Translations under genes and position numbers: made by a program
In this document: positions 1 to 64,000 of the stretch, in pieces
Layout of the letters: each line of letters opens with the position of its first letter
How positions within the stretch are numbered: the stretch's first letter is position 1
The notes under the pieces: generated by a model
Seen by the model: the letters and a program-made list of their open reading frames with translations, nothing else
What the model was told of the DNA's origin: nothing
The model's database searches: none
Assembly: GCF_037975245.1 (NCBI RefSeq)
Contig: NC_092580.1
Span: forward strand, 22,244,501 to 22,308,500
Length of the DNA: 64,000 bases
Direction of reading: 5' to 3'
DNA from: Apostichopus japonicus
Lineage: Eukaryota > Echinodermata > Holothuroidea > Aspidochirotida > Stichopodidae

Positions 1-3000
1 CAATCGGATCAAGATATGAAAGAATGAACATTACCTTTAATTTGTGAATAAAAGGATCGGTTTGCTAATCCATCTTGTATGAACAATTATATATTATATC
101 ATAAAACGGAATGTTATCGGTAGCAAAATCGTTTGAAATATACCAAATAAGGAATGACGTCATTACAATCAAGAATCAGATACCGTACGCTGCATGTCGT
201 AAAATATCGGTGCGTGACCGAACGTTAGTACAAAAGACGTGAAACCAGCTAGGGTAACTCCTGTCATGGTAACATTGGGTGGGTTCTCAGATTATGTCAC
301 GTATAGGTTTATTGATCGTGTCATTGTGAAATTACTTGATTTGCTTTAATTTGATGTAATGTATGTACATTTTATGGTAGTGATCTTTTTGGCACCACAA
401 TCAGTATAGACATACAGGGGAGTATATGGATTGATCCACGTAGAGTTTCTACAAAAGCGGTGTTACGTAATCAGTGTTCAAAATAGATTTATAAATTTAT
501 AGCCTGAAATGAATTCTGAGGAATATTAACCATACAATATGTATAGGCAGGGTTCTATTGTAACATTTACGCTATGAAGTGGTCTCTTACAGTCATCTCT
601 GTTAGTTCCCTCTCCCGTTAACACCACCACCTCATATGATCTCGCTACTTTAGAACACTGTATACAGTATATGGTTTTGACTGGTGAAAAGGTAGTATAA
701 CCCATCTGTCGTTTGCAAGGCGGGCAGGGCAGTGTTTCCCTTCAGATTATACGATGCACTGACACAGAGATTCTATGCTTGATCATTCCAATCGGTTATG
801 ACTAAACATACGATAGGCTAGGAGTGTAGGACGGAGTGGGCTGGGGCATGCGCAATCAGTTATCTGCAACAACAGATGACTGTCGGCAGCCAGATGGTTA
901 CGACTCTCACCCTTTCAAGCCCTGTCATTCACATTCTTAACAGCAAGAACTGTGAATTTTTAAATTTTAACAGTCTATGTTCGAAAAAAAACTTAAAATG
1001 ATATTTTTAATGAAATAAAATTTGAAAGAGAATGATGGAAACACTTCAAATGAAATTGAAGCATGAACTCAGTGATCATTGCTATATATTCATGTTTTTT
1101 AAAAGTTTTTATTTCTATTTCTAAATCTGCTACATTGCAATAACAGTTATTATAGATACGCATTAGTGGAGAAAAGATAGTTTACAAGGAGCTAATAATA
1201 CAAATAGCAGGCATCGCTTGAGATATTTGTGCGCATATACATTAAATACTTATGGAGGCCTATGCCTGTGTTGTGTTTTGTCACACTTGAGCTGCTGTCT
1301 ACAAGATATATTGTTCCAAAAAAATCTATATTATTCTGAGAGAAATGTTATGCCATGGAATGAATTGAATTATGAGTTTGCTTTCCAATATCAAATATCA
1401 AAATGCAAATATAGTAAGGATTGCATCATTTAAAAAAGCATTTGCTACCATGGAAACTCGGCAGCGAGACATACAGTATATGTCCAAATAAGCATAGAAT
1501 ATTTAGCCATGTTTGAGTTAGAAGCTTAACGTTTTAATCAGGGTGCTAATAAATAACATATAACAGAGTCACACGAGAAAATCATGTACATTTTTTCTTT
1601 TAAATATTAAAGTTAAGTAAACGAAATGGGTGGTTTCATGGCTTTAATTATTTATAGTCATTCACTTGTTCTTGAAATAATCGTTACTCAGTTCATGTTA
1701 TTCCGGAGCGGGAAGGGCGGGGGAGGGGCGTTTTGAATCGTGAAGTGGTGGTTCATTGGGGTGGTAATGTTGTAACTATTAAAATTGTGTCGTGGAACAC
1801 TAATTTCTAAAAGCGTTACAGATTAAATAACGAAAGTGCATGAAGATAATAGTCAATATGACTTTTTAAAAACTGCAGTTTCATATTAACTGAGAATTTA
1901 TAACTTTATGTTCAGGTCCTATGCATTATTGATCCGAAATATGCCATAGAAATATCAGAATTGTCACTTATACGGTCATGGATATATGATTCCTCTCAGT
2001 GCAGCATATAGCATTCAATAATTCAGTTTGACTTGGACCTACATATCAACACGTCCTATTTGGAAACTTTCATATAATTGTAATATTTTCTACAATGTGG
2101 AATCAAAAAACACATAACGTTTAATATGTTGCATAAACATTATAGTGTTATCCGTAAATATTAATTTGTGAAAGAACAGCATGTAATAAAGAAAAATAAT
2201 CATAATATCATTAATTGTTCTGAGAAGTATTTTAAATCACCTGGGCCCTAAACACTGGTTGGGGTGGGGGGGGGGGGGGTGAGTGAGGTGCGTGGGCCCT
2301 CAAAAATTTTCACATGGGTTCGGTGTCGCCAAAGGCGGCAAGTTGCACACCAGTTTCAATGGACATTGGCCAGACTACTGGTGTCCCCCAGTCTGAAACC
2401 TGCGTTGGGAGTCCCTGCCGTTACGCTACGTTTTACTTTTTCTCAGCATGTAAGAAAAACAACTTCCGTTTTCGGGATATCACAGTTTCGAATGGGGTGG
2501 GGAGAGGAGGGGTAGAGTAGATAAAAGCACCATCAAGTGCATTATTACAATGTTCATAGACCGACTTTTGTCCTTGGTCGATGGGTGTAAAGATCCCCTG
2601 CCATTGTTACTTTGATTTCTAATTATTGCTGGAAAACTTATGTTTTAATAGTTAGCGAGACAAATTTGAAGAGGGAGAAGTTTTCAATCGATCAGTTATC
2701 AGTCGTCTGTAAACGAATATCGAACGGTGGGTTAACACCTCTTGGGGTTCAAAGGTACCATATACTCCCTAACCCCCCCCCCCCTAACCCTTGTCGATTT
2801 GTTTCTTCAGTGGCACAACCAAATAGAAAGTTGGTAGTTGCTCTTGCCCGGATGTGTCTGATTCTACTAATTATACTAATACTATAGGCTAATACTAATT
2901 GTAGAGCATTCAGAATTATTAATAAAATTTTGAATTTACAAAACGAACTACAACTGTATTTGCCTGCAAATACGCAGTTGTGTAGTGTGCGTGGAGTGTT

Positions 3001-3299
3001 TGCAGTATTATATAGAGAACTTTTCGGCTGTTCGTGATGTCATTGTTTGGGCGGACGACACACCATGGAGTATAGTCATTTAGGTACCTACAAAGTGAGG
3101 GCGCTTGTGAGCGCCGTGGGAGGCTCTGAATAAGTTGCCTACGCAGCTTGCCTCTGAAAACTGCAAAATGTACACGGACTATGTGAAACTCCTAAGTTTC
3201 AACGTCTAGTCATGTAGGTATTGTTCACTTGGTAAGTAATGCCAATATTGTAGCGCGCACGAGTATATCGGATCGCCTTGCTCTGTTGACCATTTATAG
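1..3299. other. Non-coding, no gene recognised
   Basis: AT-rich sequence with only short chance frames. A G-run lies at about 2265-2279 and a C-run at about 2774-2784, each next to degenerate repeat-like sequence. No RNA gene, repeat array or promoter was identified. Confidence 0.6.
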
Positions 3300-4780
3300 A
3301 ACTTATAATAACAAAGTCCACCACTGCATATTATTAATGCTTTATGCCCTACATCAGTAATAACTTATAAGAATCCTGAAGAAACCGAACAATTTTACCA
3401 AAATCTTGAAGATCTACTAAATACTGTCAATAAAAAAGAAGTAATTATTTGTGGTGATTTCAATGCAAAAGTTGGCTCATCAAATCCTTTCTTTCCTAAA
3501 CATATTGGAAAATAAACCACTGGCAATACTAATACTAATAATATATAATACCAAAATCTTGAAGATCTACTAAATACTGTCAATAAAAAAGAAGTAATTA
3601 TTTGTGGTGATTTCAATGCAAAAGTTGGCTCATCAAATCCTTTCTTTCCTAAACATATTGGAAAATAAACCACTGGCAATACTAATACTATGGTGAATTC
3701 TTAACAGACTTAATTGTACGTAACGATCTATACATATGTAATACATTCTACAAACACAAACTGGAGCATATCAACACTTATACGAGTAATTTTATACCTA
3801 ATAATCACAGAAACCCTATCAGAAGCCAAATTGACTATATCATAGCCCAATTAAACTTCAAATCTACTAATATCGATGCTCGAGCTTATAATGGCCTTCA
3901 TATTAACACCGATCACAAAATCATTATAAGTAGTTTCACCCTAAATAGCTCAACAAGAAGACAAATTTATCCAGTCAATAAGACTGTTGAAAGTAGTCAT
4001 TCCTGCCATCTTAAATCAAACAAAATTGACTATAATGAAAACGTAAATAATCCATTAAACGTAAATAATCCATTAAACTTTAAATCCATTAAATTTTCCT
4101 AGCTTAAATCCACCAACAACAAAAAGTACGTTTTAATAATACTGAAATAGCAAACTTATCCAAGAAACAAAAAGACATTAGACTCCAAATTGACAACTGT
4201 AAAGATATTGATGAAAAGAGAATGTTAAAAGTTAAAAGGAACAAAATAATTAAACAACAACATTTTCTAGTCAAAACTGCCCAAGAACAAAAATTAATTG
4301 ACCAAATTTCCGAAATTGAAAATTGTAAGGGTGACTCCCACCGTTTCTTTAAAGAAATAAGAGTAGTACAACAAAAAAGTAAGAGAGACCCCATTACAGT
4401 TAAAATTGGCGATAAACACATAGGAGATACCGACGCAAAAATTAAAGAAATCAGCAAACATTTCGAAAAGACTTTTAACTGCAATATCCCAGATCCCAAA
4501 CCAAACGTAGCAAGACTCCAGGAGGACGCTCCAGCAAAGGTTGCTTTAAGAGAAGCATTGAGACATATTGCATAACCAGTAGGAAGGCCCGTGACTACCT
4601 TGCTTGGAAAAATAAAGTCGCAATTTAAGGACGTTAACATTAACAATTTCGAGGAAGCAATAAGCCTTGCGCGAGATCGTGATACGTGGCGGAGGTTAAT
4701 CACTGAGCATATCGGATAGACGAGACTCAACTTACTATACTACTACGAGAACTACAATAACTACAATAATGGCTAACAGT
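3300..4780 (+). mobile_element. Broken RTE-like non-LTR retrotransposon
   Basis: The plus strand keeps pieces of an apurinic endonuclease domain: an NLYKNPEETEQFYQ stretch, then VIICGDFNAKVG, then NDLYICNTFYKH, then SQIDYII and a TDHK-like motif. An open linker of RT-proximal type follows at 4222-4575. The reverse transcriptase core is missing; the sequence jumps to a LARDRDTWRRLI C-terminal end at about 4645-4700, followed by a CAATAA-rich tail. Stops and a 153 bp internal duplication show that it is dead. The RTE assignment rests on motif style only. Confidence 0.75.
3396..3690 (+). repeat. Two-copy 153 bp tandem duplication in the LINE
   Basis: The segment from ACCAAAATCTTGAAG to ACTAATACTA occurs twice, 153 bp apart and nearly identical. 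It covers the GDFNAKVG endonuclease motif. The period is a multiple of three, but both copies end in a stop. Confidence 0.9.
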
Positions 4781-6235
4781 TATATATGATACCGCCGCAA
4801 TGAAACTGTTTCTTCTGAGCGATCATATTTACAACGAGAAGAGTGTACACGTGTTTAACCCATTTCTGTATCAATTAAGTTCAGATCTAGAAATCCAAGT
4901 GATCAGACTTATAACAATAGTTTACTATGCCCTGTACGGGTAAATAAAATCGATAGCTATCAGGTCCATGTACGTCATTGTTTTGTAGTAAATTTAGCTT
5001 AAAAGCTTTTCAACATAGCGCAATGCATGGATGCGACATTTCAAATAAAATTAATTTCCTTTCTACAGTTCGTATTCACTTATTTTACCTCCTATAAATT
5101 GTCTAGTTTTCATCGGTGATAGTCACGTATTGTTGTAAATAAGGGGAATAGAACGACTTTTGGCTAGAAAGAATGGAACTTTGATACGTGACGATTTCTT
5201 AAAATTATTTATTATGAAGAACCCAAAATACTTAGCAAATAAATTTAAGTGTAGTTTATGCACGTTTCCAAGGCAGTGTTTTGTTTCTTTTCTCTTTGAA
5301 ATCAAGCTATTATTAACGTTCTATTCGTTTGTTTTACCTACAAATGGTTCTTAATGGCAATTAAAAAAATAATTAAGTAAAAAGAACCGAGAAAGGCATA
5401 ACCTGACTCGTTGTTCGAAGATAGTATATAGGTTATGAGGTCTCTCCGCCGATACTCAATAAGGGAACAAAAACAAAGGCATTAATAATTCGCTCGCACG
5501 AATATCGATATAACCTCCTTAGTAACATGTCCCTTGATTGAAACGTAACTTTAGAACCGTCACCATTAACCCGGTCATGGTTTGTTCACGAATTTCACCG
5601 ATTAACTATATATTAACTGCCAGAAAAGTGATGTGGCCTAAGTTTATGTTGATGAGAAGAAGAAGGGGAACCTGCTTTGGGTAAGGATGGGTTGGGTGGG
5701 GGTTGGTATGAATGTTGAGTTAAGCATCCGTTCCAAAAAGTTTACATTATTCCCATTTATAGGTTTTGCTATTGAATATTTGATTATTGTCACTCGTGGT
5801 CTTATTTCAATAGACAGTTTTAATGAGAGCCTCAAAGCCACCGTACAAAAACCTGTACATCCGTCCAGCACGTTAGCCTCATCTTGTTGCTGTTGTGGAA
5901 ATTATTTGAGGTGGTGTATGGGGATGGAGAATGGGGGTGGGGGAGGGAGATCATGGTAGAGTGACAGGTATTTTTTTTTTAATACTGGGCACGAAAAATA
6001 TACGGAACATAGCAAGAACAAGAACAAGTACAAGAACTAACTTTATGTAAAACAGTTTATGTAGTGTTATTATAAACAACTATAAGGGACATTCTGTGCA
6101 TCCTTATCCGGCAGCACAACTTTTTACGTCTATTTATCTAACAGATGAAGCACCGTTCCTTTCACGTATGAACGTTATAATTTCTTACAATGTGGCACAA
6201 ACTTTTCACCACCTAGCTTATGTGTACCACGCGGT
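4781..6235. other. Intergenic and probable receptor 3' UTR
   Basis: No coding signal. The part next to 6235 is the expected 3' UTR of the receptor; ATTAAA hexamers on the minus strand occur at 5978-5983 and 5819-5824. Short G-rich tracts occur near 5690 and 5930. Confidence 0.5.
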
Positions 6236-6505
6236 TCAAATTTTCGTTTCGCTGTGATCAAATTTACGAATGGATGGGTCTGTCGTCGATCGTGTGCTTC
6301 TATTTGTGGCGCTATTTTGTACTACAGTCGAAAATCCAAGCTTCTGGGTCAACAGTTTTCTCACTCGCGTCCCAAGGATGAAGACGATGAAGATGAGAAC
6401 ACCTTGCATAGAATTCAGTAAGATGAATATATACCAAGCAATCGTGGAACCTGTCAGGTTAGCGATGAAACTAGTCGCCCAAGTGAATCCCATTTGAAGG
6501 GAAAT
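6236..6505 (-). CDS. Receptor exon 3: TM6-TM7 and cytoplasmic tail
   Basis: The acceptor is ACTCTTCCAG|ATTTCC in phase 0. The exon continues ISLQMGFTW (TM6), then TM7 with LLNSMQGVLIF, then about 40 residues of Ser/Thr/Arg-rich cytoplasmic tail ending in TGA. The TM6/TM7 motifs supply exactly what exon 2 lacks, so the join is well supported. Confidence 0.88.
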   Translation of the reverse strand: MSLQMGFTWATSFIANLTGSTIAWYIFILLNSMQGVLIFIVFILGTRVRKLLTQKLGFSTVVQNSATNRSTRSTTDPSIRKFDHSETKI

Positions 6506-9500
6506 CTGGAAGAGTATAGAAACAGATCAAACATTGCATGATTGGACAGAATTCTACAGGGCCGGGGAAATTAGCTCGGTGATAATGGTCCTAAACTACT
6601 ATATGGGCATGATGATAAAAAATATGGTATCAACAGCGAAGAGAAAAGAAAACTTCCAAAGATGATAAGGATACTATTAATTTACTGGGACAAGAAACAT
6701 GCCCGTACTTCCTATGCTGATTCCATTTGCAGCGTGGAACACGGTAACATTCAACACCACGAAAGTCAGAAATAGTGCATTGGGATTTGGGTTGACCCTA
6801 ATATCAAGACGTTAACCCCCCTCTCGCCCCAACCTAACCCCACCGCATACTCCCCTCTCTCTGCCTTTTGCTAAAAGTGGTAAAAATGAACTAACCTTGA
6901 GAAACACAAACACATCTTGGAGAGGTTTTTGTCTTCCGCTGTCATTCATCTTAGCGGTAGTTTGTCTAGTGTTGTTGATTTCTCGGACAGTATGGACGAA
7001 AAAGAAAACATTACAAGCCATGCATACCGCTAACGGGATCGCGATCCCATAGAAGATCCATTGCGGATCGGAGATCCAACAAATGAGACTGTTGCCATAT
7101 CGAATCGGTGATTCATCTTGAAGATAAAAATGTAGAGAGGTAAATGGAATTATCACGACCAGCGGCAGGCCATAGCATACCGAGAGATATTTGAGCAGAC
7201 GACATTTGCCTTCTCCCATTGAGTGTGTCATTGGCCTCCACGCAAAAGCTTGATCCATGTCGAAACCTATAACTGAGGTGGTTGTGAATGTTACGAGCCA
7301 TAGATAATGCGTTGCTATAGCTACAGCAGAACAGAAGATCGTCGAATAGGTTGGTAGTGCAAGAACCAAAGAAGATGCTTGTGAGAGGCTTAAAAAGAGA
7401 CAAAAACTCACGGTCAATCTGTTACTTGCAGTCCGTCTTAGAGATGGAAATAGCATGTATATCAGTATAGTACACCATAGGCAAATGACAGACAGGCATA
7501 TACCTACAGTGCTGATTATCGCTTGAGTATGGTCATTGACGTGTTGTCGATCTTTATCTGTTAATACCACAGCCCAGCCGTTGGTCAACACCGACGAACA
7601 AAGTTTCAACAAGCCGTTATTTAAAAATCGATACTCCGACGAAAGAATAATAACGTTTTCGTTGGTGACATGTTGTAAAGCTGCTGTCCCATTCAACGAA
7701 ATTTTATGGAACTCTGAAGCATTGACCTCTAAAGTTGGGCACCTCAAATCGTCACAGAAAGAAGCCTCTTTTGAAACGTCTACTTTGCCATGGTCGTCAA
7801 TAGAGACATCGACCAAAAGATAAACATCTTGTAAAGGTCGTGGCCCCTCTAGCCTTTGAAAATCAACCAAGACTGAACCTTCTTCCTCTGTGATACTCCA
7901 TGTTGCCTCTTTCCTGATAGGGTACGGCGAGCACCTTGACTTGATTGATCCGAGATCCTCGCATCCGGAATGGAAGCGAACATTTATGAAGTTACCACAC
8001 ACCTGTCTGAGACGAACAGAGGCAGACGGTTTTTCATCTTTCATACCAATTTCTCGAGTAAAGTCGTGAATATCTATATTCTGCAAGTTACGAAGTAAAT
8101 AATTTATGTTCGTCGAGGAACGATTCACCGAGAATTGTATCTTGAAGAAATCCTCATTATCGGCAGTATCACCATCATGAACATCAATATGAGTTGGATC
8201 CCACGTAACATGCGATGGGTCTGTCGTAGCGGTAGCCTTATCGTCTACACGGCGTAGGACATGGCTAGGAATGTGCAATGCATCGCTGATACAGACTTTT
8301 GAATATATATTCAATAAATCTTCAGAATCATTCAAAGAAGCTCGATAAACAGCTGTAATGATTGTGTCAGGGGTGGAGTTACGGTGCCTGCAATAGCTTT
8401 TATCTTCGGTAACAGGAGAGCAGCCCCCCATGCTAAAATAATATCCTTCAGGACATGACAGTGCGATACATTCCCCCCTGAATGGATCAAACACTTCTCC
8501 CTCACCGCAAAGTACCCCGTTCTCTTCATACTGTAAGCCTTCTTTCTCAAATCTAAGCCCACTACTAGAGCTAAAATCGAATACAACCGATAAAGAAACT
8601 ATTTTTTCCGGACCTTTAAACCCTAAGTCGTCGTTGCCTGCCATTGAAGGCGAAAGAAGCGGAGTCATTCCGAAGCAATATTGTCCGCGAAACCCATATG
8701 GGAAAGTTTTGTTGGGGTAGTTGTAGAGCACGCATTCGGGATTTTTGTAGACAGTACCATCACTTAGGCACAAAGGTGCAAGATTTGTTAAGCAATTTTG
8801 CTGTAATGTTGCCAGAGATTCATCAACAGTTATTGAGTGGAATTCGTCTTCACAAGCGGTTTTAACTTCTCTCGGGAAACATGGTAATACAGCAAGTCCG
8901 ACCGATCGTTTCGGAGGTTCTAGGTTCACCTGACATTCCGATCCAAGCCCGTTTAAAGTTCCTCGTATGTCATCTTCTAGATTAGCAAATCTGGATTCTT
9001 GGCAATTTATTTCCATTTTCCACGAGACCAATTGATCGATACCGACTGAATGGCATGTTGCGCAGAATCCATTACGGAATGTAATGTTTCCAGTCTTAAC
9101 GACGGGAATGATAGAGGGAGGGTCTGCGAACTCAAAAACGTTCTCGTCGAATAATGTAGAAACATCCTCACATTTTTGACGTATATAATCATCTTCCCAA
9201 GATGGAGGACATTTTCCAATCATATGATGTCCTCTCAAGGGTGCAGTTGTCTCCACACAGACGAAATCGTCAATAGTCCAATCACCCAGTGAACTTGATC
9301 GTTCCGTTCGATTTGGATGACTATTGAAGGTTGATTCGTCGTAGCAACAAGTTTTGAAATATACGCACGATGGATGGCACGAACATACGGGAGGATCACC
9401 GTCATGGTTACAGAGATGAACCGCAGGACAGAGATGGAAAGAGGTATCGTTGGATTCAAAGAAATACACCACTTCTGCGAAAGAAACAGATGGAAAATCT

Positions 9501-11105
9501 TTGAAGGACGCTGTACAATTTCTGTTGAGACAATTACGACGTGGATGCTATATGGATGGGTGGATGGGGGGGGGGGGGGGTTGACGGTGCATCTTTAGGT
9601 TCTATAGAGTAGTCAGTTTTATGGGTTGTGTAGAAGTCTTACGGTGAACAATGGGGTACTAGTTATTATAACTTAAAATACGCCCTCTAGACAGCTGGCC
9701 TTGTTTGTAGCTGTTGTAACTGGTTTGTATTGTCGTCAATTCTTCGAGCGTTGTGTAGGAAATTCTCCAACCGCCCGCCCCCCCCCCCCCCTTCGATGCG
9801 AAGAATAAATACTATGAAGTTACCCGTGTGGAGGTAGAGCAACATCGAAAATGCGGTGTCTTACTGTCTCCAGTCCGTTTGCCTAACTGAAGATGTTGAC
9901 TTCTGTGTATTTTAATCAGTTACGCTGCTTTACACAATGACAAAACTTGTGATAATTGCCTTTCGGTTGATCACACCATTAATAAGTAGGGAATTCAAAA
10001 AATGTGGAACTTGTTGAATGGCAGGAACTATAAAATAACACAAACAGTGTCTTCGCAATATAGAATATAAAATAAGAAAGAAAGTGGTTCCACTTTTCAC
10101 TGACTGTGAACACACGTTCTCCCTTTAAATCATAGTTAAATACCTAACATAAAGATCCGCATTTGTGCAAATTCCATTTTGTATGATAAAAAGATTGTTT
10201 TTGTTCAACATAAACGTTCTGACGTCATATTGCATGATTTATACAATACACATTTCTTCAAGTCTGAGCTAACTATATAAAAGTGTTATTTGTCAGTTGA
10301 TTATTACTCAGTCAGTGATAACGGCACGCGGTGACAAATAATCAATCAAATTGATTTCTTACAGAAGGAGAAAGAAATCACTTTTTAAAGTCATGCTCTA
10401 TATCTTACCATCTCAATAAATTGCACTAAAGTGGCTTATTGATTGAACTGTAAAAACATTCATGTTTTGTACCTAAAGTGGTTCGTTGAAAACGTTGGTG
10501 TATTTGATCAAAATCATACGCCTTTTACAGAGAACTTAATGAAAAGGAATTCTGGTCTGTGTAGGCGGACAGTAAGTTTTGTCAATATTACGTTTCAATG
10601 TACATGTGGGGAACAAACATTGATATAATATAAGTGTTAAATAAATAATAATAAAAAAGTGCGGTAAACGATGTGTTTAAAGTTGTCTTGAATGTTACGG
10701 CCTTAAATATCAACATTACACTATAGTAGGAATATGCTTTAATCTAACAAATTAACAGTATATAATAATGTTGGTGTTCCAGCCTTTGCGTTCTGTTCTA
10801 CGCGTATTACTAGACGCTTCAAGGTAGGCCTATACTGTTTGGATGTACACGATGATATAGGCCTTTAGTGATAGCTTGTACGATATACCTTGTGTAGGCC
10901 TATAAGGTCTGAGTATAAATTTCTTACCCTCATCTCCGTACCAGTCAAACGAAGAAAATGAAATCGTTCCCGAGCTGTAACTGTAGGAGTAGCTGTTGGA
11001 ATCATAGCCATAACCATCGAAACATTCATTTGAAAAGTAATCCTGGCAATGAACCGCAAGTAACGCGGTCGCATGCAAAATCAAAGTAAGAAAGAAATGT
11101 TCCAT
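6236..11105 (-). CDS. Somatomedin-B / class B2 seven-helix receptor, 3 exons (gene model)
   Basis: Joined from exons 11105-10928, 9474-6896 and 6505-6236; junction phases 1 and 0 agree, giving 1008 residues. Residues 1-21 form a signal peptide. Residues 75-103 carry a somatomedin-B-like cysteine pattern (C-x5-C-x8-C-x-C-x3-C-x5-CC). A long cysteine-rich ectodomain with several N-glycosylation sites follows, then seven membrane segments (TM1 near 711-735, TM5 near 867-888, TM6-TM7 in the last exon). The MGFTW of TM6 and NSMQG of TM7 are typical of class B2 (adhesion/Methuselah-like) receptors. Such SMB-bearing receptors are expanded in echinoderms, as I recall. I see no clear GPS cleavage motif before TM1. 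It should be a plasma-membrane receptor; the ligand is unknown. Candidate ATTAAA poly(A) signals lie downstream at 5978-5983 and 5819-5824. The family is secure, the ligand and subfamily are not. Confidence 0.85.
6896..9474 (-). CDS. Receptor exon 2: ectodomain and TM1-TM5
   Basis: An 859-codon open exon. Its 5' edge is an acceptor (pyrimidine-rich, ending TTTCGCAG|AA). There is no ATG at the open end, which shows that an upstream exon exists. It holds the SMB-like domain, the cysteine-rich ectodomain and membrane helices 1-5. It ends CTCAAG|GTTAGT in phase 0 after the third intracellular loop. The open frame continues past the donor into intron sequence and stops soon after. Confidence 0.9.
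10928..11105 (-). CDS. Receptor exon 1: signal peptide
   Basis: Starts at an ATG in good context (AAACAATGG). It encodes a hydrophobic leader ending near VHCQ, then a Tyr/Ser-rich acidic linker. The donor is GAGG|GTAAGA in phase 1, so the last G joins AA of the next exon to make a Glu codon. A signal peptide and matching phase are what the truncated N-terminus of the large exon needs. The pairing is inferred, not proven by a transcript. Confidence 0.72.
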
Positions 11106-12739
11106 TGTTTACGACTTTTCAAAATCTCATTCGCTATGAACAAACACTTAATAAACAAGAAGTCTATATTAAAAATTCATTTAAGAAAATGGTCTGTATT
11201 GTTAGAAAGCGGTTGAGATTTATCGGCATATAAACTAATGTTTGCGTCGGTTTCACATGTCCACACTGATGCAGAACGAAACGAACGTAATGATCATGAA
11301 CGTAGTATCGAGAGAAACGAAATCCAGAGATAGTCGTTAAAATAGTACCAGAAAATACTTGAGAGAAATCAACCACTTTTTTTCCTTTTCACTTTTAATG
11401 TATCAATAATTGTCATTTTTTCGGCTAACTTAGTTCATCGGCAAACCATAATTGGCCATCAAAGCACGGGCAGTTTAAAACTTATTACTCTATCAATAAA
11501 CTAGCGCATTTTTTCGTGCTTTTGTCATTTAATAAATAATTTCCTCATCTAGGCTGTGTAACTAAACAATGCCGAGAGATGACTTCCGAACGACGCGGCT
11601 CATAGAATCAATAACGAGTATTTTTAGAATGGCGACAAGCTGGTTACGTTTACAAAGGACTAAAACCGATTCGCTTTTTATGTCTTTTCCGTTTTGTTCA
11701 ATAAACTTGGCAAAATTTAATCAGCTCGTACACAATGGTCGTACTAGGCACCTCGCCGTGAACAGTCTAAGTTAAAGGAAGAACAATTGACGAATTCAAG
11801 TCTCTTCTTTATATCTGATGTCCGTTGATCTTGATTTCAAAACGTTTCTGTTGTGAAAGTATATGTAATTAGGTCAGCGGCTGTTATGTGACAACAATTC
11901 AGCTCCACACTAGCAGCATATCTCATCTAGTCATTCAGACGATTTTGGACAACAGTTATTGGAAGTAAACAAGTTTACAGACATGCGCAGTGGAATCAAT
12001 TTTTGACAAGAGTTATTGGAACTAAACAAGTTTACAGACATGCGCAGTGGAATCAAATTTCGATCCTTGTTGACGTCGACGTTGGTTAATCTTCATGTAA
12101 TCAATAGAAAAACTAAATTTAGACTTACTTAAGAGGTTAGAACTGGATTAGTTTTCTCTCCATACATCACACAAGGTAATCATTTGGGAACGGTCTCTAA
12201 AATATTTTAGACAAATATCTATCATGTAATTTGAACAGTTTTTCTTGAGGAAGGATTAGAAGGGGAGTTGAAAACATATCTATGGTGTCAGTGAGACAAG
12301 GATTTTGAAACTATAGTGTTACATATAGTCTCTGGAAGACTCACTGCTGACCGCGAACCTGATCCAGAACTTTGGCCAGCATGCTACAATAGTTTGTGTG
12401 TCTGAGGCTGCCTTCGAACTGGTAAATCCATGCATACATTGAGAACGCAACAACAGTTTCCCGTAACGTTGTCATGCTATAAACATAATAAACTGTTAGT
12501 TCATGAGTTTCAAGGTTCTATGCCTTTGCAGTCATTGATGATGGCTATAATTTCTGTCCAGTGACCATTGCGTAAGTGTAAACATTTTTGTAACGATTCT
12601 CACTTCGCAAAACGTAATTCTTGCAGAAGGAAGCAACATGCAAACGAAATAATTATGACATTGTTTCTACCTCAAAGTGCTGTAAAATTTCTCGTTGCTT
12701 GTATAATGATAAAAAGAAAGAGAAAAAAGAAAGAAAGAA
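11106..12739. other. Intergenic upstream of the receptor
   Basis: This should hold the receptor promoter, but I see no clear TATA box or initiator. A tandem duplication lies at about 11949-12058. The remainder shows no coding or repeat structure. Confidence 0.5.
11949..12058 (+). repeat. Two-copy ~55 bp tandem duplication
   Basis: The stretch with GTTATTGGAA, AAACAAGTTTACAGACATGC and GCAGTGGAATCAA appears twice back to back with few changes. Confidence 0.85.
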
Positions 12740-13130
12740 AGGGTGTTGTGGTCAAGTGGTTCAGGCAGCGGACTTGTGATCTAAGGATTACAGGTTCGAG
12801 CCCTGGCCAGATCATTGCGTTGTGTCCTTGGGCAAGGCACTTTATCCCCATTGCCTCACTTCACCCAGGTGTATAAATGGGGACTTGCGAGGTAACTTGT
12901 AAATATAGTTACGTGCGCCGGTTTCTGGCTGCACCCTATGGGAAGTCCCCCGGGGGACACGTGGTTGTGGTGCACTGTGGTGCCCCAGGAGAGATTGATT
13001 GAATTGCGCACACTTTGGTGTGTGGGTGTGACAAGTTACCAATGACCAAGGCTAATAGCGCCTTTGAACAATTTCTGTTGACTTTGGCGCTATATAAATG
13101 TCTTCTGATTGATTGATTGATTGATAAATG
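12740..13130 (+). mobile_element. tRNA-derived SINE with TGAT tail
   Basis: The head has tRNA-like A-box (GTGGTCAAGTGGTTCAGG) and B-box (GGTTCGAGCCC) sequences. A core with TTGTGTCCTTGGGCAAG and a body follow. It ends GGCGCTATATAAATG and a (TGAT)n tail at about 13107-13125. It cannot be a functional tRNA, because the cloverleaf is not closed and the SINE core follows directly. Confidence 0.85.
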
Positions 13131-13845
13131 TAAAATAGAAAGCGACTTGTCATAAGGAAGAATTAACAGTGTCTTACAATTCTGAGAGACCGTTACAGTT
13201 ATAATTTACAGAAGCAACGGTTGGGGTGTAATTATTATACTATACACCTAAGCTTATTCGGAAGCATAGTGCACGATGGTACGTAAACAACTTATAATAG
13301 ATACCAATCATTTGGCCTTAATAACAGTGGTTCGCTTTAAATGTCGACATTACCCCCCCCCCCCCCCCAGTGCTATATAGTCTGATAATGGCCACTCACT
13401 TTCTAACTTCAATCAGCATTTTACAGCCAGTCAATAAATATTCTATTACTGAAGTTTATTTCACCCTGTAAATGTAATCCACCCGAATGCTTGGAGGGTC
13501 AGAACATCGACAAGTACGGAAGCGTTTTGCTGCCACACGAAAAAAAAAAAAAAATTCTTCGTGTGGCGTAGAGAAGTTTATAGTCTACCATTTCGTAACT
13601 TCTATGGGGAAAAAAGACATTTGTGCTTATGACAACACTTACCGCATACAGTGATCAAATCTGGGAAAGAATTATGAGTTTAGCCAGCCAAAACCATATC
13701 TTCAGTTAGGAACAAGATATTGACAGTGTGGAATATGTTCCTATTCTAATAAAAGAGTGAATTTGTCCACCATGGGAATGATACCTTTAAGTCACCGAAA
13801 ATTTTACCAATTGCAAACTTTTAAGTACCCTTAAATTTTGACAGA

Positions 13846-14060
13846 ATGCCAATTTTCAGTAGCTTCATATTTGGCAGATTGCAAACTTTATGCACCCTTA
13901 TATTTGACAGATTACAAACCTGCTTATTAACCTGTCTGTATTCTGTGCTTGTTTTTGTCCCTTCTGTTACTGTTACTTGTCATGCAGCCTCTGAAGAAGA
14001 TCCTGCTACGATCGAACTGTCTGGCCCTCTTACTTTTACAGAAATATAAACTTGTATGCG
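13846..14060 (+). mobile_element. 3'-end fragment of a retroelement (Penelope-like or LINE)
   Basis: Contains imperfect direct repeats (TTTGGCAGATTGCAAAC / TTTGACAGATTACAAAC), then GCCTCTGAAGAAGATCCTGC, a short hairpin and GAACTGTCTGGCCCTCTTAC. The same motif recurs at 40285-40360. CTGAAGAAG...GAAACGTC ends are common in invertebrate retroelements; the exact class is unsure. Confidence 0.45.
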
Positions 14061-14616
14061 AATATATACAGTATGTCTAACAGAAATTGCTCGGAATTGC
14101 ATCACTTTTTTTGTCAATATTCTTAAAATAGAGATATGCATGTTGCTTGATACCTTGCTGGAGAAATTTATTAGGTAATGAGTACAATTTGGCAAAATTT
14201 CAAGCGCATCATAATCAATCTCCAGCTGATGGGACAATCCCGATATTAATTTTAAATATAAATGTCTCTTGCGGGTGGTGCCTTAGCGAGATTCAGCAGT
14301 AATGAATTATTTGGACTTAACGATGCAGGCAGTAGACATCATAATCTATCATGGAATTTTCTAGACGTTTTTTTTTTCCAGTATAAACTAGTAACTGTTG
14401 TTTCCTATTGTACTTGATAATTAAGTGAAAGAGGAGGATGGGGTGGGGGTGGGGGTGTGAAGAGGAGGTAGAGCTGAAGAAAGACACATTACAAAGAAAC
14501 CCCACATGACCACTTTCATTCCTTCGCCCATCACATTGCTATAACATAAGTTACAAATGAACAATTCTCCATCCTTTTCTGGATGGAAAATTTCACTCAT
14601 ACTTGTGGTAAACTTG

Positions 14617-14905
14617 CAGGTGCGTAGCGAGGAATTTGCCAAGGGAGGGGCGAAACTGTAGGCAAACTTTCAGAGCCGTAGTTATGGCATTGCAAACTAT
14701 TTAAGCATAGGGCCACCATGAGTTGAAAGAAAATTTTGGCTGAAAATGCCTCCCAGATCACTGGAAATGGCACTTCCCAGGCTTTGTAAGTTGCATCTTA
14801 GCATTTTCTCTTTGAAATTACTAGCAATATCATAAAAACATATGAATAAAATATACTCAAGGGGGGCTGCCCCTTCGAAACCCCACCCCCTTGGCTAAGT
14901 GCCTG
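14617..14905. mobile_element. hAT-like MITE, 289 bp
   Basis: Inverted ends CAGGTGCGTAGCGAGG and (reverse of the right end) CAGGCACTTAGCCAAGG, with G-rich/C-rich subterminal tracts. The flanks TAAACTTG and TAAATTTG are an 8 bp target duplication with one mismatch, the hAT hallmark. There is no coding capacity. Confidence 0.75.
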
Positions 14906-15164
14906 TAAATTTGCAGTCAAGTCACAAACAGGAGAAGAGAAATGACATTTGGAGATTGAAAGGTGAACTGTGAAGAACTGTATTAAACTGATTGAAAGAG
15001 ACAGGCTTGAAATAGTAAAATATACACAGTAATATAACATATTGTATCTCACACCATGATGTAAGATCATGTTGACTACCAGTGCTGATGAAATACAACT
15101 AGCTGCAATAAAATTTAGCTAGCCAGCTACAATGAAATGAAGCTAGCTAGATACAACTAGTTCT

Positions 15165-15605
15165 TGTATATATTAAAGTACTCAGTCATACCTTCAAGTA
15201 TACATTATAGTACTCAGTCATACTTTCAAGAATACATTGAAGTACTTCGTCATACTTTCAAGTATACATTGAAGTACTTAGTCATACTTTCAAGTACACA
15301 TTCAAGTACACAGTCATACTTTCAAGTATATATTAAAGTACTCTCTCATACCTTCAAGTATACTTAGTCATACTTTCAAGTACACATTGAAGTACTTAGT
15401 CATACTTTCAACTATACATTAAAGTACTCAGTCATACTTTCAAGTATACATTAAAGTACTCTCTCATACCTTCAAGTATAAATTAAAGTACTCAGTCATA
15501 CCTTCAAGTATACATTGAACTACTCAGTCATACCTTCAACTATACATTAAACTACTCAGTCATACTTTCAAGTATACATTAAAGTACTCAGTCATACCTT
15601 CAAAT
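15165..15605 (+). repeat. Minisatellite, ~31-32 bp unit
   Basis: About fourteen variants of AAGTACTCAGTCATACTTTC plus AAGTATACATT. Recurrent changes (ACTCAGTC/ACTTAGTC, CATACTTTC/CATACCTTC) show higher-order shuffling. It is intergenic, downstream of the SLC26 gene. Confidence 0.9.
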
Positions 15606-17294
15606 TTAAAATGATAGTATAGTCATATATCTTTCTTAGCTGTTTAAGGGAGGTTTACTTCAGCAAGATATGTCATATAAGCCAAACACGAAGGTCCGGT
15701 TTTGTTCCTTTTTAAGATTCTGTTATAAGACTATTTGACGGTGAGCATTAACAAAGACAAAATGAAATCCATTAATTCAGTTTTTCTTAACAAAAATATC
15801 TTGCTTTGGTGAAAGTACAAGCAGAAAACACTTATAACATTAATGCCGATCAATATCAATACCGAAATACAACGTACTGAAAGCAAAAGCTTGGCAAAAG
15901 CAAAGCTGGAAAATTCTAGAAATAGTTTTAAGCACCATTATAAATCTTTTAATGAGAAGACTATTTGAATGTCATAATATCAATTTATCTATGTACAGGA
16001 AAGTATGTCTGTCTAAAACACCTTCCTTGACCTTTACGGAATGACAAATGCCGCAGAGATTCGATAAAAGTAAAACAAAATAACCTGTAATGAGCCAAAC
16101 GGCAATTCTTTACAACAATTTTAAGATAAAACCACTTACGGTGCAGATATGGATTTAGCTTTCCATGATCTCATTTTGAATCTTTCAAACAAATCTAACA
16201 TTTATGTTTTCTTTTTACACGGTCTTCAAAATGATTGCTTTACGCATGGCTTTTCCATACTATGAGAAACCTTTTTTTTCCTCTGCAATAATACCCATCC
16301 AACATAATCAATGTAAAAATTCTCTCAAGTTTTGTCTTCACAATTTGGAATAAAATTCGAACCAATTTTGCCGATGTACTGGACTGTTATCAGCGTGGAG
16401 CATTAAGGTATCGTAAATTTATCAAAAGTCGAGAGGAAAGTTTCCTTGAATGTGCAACAACAACAACAACACAAAATTTGATGTGTATCAATCATGTAAA
16501 TCCATTCATCTTGTTAAGTCTACCTGGGAGAAAATTAATTTAATCACGATTCAAATTAATTTAAGAAATGCTTTTGTTTTAGAGAATCCTAACATTTCTT
16601 AACATGATGAATGTTAGCTATTGTTGCTTATGAGGGCTTCAGCAGGAACACAGAATTAACACTGCATTTAGAAAAACTACAGATTCTTGTTTCCTTCCTC
16701 AAGAGAGAAAATGTGCAATAAATTTTGTAGTCAATCTACTGCAAGTTCCCCAAAATTAATTTAACCAATTTTGATATACATAAGTATCATTTGTATACTG
16801 ATTTATTATAATCCTTCAATAGTTCTAAGTTGCTTTGCTATTTTTCAAGAAAAAGATTTAACTTTAACTTAACTAAATTCCAAATATTGGATGCATGTCA
16901 AATAAAGGCCAAAATCTTGATGAAATTATAAATACAGAAAACCTCGACAAGCCGAGCAAACGGTCCAAACGTTTCACAAGTTAAGGATAAATCAACAAAA
17001 CAGAATATAAGTGAAGTTTAGCTGCTGGAGAGCATTTTTTTACCGTTATGACATCGCATACTCCAGAATTTTAGCCAGCCAAATGGCAATCTATTCAATC
17101 AACCATATCTTGAATTAAGGATGAAAATATGGTGAGGGGGTTTGAACTAACATTGTGGAATATTATTGTTTCCCATGTGAGTTTCAATTTTGTCTGCCAC
17201 TGGAATATCTTTTCTTAATCATATCATTTGCTACCTCTTGCAGTTGTAATCTGCACACCTCTAAGATAAACAAATGTGTAAAGTACAAGTCATT

Positions 17295-17300
17295 TTTATT
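17295..17300 (-). terminator. Candidate poly(A) signal for SLC26
   Basis: AATAAA on the minus strand, about 390 bases after the TAA stop, which is a plausible 3' UTR length. The motif is short and expected by chance in AT-rich DNA. Confidence 0.35.
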
Positions 17301-17690
17301 GTTGCTGATACCATTGAAACCTACATCTCAAGTTTACACACACAAACTCTCTCTTTCTCACTCTCTCTATCTCTCGTTCATACTAAAATAACATTTAAAC
17401 TTTTCTGGTGACAAAAACCTAGTTATATTTAATTTACAAAAGACAGTTATCAAATTTCAATTCTGGAATAGGATCAAATCTTCTTCTTCTTCTTTTTCTT
17501 CTTCTTTTAAAATTTTTTTTTTGCAGTTTTGATTTACAAATCAAAGAGCTATGGATAAAGCACCGATACTTCCACAAAATATATAAATTCTCTTAAAATA
17601 ATATATTTCTCATTAATATTTATCAAAGCATTTGGAAATTATGATTATAAAATTGACTGACTATGAAGAGGAAGCTCAAAGCCAGTAATC

Positions 17691-17795
17691 TTACATCTTG
17701 GTTTCTTGCTCATCTACGTCAATCCCGTCATGGAGGGTGGCCTCCATAGCCTCTGCAGCCACGGGTACAATGCCATTCGTAGTATTGTGAAGCGG
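17691..17795 (-). CDS. SLC26 exon 16: C-terminal tail and stop
   Basis: Acceptor TTTGCCTAG|CCGCTT after a T-rich tract, phase 0. It encodes [19 protein letters not shown] and an acidic end (DVDEQETKM), then TAA. The frame and acceptor are good; tail sequence is not conserved enough to confirm by family. Confidence 0.82.
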   Translation of the reverse strand, partial: PLHNTTNGIVPVAAEAMEATLHDGIDVDEQETKM

Positions 17796-20700
17796 CTAGG
17801 CAAAATTAAAAAAACAACCGCATCAAATTTTATCCAACAATCTGATAGATACAAAGGAGATGAAACTGACAAATATATTTGTGAGTTCATTCTTTTCTCT
17901 AAGACTTCCTCTGAACCAAGATAATCTACTTATAAGCTTGTATTTGATCACATGCAGGGTATTTTGCTTGCATTGCTGTTTCAGACCTTAGAACTGTGTA
18001 CCATAAAGATGGTTCGCCACTGCCTGATGGAAGAAGACCGCAACTCAAATCGACTACCGACTGAGTTTGCGAGAAATAACAAACATCACTCCTTTCCAGC
18101 TGCTAGAATCACCATCAAGGGGCTCTCTATCCATACTTTTCCTACAATGCTATGAATTGTTTCTTACCCTGTGTTGTTGCCTCAAAGACGGAGAGGAATG
18201 TAGGACAGCGTCGTGAACTGTAACAAACATCTTATCTAAACCAATCGTGTCCATGACTCCACTCTTTCTTAAGGTCTCCAGTACACTGCCTGAAATTCAT
18301 TGAAAAAGGAGAACGTGAAAGATTAAGCTAACTTTATGCTACCAACACTTCCAAGATTGAAGTCATCCTCATCCCAGTGAGTTTCCAGAGTCGATAGGTA
18401 TGTATTCTTGATAAAGCTCACGGTTCCAAAGTCAAGTATCACAGTATGAAACTATCATTAAGGACTAGGGCTCTTACCTCTGACGTTAGCGACCAGAACG
18501 TTGACGTTGATTGAGTCATACTCTGTTATGATAGTCTTCATAGTATTCATGCCGACGGTATCGATAAAGCTGACGGTTCCAAAGTCAAGTATCACGGTAT
18601 GAAACTATCATTAAGGACTAGGGCTCTTACCTCTGACGTTAGCGACCAGAAAGTTGACGTTGATTGTGTCATACTCTGTTATGATAGTCTTCATAGTCTT
18701 CATGCCGACGGTATCGATAAAGCTCACAGTTCCAAAGTCGAGTACCACGGTATGAAACTATCATTAAGGACTAGGGCTCTTACCTCTGACATTAGCGACC
18801 AGAACGTTGACGTTGATTGAGTCATACTCTGTTATGATAGTCTTCATAGTATTCATGCCGACGGTATCGATAAAGCTGACGGTTCCAAAGTCAAGTATCA
18901 CCGTATGAAACTATCATTAAGGACTAGGGCTCTTACCTCTGACGTTAGCGACCAGAATGTTAACGTTGATTGAGTCATACTCTGTTATGATAGTCTTCAT
19001 AGTATTCATGCCGACGGTATTGATAAAGCTGACGGTTCCAAAGTCAAGTATCACCGTATGAAACTATCATTAAGGACTAGGGCTCTTACCTCTGACGTTA
19101 GCGACCAGAATGTTAACGTTGATTGAGTCATACTCTGTTATGATAGTCTTCATAGTATTCATGCCGACGGTATCGATAAAGCTGACGGTTCCAAAGTCAA
19201 GTATCACCGTATGAAACTATCATTAAGGACTAGGGCTCTTACCTCTGACGTTAGCGACCAGAACGTTGACGTTGATTGAGTCATACTCTGTTATGATAGT
19301 CTTCATAGTATTCATGCCGACGGTATCGATAAAGCTGACGGTTCCAAAGTCGAGGATCACCGTATGAACTTGTTCTGGTTCAGATTCGTGGTTGGTTTTG
19401 CTGATTGTGGTGACAACTTCCTCTGCAGTGGGAACCTTTCCATTCTCCATGTCTGTATCAACCTAAGGTATTTAACAAAATATCACACATCGATCAAATT
19501 CACCCACAGTGATGGATCAAAACTCACGACTCAAAGAAGGAGAAATATTCCACGTCAAGTCAGAGAGCGATAGAAAAGTTATTCATTTTACCGGTCGGCC
19601 GTGAATATTTCACTAAAATATTCCAAATTATGCTATCCTTTGCTTTAAGCAAACTAATTAGAAATTTAAGAAAACGGCACGATCAGACACAGATGAATTC
19701 AGCACAATATTAATCCCAGAAGACTCAGCTTACATACCTGGATATTGAAAGGAGCTTGAAACAAACATATCAGATATTCACTTTTGTGATATGCAGGGCT
19801 CTCACAAGGGAGGGAACCCCCCCCGCCCCACTAATTACATCATTCCAGATTTTTGGATAACTTTTGAGATAATGATGAATTCTAACCATTAAACATGACT
19901 CTACCTCAAAATCTTGACTAATTTTCTTTTCTGAATGAGAAAAGAAATAATTGACTAGAAGATAACTTGTGAGCTATTTAATATAATTTAGATTTTTTCC
20001 ACTAATCTACACCTGTTGTAAAGCAATTAAACTCTCTTCTTCTTCTTATTCCGTGTTAAGACTCTAACAGACAAATAAATTCAATTTTAACCATTCTAAT
20101 AAGTCTGTGTGGAGGCTTTGTCCAATTATGATGCTGCACGTGATTTTACTTTTCAATCCAAATTTCACGTACATTTTGAGTAAAATCTGTAGACGGTACA
20201 TTCTTAATTTCTAAAACAAACCGATTCTTAACGAGTGGGTAAACCATGCCAAACTTAGTGCATTGTACAGAGGCATCATTAAATACTAATGCATGTTTTC
20301 ATCTCATTCGATATACCTGAGATGTCCACACCTCCACCGAAGCATGCAACCAAACAACCAGGCAATACTTGAGCTATCATAATTTGTGTAACAAATTTAA
20401 AGTCTCTAAATTTGGTCAATTATAACATGCTACGGTTCCTGCATTTTGAGATGCGATACGGGATACATTATTCCCTGCCACCAGCTTCACCAAGAAACTT
20501 AACACCACAACCTAGGTTTGCCACCTCCACCAGGAAATTAGACAAAATACAATACAGCTACACCAGACACAACACAGCTACAACCAACACAACTACACAA
20601 AACAAAAACACAGCTACACCAGAAACAACACAACTACACCCCAAACACATAAACACATTTACTATTACTCTATGGTATACATACGAAGAGTAGAGCATCT

Positions 20701-23700
20701 TGCATAATGCTGGAGCACAGGTGCACAACTTACATCAAAGACAACAGGGAGAACAATTAAATTTTGATGCCATATTTATCAGTTCATGTGTTTCTTATGA
20801 AATGGTCTTAAGATGTGGCACACAGTCTCTGCTGATTTTACACTATCATACTATCTTGCCCAGAATATTAAAGCTGATACATTTTTCTCTTTTATTACAA
20901 TTTTAATATAACTCTGCTAAAATGTAGCCTGCATGCAAGGAGTAGGGTGAGGGGAGGGGGGGGTATCTTGCAACATGCTGGGGCAGCGGGCAGAATTGAC
21001 TTCAGAGGGTTATAAACATGTTGAATACTGCCAGTGTTATGAAATTATGTTTCTTTTTCTCAGATTAATTCTTGGTATTGGCATGTGGCAATCAACCTCT
21101 GGACACTTTCTATTACAGTTCTATAATACCCAAGTGTAAACCTTTGCCGATTTTTTTCTATCATTTTGGGTGATTCAACATGACCAAATGTATCATGTTG
21201 TATCAGTCCCCACGTACATTGTAGTCATATCAGCACTCTGGTGACCGAAGAAATTAAAGACCTGGTCTGTTCTCTTTGCTGTTCTGAGGGAGAGGAGAGG
21301 GGAGGGGAGGATTGTCTGACTAATATAGCTATCATGGTAGAGCGACCTATTGAATTTGCAACCTGGTATCTCTCATATCATAAGTATTTCGTTCCTCAGA
21401 ATCCTCAAAATCTGCTTACCACTGGAGATGTAGGGTTTGAGGTAATAATAGAGATGGTGATTATTTCTGGTGGAAAGCTAAATATTCTCACGACAAAAAA
21501 GGTAATTCCAATTGTAGCATAGGGAATGAGATGGGAGAGGATGAGGGGTAGGGGAGGATGAGGGGTGGGAGGAGTTAGGTGGGAGGAGGTGCAGGGACTC
21601 ACACACACACTAGGGATGCACTCCACAGCATTGCTGGATCATTCTGTGAAGGATTAGTGCAGGAGAAACACCAAAGAAGTAACTATTACTACAAAGAAAG
21701 TATTTGGCTAAAGGTAGAGTACTGGGAAGATGAATAATAAACAGAAGATGCACAGCAACATTGACCTCTTTCTATAAGAAAATTCATTTCAATATTATTT
21801 TTTATTCAAAACTGATAAATGCCATAGTCACATGCCATACAGAATTTGCACAACAGCATTAACTTTGAGTTTTAATAAGTTGTTTTCTTTTTCAGATGAT
21901 TTTTAAAGAATTTTTTGTCAAGAGACTTATGAAATATTTTCCCACAGACTCACTAATCTCATATCGGGTGAGGTTAGTCGACTGGTTTGCCAGGTGAGAA
22001 TTTTCATCGGAAAAGTATTAAACATAAAAATTTGGGAAAAATTTGAGAATGCAATTTTCAAAAGTGATTAATACTATCATGACAAAGTGTGTCTGAGCAG
22101 GGAATTTTCTTTCTTCATTTGTGAACATTTCCGGGAAGGTTTTTTTTTTATCTTTGTCTCTTAAAGTGCAATATTAAATTGAATATTACATGATTGATGG
22201 TTGGCGGAATTGCCATAATTTTGATGACCAACTGCAAACAGCCGCTATGAACAGAGTGATCTCACAGTGATCAATAGCCGCAACTGAACCCTCCATGACT
22301 GGTTTTCGTAGACCAGGATTTTGGAGTAAAAACAATCTTTTTCTTTGTGCACTCTTGTATCAAGTTATAACTAAATGTTAGAGAGGTATAGTAAAGAAAT
22401 GTTAGTTGCATGAAGTTATCATGGGGACCAAAACAAATAACATATAATATGTATATCTCACAAGTCCGGTATACTGCACAGATAAAGGCTGCAGGTAAGA
22501 AAAATTTAAAAAATGAAAGCTTTTATTTCCCTTTTTTTCTTCTGTTTTTTTCCTTCAACTTTGAATGTTATAGAAATACCTACCAAAATATTAAGAGAAC
22601 TTACACACAATACCAACTTGTGGGGTCAGACCTGACCAGCTATGAAAAATATAAAACTTATATTTTGAAAAGTTGCAAATACATTAAGAGTTCTTCATTG
22701 GTCGATTGGTCATATGATGAATATGCAAAGATTCCTTTGAAAGGATCACAGCCAATTGGGACAGTTTTCTAATGCTAATACCTCTCTAAACTGTCCTGCC
22801 ATATCATGCTTCAAAGCACTCGTACTGACAGTACAAAGTTCCTTACCTTTACCTGACAGAAACATGATATTCATACTGCTGGTACTGACAATACGAGTGC
22901 TCTAAAGCTGGACATGACAGTACAGAAAATCTTGTCCCTAAATGGGTGGTTAGACGGATGGATGGACGGACAGACCGACTAATAATTGAACTTTGATATG
23001 GCATAGGTACTCAGTAACTACACCGAGGGAATAATTGATAATTTGAATATCTCTTGCAACGTTGATGTATGAACATTCAATAAATTCACCCAGTTGGGAC
23101 ACTTTTACTATACTTTACTTTCATGTCCTGCTTCAAATCACTCGTACTGACAGTATGAACGATTCTGTTTTTTTTATATTCAGATTAAGCTTATGAACTG
23201 TTTGTATTGTCAGTACGAGTGCTTTGAAGCATGACATAGGAAAGGTCAGTATAGAGTGGCACATTATTAACATTAAAAAATCCTTCCGACTGGTGGACGC
23301 AACAATCCAACAATTACAGCCAGGATTCAACAATGGGGTAGGCATCCAATTATCTACACCCTCGCCGGGAAATATTCAACAGGAAATGTTCTCCTTTGTG
23401 AAGGATATATCCATAGGATGTCTGTTCCTCCTGTTCATGGTAATGCACTTTCTACAGGATTATTTATCCTTACAATCAAGCCTACACTGTGATAATACAT
23501 TGTGGAAACTTGAGCAGAGATGTGCAAATCATATTAAGGATTTTACATTTTGAAAATTGAATTTTAAGCATCGAACAAACGACCAGCACGTTGAATACCT
23601 TGGAACCCTTATTATCACAGCCAGGCTTAACTGTAGGAGGTTTATTTAACTGAAAGAAAAATGCATTTTCATAAACAAAAAAAGGAAAAAAGGAAATCTT

Positions 23701-26700
23701 TGGTATATATCATTAACAGACAAGAATGTATTCTATGGAGATAAGTTTGCAAAGTGTTGATGTTCATAATTATATATGTCTTTGAATGTTGGCTTATGAA
23801 ACATATGACATCAGCAGGATAAGAAATAAGACAATTAAATCTGCATCCTTCTGAAGAAAGATGCCACCCCCACCCTCACAAAAAAAAAAACAGCAACCAC
23901 TAAAATATACTCTGATGAAAAAAACAACAACAGGATCTTTACCTTTGAGAGTTGACATAGTCGACCCCATCCAACAACTGCACTACTAACCTACAACTGA
24001 CTATAATAAAACATAACATTGATCATCGAGCTGGAAGGTAATTATTTTACAGCGCTAAGCAGCTACATGTGAATCATGGAGAAGTTTTATATTACTTACA
24101 CTTTGACATTAGGTGGTCGCCCAATTTACAATTTTTTATATCATTTGGGATTTTTTCTTTTTTTTAAAAACAATTTGGAAGAACATTTCGGACCAAACCA
24201 TTGACGGTTTTTTTTTCATGAATATTTAATGAGGAATGAAAAATAGTAACCTTTAATGGTATGAGGTAATGAAGAGGTCATAAATACATTACCTATAAAC
24301 ATAACATTATGTCCATCACCTATTTTTCTCCAATGACACATCAGTGTTGGTAGTAAAACACTTTCTCTTTGAGGTTGGACATAGACCAATAACTATAGAT
24401 TAAAACTCTATCAGTACTTAAGGAATTTATTTTGGTTTCAAAATTATAATTATAAATAAAAACAAATGAAATATATTCTGCAATAGACAATTCCACACTA
24501 ACACAAAAAAGTGTGACATTGCACTGCCAGGTGTCATGGAAGATTAAACAAAACTGTTCTTGAAATTTTGTATAGAGCAGTGCAATTTGTGATTCCGTGA
24601 AGGAACAACAGCTGTTCGAAAAGTCTACTTGTCGACAGAGTATTTATTCATTGTTCAATATGATAGACAAGCCTGATCTCAATGTATTAAGCAATCAACA
24701 CAATTAACCAATCCCATTGATGTACAGGTCTTCCTGTTTCAAATTTTTGGTCATTCCTAATTTCCTAACAAAAACGTAAACCTAGAATTTTTTTTTTACC
24801 AAATGGTTTTGTGAATTAGAGGTTAAAACCAACATGGGGATAACAAACAAAATCAATTTCATCTTCCTCCTGCATGACACAATTTCAAATTCCTACGTCT
24901 GGTCAGTCCAAAACGACTGGTTCGTTGGATCAAACGAGATGACCTATGACCTTAAAAACAACAAGTTTGTATCTGCCAAAGACAGACGATCAAACGTGAG
25001 ATGAAAGGCTGACGTTTGACCTATTGACCTTACCTCATTTGCATAAGCCTCTTTGGCCTTGACCGCCGCAGCCTCGGCTCTCTTTGCGAGTTTTGCCCGC
25101 TGTATGAGAATCTTGGGCGGGCTGACCTCTGTCTTTCTGTAGAGAAGATCCTTGATGTATCTGGCATTGCTGAAATATAACGGTGCCTGAATTCTAAAGA
25201 TTTTAATACCTGGCACCTCTTTGACCTGCAATTATACAAAAAGGATTGTAAAAGAAAAAAATTATTCACTTCAATATTGTCAATATTATTATCTAACATT
25301 TTCTGATAGACAAGAAAATTATGGTCATTTTAGAATCTGAGCCTGACTAATCATGTTTAGAAACATGGTAAAGAGTCCACTGATATTGAACAAATGTTCA
25401 AATACATAATTAAGTTATAATCGTCTTTTGTTGTTCCCCATTGGTCAAAGACCCTGAATTAGACCCAATTATGATAAAGGTTTTTTTTGATGAGGAGGGG
25501 GTTCCTACAATGACATTTGACCCCAATAGAACTTGATAGTAATCTTGTACTCATTAGGGGGATCTAGATACCAAGTGTGAAGTTCATCCAAGTCTTAACT
25601 GTCGCAATTTCTCTGGCCATAATCCAACTCGCACACTTTTTCCTCCAACAAACTGTATTTAACTGTTCCTAAACCATGCTTGAAGACCTATGGTTACAGA
25701 AGCTTCGAATACTCTGGCTCTTATCTCTGGAACAAGTAACCAGATCACATTCGAACATGCTCTAAACTTTCTACATTCAAAAGTCTACTTAAGACCCATC
25801 TTTTCACTTGCTCTTTTGTAAATTAATCTGCTTTCTTTGTAAAGCGCCATGAGCAGTGACTTTTGTCTACTGATTTGGTGCTATGTAAGTCTCATTTATT
25901 ATTATTATTATTAAATTTGGAGTTTATAGTAGTGTTTAAAGGCATTTTAAGCCTTTGCATTATGTTGACCTTAAATGGACATTTTACTCCCACAAATACA
26001 ACAGGCTACTCACACTCACTAAGATGGATTGTTTATATACATGTATGAAGTTTATCAAAGTTTTTTTTCGTTTTGGAGTTACTCTGTTTACCAGATTTTC
26101 AGACTTTGACCTCCTTTGATCTGAAATGATATTTGACCAACCCCAAACCCAACACTGTTCTTGTACTCTGAGATTTTGGACACACACACACATCAAGTAT
26201 GACATATAACCATCCTGCACCTTTTTGAGTTATCATGATTAGAAGACAAAGTGAAACATGTACATACATACACACATATACATTTGCTATCACCCATCTC
26301 ATAGATTTCTTAAGCTTCTAGGATAGAATCAAACAGTTAACTATAGTCTATTCTTAGAAAACTTGATCAGGGATGAGCATGGGGTAAAAAAAAATTCACA
26401 GAATTTTGCGAAGATTGCGGTGTAGGCTCCAGTTTGCGTATGCTACAGTGTGTTAGGATAATAGTTTTTGTCCCCGAGGTAGAAAAGAAATCACGGATAT
26501 TCCGCGTATTCGCGGAAAAAGCTCTAGCCTGCTTGATAAGGCTTCGAAAAGACATTGATAGGAAACCACCAAAGGGTTGGATTTATTTTATTACTGGCTT
26601 TTGGTTACTGTGTATTTGAAAAAAAAAAAAAAAAAGGAGATCTCGGCAAATTGTTCAAGTGTCGACTCACTATGTCAAACTGCTTCACGTCCTTATAAAT

Positions 26701-29700
26701 ATCCGTGTCTGGGATGCAACCCATGACAAAACATGGTGGTCTCTGAGTCCGAACCACGACTGTAAATATCGAAAATGCCACGCCGGTTAACAGTCCAATG
26801 TCTAGACCAAACGTTATCACAGCGAGAAAGGTAATAATCCATATGATCTGAAAGAATAAGGCAACCCAAAAATTGGTATCCTAGTTGATATCACTATTTA
26901 GATATTCGACAACTGCAAACAGATACCTATCTCTTTTAGGGCAAGATACAACTAAAATAAAGGCACAAAAGAGGGGCACAAAAGAGGGGCACAAAAAGTC
27001 CAATACAATGAGAGAATTGCTTTGTTCCCTACCGTAACAAATATCCCTCTATTGAGCTATTTTGGTCAAAAATTAGCTGGAATAACAAAATAATTAATTG
27101 GCTTTCATTGATGTCCTTGATAGAGGTTACATATGGAACAAGTTCAGTTCTCTTCAACATGATTAGAAATTTTGTAAATCTGACTAATATTCACATTATG
27201 GGAGAGTTTTTTGCTTCACTAAAGAAATACTGAAGAATTTTATCAAAGATGCACATATATTGTTGTTGCAACATATGAATTTTAAAAGCATATGACTTAT
27301 GCTACTGAGTAACAGCATCCATCCATGACCATGTTAAATGTACATAGAAACAGAGCAGGATAATATAATGAAGCAAAGAGGTCTCAGCTGTCCAAGTATT
27401 CCTCAGTTTGACGATGTTCTGTCACATTAAAAACATAACCCCCTAACAAAAATACACTTGTTTCAGGTTTTGCTAATTTTGATACAAGAAATTATATACA
27501 ATGATACAACTTTGCAACAACAACAACTATTGTAAAATTATTATCCAAAAATGTGCTTAGTTTCAGACAGCATCCAAGAAGGGTCCTATGTTTTATGTTA
27601 GAATGAGTCAGCAATAATAGATATACATATAGATTATCAGTTCTCACTTACAAAGTCTGTTTTAGAATACTTCCACAAAATTTTCAGATCTTTACACTGT
27701 CTGAACATTCCCCTGAGAGCTACTACGATTATGGCAGCGAGGCAACACTGTATAAAAACAAGAAAAACAAAAATAAAAGTAGAAAATAACGAGTAGATAT
27801 AAGAAAAGAACATGTAGGTGGTTTTGTTAAGTGATTCATCTTTACCATTCGTACATCCTTTCATGTTTAAAAAATAAAAGGATACATGATATTAATTTTT
27901 TACTTTTACAGCAGCTTTTTGTGTTGTTAGGTCAACACAATTTTCCAAACCAACTCAAGAGTTATTAAAGGTAAAATTGTATCTCACTCTACAGTGTTGC
28001 AATAGAAGACAATGTCATACATGGGTCCTTATGTGTGACATGATCAATCTCGTAATTCAAGCAATAATTTCATAAGCTCTTTCCAGTTCTGTAACAGTTC
28101 TATGAGTTAAAGAAAACATGATCACATGAAAACACTCACAGGCTGAGAACACACCTGACTAACTAACTAACATGAGGACATGCTGGGTGATTGAAATAGT
28201 GCATGGCTTCACTTGTGCAGTTTGGCCAAACGGAAACAGGTATCAAAAACACAAGCATATAGCTGCTGAAAACAGCTAGTATGACTTTGAAACTTCGAAA
28301 AACATGTTTCAGAAGATCTTGTTGATAATTACAAACAAAATGGCATATACTACTAGCGATCGACTGGCGGTACCATTATGGTCTGCAGTCCTGGACGACA
28401 GCTTGTCAAGTTACGCAAAGCTAGATAGGGCCAATATGACAGTCCCCTCTGTTGATTTTGGGCTAGGCGGGATCGCCCGCATTGACCAATGTTTAGCAAT
28501 CTACATTATCAACAAATCTCACAAATTTGTGTTCTGTTTTCAACATTTTGTCACCCAGAAAATTTTTAAAGGTTACTATTGATAACATGTTGAAAGCAGG
28601 TGGGAATTTTTTTTCCTAAGCTTCCAACTGAAAATTTGCAATATTGGCAAAAAACAATAAGGTGCATTACTGCTTAGAATATGCTTAAAAATGCTTATCT
28701 ATTTTTGAATCTTAGAGAAGACTAAACTGATGTATATTCAAGTGGTTTGATATCGTTTACATCAATATTCAAGGATTAGATTCACAAGATATCTGCATAC
28801 ACAAAGTGTTTATAATTCCCTATCTCAGCTTATAACAAACAATGTTTCCACTTGTGCCTGTATTATACCACAGATTAACTGAGGGATTATCAAACCCCAG
28901 TGCAACAGTTCAAAGTAACAATGCAGTGAAGTCCACTATATCTCTGGGTATCACAAACAATATAACTAGTGTTTGTAAACAACTGATTTACGGATGGATT
29001 TTCCGAAAGATTTGCTCAAAGTTTTCAACTGAAATACTCTGTGTTATCTTCCGTCATACTGGCAAGAGGCACATCAGAAGATAACTACATGATAAATATA
29101 ACATTTACATTTTTCTTATGTCACAAATTATTCCTTCGGTTACCAGTAATACGAGCAAATGTGTGTACATGATGAAGGGGTAAAGAGTCAACCCTATGCA
29201 AAATTCATAAATTTATGAAAAAAAATGATGAGGTTGACAAGATATTTTCGAAGGTATCCTATACATCACTGAGAGTGAGAAAGGATGGGATGAAAGAAGG
29301 GGTTTTGCCAGGGTGGAAGGGACACATGGGTGATAAGAGGGGTGAACCAAGCCTGAAACTAGAAACAAGGAACCAGCTATGTGAAATTTAAAACTCACCT
29401 CTGGAAGTGTTTGGAATAGAGGACCAAGCCAAAGAAGCGTGATGAGGATCAAAACAGCTGACACTAGACTGGAAATCTACGATAAAGTTAATAAAAAAAG
29501 TTAAAAAATAAAATGTAACAGGAAGATGGAGAAAGAGAGAGAGGTGAAATACATGTCAGCAAATGCATGTCCTTATAGAGCAGGGGTTCCCTAAATGGGG
29601 TGCATGAACCCCCAGGGGGTGCATGTCCATCCCAGGGGGTTCATGAGATGTTTCTGAAAGTCAAAACTAGAGTACTTTGTTGATGGATGTACCTTCTTTC

Positions 29701-32700
29701 TTTAGTTTTTATGTAGAAACTTTTCTTCTACATTAAATAAATCAGGGAGATGACAGAGGTGTAGGAGGGGGTCAAAGACATCCTATAGACCACATTGATA
29801 GGGCTATTGCATGGTATGACTGGTGACATTAAAGACACCAATAGCTGGCTATCTGGGTGTATAGTTTGCAGTACAGTGCAAACACTTACAATTACGTTTC
29901 CTGTGCAGTGCTTACTACCCATGTATCTGTCATACATGCATCCCTTCTGTAATACACTTGCGCAAAGTTTTAAACCAACTTCAGTCCGAGATATTTGTGG
30001 AAAAAGAGACGTATGTTAGTCTGAATAAGATCTATTTGCATGTAGGATTATTGCAGAAGATTGCCAAATAACAAGAAACATAGATCTCTAGTGGTTGCTA
30101 AGGTACATTGGTCCATACCATCACTTACCCTGTTACCACCATTTGTAATTGAAATCTCAGGGAAGGCTAGTTTATAAAATGTATACACGTACCGAAGAAG
30201 AACTAAAATTTCTAAGATTAAGTATTTGTACAAAATACTTTAAACAGCTTTAGGTCTTGTCACCAGCTCCAATATTTTTAAATTTGAGTATTTGCAAAAT
30301 CGTTCTCAATTATAGAAAAAAATTAATAGAGAAAAACATACGAAATTGAAGAAGTTGTGCATGAATAATGTCATATTTTAGATTGATCATGTCTTCAGCC
30401 TTACATTTGAAGAATCATAAAAACTGTCATATCTCCCAAATGAAATAAGATTTTTCTTAGCTGTTTGGGGGAGTAGTTCAGGGGAGTTATCTCAATCTGA
30501 TGAGAAATCAATAATCATGTTTTTGGTTTGTGCCTCTTCTAAGTATTAAATTGGATCGATATTTTACCAAATCAACAAACACGGCTGTTATAGTACAGGT
30601 ACACCCGACAATTTTATTATAAAACACATCTTACCTGCGAAGTACACCCTGAAACTTCCTGAACCAGAGAACGAGACAGAGATGCCGTGTTTGGAAAGCA
30701 TTGAAATAAACTACCGACAAAGTTTGAGGCCCCATAAGCAAAAAGTTCCTGCAGGATAATAAAAATAAGAAAAAGAAAAATAAGAAAAAGAAAACATGTT
30801 TGTGATCCTCAGAGACAAGAAATATGTTATTTCTCCACTACTGTTCTGTTTTTCTTCATTACATTTCTCATTTTACGATGGTTTCCTTCCATCTAATTAA
30901 CAAACGTTGAATTTTGTCTGCACACTATTCACCTTCACAAAACTGACAGAGGTAACAGTTGACTAAGTAAGACCCATTGAAAAACATTCATCAAAATTGT
31001 CATTGAAAGTTGATGCACATTTTACTTTTTAAAATTCTTCACCGTCAAGGATCATGGTTGTGGTCAAATTGCAACCATCATGGTGTAAAGGAAATCCTAG
31101 TTAGGAAAAAAGGATGTCACAGAGTCTAATATCTTTCTTGCTTTTGAGAGAACAAATAAGGAAATTTAGGTGACGGGGACCAAGCAGAACCTGTTCAATA
31201 TGAATTATGCAGTGCTTTAACCATACAAAATTTGTTCAAACATTATTTTTTGTATATGGTTAATAAGAGAAAAAAAAAAACCCAATATTTTACAAATATT
31301 TTGAACCATTGTGTAAAAGGAGCTGGTTGTGTTTTTTTTAGTGTCAAGTCATATGTTTCCATTTATAAGAATAAACTGGCTTGTTAATACAATCCCCTCC
31401 CACTAAATATGCTATGTGAGTCAAATAATGGTCACTGATTTTAAAACTTCATTCAGCAGTTCAATGCCACAGTCAAAACCATTTTTCCGTCTATGAGACA
31501 TCTAACAGTTAATGTAACACTGTCTTATGTAAGTCTGGAATTAACTGTACACACAGAGGCACTAGAAAAGTATTTTGAAAACTTTGGAAGGCATTTTCCT
31601 TCTATGAGACATCTAACAGTCTTATGTAACACTTATCAATGTCTGGAATTAACTGTACACACAGAGGCACTAGAAAAGTATTTTGAAAACTTTGGAAGAC
31701 ATTTTCCTTCTATGAGACATCTAACAGTCTAATGTAACACTTATCAATGTCTGGAATCAACCCTACACACAGAGGAACTAGAAAAGTATTTTGAAAACTT
31801 TGGAAGGGCATTTTGTGGCCATTTTTAAGTCATATTTCTAGGAGCTATAAGTAATGTTATTGACAAGCTGAACTTGTCTTGTAACAATGTAAATTTTCAA
31901 GAGCAAGAACAGGCAAAAATTATTGTAGAAATCTACACATTTATTAGCATTCTCCACGTCTATTGGAATACTTTACCTGATTGGCACCAATTTCATAGTT
32001 GTGTTTCTTGCCAAAGATATAAGCCATCGAGACAGCGATGGAGAATGTAACGATAGCGATGACGAATGCATCTGATATGAGGTACGGCACATATTCAAAG
32101 GAAGGGAATGATGGCCCTGGAAGTCTGAATGTATTAACAAACAACAACAAAAAGTAAGAAAACAATTATGATAATCAGATTCAAGTATGGTCCAGAATCT
32201 CCAACCACATACGGTTTGGAGTTTACCCGCTATCCTCCCACAACAACTGTACTTGACTCCCACAACAACTGTACTTGACTCCCACAACAACTGTCATTGA
32301 CTCCCACAACGACTGTACTTTACAATGTCTAGAGCACTTGAAGCCTCTTAAGCACACTGTCTTCTCTCACTGCCCCCCGACCATTCCGGTCTACTGCTCT
32401 CCTTATCATTTTACTGACAGGCAAACCTAATGTTTGTGTCACTAAAATGCAAATTAATTTTTAATAAGATTTTTCCTTTTGTAAAGATAATGATCCTTAT
32501 TACAGCAAAATGACAGTTAACTGTCTCCACATTCCATTGCACTAATTTGGCTGTTTTGTGAAATGTGACCAGAGATCCCGTGCAATGTTCCTTAACTGAG
32601 CATTTTTGCCAGTTGAAGAAGCACCTAGATTCATTTTCTTACAAAGATAACCAATCTCTTACAAAACCTCCCTCTTGTACATTTTTGTGCATGGTTTGTA

Positions 32701-35700
32701 AGTAGCCACACCCACTTGTCAACTGTATTTAATTGTTACAGCCATTGTAACATACACAAAGTACTCATCTTGTAGGTAAACAAACAAAACCACACCCACG
32801 ACCTGATCCTGCCAAACAAATTGATCACTTTAGGACAATGTAAATACCTTCACGTCGAACTTACCCCGTAGGGACGTCTCCTACTATGGCTACCCCGAAT
32901 TTTCCATTTAAATCCAGAAAGTACGACACCAAGGTGCCCAGTACGATCTACAGAGAGAAGGAAATTAATGAGATCCCTCCTCAAAAATCGGTCAAATTAT
33001 GGAGCAGTGGTTGTTATCGAATGTTAACTTTAAAGTGATCATGTATGTGCAACAGGTACTGGAAGACAGTTTATTAACCATAAAAACCACATTTTTATCA
33101 TAGATATTAGGTACCTCAACGGACTTTACATTTTCACACAGCTTATTTATAGGCTTCTTAGTGGTATCAGCCTGGTTATCCAAAGCTGTACTAACCATTA
33201 GTTAACTCTACCCGTATCATGTACTCGATGACCGTACTTTCTGCACCGGGTGACTGATGTATATATTTAGTACCACAGTTAATTTCTAAGGGTATCCAGA
33301 TGCCACAAGACAACTTATCATGGCCAAGCAAAGTACCTGGTACTTGGATATGGTAGTACTAATCTTTATGTAGGTATGGATACTTGAAAACTGTGTTCAT
33401 ACCAATCATGCCACTGTTCATTACCAATGTCAGTGTTCATATCTTGGTCTATCAGGTAAACACAGATCTAACAGATATTGGGTACTTGAAGATTGTGCAT
33501 ATTACTAATAATTCTATAGGTCCTTGAAGACTGAATTTATCACATCTAATTCTAGAGGGCAAACTATACATATCAGGCACTTGCACACAATCTACGTATC
33601 ATGGCTGATTTTTTTTATGTCAAAGGGAAACTAAAATCTAACAATTGTTAACTAAACATGTATTAAGTGCTTGATGCCTATACTTACCACAGTTAAATCT
33701 ATCGGTTTCTAGTACTTGAATACAGTGTACTAAACACAGCCTAAACACAGCCTTAATACAGTAACTTCATTGTTAACAGGTAACTGAAAACAATATATTA
33801 TTCAATAACACCACATAAGTATTAAGTGTTTGATGCCTGTACTTACCACAACTAACTCTATAGGTATCGGGTACTTGAATACGGTGTATTTTGTCTTGAA
33901 TTTTTCTTGGACCTCCTTGATTACCACCATGAGAAGGATGGAGCATATAGAGACTATGATTTCTGTCGTATTACAATATCTGAGGTCACCGAAAAATGGA
34001 ATGTATTGCTGAAAAAGAGAAGATTCGGTCAAAAGTTGAATCACTAGATTTCCATTCAGTTCCACTCCTAATCATAATAATAATAATATTAGGCATTCAG
34101 CTACGCTATTCATGGTAAACCATATCACAGCGCTTACAAGTTATATTACCCCTGCTCAATGATAACCTGTCCCAGAGACAATCCCTCCAGGCGGCAGCAG
34201 TTATATACTGCGCCCATAACAAGATACCTCACAGGTACCCATTTAACCCCTGGATGGAGAGAGGCAAGTGAGATAAAGCATCTTGCCCAAGGACACAACG
34301 TAATGAACTAGGCAGGAATCGAACCAGCAATCCTTGGATCACGAGTCCGACGCCTTAGTCAATTGGCCACCATGCTCATGTTTCTAACTGCTTACATTTA
34401 TGTCATAAATATAATATATGATATTTGAAAGATACTAGGAGTAGAACTACTAGTTCTAGTCAGCGCAGTATGCCAAAAAGTAGTGAGCCAAAATGAGTAA
34501 CTCTTGGTAAAAAATTGTCCGACGTCTTTCAGGAACAAAATGGGCCGATGGAACGCAAATGTGATATTTTAATGTGTGGGGTGGGAAACTTCATGTACTC
34601 TCACTGCTGTGTGAAAGTACCATCTCACACATAGTCTATTCTATAATAATGTTATTTGCTAATGTTTTTCAAGATGAGTGCTCGGTGGTTTCAAGTAGGA
34701 GACGCGTAGGTATGTCAGGATGTAATCACATATCGTCATGGAGATACCTCTGTTTCCTCCCCCTGCTACTTCATCACTAAATGCGGACTTCAAACCCGAC
34801 ACATTTAGGATGTTTATTTTTACCATCCAATGGACTCCAGATGTTTTTAAGCATCCAATGTGGATTGAATCCATTTTAATACATTATGTACGAAAACATA
34901 ACCGGGTGTTTTTCAGAGGTATTGCCAGATACATCAGTGCATGTATTTACACTACATTTGCTTCATCAATAATCCATCATGCTTTGCAGTCATCAAAATA
35001 TGACTGTAATTATCATCCACTTTCTTATTAATACAAATGAGAGGTTAGAAAATATCCATTCTCAAGGCTGACCGTTGACCAAGGAGCATATTCCTCTCTA
35101 CATATATATCAAAACAAATGATTGATTATAATAATCATAATAATTATCAGCAGTTTTGTTTTACGACGCTTAAGTGACCACAAATGTGGGAGAAACCAGC
35201 AAGGGCTTATGGATTACAACTTACACGTCGGGTGGCTTCCAATTCAACATCTTAACTCAAATTTGGAATCTTTTAAATTCAGGAAGTCATTTCACATAGG
35301 ATTACTGTAGATTGCTCTTGGATGCAATACCTACCCGGCCAAGTATCGAAACCTGGAACCTCCCGATTGCTAAGCCTAATTGCTTCAAATGCCATCGCCT
35401 TTATCCACTAGGCCACAGTACCAGTCAATTATGCAACACCCACCCACCAGTACTGAAAATGGGCTGAATTGACCTAGCCGCCCACTTATTGAGCCAATGG
35501 ATTCAGTACATGTTTACCTACCCTCAGTATAGACAGAGGACCAGAGACATCTCCGACTGGTACCCCAAACATCTTATTAAACTGGCTGGTGAACACAGTG
35601 ACGCCTGCGCCAGTGGTGAAACCCCGGATTAAGGGCTCTGGAAGGTAATCGCTGATAATGCCAAAGTGTAGGATACCCAACACAATCTGTGCATGAGAAA

Positions 35701-38700
35701 GCAAAACCAGAAAATAAACTTGAATGCTTGTTATCATGCCATAATTCAGCTTGTTAGCTTTAACTGTTCAATTTGAAATTTTCTGAATAATAAACTAATT
35801 GACCAAGTTGCTTCATAGTTTGCTTTGTGGTGCTTCTTTGACCTTTGACCTTCTTTGACCTGGCATGCAACTTAATACTGTACATGGAACCGAAGAGACT
35901 GACTGGATGACACACTTGTTAGCGTTAAATAGAATTGTTAATTTATTGCTATTAAATGAATGAAATTCATCATGAAATAGAGTTTATTTCCTAATTCAAG
36001 TTATGGGGAAGATCATTTTCCCCATGCCTTCTTTTTCCACATTGCATTATAATTTATTTGCATAAAGGTGATCTAAAGATCTTGACTAAGACAATAGGGA
36101 CAACATTGGAGACAGCACTTACACTGTCAAAATACTGAGATTTTTTGCGTCTCAGTTTCTGACAAATATTGCTCAGCTTCTTGCTAGGATGCAAAGGAGA
36201 ATAATGGTGAAGGGGGTACAACTTGTTCAAACTAAAAAGACAGTTATTTATGCTTGACATGTCACCAAACCAACTGAGCATGACACAGTTTTCAAGGGAT
36301 TTTAAATGGAAAAATCCGATGGCTGACGATGATTTCATTGAAAGAAAATTGGTAGAACTTTCTGCATCTTAAGATCAATATCACATTTTTCATCATATTT
36401 TGTATGGCAACGATATGTTTTTTTTATAACTCTTGTGATAATTTGTGATTGCATCTGGCAACAGCTGTGAATGATGTCGTCATAGCAATTGAGCTTAAAA
36501 AAAAGTGTTTGTTGTTTTTCTTCATAAAGAGAAAATTATTAATATTTCTAACCAAAAAAAGGTGCATTTTTATTTATTTTTAATTTAAAATTCAGTAAAA
36601 GAAAACATTGAAGGATACTACCAGACCTTTGAGATGTAACATATCCCATGGATAAAAAAAAGTTTAAAAAAAAAGAGTGAAATAATGGGAAATTTTGTAT
36701 ACTTCTAATGATCTCTCAGGGTGATGTCACAGGCCACCTACTATGTTCAACTGTCCTTCATTCAACCATATCTCATATTAGGGAAATTTAATTGAGTTTA
36801 TGGATTTTTTTTTGGCCATTGACAGTGTGCAATATTTTTCTTTTTACATATGAGTGACACACTTTTTGCCACTAGGATATCCCTTTGTATGTTAACTAAT
36901 GACTGCAGGCCTAGACTTTCACAATTGTAGCCACTCGTTAAAGCATGCGAGATCATTAAAAAATCTACTTGAATTCCTTGAATTATTAACGCACAAAAAG
37001 CAACATGTGTCTATACTGGCCAGTATGCATTTATTTTCTACTGGCAAAATGGCAAAGTCTATAGTACACAGCCTTAATTTTTGAGGCATCGAATGTTCTT
37101 AGCAAATAATGATAACAACTCAACGCTGCTATTTTTTGAAGGTTGGCTCACAAAAGGTTGATCACCTGCTTAGTTATCATACTAACCATTGTCCCACCTT
37201 TGACTTTGCACTGAATCCTCAACGCTGATACCTATCTAGTACAAACCTATACAGTACAATTTAAAATTACACTCCCCCAGTTTTATCTAGACCAGCGCTA
37301 AGCAAAATAATTGTCTGTTACACGGCATCAGCCAATTGTGAACAAATACTGCTTATTTACTTAAAGATAGATTAATTGCCATATGCCCCTTCATCATGCA
37401 AACTTTTCAAAAGTGTTTCTGTGATGGTACCAGCCAGCTCTAATCTGCCCATCAATTTGAACACAAAGAAATGTTTACTTTTTTCCATCGGGCTTTTCGT
37501 TTACTTATGCATTCCTACCGTGCAGGCAGCACGGTCGAGCTTATTTTTCTGGTCTGTCTTTTCTGAGTTGAGCTCGCAGTATGTTGATACATAGTTTATC
37601 AAGTAAAGTGTTCTTGTAGCAAATTGCATGTATACTACTGTACAGTATTAAAGCTGTCTGTATACAACTCAGGGGCGTCGGAGCCGGTGCCGGACCAATA
37701 TTCACGGCGCAAAAAAAAAGAAAAAAAAAAGAAGTAGGACTAAGAAAAAAAATGGCAAAAGTAAAGAACCAAAATGAAACAAGCAAGTAGGCTAAATGTG
37801 ACTACTCTGGCATGGCAGGGGTCTTGTTTTCAAGCTCTGGAAGTGCCATTCCTGCAATCTGGGAGGCATTTTTTCAAAATTTTCTCCATTACGCAACGTG
37901 CCAACCATGGTGGGGGGAGCGTAGTCTGACCTACCAAACGTCCCCCCGATAATTATGATAGATGGCCACACTCTGATCTGCTGTACCAATCCCAAATAGC
38001 TTCCGACGCCCCTGCAACTGGTGAGATATCATCTCTCAGAAGAGTTGTTCATAACTTTGGTATGTTACTTATGTACCCAACAGTAGAAATTTAGAAAATG
38101 ATGCAAAAACAGTGTTGTAACTTCACAGCAAATTTAACAACAGTGCTATATGTTTCTATCACTACTGCCCATTAACCTAGACAGAGAATTAGAATCCAGC
38201 ATTATAAGGTATGTAACATTATGTCACTTGCGATCTTAATCTCCAAAAGATTAAAAATATCTCTAGAGTTGAGAGACTTTGTCGGGACTATTAAACAAAG
38301 GCTTCTACGCACAGGTATCCAACCTTTATCTCTGATTCCAAATCAAAAGCACCTTCAACTAAATTGGATGAAACTGACCAATCACAACTTTATATTTCCC
38401 CTCCTCTACACCACCATGGATTTAGTTCATTATATAGATCTATATGATGTGCAAGTCATTCCACAGTACAACTTTACTCTGGTTATATTTGTATAATTTA
38501 CACCTACTTTACTTTGAGGCAATGCAAAATAACACTCGGTTTTATTCAAGTACACAGGATCAGAGCAAGAACTTTGGGTAAACAAGTGCTCATTCTTGTA
38601 CGTCAAGTATTGTAAACCCTCTGAATAATTAGCTTTCAAAATGTACAGTACAATGGTTACCGACAGCCAAGGTACACAACGATCTTCACAGCTCCAGAGA

Positions 38701-41700
38701 GGGCACAACTAGACACTTGGGGTGGTAAAATATGAATGAGGTAGGCTGATCGGTGGTGACCAGTCACCGTGGGAGGTCAGTGTCCAAAGGTTATTAGGTC
38801 ACTGTAGTCACAGCAGAGCAAGTGCACATACAGTATGTTGTGAGGAGAGGGGTAAGTGAGGAAGTGAGGTAAATGTGGCATATCGTGTATTCAGAGGCAT
38901 ATCGTGTATTATGGTGTTCCTGAAATGTAAAGCTGTCCCAAAACCTCCCGCATCGAAGCAGATACTTATCTGGCCCTGACTCAGCACCGAGACTTTAGCA
39001 ACACAGTGAACACAGAATGACGTCTCGATGGATATCACAAAGAGAACAGTATATATTCAAACAGACGAAGAAGTCACGATGAGACAAAAACACAGCTAAG
39101 CACACCCAGACACTTTGGATGGTAGAATGAGGGGGAGATGGAGGGAAGGGATGGATGGAGGGTCATTGTCATTTATTACCTGGGTTGTCGCTAAGGGTGT
39201 ACGATGCTAAAAAAGACTACCAGTTCAGACAGGACATGAACTAGAGTGCTAATGTTGTAAAGTGGCAAGATAAGAGAGGAAAAAGAAAGTATCTAAACAT
39301 CTTGCATCCTTACCTGTATCACCCCGACCATGAGGGCCAATGATGTCACTGCCTGTATCCTAGCTTCTTGCTCCTCTGCCTCTGTCAAATCTCTGTCTTT
39401 GGAAATCTGTTCAATGACTTTATCTGCCGCATCCCCTGTCATAATACTCACAACAGCAAAACTACCTGTGATTGGATGGAAGACATGTTACCGTAGAAAC
39501 CATGACCAGAAATGAGTAGGACACAACAGCTAGTTTAATACAGTGGTCTGCGTGGCAAAACATCATGTTTTGCTCAAAACTCACTTGCAAGAAGAAACTC
39601 ATAAGTAAAACTGAAGTAATTCAATTGTCAGGTGGGTCAGTGATGTCATAATTAGACTTGTTCAAGTCTCTAGACTTGTTCAAGTCTCCAGTCTTGTCAT
39701 TGAAACTATGATATCTTCCAAATGGAATAGCTTTTTTTTTTTTTTTTTTATAGTTTGGAATGACTCATCTTGACAAGTATGTGTAGATCTACCACACAGG
39801 TCAATGACGATGGTAGGGTTGCTTCTCCTTTAAACTATCCATCAAAGTCTGCAACCACTCATAGTGAGGGAGAACAGTTCCCACTCTGCTGGCTTCATGA
39901 TTGTCACCATCTCTAATAGAAGGCTCAGTAAACTGACCGACGGTAAGTTTAGATCCAAACAAAGTCAATAGTGAGTCTATGACATGATATTTACCTACAG
40001 GGCACAGACTACACTCGCACTTACTATCTAACCATGGTCAATGAAAATTCCATTGGGGCAAACCTGCACTAAGTACTTCTACCTTCATGTCTTATTTAAC
40101 CATGGTAAAACTTAATTACTTATATATATTACCTGCAGACACACCAAACCCCTATTACAACTGGGTCAACATAAACACACTACGTATATGATTAGTTTAA
40201 CATTATTATTATTATTAATATTTTCCTAAAGGTATACTTTATTACTATAAATAGTGTTGGGTCTGACGTTCTTCTGCATAGGCTAACTGGCCTCTGAAGA
40301 AGATCCTGCTGGGAATTGAAACGTCACGCCCTCTTAACTTTCACATACAGTAACAACACTCACAGGCTTTTTGCAGTACTAGATAAGCAATTTGCTGACA
40401 TTTTTTCTTCATTTCATAAATATTGCTATCAGTACACGCATATAGAAAAAGTTCTTCACACCCATAATATAAGACAATAAAAAATAGAATGATTACAAAC
40501 AGAGAGCCTGATCTTCAAAACGATAAGCCCTATTTACAGTTGAACAAACATCAATATTGAGTACTTTAGACAGATCTGTGTTTACATAATACACTTTATA
40601 TACACAAACATTGGCACGTAGAAGCGATCGTATGTTATGATTTTAGAATGACATTGTGAGAGAAAAGTATCTCTGAAGTTTAAGAATATAATATTTTATA
40701 TAAGACCAAACATTGACACATATGAGTCATATCAGAGCAACTGTTTTATTTCCAGAGTAACGATTAATGTACACACCTGATACGTTTGCTTTAAAGTAAG
40801 AACCAGTATTGAATTCCCAAGAACTTAAAATAGCAGGTTTTCTGTAGTAATTTATTTATGACATCTAATAAAAAAATTAAAAAAACTATTTGTTTTGCCA
40901 GAGTGCTTTTGGTGATAACAATTTTGGAGACCCTCTACCTGAAAATTTGATGGCTGAACAAACATTCACCAATTCAACACACTGTAATGTCTCACCTTAA
41001 GTTAGTTTTTATAATACAACTTATTATTTCACCTACAGTACATATTGAAGCAATTGTCCATTCTAATGTACACATTATGTTGTTTGATGGCATGATTGAG
41101 ACTTTCAAACTTAGAAAATGTCTGATTTTTGCTGTGAAGAATGACTGCCAGGTACCAAAATAGATTGTGATTATTTTGTAGGCCATTAACAACCACTGCA
41201 TTCCCTCCTTGTTGTATCTCTAGAACACTTTTATTCTTGGAGCGATGAACCGTTTAGGTCGTGAATTGGTGATACACAATATCAGTGATTGTAGCAGAGA
41301 AGTTTAAGCACTGTTAATTTTTCCATGTTTTACCCTTGGAGATCACCTTTGACCTCAGTAACCATGGTCAATTCAATGCTTCTGGTTTCAATAGCAATAA
41401 GTCACTTTTGGCTTTCAATTTAAACTTCGACCTATGACATATTTACTGAATCCTATGTGAACAATGACAAGATTTAAGAGGGTGATGAAATTTTGTAAAA
41501 TTGGTGAAAATCTGTTGGAATTTAGCCAAACTGATTTATAAAGAAATCAAATTTGGCCAATAATACAAAAAAGGTTTTCAGGTTGGCTTTTGGGAACCCA
41601 CAGTAGGCACAATGGTTTAACCACTGCTTCATAGAAATTGAAACTTTGTAATATTGCAGTACTGCTAGCAATCAATGCACAGAATTACAGTGACGCAGCA

Positions 41701-44700
41701 GCTGTTGAATTGTTTACAAATTCTGAAACGATCTGACCACCACCAACAATGATAAATAGTTAAATAGGAAACACACACTGTCACACATGTATGGCAAAAA
41801 ATACCTGGCACTGTCATAGTACTAGTGACATTACTTCCCCTTTTTTTAGTACTATTACTGTTAAGGTTTTGCACCATGAAGAAATATGAGAGATGTACAG
41901 TTAATTTGTACTATGATACACATTCAATTTTTTGACTACTTTTTCTGCACTGAAAACCTCTATCACCACCAGGCAGACTGTTTTACCAGTTGGTAGTATG
42001 AAGAAGATTACAGGAAAGGTTTATTTTAGGCGACAATGTGTGATAAATTCCTGAATTTCGTGTAAAGGTCTTAACGATACAATGTTGTTCGCACTAGTCT
42101 AAAATGCCACTTGAGGTAAATAAATTCTTTATAATAACATTTACCTTGATGTTGTGAACACGATGATGAAAGTAGAGTTACATGATTTGTAACAGTCTTA
42201 AAGGAGATTGGATTAATTCTTTTCTGGGAAAACCAGCATTTTTTCCACAACTTTTACCAATGAAGTTTAAAAGATAATTAAGGTGGAGACAATTTTACAG
42301 TTCTACTGCCATATTTCTTATTTTTTATTATTATTTTTTATTATTATTTTTTATTATTATTTTTTATTATTATTTTTTATTATTGTCATCTTTAATGAGG
42401 GTAGTCCTGCTCAGTGCAAAAGCAATGCTTTCCAGAGGAGCCCTCAAAATATATAGTTTAGGACCACAGCTGCAAATAGTTGTTATAAACATGCATCCAA
42501 TCAACAAGCTGTAACATTAGCACAGGTGTAGACTACTGTGTAGTACTGTAGTGTGCAGTTGAAGATACTGTATGTTACCAAGACTCCATGACAAGCCTAC
42601 CAACAAGTACTGTAGGCATTACAAATCAATGAGCCTATGCTCCATTATTTTTGAGAAGAGCCCTTGTAAAACTGCATCAATCTTATAAATGTACAGTGAT
42701 AAATTGAAATCGCAAAAGAAGACCTGTTGCAGTTCCGACGAAAACTGTGCACCTTCTGACAGTTCAGTAAAGCACTTTGCGGTACAAACCATTTAATAAG
42801 AGGAAAGTCAAAAATTTCTACACAGCTAGATATAACACATCTTTAATGCCTTTCTTGTTGAGTGATACTTACCTATGGAAATGTGTTTACTGGTTCCAAA
42901 CAGAGCATACACAATGACAGGGAAAAACACAGTGTAGAGACCGTATACTGGAGGGACTGTGGCTAATATTGCATGTGCCATACCTGTGAGAGAGACAAAT
43001 GTCTGATGATAATCTTGATGGTGAAGATCAATTTTGAAAATGCGGTTACATAGAGTACTAATATATGAACGATACACTCGGAAAGATGAATTAGAGGTAA
43101 GAGGCGTTGACCCGGAAGTGGGTCAACCGGGGGGGGGGGGGCGGGAGGCAGGGTCGAACTATTAATATGTATTTAAAGTACTTTGGAAAATGTAATATTT
43201 AGGTTCAATACATGAAACAGAAGTTCATGGCATATCAAGGAAAACTCACTTCCCAAGAGAGGGTCAAAACAAACTATTACAATAAGTGAGGAAATAAAGT
43301 GAGATTTGAGTGTGTTTCCAGTTCTTCCCTTCATTTTACCTTTCTGTTGTTATTACATTATAGATCTTGTAAAATTGATCTTATTGCTCTCTGAGAGGGT
43401 CAAAACAACTTCAGTATTATACAATTTGTACAGAACAATATGCAAGTCTACAGTCCGAGTAGAAATAAAAAATATTAAAAAAATAGGAAAGTTGTTTGAA
43501 TTCAGCACCAACTGGTTAAAAGTGTATTAATACCTCAATGCACCTTTAATGCATGCACCTACTGTACATCATAATGCAAATGAGAACCTTAACATGTTAT
43601 GAAATGTGTATAAATGTTTTTCTGGCAAATGGGAGTTAATAGTTCCCGGAAGCTGGGGTATATATGTAAGAACCATGGTCTGTGTAATATTACTTTGAAA
43701 TATGTTTGACACAAATGTCTTCTGTTTGTTATTTGATTTTGAGTTTGATCTTTCATCCAAGTTGCATCATTCATACAACCATCAGACATGCTCACTCTCT
43801 TGCGCTATTTTCCACTGCCCATTGAATGGGACGTATAAATCATCAACAGTAATTCATCATACATGTGTTTATACTACATAGACGGTAAGTAAAAATTCAC
43901 AGACAGTTTATAACATTGTCAGCATTTCAGAACCCATACTCATTCCCATTAAGAGCTACCATAAATCAAACGACTAGAAATAAATCACTAACACATAGAG
44001 CCTCACCCACAAATCACCTGCATGTGACTCATTCATATGATGCACAGCTCACACTCCTTCAAAAACATATCTTCAACTTTTCATCAAAAATTCCATACAA
44101 GACTACTGTATATCTGCATCCATTGTTGGTTTCTTGTTTTTTAAGCATTCTCTTTAATTTATGCTCTGAACAAAGGGATATATAGCTAAATATATATGAG
44201 AGAGTGGGAGGGGGATGGGGGGGGGGGGAGAGACTAAATGCCACAAATTTAAAATATTTGGTTTGATGGGAAAATATACAAGTGTTGAGTGAGGAGGGAT
44301 TCTAACATTTGAGGAGTAAGTCCCGACGAAAAAGGCTTTCTATCCTTAACGAATGATGTGACAAAAATGTATGAAGGAAAACAGTGTTGATCAGTGAAAC
44401 ACTGTTTATCTGACAACTAACTTTAAGTGATATATATGAAATGAGTGGAATGGATGCCCAAGAGCAATTTTCTGATGTTGTAGATTGCTAGTTCAAGCCA
44501 CTGCTGTCAGGCGTGGCTTGTATTTCTGATTTTATTACTTCTACCCACTTTTTATTTTCTGAGACATGCAAGAGTACACCACAAGTCAACTAAGGAAACT
44601 TTTTCGATAATAATACGACATTTCATTTTTCACAGTGCCAGTGACACCTCTCTAGTGGTACTCGACGAACGGTCGCAACGTACAACCATGAATTTAAGTG

Positions 44701-47305
44701 AAAGGTATGTTTCTAGTACCCTAAATTAGCTGTGAAAATAGACTACGTTTTTCATACTAGTTACCATGTCGTGGCTCCTACAGTACTTCCCACTAAAACT
44801 GGACAAAAACATTCAATTTGCAGATGATACCATTTGTACTGTAACTTTACAATTACTTAATAAAAAAAATTATAAAAATACTTAAAAGAATAACATTTAC
44901 TTCAATTGGTCGGTGGAAGCATGTAGGTAATTAATCTATATACCGTACATGATCCACAACGAGAAGGTTGCACTGTACACTAATTATATATTTGTTGAGT
45001 TTAATATGAAAAAATTGGTTACCAATGTTTTCAGTCTGGCTCTATTGTACAAATCAAGTGTGATTCAACGGAACACATCGTCATGCAACTGTTGTTATTA
45101 AGAAAGACATTGTCATAATTACCAAATTGAACTCATATTTATTAACAATCCTTTTGCTAAAATGGCGTGCCTATCACACTTAAAGCCTTTAATTAGGAGG
45201 TATGTACAGTACTACAGTTAGGACATGCAGGCAACTTAAACAAATTATGTAACCTTGTCATAGCCTATCTGCCTACCATAAATTTGCAACTAAGGTCTGA
45301 ACGTATCACATAGTCATATGGAGACATGCGTGGTGTACACGGTCACCATTTCACCCATCTAACCATGCTATATGTTGGAATGAATTGTTTGAAAACATCT
45401 AACCAATGTGAATCAATAATTACCTTGCGGTAGTCGGTAAACTCCAACCGTGAATCCAGATATGACATCTGGTAAAAGTTGCTTTCTGAGACCATACTTT
45501 GGAAGCCAGGCAAGGATTGGTATCAAACCAAAAAAGAACTTTTTCACAGATTTTTTGTTGATATCGCCCGGTTTGACCCAAGACTTGACCTTGTCTGGGA
45601 CCGAGGCTTTTTGTCTTTCTCGGACTTTGAAGTCTTTCCTGAATTCATCTTCACTGTAAAGTGGACGGTTCACGACCACATTATTACGGTGTCTTAACTC
45701 CAAGTCAAGGTCAATGTTACTAATGCTTTCTGCTGGGACACCCTCCTCTTCTGTGAAATGCAAGAGGGCAAAGTCAATTCATACTCAGTACAGTGAAAAC
45801 CAAATTAACTTAACAGGCCATGTCTTAACAAAAACGATTATGGGTGAGAAACAACAAAAGATTGACACAGGAACAGGATTTCAGAACATCTTTGACATTT
45901 CACTAGATGATAGCCTTTTCATTTGTATACCTGTAGAGCAACTTAGAAGGAACAAAACTTACATAATTATCACAACAAGAAGAAAAATATTCTGTAAAAT
46001 TGTTTTTAACTGAAATTAACAGAATTACATGAACAGATCTACAGGCTTTGTTCATTATTAACATTTTGGCAAACTATGTTCAATGAGTTGAAATAATGCA
46101 ATTGCATCAATGCAGCTTACACAGTGGCCTGTAGACTTTGACTTAGGATGGTATGAATAAATGCATGCTGTTAAGAGAACATACATTCTTTTAAGGGTGT
46201 AAAGTAAAGATTTTTCTCTTTTGTTTACTTTTATACATTCAACTACTTGATTTTGCTGTTACTGTACTTCAGACAGATTTTGACAGAATAAGATACAATT
46301 ATTTTTGTAAAAGTCTCAAGTAAAAAGAATCAAAGCAAGAAAAATTTGACTTTGAAAGGCGGTATAGCTAGTGTTATCAGTGCAGCTACATATTGATAAC
46401 ACAGTACCTAAAGAAAGGGGACATGCAAAGTTACTGTACACCACCGTACTTGCAATGGCAGAATGACAAATAGATAAGAAAATTTGTTTTAAAAAACAAT
46501 CTCTTTTGGGACAATGGACTTGGCTACATTAAATAAAGTTAGTTTCAAGATAAATTTGTGTTATAGCCTAGGCTCCACAGAAATATGTTGAATTTCCAGA
46601 CAACAGCAGAAACATTTCAATGGTATTGTTTGGGTGTTTAGCCTACTTTCGATTCCTGTAATTCAAACAGTTCCTGTACGCCTACTTGTACTTGATGGCC
46701 AAGTCTTTATGCTGGTAACTTCTAGGCCCTATGCCAAAAAAAGTAAAAACGTAAGTAGTTATCACATGAAGAACAAAATTAAGAATCAAGTTTCCCTTCT
46801 TGAAACATGTGCTTAAATAAGCAAGTCCTCACACAATGTTGTATCTTAGCATTTAGTAATGTACAGATGCATACCAGTTTAAGTGGAGGTTCATGATTGC
46901 CATACTCCATGTGGCTTGAGTTGTCGTGAAATGGGCCTGTTGACGCTAATTAGTACGACCCCTATAGTTTACACTGTAGGCCTAGTTCTAGTATTAGTTT
47001 CATTAATTTATTGATTTTGTTTATTTATTTTCTGATTTTGTTTATTCCTTTTCCCTATTATCACTCTGTATGTGTCTTATCGTTGTGATTTTTAATATTT
47101 TACTATGGTCCCATGCAATGTGTTTCTTTTATGTACCGCGCTATATAGACCTAACACAGTTAGGTTAAGTTAGGCCTAGCCTAGTAACAAGTAACATGTT
47201 CTAACGTCTAGGCCTATGCTTAGTAGCTGTTTCGCAAAACGCCAAATTTACATTATCGACATATTGTTATGTACGTTAAGGCTAAGACTGATATAACTCA
47301 CCCAT
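17691..47305 (-). CDS. SLC26 anion exchanger/transporter (SulP family), 16 exons (gene model)
   Basis: Sixteen exons join in phase into 751 residues, the usual SLC26 length. The product should be a multi-pass membrane anion transporter (chloride, sulfate, bicarbonate or oxalate are typical substrates). In sequence: a cytoplasmic N-terminus with the [12 protein letters not shown] segment (residues about 35-47); the signature [11 protein letters not shown] entering TM1 (about 107); HISIGSFAVVS; a TM10 segment with SLSRSLVQE, whose Ser409-Arg410 pair matches the anion-site Ser-Arg of prestin; and a C-terminal STAS domain (about 540-720) ending in the conserved FVTVHDAV. It resembles the SLC26A5/A6 branch, but orthology cannot be set by eye. 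A candidate poly(A) signal (AATAAA) lies at 17295-17300. No TATA box was recognised. The substrate is not predictable from sequence alone. Confidence 0.92.
18168..18289 (-). CDS. SLC26 exon 15: STAS domain, last part
   Basis: Acceptor ATTTCAG|GCAGTG (phase 1, forming Gly with the preceding G) and donor AGG|GTAAGA. It encodes [16 protein letters not shown] and [13 protein letters not shown], the conserved end of SLC26 STAS domains. Confidence 0.92.
18409..19235 (-). repeat. Five 153 bp tandem copies of the STAS exon 14 end plus donor
   Basis: The donor-side hexamer recurs at 18471, 18624, 18777, 18930, 19083 and 19236: exact 153 bp steps. Each unit is ~119 bp matching the end of exon 14, the GTAAGA donor and a 34 bp intron spacer; a sixth partial unit runs to about 18409. 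Copies differ by a few bases, and each keeps an open frame up to a stop in the spacer. The junction has microhomology (TTCATACGGTGAT) between exon and intron. Confidence 0.93.
19243..19462 (-). CDS. SLC26 exon 14: STAS core, source of the tandem repeat
   Basis: Acceptor ATACCTTAG|GTTGAT in phase 0 and donor AGAG|GTAAGA in phase 1. The first 33 residues are an acidic variable-loop segment. From residue 638 of the model come [20 protein letters not shown] and the rest to NVRG, the central STAS strand and helix. The last ~119 bases of this exon plus 34 bases of intron are repeated five more times downstream. Confidence 0.9.
20536..20655 (+). repeat. A/C-rich imperfect repeat
   Basis: Repeats of ACAACACAGCTACACCA-like units, poor in G. 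It gives a Thr/Asn/His-rich chance frame that should not be called a gene. Confidence 0.6.
22797..22920. mobile_element. Short TIR element (MITE), copy 1
   Basis: Left end TGCTTCAAAGCACTCGTACT then GACAGTAC; the right end carries the inverse (GTACTGACAATACGAGTGCT then CTAAAGC). The arms are about 30 bp with a few mismatches. A second copy lies 300 bp away. Confidence 0.75.
23107..23250. mobile_element. Short TIR element (MITE), copy 2
   Basis: Left arm CATGTCCTGCTTCAAATCAC then TCGTACTGACAGTA; right arm TGTCAGTACGAGTGCTTTGA then AGCATGACAT. The arms match copy 1, but the interiors differ. Confidence 0.75.
25034..25225 (-). CDS. SLC26 exon 13: STAS domain, first part
   Basis: A 64-codon exon: [20 protein letters not shown] opens the STAS fold. 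A basic/alanine-rich stretch then leads into the variable loop. The donor is GAG|GTAAGG, phase 0. Confidence 0.92.
25600..25915 (+). mobile_element. 3'-truncated LINE end (CR1/L2-like)
   Basis: One frame resembles the RT C-terminus: a [14 protein letters not shown]-like core, then a KSLLKTHLF-like end. An ATTATTATTATTATT tail follows at 25897-25912. TGGTGCTATGTAAGTCTCA before the tail resembles the end of the 12.7 kb SINE. It is inserted in SLC26 intron 12, antisense. Confidence 0.65.
26671..26847 (-). CDS. SLC26 exon 12: last TM helices
   Basis: A 59-codon exon: [20 protein letters not shown], then [16 protein letters not shown], leading to the STAS linker ending KQFDI. The donor is ATA|GTGAGT, phase 0. 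Confidence 0.92.
27652..27747 (-). CDS. SLC26 exon 11
   Basis: A 32-codon exon with [15 protein letters not shown] and the basic loop to SKTDF, the family's LAAIIIVALKGMF region. The donor is TTT|GTAAGT, phase 0. Confidence 0.9.
29399..29476 (-). CDS. SLC26 exon 10
   Basis: A 26-codon exon, [20 protein letters not shown] to TLPE, with acceptor TAG|ATTTCC and donor GAG|GTGAGT, phase 0. Confidence 0.9.
29581..29655 (+). mobile_element. Fragment of a hAT-like transposon end
   Basis: CAGGGGTTCCCTAAATGGGG followed by repeated GGGGTGCATG / GGGGGTTCATG. This is the typical 5' end of hAT elements (CAGNGGTTC...). No matching right end was found. Confidence 0.5.
30635..30748 (-). CDS. SLC26 exon 9: TM10 anion-site segment
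   Basis: Encodes [13 protein letters not shown] and [19 protein letters not shown], 38 codons, phase 0. The Ser-Arg pair (residues 409-410 of the model) is at the central anion site in prestin. The donor is CAG|GTAAGA. Confidence 0.92.
31480..31815. repeat. Three-copy ~110 bp tandem repeat
   Basis: TCTATGAGACATCTAACAGT, then GGAATTAACTGTACACACAG and TATTTTGAAAACTTTGGAAG recur three times. The units share a frame by chance (31493-31732), but the segment is intronic and antisense to SLC26. Confidence 0.88.
31977..32124 (-). CDS. SLC26 exon 8
   Basis: Completes PTG-LPGPSFP, then a membrane segment and [11 protein letters not shown] ahead of donor CAG|GTAAAG. Phase 2 in, phase 0 out. Confidence 0.92.
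32233..32315. repeat. ~22 bp tandem repeat
   Basis: CCCACAACAACTGTACTTGA plus CT recurs about four times with small changes. Confidence 0.8.
32865..32947 (-). CDS. SLC26 exon 7
   Basis: Acceptor TCTGTAG|ATCGTA and donor ACGGG|GTAAGT (phase 2). It encodes [20 protein letters not shown] and PTG, the family's conserved ...VGDIPTG(L) region. Confidence 0.9.
33847..34008 (-). CDS. SLC26 exon 6
   Basis: Acceptor CTTTTTCAG|CAATAC and donor GTTGTG|GTAAGT, 54 codons, phase 0. It holds the membrane segment [19 protein letters not shown] and the PIPIELVVV strand typical of SLC26. Confidence 0.9.
34070..34390 (-). mobile_element. tRNA-derived SINE, same family as 12.7 kb, in SLC26 intron 5
   Basis: On the minus strand it starts GTGGCCAATTGACTAAGGC, has a B-box GGTTCGATTCC and the shared core TTGTGTCCTTGGGCAAG, and ends in an ATT-rich tail at 34075-34092. 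It lies upstream (5') of exon 6 in the intron. Confidence 0.82.
35325..35430 (-). mobile_element. Degenerate tRNA-derived SINE head
   Basis: The minus strand reads TGGCCTAGTGGATAAAGGCG then GGTTTCGATACTTGG, an A-box/B-box pair with an arm between, as in Ser/Leu-type tRNA SINEs. No clear body or tail was seen. Confidence 0.55.
35522..35686 (-). CDS. SLC26 exon 5
   Basis: Encodes [11 protein letters not shown], the conserved [10 protein letters not shown] segment and [12 protein letters not shown], 55 codons, phase 0 at both ends. The donor is AGG|GTAGGT. Confidence 0.92.
35687..39313 (-). other. SLC26 intron 4
   Basis: A 3.6 kb intron. It contains a TIR element at 37670-38014 and otherwise unremarkable AT-rich DNA. 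No missing exon is implied. Confidence 0.6.
37670..38014. mobile_element. TIR element with 5 bp target duplication, 345 bp
   Basis: The ends are CAGGGGCGTCGGAGCC and (reverse of the right end) CAGGGGCGTCGGAAGC. CAACT flanks both sides (37665-37669 and 38015-38019). The interior near 37840-37920 resembles 48380-48470. It is non-coding. Confidence 0.75.
39314..39465 (-). CDS. SLC26 exon 4: TM3 and following loop
   Basis: Acceptor AATCACAG|GTAGTT and donor ATACAG|GTAAGG. It encodes [14 protein letters not shown] (the N-terminus of TM3 lines the anion site in the family), an acidic extracellular loop and ALMVGVIQ. Phase 1 in, phase 0 out. Confidence 0.88.
40285..40360 (+). mobile_element. Second copy of the CTGAAGAAG...GAAACGTC motif
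   Basis: CCTCTGAAGAAGATCCTGCT followed by a possible stem and TGAAACGTCACGCCCTC, matching the 13.98 kb copy at most positions. It lies in SLC26 intron 3, antisense to the gene. Confidence 0.45.
42318..42385. repeat. ATT/T-rich microsatellite
   Basis: Five repeats of a 13-base TTATTATTTTTTA-type unit. Confidence 0.85.
42873..42983 (-). CDS. SLC26 exon 3: TM1-TM2
   Basis: Starts GT ATG GCA after an acceptor (completing [11 protein letters not shown]), continues through [14 protein letters not shown] and ends HISIG at ATAG|GTAAGT, phase 1. Confidence 0.9.
45424..45750 (-). CDS. SLC26 exon 2: cytoplasmic N-terminus
   Basis: Acceptor CATTTCACAG|AAGAGG and donor CCGCAAG|GTAATT, phase 1 at both ends. 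It holds [10 protein letters not shown] and the pre-TM1 segment [13 protein letters not shown]. Confidence 0.9.
47302..47305 (-). CDS. SLC26 exon 1: ATG G start fragment
   Basis: Exon 2 has no usable ATG and needs one extra base upstream. At 47305 the minus strand reads AGAATGG|GTGAGT, an ATG followed by one G and a consensus donor. It joins in phase to AA GAG GAG of exon 2, giving M-E-E-E-G. Only four coding bases lie here; the rest of the exon would be 5' UTR. This is the best start found, but it is inferred. Confidence 0.6.
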
Positions 47306-47557
47306 TCTATCTATTCTATCCTGTTCTTTGTATCATCAATGACTTCGGTCAAAAAAGTTAGTATTACTAGTTTATTCGAAAACCGCACCAGTCGTCTTCC
47401 TTGGTCTACGTCGTGAGTACTGATCTGTCATGTACAGCTGATCAGCGGTCGTGAGTCAATAGCTGCTGCTTTCATGTGCTCGTAACCAACTACCATCAAT
47501 GATTATGCAATCCAAAGTACAAACTACCCACAGAAGCCACTTCACTTATGCATGTGA

Positions 47558-48544
47558 CATAGGCGTACGGGGCGGGGGGCAGGGGGCAGACTGCCCCCCA
47601 AATTTCCAAAGGGCAAGAAATTCGGGCAAAAGTCCTAAAAATTCGGGCAGTCTAAAAGGGGAAAAAATATATAAATATGCAGTAGCTTGCCCGAATCTTT
47701 TTCATATTTTTACCCGACATTTCCGTGGAGAGTGTTTTGTGTTATTTGTTTTGTGACATTAATATAGGCCTACTAATTTTCTTTATTTAGCATCATGATG
47801 CCCGAATATTTCCGTGTAACACCACCGTAAGCGCAGCTCAACTGGGCTACCACGCTTTTTGCACTATCGCCCAAAATTATTAACAGGGAACGCCGCTCAC
47901 AATCGTGGTGACAAGCATGCATGGAGATTAGCAGTCTCTGAAGTGAAAAAGATCGCAGTAAACATTTGTTCTAACTAGTCAACTGTATACCTGGACATCC
48001 CCGACATGAGTGTATATAAGAAACATTTTCTTTTTCATGGATGGTGGGGGGGGTGCCTACAAGCCTAAAAGTACAGGTTTATCATATTCTTTGTTATTTT
48101 TATACTATTTTGTGAGACAAATTGCAGTCTCACCCGACACAGCGACATTTTCCCGCCTAAAATGTATGTTTTTTCTGGAGGTAGCTGATACTGTGTTAAC
48201 ATAATAAATACGGTAACTAAATAGGAGCTTAAAAAATATATTGTCCTATTTTTCCCCTTCAAAGTGATTTTACCATTTTTTCTTCTTCTAATTAACCAAA
48301 TTTTTGGGGAAGTGTAAATTTCTAAATGTGAGATTATAAAATAAAGAATGTTTACTTGTTTAGATGCAACTTGCAAGGCCTCAGAAGTGCCATTTCCGGC
48401 AATCTGAGAGGCATTTTTTGCCCAAAAATTTCTTGTACGCTACGCGCCAACCGATGGTGGCGCTCCGCTTAGAAAGTGTCACGGGAACTTTCGGGCACAA
48501 AATGTTCTGCCCCCCAAACCAAAATGGTCCCGAACGCCTATGCG
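47558..48544. mobile_element. Probable TIR element, ~990 bp, G/C-tract rich
   Basis: Left CATAGGCGTACGGGG with GGGGGGCAGACTGCCCCCCA inside; right end reversed GCATAGGCGTTCGGGACC with a GGGGGGCAGA tract. Roughly symmetrical ends suggest a non-autonomous transposon. Short ATTCGGGCA repeats lie at 47620-47650. Target duplications are not clear. Confidence 0.45.
48162..48325. repeat. Direct repeat, copy A
   Basis: From AATGTATGTTTTTTCTGGAG through GTAACTAAATAGGAGC to TTTTTGGGGAAGTGTAAATT. It matches 48558-48722 with few changes. Confidence 0.85.
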
Positions 48545-48557
48545 TGTCGTTGAACAA

Positions 48558-48722
48558 TGTATGTTTTTTTTTCTGGAGGTACTGCATGAGTACTGTGGTA
48601 AAATAATAAATAGGGTAACTAAATAGGAGCTTAAAAATATACTGTCCTATTTTTCCCCTTCAAAGTGATGTTACCATTTTTCTCCTTCTAACTTACCAAA
48701 TTTTTGGGGAAGTGTAAATTTT
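48558..48722. repeat. Direct repeat, copy B
   Basis: The second copy, ~396 bp away, outside the right end of the TIR-like element. One copy has 'AATAAATACGG' where the other has 'AATAAATAGGG'. Confidence 0.85.
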
Positions 48723-49264
48723 CTTCTTATACTTTGGGGGACTGGCGCCACCATTTTCCATGTATACATTTTGTTTATTCTTTTTGTCAACGTTGTTGTC
48801 ATATGAACTTTGTAAGCATATTTGTACTCTACATACCTCACACGAGTGAGGTGAACAGAGCTTGAATCAACTTGAAACTTGAAACATAATAGAAGCCACT
48901 TCCGACTTGTCGCTTGCAGCAATTTGAAGACCAATAGCTCGCGCAAAAGCTTCACCCTACACTGCTATTTTACGTAGTGCCCAATTAATTTTCCAGATTG
49001 TAAGAAAATTTTTAAAAATAAATAGTAAATTAAATACACAGAATGGTGAGCCATTTCTAAGGGTATATGTATGCGGAATGTTTAACATGTTTTTGAAATA
49101 TGAAAGTAAAAAATGTGAATGTATCCCCCAGGCACCATGTATAATGGTGTTGTGTTACATGAACAATTATTAATCATGCAGACACTAACATTGGGTTTTC
49201 GATGATGTTAGCATGAGCAGTTTTCTTCATGAATCTGACGTAATGTAAAGTGGGTGTACATGTT

Positions 49265-49765
49265 TACAAAGATTTCACGATTTGACCTCTGATGACCCAA
49301 ATGACCTTTGACGTCCGTCAAAACCAATAGTCTTCTTTAACTCAATGTGGTACATCTAAACACTAAATTAGAGGTCGACCCAAGCTTCCAGTATTGAGAT
49401 ATCTTGATTACAAGATTTTCACAATTTGACCCCTGATGACCCCAAATGACCTTTGCCCTCCACCAAAAACATCAGACTATTTGTACTTGATGTGGTACTT
49501 CTACACACTAAATATGAAGTCTGCCCATACTTCCCATCTTGAGATATCGTGTTAACAAGGTTTTCACAATTTGACCCCTGGTGACCCCAAATGTTCTTTG
49601 AACTCCACCAAAAACAATAGGCTTCTTGTAGTTAATGTGGTACTTCTACACACCAAATATCAAATTGGTCTGACCTTCCCTTCTGGAGATATCATGTTTA
49701 CAAGTTTTTCACAATTTGACCCCTGGTGACCCAAAATGACCTTTGACCTCCACCAAAAACAATTG
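49265..49765. repeat. Four-copy ~145 bp tandem repeat
   Basis: Each unit starts near ACAAGATTTTCACAATTTGA, then CCCCTGATGACCCCAAATGA, CCTTTGACCTCCACCAAAAA, TGTGGTACTTCTACACAC and TTGAGATATC. GACCTTTGACCTCC repeats of this kind are common in echinoderm genomes, as I recall. Confidence 0.88.
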
Positions 49766-49867
49766 GCTTTGTACTTACATATATGAAATTGGTGATTCTT
49801 TAGAAATCACAACCGAGGACCTGGAATTCTTTTGTTCAAGTCCTCGGTCAGATAGAAAAACAAACGC

Positions 49868-49890
49868 ACACACACACACACACGCACACA
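49868..49890. repeat. CA microsatellite
   Basis: A (CA)n tract of about eleven units, interrupted by CG. Confidence 0.8.
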
Positions 49891-50374
49891 AGTTGGACTT
49901 TGCAAAACATGAAATTTACACCTATATCGCGATAAAGCAGAATCATGATTCTACGCACTGATAGACGGCTCTGACCGTCGACGGATGAGTAGAACTGTCT
50001 ATTATGGTACATAATAATATACATAGAAACTAATATATATCCCAGTTATCTCAGACGAGTACAGTAGCTCACTCTGACAAACAAACATTGCTGCCACATG
50101 AAGTTACAATGTATTTGGTTTACCCAAATTAAAGCTTCAAACAACTTACTTGTGATTGCGTACATTGATTTAGAATTAGCATATATACATGAAGTCTGGG
50201 GTTCAGATCATTACTTCGCCTTATAAATCTCAAAAGGATGAAATCTATTATTATAAATGAAAACTTGACAAACATTAAAAAACGAAACGAAAACGCTTAC
50301 CTTTCCAGCTTTAAGTTCAGTCGGTCGAGCCTCAAATGTATTTAGAGGATTCGACAGGATCGATCACCTTCAGC

Positions 50375-50680
50375 CAGGGACGTAGCTAGAAATTTGAAGG
50401 GGGGGGGGGCAGAAGTTTAAAAGGGTCATTTCTCACAAAGGGAGCATTATTACATTTAACGGAGCACCATGATGTACAAAGAATTTTGTTTGCCCAAAAT
50501 TTCTTCCACGTTGCAGGAAATAAACAATAACAGAAGTATTGTGTACGTAGCAGACGAACTTTCAGGGGAAAGATTGAGAAGGGTCGCTTAACCCCCTTCA
50601 ACCTGAAAAGAAGGCTTTAATGATATTTCCTGCTTTTAGTTAAATTTTCGCTCCCAATGCTCCCCCTGGCTACGTCCCTG
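50375..50680. mobile_element. hAT-like MITE, 306 bp
   Basis: Ends CAGGGACGTAGCTAG and (reverse of the right end) CAGGGACGTAGCCAGG, each next to a G-rich tract. The flanks CCTTCAGC and CCTTCTGT match at 6 of 8 positions, a decayed 8 bp target duplication. It is non-coding. Confidence 0.7.
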
Positions 50681-51540
50681 CCTTCTGTGACTAGTGCAGT
50701 CGCTTCAGTGGTTAGATGGTTCTCTTTCTTTTCTTTTCGTCATTTGCAACCCGTCCACGTGAGCCCCGGGATGCCGCACCGGCCTAGTTAAAGGCATTGA
50801 ATACTCGCCCGAAACCGCGTGCCGCCCTCCGAAAAAAGTTAACTTTCTATTGCTTGCAAGTGAAGGTTTTTTTCTTGTCGCTACAAAGTGCAGACAGTAA
50901 TGAAACGTGATACCTTCTTATCTTTATCTGGACCTGAGATGTCCATCGCTGCTATGTATACTGTGTTGTGGGTATTGACCGCAGCTGCATGTAGTGACTG
51001 TAAACTAGTGTCTAATTACCGACGGTAGCAAGCTGTTTGTGTGTTTTCTGGGATCGATGGTGGTGTCTCACACTTCTGTTACAACTCATTCGAAACTAGG
51101 TCAGATTACCGGCATCAGACGTTTCTTTGTGCGCGAGTCTTCACTGCCTTTAAGCCACTGTAAAACATGGTCACCCTCGTTATTTACAGTTAGAATAAGA
51201 AGCCAACAGCAGTCAGTTTGGCTCTCAATTCCAGGTTAAATCCCGGGCAAAGTCCATACCGACCTAATACAAGAAGTACCGCAGCCATTTACTGTCAGAG
51301 TACGACCGATCCTTTGCAACTTAAGTCCGGATGTAAGATCATAATCGAAGGCAATAATAACGTGATTAAATGAAAATAAATAAAAACATCACTATAGCAG
51401 TAAAAGTGCTCGCAGAGCGAGTACTAAAACACGGCGTAACAAAAGCTGCTACGTACGTACGTATGGCGATCATCAGGCAACTGTACTTTAACCGCATGGC
51501 ATATTTCCCAGATTAAAGTGAAGTTGTTCTACTTTCCCGC

Positions 51541-51610
51541 TTTAAATGCGGACACCCAAACCAACTAGGCCATAGACGCTGATTGTATGTCCAGAAGTTC
51601 GAAACCAGTA
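51541..51610 (-). mobile_element. tRNA-like SINE head, inverted copy
   Basis: The minus strand reads CAATCAGCGTCTATGGCCTA, then GTTGGTTTGGGTGTCCGCAT and TTAAAGCGG. It matches the plus-strand head at 51.75 kb in opposite orientation. Confidence 0.6.
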
Positions 51611-51705
51611 AAGAATGTCGTAATTCCACAATAGGTTTTTGCCACCTGAAACAATGCTTTTTCTGTTTTGGTGACATATTTTTCTACTTATATATATATA
51701 AATAA

Positions 51706-51742
<37 letters not shown>

Positions 51743-51747
51743 ACCTC

Positions 51748-51890
51748 TGAACATACAATCAGCGTACATAGCCTAGTGGTTAGGTTTTCCGCATATAAAG
51801 CGGTTTCGAATCCCTGTGGAGACTGGAAGTTTTTTCACTGTTCTGGATATTCCAACTCACTACGATTTCAATTATATATATATTAATTTG
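51748..51890 (+). mobile_element. tRNA-like SINE, copy 1
   Basis: CATAGCCTAGTGGTTAGG (A-box-like), CATATAAAGCGG, then TTTCGAATCCCTGTGGAG (B-box-like), and a shared body AACTCACTACGATTTCAATT ending in TA repeats. Confidence 0.65.
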
Positions 51891-52114
51891 CCTTTGTCGT
51901 TTACCTCCATTTCATTTAACAAAGTCTGTTCAAATGCTCTCTTTCGAGATCTGGCTTTAGGAATCACAAATGATTTCGAGTTGGTTAGCATCATATTTGA
52001 TCTCTAGAGTAAGGCAAATATTTACCAAAACAGAACTTGTATTGTTCTATACAGGGGACAACGCATACAAGTGGAATTACGACCTTCCTTATCGGTTTCG
52101 AATCTCTGCACATA

Positions 52115-52265
52115 CTTAGCGTCCATAGCCTAGGGGTTAGGGTGTCTGCATATAAAGCGGGAGGCCCAGGTTCGAATCCCGGTGGAGGCTGGAAGCTTCT
52201 TCACTGTTCAGGATTTTCGAACTCACTACGATTTCAAATTACATATTTATATAAATATATATATA
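52115..52265 (+). mobile_element. tRNA-like SINE, copy 2
   Basis: CATAGCCTAGGGGTTAGGGT, GCATATAAAGCGGGAGG, GGTTCGAATCCCGGTGGAGG, then the same body AACTCACTACGATTTCAAAT. It is better preserved than copy 1, with a near-perfect B-box. Confidence 0.7.
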
Positions 52266-52506
52266 TCAATTTATATATATTTATACAACACCTAATTGTA
52301 TTCTGGTCATTTGATTGGTCAATTGCTCGTTGATTGCATGCAATATCCGCTCTATTCCACTCTATGAAATAGAACCATGTGTTATACTTTTTTGATAGCA
52401 CCTTTTTTCAATGGTAAGAGAGCAGAGAAACCTGTCTGTTCAAAACAATCTGTTGCATGAGTGCATTTTACATCCAATTATATCCAAATTTGAAGGTGTT
52501 GTATAA

Positions 52507-52620
52507 AACAAATAATGAATGGTTTCCATTCGTGCAATAGTGCAAATATTTCATGAGTTGAAAGATGTAATTTGTTCCATTCAACGGGGCGCAGCCACGA
52601 ATGGAAACCATTCATTATTT

Positions 52621-52621
<1 letters not shown>
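52507..52621. repeat. 27 bp near-perfect inverted repeat, 115 bp span
   Basis: ACAAATAATGAATGGTTTCC plus ATTCGTG at the left is the exact reverse complement of CACGAATGGAAACCATTCAT plus TATTTGT at the right. The loop is 61 bp. It may be a miniature TIR element. It borders the (TA)n tract. Confidence 0.85.

Positions 52622-52623
<2 letters not shown>

Positions 52624-52687
<64 letters not shown>
52624..52687. repeat. (TA)n(GA)n microsatellite
   Basis: About 30 bp of TA followed by about 30 bp of GA. Confidence 0.92.
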
Positions 52688-52689
<2 letters not shown>

Positions 52690-52821
52690 GGTTGGTTGGC
52701 GTCTATCTTGGCGCAGAGTGCTCTATGTCCGGTGGGCAGAGCGGAATGTATGTTGAGACTAGTGGAACACTGTCTGATGATCGCTCAACGCGTGAAACTC
52801 TGAGTTACAACTACTACCGTA

Positions 52822-53193
<372 letters not shown>

Positions 53194-53962
53194 AACAAAA
53201 AAATGACTCAGAATTGGTAAATAAGGAGTACTGAATAAGAAAATATATTGGATTTTTTGTCAGCAATACTTCATCATGTAGACTCTATAGGGATTCAGAC
53301 TAAATATATTATAAACTTATAGCACCAAAGAAAAAGAATAGTCCGACAAAGATTCGGGCACAGGGTGTCCTTAACTCCCTCAAAATAGGCTTTTCCATAA
53401 AAAAGACCCAATTTTATATTTCAATTTCAATGGTACCTTTCTGAAAGTGTAATTACAAATTACCCTTTTGTTGGGAATGTGAACAAACTCATATGAAATA
53501 CTGGAATTTGTGTTTCAGAATGCACAAAGAATCAATTCAGTCTAGAAGTGTTTGCCCCTTCAAATCAAAGTCACATGTCCAAGTTTTTTCCATGATGCTT
53601 TCAACACCTCGCCCTACCCCCCCCCCCCCCCAATTGCATTCCCTTCCACCCCTCCCGCTTGAATCCACTATCGTCACCTCTATTTCTCCTAATCCACGAC
53701 TTCAATCGCATTAGAGCCTTGAGATTTTTTCTGCACCCCTTCTCGAGATGCCAGGTACTTCGGGGAGAAACGGCATCATCCTCATTGTCATCAGTGATAC
53801 GTTCAAAATTTGGAAGTTTTTATCATTAAACAGATTTGATATGGAGCCCTCTATTAGTAACTTTTCCGATCCTACTGGCTTTGAACCAAGCAAACCGTCT
53901 CTTTTCCATCCACCCGTAATTAAATCAGGAGGAAAGAGTCGGAGCGTCTATACGTGAGTTCA

Positions 53963-55279
53963 TCATCGGTGTACAACAATTGCTCCGTATAAGGATGATT
54001 GTCTATTCATAGAAGCCCGTCGCCGCCTAAGAGTAAGACGGTTTCTTGACGGTCGTAACAGACACTGAGCGATAGCGTGACCGGCAAAGCAACCTATGAT
54101 CTTTCCTAGGACACCGAATGCAACGGCAAAGCTAATATGTAGTACACCCTTCCAGTGACCTTCCGATATCCACTTCTTGATCAACACGATATTCATGAAC
54201 AAAACGTGACAAAAATAAAAACTTATCGTTATTATCCCCTCCAGTAGAGCCTCCAAGATCCGACGATTCCTATCGAGCTCTTCGATTTTATGTTTACGAT
54301 ACAGATACAAATGCCAAAGGGTAATAGGTACGATCCCGAACAATGTTTCTGATGCAATTACAAAAACCAACTCGATCACCTCTTCATTCTTATTAATATT
54401 ATCATCGTTCTGGTAATCACAAAAAACGACGAATGCAACGATAACCGCTAACAAAATAACTCGAAGTAATAAAAAGAGCACTTTCATAAGCAGCCAATTA
54501 ATCTGTAGACTCTGTCGTTTACCAGTCTTAAAAAACGTTATTAGGTGTTCACAATTATTCACCAAAATATTGTAATTTTCCTCCAATAGCCTTGAGTTGG
54601 CACGATCAAGAATCAGTTTCAGAGGGTTTTCATTTTCGATCGTTTCATCGTACAATATTTTGTAAGCAGTTCCATTTTCTTGTTTGGTGAAATCGTAGTC
54701 ATCCGTAAAATGCACTTTTGCTCTCTCTGCACACCACTCTAGTACATCAAACTGAATGACGTCACATTTACCATTTCCTTTATTATTGCGAATAAGTTGG
54801 TGGTGCCACAAGGTGTAGGTCCGAACCCAAGCTATGTGGTCACCGGGGCGTAGTTCGTTTATCACGTTAGGATCGTGGTGTGGTATGTACCGACGATGTG
54901 GCATCCCCATAGACAGGCACGCAACGCCTGGTGAGAACTTAAATCTCGACGTTTTCTTCTGCAGAACGACAATTCGCGGATTGACACGTGAAAATCTGTC
55001 TGAGGCTTCGAGGTCGGTATCCGCTGTTTCAGTTTCGAGACAGCTAACTTCAACTTCAGATCCATGATCAACAATAACTGACCTATAATCCGTTAGATCG
55101 AGGTACTCCGTATCGCAGTTCACGCAACATAATCCGCGAGGAAGCAGGTTGGAGTGATCCCTATTATAAACACGAAATTTGTTCGGATGTTTGCAGCAGT
55201 CAGGTTTTGGGGTGTCTTTGTCATACTCGACTTCGCCTGCAACGTAGGTGAATCTTGGCCTTTCCTGCACTGAAATAAT
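53963..55279 (-). CDS. LRAT-like gene exon 2: LRAT domain and TM region
   Basis: A long open exon with no ATG at its 5' end. Two acceptors keep the same phase 0: GCGCAG|ATTATT (start 55279, used here) and GTGCAG|GAAAGG (start 55264), differing by five residues. It ends VVHR followed by TGA. Confidence 0.86.
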   Translation of the reverse strand: MISVQERPRFTYVAGEVEYDKDTPKPDCCKHPNKFRVYNRDHSNLLPRGLCCVNCDTEYLDLTDYRSVIVDHGSEVEVSCLETETADTDLEASDRFSRVNPRIVVLQKKTSRFKFSPGVACLSMGMPHRRYIPHHDPNVINELRPGDHIAWVRTYTLWHHQLIRNNKGNGKCDVIQFDVLEWCAERAKVHFTDDYDFTKQENGTAYKILYDETIENENPLKLILDRANSRLLEENYNILVNNCEHLITFFKTGKRQSLQINWLLMKVLFLLLRVILLAVIVAFVVFCDYQNDDNINKNEEVIELVFVIASETLFGIVPITLWHLYLYRKHKIEELDRNRRILEALLEGIITISFYFCHVLFMNIVLIKKWISEGHWKGVLHISFAVAFGVLGKIIGCFAGHAIAQCLLRPSRNRLTLRRRRASMNRQSSLYGAIVVHR

Positions 55280-58200
55280 CTGCGCGTGGATAGAATGAAT
55301 TATAATATCAATTGGGATCAATCACCCGGTGAATGTGAAAATAACTCTAGGTAGAAGTTTAGTTTTGATATTTCATATCGTCTAACATTATGACAACATT
55401 TAATGCTACGAACCCCCCCCCCCCCCCACCTTTCCCATTTGATATTCGAGTTGCCAAGCTATTCACATTAACAATATTATAAAAATCTGGGCTATACTCC
55501 TTAAAGGCTGAAACCCTCGGAAGCTGGCTTTAGCTCATCGGTACCAATATAAATGTTAATGTTCAAACAACTCAAGCAAAGTGTGTTCGTCTAAATGTAT
55601 ATAAACTGTAGAGCACCGTTTGGATGACACTTTAACACTTAATCACACAACTCTTAATAAAATGAGTTTTAACTCATTGTGTAAATATGTTAATTGAGGT
55701 CATAATTATGTTACGTTTCCTATTGGGGTTTCTGCTGCGTCAGAGAGGCTGACACTATACCTAAGTACAAGATGAATTAGCCCTGTCAAGTATGGTACGC
55801 GACTTGGACTAACATGGAAGTGGCTTTTAGTGGTCTGTACGAAATATCTTAAATTAATGGCAGAGAATGAAGTTAAAGAGAAAGTTCAAAACTTGTTTGA
55901 AACAGCTAAGAGTTTCCATCTTAACATCACCCCTAACCAGGGGATAGTGCTACATGAACCGTGAAGCGGGGGGGGGGGGAGGGGATAACATAAAGTTTCA
56001 GTCTATTTTCAGAATAAGCATATAACAACGTCACAGTGAATTGAAACAGATGGGAGAGAACGAATGAAATACCATAAATATTTGAACGAGAAAATAATAG
56101 TACCCTATATGAAACAAAAGACAATAGATGTTTCACTTCTGCAGTGCTCGTACTGGTTTAAGTACATTACCAATTCAAAGCATTGACACAACGTTTCTTT
56201 TCCATAAGGGCGATAAAAAAGACAATTTGCCAACATGTTTCCTAGTCGGCGTCCAAATGCAGTTTTGCCGTTATAGTAAGCGATATAAGATTGGTGGACT
56301 ATACGATTGTTTATTCGCAGCGGTGGGCAGAGGTGTAGGAAACCCCTCTAAAACCCCTCTAATAAGAAGAAAAGGATACTTATCGGGCTGCAAACAACTA
56401 CAAACACTTCCAAAAACAGTGGATGGGAAAAATTCCGAAAGTGGACGAAATCCGATCGTCTGCTCCATCTAGTAATACCACTCTATGATTGGAACTAACC
56501 AATCGTCTGCTCCATCTAGTAATACCAACCACTCTATGATTGGAACTAACCAATCGTCTGCTCCATCTTATACCACTCTATGATTGGAACTAACCAATCG
56601 TCTGCTTCATCTTATACCACTCTATGATTGGAACTAACCGATCGTCTGCTCCATCTAGTAATACCACTCTATGATTGGAACTAACCAATCGTCTGCTCCA
56701 TCTTATACCACTCTATGATTGGAACTAACCAATCGTCTGCTTCATCTTATACCACTCTATGATTGGAATTAACCGATCGTCTGCTCCTTCTGACCACTCT
56801 ATGATTGGAACTAACCGATCGTCTGCTCCATCTAGTAATACCACTCTATGATTGGAACTAACCGATTGTCTGCTCCTTCTGACCACTCTATGATTGGAAC
56901 TAATCGATCGTCTGCTCCATCTAGTAATACCGCTCTATGATTGGAACTAACCGATCGTCTGCTCCATCTAGTAATACCACTATATGATTGGAACTAACCG
57001 ATCGTCTGCTCCATTGAATACCACTCTATGATTGGAACTAACCGATCGTCTGTTCCTTCTTATACCACGTAATTCTGATATATTCTACAGGCTATATGCA
57101 CTTTTTGTCGAAGATCGAAACTATATTGATGAATTGTATTGTTGTTATGTAAAGGATTAGATGTTCTTCTCGATTCAGAGCAGATAATAATAATAATAAT
57201 AATGGTGTTGATGATGACGATGATGATGGTCGTTGGGACTATAGTAAATTTCTTAAGAAGTATGCACAAATAACAAAAGGAGTGTAAATGCTTACTAGCC
57301 GGAAATGCATCATATTGAAACATTCATCGATATAACAGAGTCATCATCTCTCCATGTTTTGTGAAAAGTTATGGAAATGCCTTAATTGGAACTATCACAG
57401 AGGAAAGAAACTTATTTTATATGCTAATTATTTACAATGCGATTATACGATTATCAATATTGGCGTTCACACATGCACCTGTCCCAGTATTATCCCCGCA
57501 CGCAGTGATTTTGTGCAGTAGCATATAAGTTAGGCAATGGTGGATTATATTTACCAAATCATACGTGCAGTATTATTCCTGTGACGTTGCTCACAATACC
57601 GTACAAAGGGTCAACAAATACCAATAGAAATACAGGAGCCGTTTCGACCAGGCCATGCCCCCCCCCCCCCTCCGACACTATAAAGAAATGCACACAAGTT
57701 ATTAAAGCCCTGGTAAATATGAAGCCGTAAGTAAGTGATTTGATGTATAAATTCAATTATACAGGCCCTACGTGGGTACAATACTTGATTTGATTTGTAT
57801 ATTCAATTAAAGAGGCATGCATTTTATGTACAATACTATGGTGTCAAGAGCGAAAGTAGCCTACTTGAAGTAAACAAACTTAATCTGAATTTCATCACAT
57901 CGAATACTCGCATATGATTGGATAATATATCTTCAATAGTATAACAGTAATTTACCACAAATATATATATATGTAGAGATAGACAGATAGATAGATATGC
58001 ATCAATGCAAAATTATGACTAGTGAATTTTAAAGCACATCATGATGGGGCTGATAAGTTTGATACGTGGAAATGCTACAAAGTTTTCAAAAGCACATTCT
58101 TAGCCGGGATTCTGGAATGTTCAATGAGACACAATATGTCTCGCAGTGAGGAAACACGCTTATAGTGTTGTATAATAATAGTGACATTTTGCATTTGAGC

Positions 58201-58781
58201 ATGACTGACCATATAGCCTATGTTTGTACGAAAGAGCTCTCTTTAATGTTCTATGGTGCAGGGGCGCTACGACCAATATTTGTATGGAAGGGAGTGGGGA
58301 GAGGTGGGGTCGCCGGGATTATACCTTATGTGGTCTGGGAGGGGTGTAATGAAAAGGGACCCTCCTTTTGATAAATTTTAGCACAATGGAGGGCACTCAG
58401 ATGCAAAGCGGTACATGTTATATTTTGCAACTTTTGAAACAGTCATGCAGAACTTTCAACTGTTTAAGCACAATTATGTTAAATAGTTACGAAATGTACA
58501 CTATGTATGCTATAGACATTTGTTAGTGAGGTGGCGGGGGCTCAGTAATTTTATTTTATTTAAGAGAAAGGGACTGAATCTACGTAGGAGGATACGTAGT
58601 GATGCCCCGCTATGGCGGAGCAGGCATGGCTTCATGCTAGCAAATTTTAAGTTTACAGTCTTATTCAGTTGCAATGACGGTATTATTACTCTTGACAAGA
58701 TAGCTATCCATGACAACGTAAAGTTCTTACCTCTTCTGTACTCGAGATGAAACCCAACGAATTATCGGTTATAATGTCCAT
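53963..58781 (-). CDS. LRAT-like thiol acyltransferase with four C-terminal membrane helices (gene model)
   Basis: Exons 58781-58731 and 55279-53963 join in phase 0 into 455 residues. Residues 160-275 fit the LRAT / NlpC-P60 thiol fold: LRPGDHIAWVR, WHHQ (catalytic His, 176-177), NNCEHL (nucleophile Cys260) and FFKTGKRQSLQ. Family members move acyl chains between lipids through a Cys thioester. Before the domain are two cysteine clusters (DCCKHP and CCVNC), perhaps metal-binding. After it come four predicted helices near 280-303, 318-344, 360-384 and 394-422, then an Arg-rich tail. Most vertebrate LRAT-family proteins are 160-280 residues with one C-terminal anchor, so this architecture is unusual. 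The fold is well supported; the substrate and activity are unknown. Confidence 0.8.
56456..57065. repeat. Minisatellite, 39-52 bp variable unit
   Basis: About thirteen units built from TCGTCTGCTCCATC, TAGTAATACC, ACTCTATGATTGGAACTA and ACCGA/ACCAA. Unit lengths vary through loss of TAGTAATA or of CATCTTATA. It lies in the LRAT-like intron. Confidence 0.93.
57186..57230. repeat. AAT/ATG trinucleotide microsatellite
   Basis: (AAT)n then mixed GATGAT/GACGAT triplets. Confidence 0.8.
58731..58781 (-). CDS. LRAT-like gene exon 1: start codon
   Basis: ATG in good context (GCAACATGG), 17 codons ending FISSTEE at GAAGAG|GTAAGA, phase 0, which fits either acceptor of the long exon. It is 3.45 kb upstream and is the only good ATG-plus-donor I noticed there. 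The link is inferred. Confidence 0.5.
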
Positions 58782-61700
58782 GTTGCAGTTTAACTTAACC
58801 AAATATCTACGTCACTCGTAGGCTACCTCTTGTCAATGACGCTGTCCGTGCATGAATGACTGACCCGTCAGAAAAACTTCCGTTCGATCTTTTACATGTG
58901 TGTGTGTACGTAAAATTCGGGACTTTCCACTACGCTTAAATCTACTTGAATTCGAAGTAAGTCACGAGTTCCAGTCGAGACTGGATTAAATATTATTGCG
59001 ATCACGGGAAACCCCCTCGGTTTCGCCACCAGATGGTTTATCATATGTCTTTGCTATTAAAGAGCCACGGGGAGACACACACACCAGGTCAAATGCAACA
59101 GAAGCTATGTAAACAAACTATCATGTTTCGCGTTCAAAATAATGAAGTTACTTGCAACTATTTGTTTTACCGTGTTACCTTGCCACAAATATTTCTTGTG
59201 GAAGACAGGCCTGGGCTATTGGAAAGATCATCGGAAATTGCTCAGCAGAATTCACAAAGGACATTAGTTTGCAGGCATCTGGAGTTAAGGCATCCATCTT
59301 TCGTATCCTAGCTGCTAATCTATAAAAAAAATCAACGTTTAAGTTTAATTATGAAGCAATGAATTAAATAAGGATTTGATTACTGTTTACTATTAACTTG
59401 TCCCTGTTACTATTAATCACAATGACTGAAGTAGCAAATTGTTAATTTAAAAAAAACTTTCACCGTTTTGCTATTGAAACAAAAACGGGTCTTTTAACCT
59501 AATGGAATTGTTATTTCGTTTCTCTATATAAAGGTCAATCGAATACATTCGACGGATTTATCATAACCTCAAACGAAGAACCGTGTTGCGTGTGAATGTT
59601 AAACAAAGATATATTAACCCTGGGTGTGCTATCACATGCTCATGTAAAGGACTTTTCTATTTGAGTGATAAAAACATTCGCAATTGAATTCGCAAATAAC
59701 AGAAATCAAAGTTCTACTTTTGATATTTCATGATTTCACAGAAAGCAATGTCACACCGGACGTGACATCGTTATGATCATATGGTACAGTTTCGATGATA
59801 GTAGGTGACTGTAGGGGTGCAGAGTGAATCAAGTTGTTTGGTTTTCGTGCACAGGCCTCCCCATATTTAAATAAAATAGGAACAAACCATAAAGCGTGGC
59901 ATAATTATTACCTAACAATGCAGCAGAAAGTGGCCTACTGTTAAATTGCTAGATCATAATACTTGCTTGTAATGCCAAAAAAACAAAAAACAAAAACGTA
60001 AGCATGAACAGGAAGGAATGTAAAAATGGAATATTCACTGTCGAGGCATTAAGAATTTGCTCTCGACGGCAGACCTAACGAGAGGGAGAGCGGGAGGGGG
60101 GGGGGGGGGAGGGGGTTACAGCTCCGAGGACAATTAGAAGATCTACAAAAAGTACCTTTATCGTCCTTATTAATTTTTTTGAGGGGGTGGTGGGGGGGGG
60201 GGTCCGTTGTCATTGTTAGCCTTAGGGTTTTATTGAAGTTGTCTGTTATCTTTTTGTTTATCAGTCACTTTCGTCCCTTGTGTTTTTTCTTCGTTTAGTA
60301 TCCATAGACGACGTAGAATAGAAAAATAAATAATGAACCAGATAAAAATTGAGAAGGCATTGAACTGACTTCAACCGAAAACACAAACCCATCGTTATAA
60401 GCTTACACTTCAATACACCCTCCATATTGCTCCTTATCGTCTTGTACGGATATTACATATACGTAAAATATCATTTCTCAGAACCAAGGCTGGAATGGTT
60501 TGTTCAAATCTTTTGTGCGGCTGAAGATACACGGTGCCTTCACATTATGCTTCAAATCATATTTTTTTTAATCGCTTAAGTAGGATGCAAGCAATCAAAT
60601 TGTTTGATCGTTATATTCTGTTATTTTTATTATGGATTAGGACTATACTGTTGCTCCTGATTCTATTTAGGACTATCACTAATCCAACAACGCCGCCGTG
60701 ACATTTACCCTAAAGAGCTCTAACCAGGTCCACAGCCTGATTGAAGGCAGATGGGGTGGGGGGGGGGGGTGTTCCCTCATACAGACTAATTACCCCTTCC
60801 CCCACACCAATTTATGCCAGCATCATGTATTCAAAAACTTCACACGAATGTTGTGCCCCCCCCCCCCTCCTTAAATTGTTGGTGTTGCTCCTTAAATTGA
60901 CCCCAAATTCTTGTTTGCTAAAAATAGTTCCCAAAATTATTCTCACGGAGGTTTGACCTGTCTAACTTATTTCCAGGTCTAAAAGAAGATTAAATTAGAG
61001 AGAAGGGATACGCCAGATGCAAAAGTTCATTGTTTAATCAAATTGCTGGAAAGGAAATTTGTGCATCTTTTAAGGTCAAATCACATCGCATTAGCATATT
61101 GTATCGTGGAAATAACCTCTTTTTTTTTTGAAAGTTAATGAATTTTCATTTTTAACGATGTTATAATTGGATGCAATAAATAATGACTTTTTTCTTTCGA
61201 AGGAAAACACGAAAACGCTTGAAAAGAAACAAAATCAAGTAGAACTAGACGTGATATTTTTCACCTTTCTGTCTCTTCTCACTGACACAATCTGTATTCA
61301 TGTATCTATTCTACACAAAGAGGCCCAGAATCTACAAAAGGAGAAACATCCGCAAAAGAAACACGGGAGAAAAAAAATTCTGATGGTATACATTGTGTCA
61401 TACACACGTCATGCAAACTGTACAGTGTCGCTTTGCCACGAATAGTGTAACCACCCCCCCACACACACCCCCTCCCTCCCTCCACATCCCCTGCCCAAAA
61501 GCAAACATTTAAATGTTAGCGCCTCGAGTCAATGACTTGAATATCTACAAAAGCAAACGACCATTCTCATTTACATTAAGCTAAGGAAACATTTCGCCCG
61601 ACAAAAAAATAAAATGCCCTATATAATCATATTTACACAAATTAAAACGAAGGAAAAACATGAGCAAAAATGAGCGGATTTGGAAAAGAAAAGGATGATC

Positions 61701-64000
61701 TACCTGTTGTTATAAAAGATATGTGAGAAGAAGAGAATTCTTTTATTGGGCGACAAGTAAAAACCACATTACAAGTATGCTTACTGCTACTTACTACGAT
61801 ATGGTTAGAGGTTGTGGTGTGGAAATAAACATTGTAACAAGAATTAACCAAGAGTGAGACAAAATTGTAAAACTCATCAACCAAAACCATGCAAACTACA
61901 TAGCATAAACCAAAGTTCCAGTTTGTCTATGCCGCCATATTTTTTCCTCTATAATGTACTAAAGCTTATCTGGCTGTCCATCACATTTATAAAGCTGGCT
62001 ATCTTGCAAACGCTATGAGAACATGTTTTTGCGCATGGGGTAGTTCACTGTCTTATCGATTGGAATTTCCTTTTTTATCAAACGTGTTTTTCTTTTTACA
62101 CCGTCGCACCGCCATAAATGCAGCACACTATATATGCCACTCTTACCTAACCATAAATGCAAATCAACATTTGACAGTAGAGAATTAATTGTTGTATTCT
62201 TCTTTTTGGCTGTAAGATCCTGTGTTGTTCAATCAACTCAAGGAAAACGACTTGGTTTGGTTATTTTAGGTTATTTCTCACATTTCCCTCTTTCAATAAG
62301 TTGAGCATTTTAGCAAGTTGCATTCTGTTACATTGTCTATTTTTTTTTTTTTTTTTTTTGTGATTTGGGAACATTACTTGAATGTTGCTTGTGAATGGGC
62401 AGGGGTGGGGGTGGGGTATTGACCAACAAAATAGTCCAGTCAGGACCTACACATAAACATGAAAGAACTCTAAAACAAGCCTTTCATCTGGTCTGTGGGT
62501 TCTTATGATTACTTCCCGTACATGGGTATATTTAAGGCAAGTCTCTACCCACCCCCACCTCCCCCTCCAATTATATAAAACATACACATCAATGCCATCA
62601 TATAATCTTATCCCCCTGTTACATATTACATGGTATTTTATGACAAATGGCAGAAACTGCTTCTCTGGTTCATACAATCAGGGATTGAGAAAAAAAAAGG
62701 AAAATGGTTTTATCCATAAAACTCCATCAATCCTGTACAAAATAACATTCACTCTATAAAAATGTAATTAAATATACAAAACATTTCATGACCAGCATTT
62801 ATTTCAGAGACCTCACCCACTGGTACATTCATCTTTCCCCCCATTCCATTCTAAAGTAGCAAATACAATTTGTTAAAATGGTACCAACAGAAACAAACTA
62901 TGACCGAATCACATGATGGGAGTAACCGCCATGTACTCAGCAAAGTATACCATTATAATCTGTATCATAGCACAGTTCCAAAGAGGTTTTTTCCCCCTCT
63001 TTTCAAGGGCAACAATCCATTTTTCACATCATTTGGTGCTTTGCCAACTAATAATATGGTATTAAGCCAATAGTAACATGAGCTGTAATACCCGGTCCTT
63101 CCTACTCTTGACACATAAACACAATTAAGAACTTCCTTTTCCTTCGTTTGCCAACCACTATCACTTCTCTTCTTCTCTGATCATACACACTAGTTTACTG
63201 CAATGCTTTGTGTGCCGTTAGTGTGTGATAAAACGCTCATATCAATAACTTACTCAAGCCCTTTCTGATCGACCAGTTACGTTCAAACGTGTACTAGAAG
63301 TTACCTGAATGTCCTAAAGACCAGTGGCAAAACTAGCTACTTTCTTACTTCTCCAAAGCTAGAGACACTGCAGTAACATGTAGTAACCTTCAAGGTCATC
63401 TATTGATGGTCAACCGAGCTCCTCCTTTCAAATTGGCTGACTCATTCACCCACACCTTGTGGAGAGAAATTTGCCCTAATTTATTATGACAGATTTACCT
63501 ATTGTTCCTCTCTTTTAACACCTTCAAGAGCAAACTAAGAGTTGGTGATTTGAAACAAAAGATCATTTTGGCATCACACGTTCTGTTATGACATATGCAG
63601 ATCATCCACTGGTTTCCCTCTGTTTTTAGATTACCCGAACACTAACCTTGAAGTAACTTCCAGGCTTCATGCAATCATATCTTCACCAAGTAACATACTT
63701 TTAAGTTGGGGTTTGCACCAGGCCATTTTTGGAATCTTTCTATAGAAGTGCCAAAATGTCTGTTCGTTAGCTAATCCAAGCCAAAGGAAGACATCCTACG
63801 ATAAATACGTTGACTTGTATCAATTTCAGATAACCCAAAACACAGTGTGTTTATTAGTAATGTCAGGCAGGCAGGCAACCTATTGTTAAAAGTGGATACC
63901 TGCATCACCACAATAGGCTTTAGAGGTCATACCACCATTTTAAGTATCGGACAGGAACCGTCATTGCTAGGTCTCCAAAACCTTCCCCATGATTATCCCA
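58782..64000. other. No gene recognised
   Basis: This should include the LRAT-like promoter just above 58781, though no TATA box was identified. G-runs occur at about 60098-60109, 60190-60200 and 60755-60764, C-runs at about 60857-60867, and a T-run at 62341-62359. The last 2 kb is AT-rich without open frames of note; it could be the UTR or intron of a gene outside the window. Confidence 0.45.

Follow-up and report, generated by a model that had tools for sequence, protein, structure and literature searches.

Intronic minisatellites and VNTRs consist of near-identical units that are arranged head to tail within an intron and end in a partial copy. Tandem duplication may also cross the border of an intron, and in the potato RdRp gene a duplication of this kind is reported, with support from RNA reads, to make a new intron (PMC4974935). 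The human UBC and VCX3A genes are presented as tandem arrays of dual-specific splice sites (PMC10809524). In addition, two papers on Dscam-type exon clusters describe near-identical tandem copies, single use in frame and short gaps (PMC6071210, PMC9013439), all of which have a likeness in the array that we describe here from Apostichopus japonicus.

The window, i.e., the whole stretch of DNA analysed, comprises 64,000 nt of contig NC_092580.1 and comes from one assembly (GCF_037975245.1). Its minus strand carries an SLC26-type anion transporter gene, in which the two domains of SLC26/SulP anion transporter genes with a STAS domain are both present, on separate ORFs and in order. A Pfam search placed Sulfate_transp (PF00916, E 5.4e-12) on the ORF at 35486-35767 and STAS (PF01740) on two ORFs downstream of it (E 3.8e-06 and 1.2e-08). 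The latter of these two ORFs contains the STAS exon at which the array begins and also aligned with the chicken prestin STAS domain in the PDB (1e-08), while the C-terminal exons, when joined in frame, matched the STAS region of a prestin chain (3.3e-30). The reading frame of this STAS exon fits its neighbour exons in the splice-path model, and order, strand and phase suggest that the Sulfate_transp and STAS exons belong to one transcript. The exon numbers in Table 1 (13, 14 and 15) are those of the original prediction.

Table 1. Coordinates of the array and of the neighbouring SLC26-type exons in the window
Feature	Position	Strand	Remarks
Upstream STAS exon (exon 13)	25034..25225	-	ends ...AYANE, phase 0, donor GTAAGG; Pfam STAS E 3.8e-06 on its ORF
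STAS exon (exon 14), 220 nt	19243..19462	-	acceptor CCTTAG, donor AGAG/GTAAGA; phase 0 in, phase 1 out
Unit 1 (final 126 nt of exon 14, then 27 nt of intron with donor)	19216..19368	-	
Extra unit 2	19063..19215	-	V to I near its end, common to unit 3
Extra unit 3	18910..19062	-	D to N; 1 difference from unit 2
Extra unit 4	18757..18909	-	same 42 encoded residues as unit 6
Extra unit 5	18604..18756	-	most divergent; differs from each of the others at 7-10 positions
Extra unit 6	18451..18603	-	
Partial copy, 42 bp, without donor	18409..18450	-	departs from the units beyond about 42 bases
Six identical donor-spacer stretches, GGTAAGAGCCCTAGTCCTTAATGATAG	18452..19243	-	153 bp apart
Downstream exon (exon 15), end of the STAS domain	18168..18289	-	joined-exon PDB alignment reaches its VHDAVLHS stretch
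Last coding exon	17691..17795	-	ends ...EQETKM stop

The original prediction was that the end of a STAS exon had been amplified in tandem together with its splice donor, and the 153-bp period and the six identical donor-spacer stretches confirm that this amplification is real. The unit occurs six times, once at the STAS exon and five times in the following intron, and is then followed by the 42-bp partial copy; Tandem Repeats Finder reported the array at 18410-19368 with a period of 153, 6.3 copies, 96% matches and no indels. The observation made at 18409..19462 stands, with the strand corrected to minus, the exon set at 19243-19462 and the partial copy added. Similarly, the five extra units, announced as exact copies of 153 bp, all have this length but are not identical in sequence, since pairwise differences among the six units range from 1 to 10 of 153 positions (mean 5.0 over 15 pairs). 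Each unit comprises the last 126 nt of the STAS exon, i.e., 42 codons where about 40 had been counted, and 27 nt of intron in which the GTAAGA donor is included, rather than a donor plus 34 bp of spacer.

The donor AGAG/GTAAGA (the slash marks the splice point) is intact in all six units, and its first intronic bases are located at 19242, 19089, 18936, 18783, 18630 and 18477. The 27-base pattern of donor plus spacer, counted from the last exon base, is identical in six of six units, against a mean of 0.00 matches in 100 shuffles; no further match with up to three mismatches was observed elsewhere in the window, and the exact spacer motif gave 0 matches in viral contigs. The exonic part is open in every copy, as had been claimed for the copies as a whole, but the spacer carries TAA-TGA-TAG in the STAS frame, where the translation reads ...KSPSP followed by three stops, so that reading on past the exon's donor stops.

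In terms of structure, the array has the head-to-tail, near-identical units in one intron that define intronic minisatellites, with the first unit overlapping the exon end; unlike in ordinary intronic minisatellites or VNTRs, its unit consists in part of coding sequence and contains a splice donor. The potato RdRp duplication resembles the array in that the duplicated segment takes in a stretch of exon together with a stretch of the intron next to it, with splice signals copied ready made, but it was one duplication at the acceptor side, whereas the array lies at the donor side and has five extra copies (PMC4974935). UBC and VCX3A likewise have an AGGT at a constant position of every repeat unit; the UBC units, however, are coding monomers retained in variable number in the message, whereas the array units contain stops and offer a poor context for an acceptor (PMC10809524). 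Among the matches listed from open PMC papers, nothing was found on the array itself.

Other features were also observed in the window. Two tandem arrays, at 31483-31814 (108 bp x 3.0) and 32235-32320 (22 bp x 3.9), lie in introns of the SLC26-type gene and flank an SLC26 exon at about 32.0-32.1 kb, which is part of neither, and long tandem arrays are positioned at 49259-49777 (145 bp, 3.6 copies) and 56452-57068 (44 bp, 13.6 copies). A tandem duplication at 3396-3690 has a period of 153 too (1.9 copies, 100% identical); its sequence holds an open frame, EVIICGDFNAKVG, which we take to be retroelement-like, and the period common to this duplication and the STAS array is probably due to chance. 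On the minus strand, an uninterrupted open frame of 911 aa at 6812-9547 contains a secretin-family 7TM domain (PF00002, 2.4e-19), and an open frame of 452 aa at 53963-55321 contains an LRAT domain (PF04970, 2e-07). Rfam and tRNA scans of the window gave tRNA-like matches only, at 52.1 and 34.3 kb, of which the tRNA-Tyr-like sequence at 52118-52191 on the plus strand (anticodon ATA) is possibly a pseudogene or a SINE head.

To assess the consequences of the array for the reading frame, every splice path between the upstream exon and the exons downstream was modelled, with the native acceptor, the six donors and the six gatAG sites where units adjoin as permitted sites. The frame is kept to the normal end in 6 of 233 paths, namely the one with the normal exon and five in which a single unit takes its place; the remaining 227, among them every exon extension, every addition of units and the skip, break the frame or hit a stop. 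When any AG in the stretch was accepted as the acceptor of a single exon, 22 of 236 choices were open, i.e., those six plus 16 shorter forms whose start lies within the STAS exon or a unit. In these models, the extra units would not lengthen the STAS domain, and at most one of them would replace the exon, with loss of a 31-residue linker. Cassette addition and exon extension by the units are ruled out by frame in the modelled paths, which contradicts the idea that the units feed extra STAS sequence into the protein; exon shuffling, as proposed, fails in its simple form, and only one-for-one replacement, which needs a weak acceptor, keeps the frame.

The strength of this acceptor was estimated with a matrix built from 11 acceptors of the SLC26 gene that were picked by eye, at least two likely acceptors, near 35.69 kb and 26.85 kb, being left out. 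The in-phase unit acceptor gatAG scored -3.45 (80th percentile among 1622 decoy AGs), which is below each of the 11 gene acceptors scored (the weakest reached -1.08 in a leave-one-out comparison, and the native STAS-exon acceptor 1.94), yet it is the best-scoring AG within the unit. The AG/GT of the unit, taken as an acceptor, lies at the 33rd percentile of decoy AGs under the gene's own matrix and has a G at -3 and no clear pyrimidine tract. Competing RNA pairing of the Dscam type was considered and rejected, as the real pairing in the neighbouring introns is no better than that of shuffles: docking-selector pairing of the donor-spacer with the upstream intron was equalled or exceeded by 19 of 20 shuffles, and that with the 115 nt after the array by 11 of 20.

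We regard it as likely that the array is a young and largely passive intronic minisatellite, which was born from an exon-intron boundary and is spliced out from the first donor. A segment that starts within the STAS exon and, beyond its donor, takes in the beginning of the intron would have been duplicated in tandem, and unequal exchange or replication slippage would then have multiplied the resulting 153-bp direct repeats to six, with the copies exchanging sequence to some extent. The spliceosome would still define the exon by its native acceptor and the first donor and splice it to the following exon, the array would be carried as intron with the protein unchanged, and the five surplus donors and the weak acceptors would give rise to at most low-level, mostly non-productive transcripts. 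The geometry of the array and the near-identity of its copies argue for a minisatellite, as do the other long-period tandem arrays of the window, including the two within introns of the SLC26-type gene, and the published boundary-crossing duplication (PMC4974935). We infer passivity and the use of the first donor from the fact that the native acceptor with the first donor is one of the six frame-keeping paths, and from the score of gatAG below the gene acceptors and the failure of docking-selector pairing to exceed shuffles, both of which count against exon use.

A wholly neutral intronic array should not show a synonymous skew, and the coding-like pattern of changes among the copies argues against a wholly passive history. 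The 13 changes comprise 7 synonymous and 6 non-synonymous ones, with none in the spacer and none at second codon positions, whereas random placement would give 2.7 synonymous, 8.0 non-synonymous, 2.4 spacer and 3.6 second-position changes (P = 0.0076 for at least seven synonymous changes and 0.015 for zero second-position changes, the tests of the change pattern, here and below, being post hoc, one-sided and uncorrected). Among the five intronic copies alone, 6 of 12 changes are synonymous (P = 0.027); without unit 5, the figures are 3 of 5 for the intronic copies (P = 0.085, not significant) and 5 of 7 with the exon included (P = 0.008), and the comparison of the exon with unit 5 gave a P of 0.035 for the skew. 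Either the copies are sometimes translated, or variants from the working exon have been spread by exchange, or the skew is due to chance. Variants arising in the working exon and spread by exchange would fit a passive array without exon use; such exchange does not by itself explain the change-free spacer, although the spacer is not significantly more constrained than the coding part (P = 0.07). None of the five extra copies has a stop in its exonic part, a frameshift or a donor loss, and 85% of simulations were without any stop, indicating that stop-free copies are expected at so few changes.

Exchange between copies is also suggested by three site pairs (7/16, 16/31 and 31/41) that fail the four-gamete test; pairs 16/31 and 31/41 depend on the partial copy, the second of them on its very end, and repeated mutation could explain all three. 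Together with the small number of differences between units, these failures fit the earlier view that the amplification is recent or that exchange goes on among the copies. Neighbouring units are not more alike than distant ones, 52% of orders being as good as the real one. Unit 5 encodes K where the exon has N, and K is also present in the displayed prestin alignments; an older, more ancestral status of this copy was considered, but we do not insist on it, because its F and V are unlike most displayed prestins. The first residue of the STAS-exon stretch in unit 1 is V.

The coding-like changes are among the points in favour of a different reading, which we consider unlikely, namely that the units are mutually exclusive exons and that the upstream exon joins either the normal exon or one unit (gatAG/TTT, phase 0 to 1), yielding STAS variants without the linker. 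Exactly five unit paths are in frame, one per unit, with 0 multi-unit paths among the 233; a combination of any two units shifts the frame, and a productive message would have to contain just one. The five units are of equal length and phase, with 127 nt from gatAG to donor against 220 nt in the native exon, and gatAG, as noted, is the best AG that they contain, although a phase match is expected by chance in about 1 of 3 cases and the acceptor scores below those of the gene. Four distinct peptides are encoded by the five extra units and reach 27.0-31.8 bits against Pfam STAS (cut-off 22.6; 32.1 for the exon stretch), and the junction falls where the protein of the array gene and prestins align poorly; the products, however, are nearly identical, which leaves little to select between. 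The gap of 26 nt from a unit donor to the next acceptor is probably too short for an intron but bars only neighbouring units. Unlike the Dscam-type clusters described in the two papers, the units are without an exon start and its acceptor, and the docking-selector pairing was not found in the comparison with shuffles (PMC6071210, PMC9013439). More doubtful still is a scenario in which slippage supplied five spare STAS exons, phase and the 26-nt gap impose single use, and selection keeps them open.

The surplus donors might also act as a brake, in that use of a later donor would lead into the spacer stops and to degradation, and copy number would tune transporter output. The six donors are identical, and extension past the first one does meet the spacer stops, but an exon that ends at the first donor is the shortest (220 nt), and exon definition should favour this donor; we regard such a brake as decidedly improbable.

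We hold it to be very improbable that the array works as a set of dual-specific AG/GT sites like that of polyubiquitin UBC, in which removal in multiples of 153 nt or recursive splicing would restore the normal message regardless of the site chosen. The UBC case has been described (PMC10809524), and AGAG/GTAAGA with its AGGT core is present in all six copies; with dual sites allowed, 112 of 1351 paths are open, yet they encode only five distinct proteins, the normal one and four single-unit forms. The context of AG/GT as an acceptor, i.e., the G at -3, the lack of a clear pyrimidine tract and the rank among decoys, argues against this use. An assembly artefact, with inflated copy number or stitched haplotypes, could be suspected from the near-identity of the copies, but it is very unlikely, as each full copy has its own combination at the 12 variant sites and a distinct partial copy closes the array.

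The array, in which a single exon is followed by a row of six identical donors, is a natural counterpart of experiments with duplicated donors. In addition, the array may represent an early stage of tandem exon duplication, before the copies diverge.
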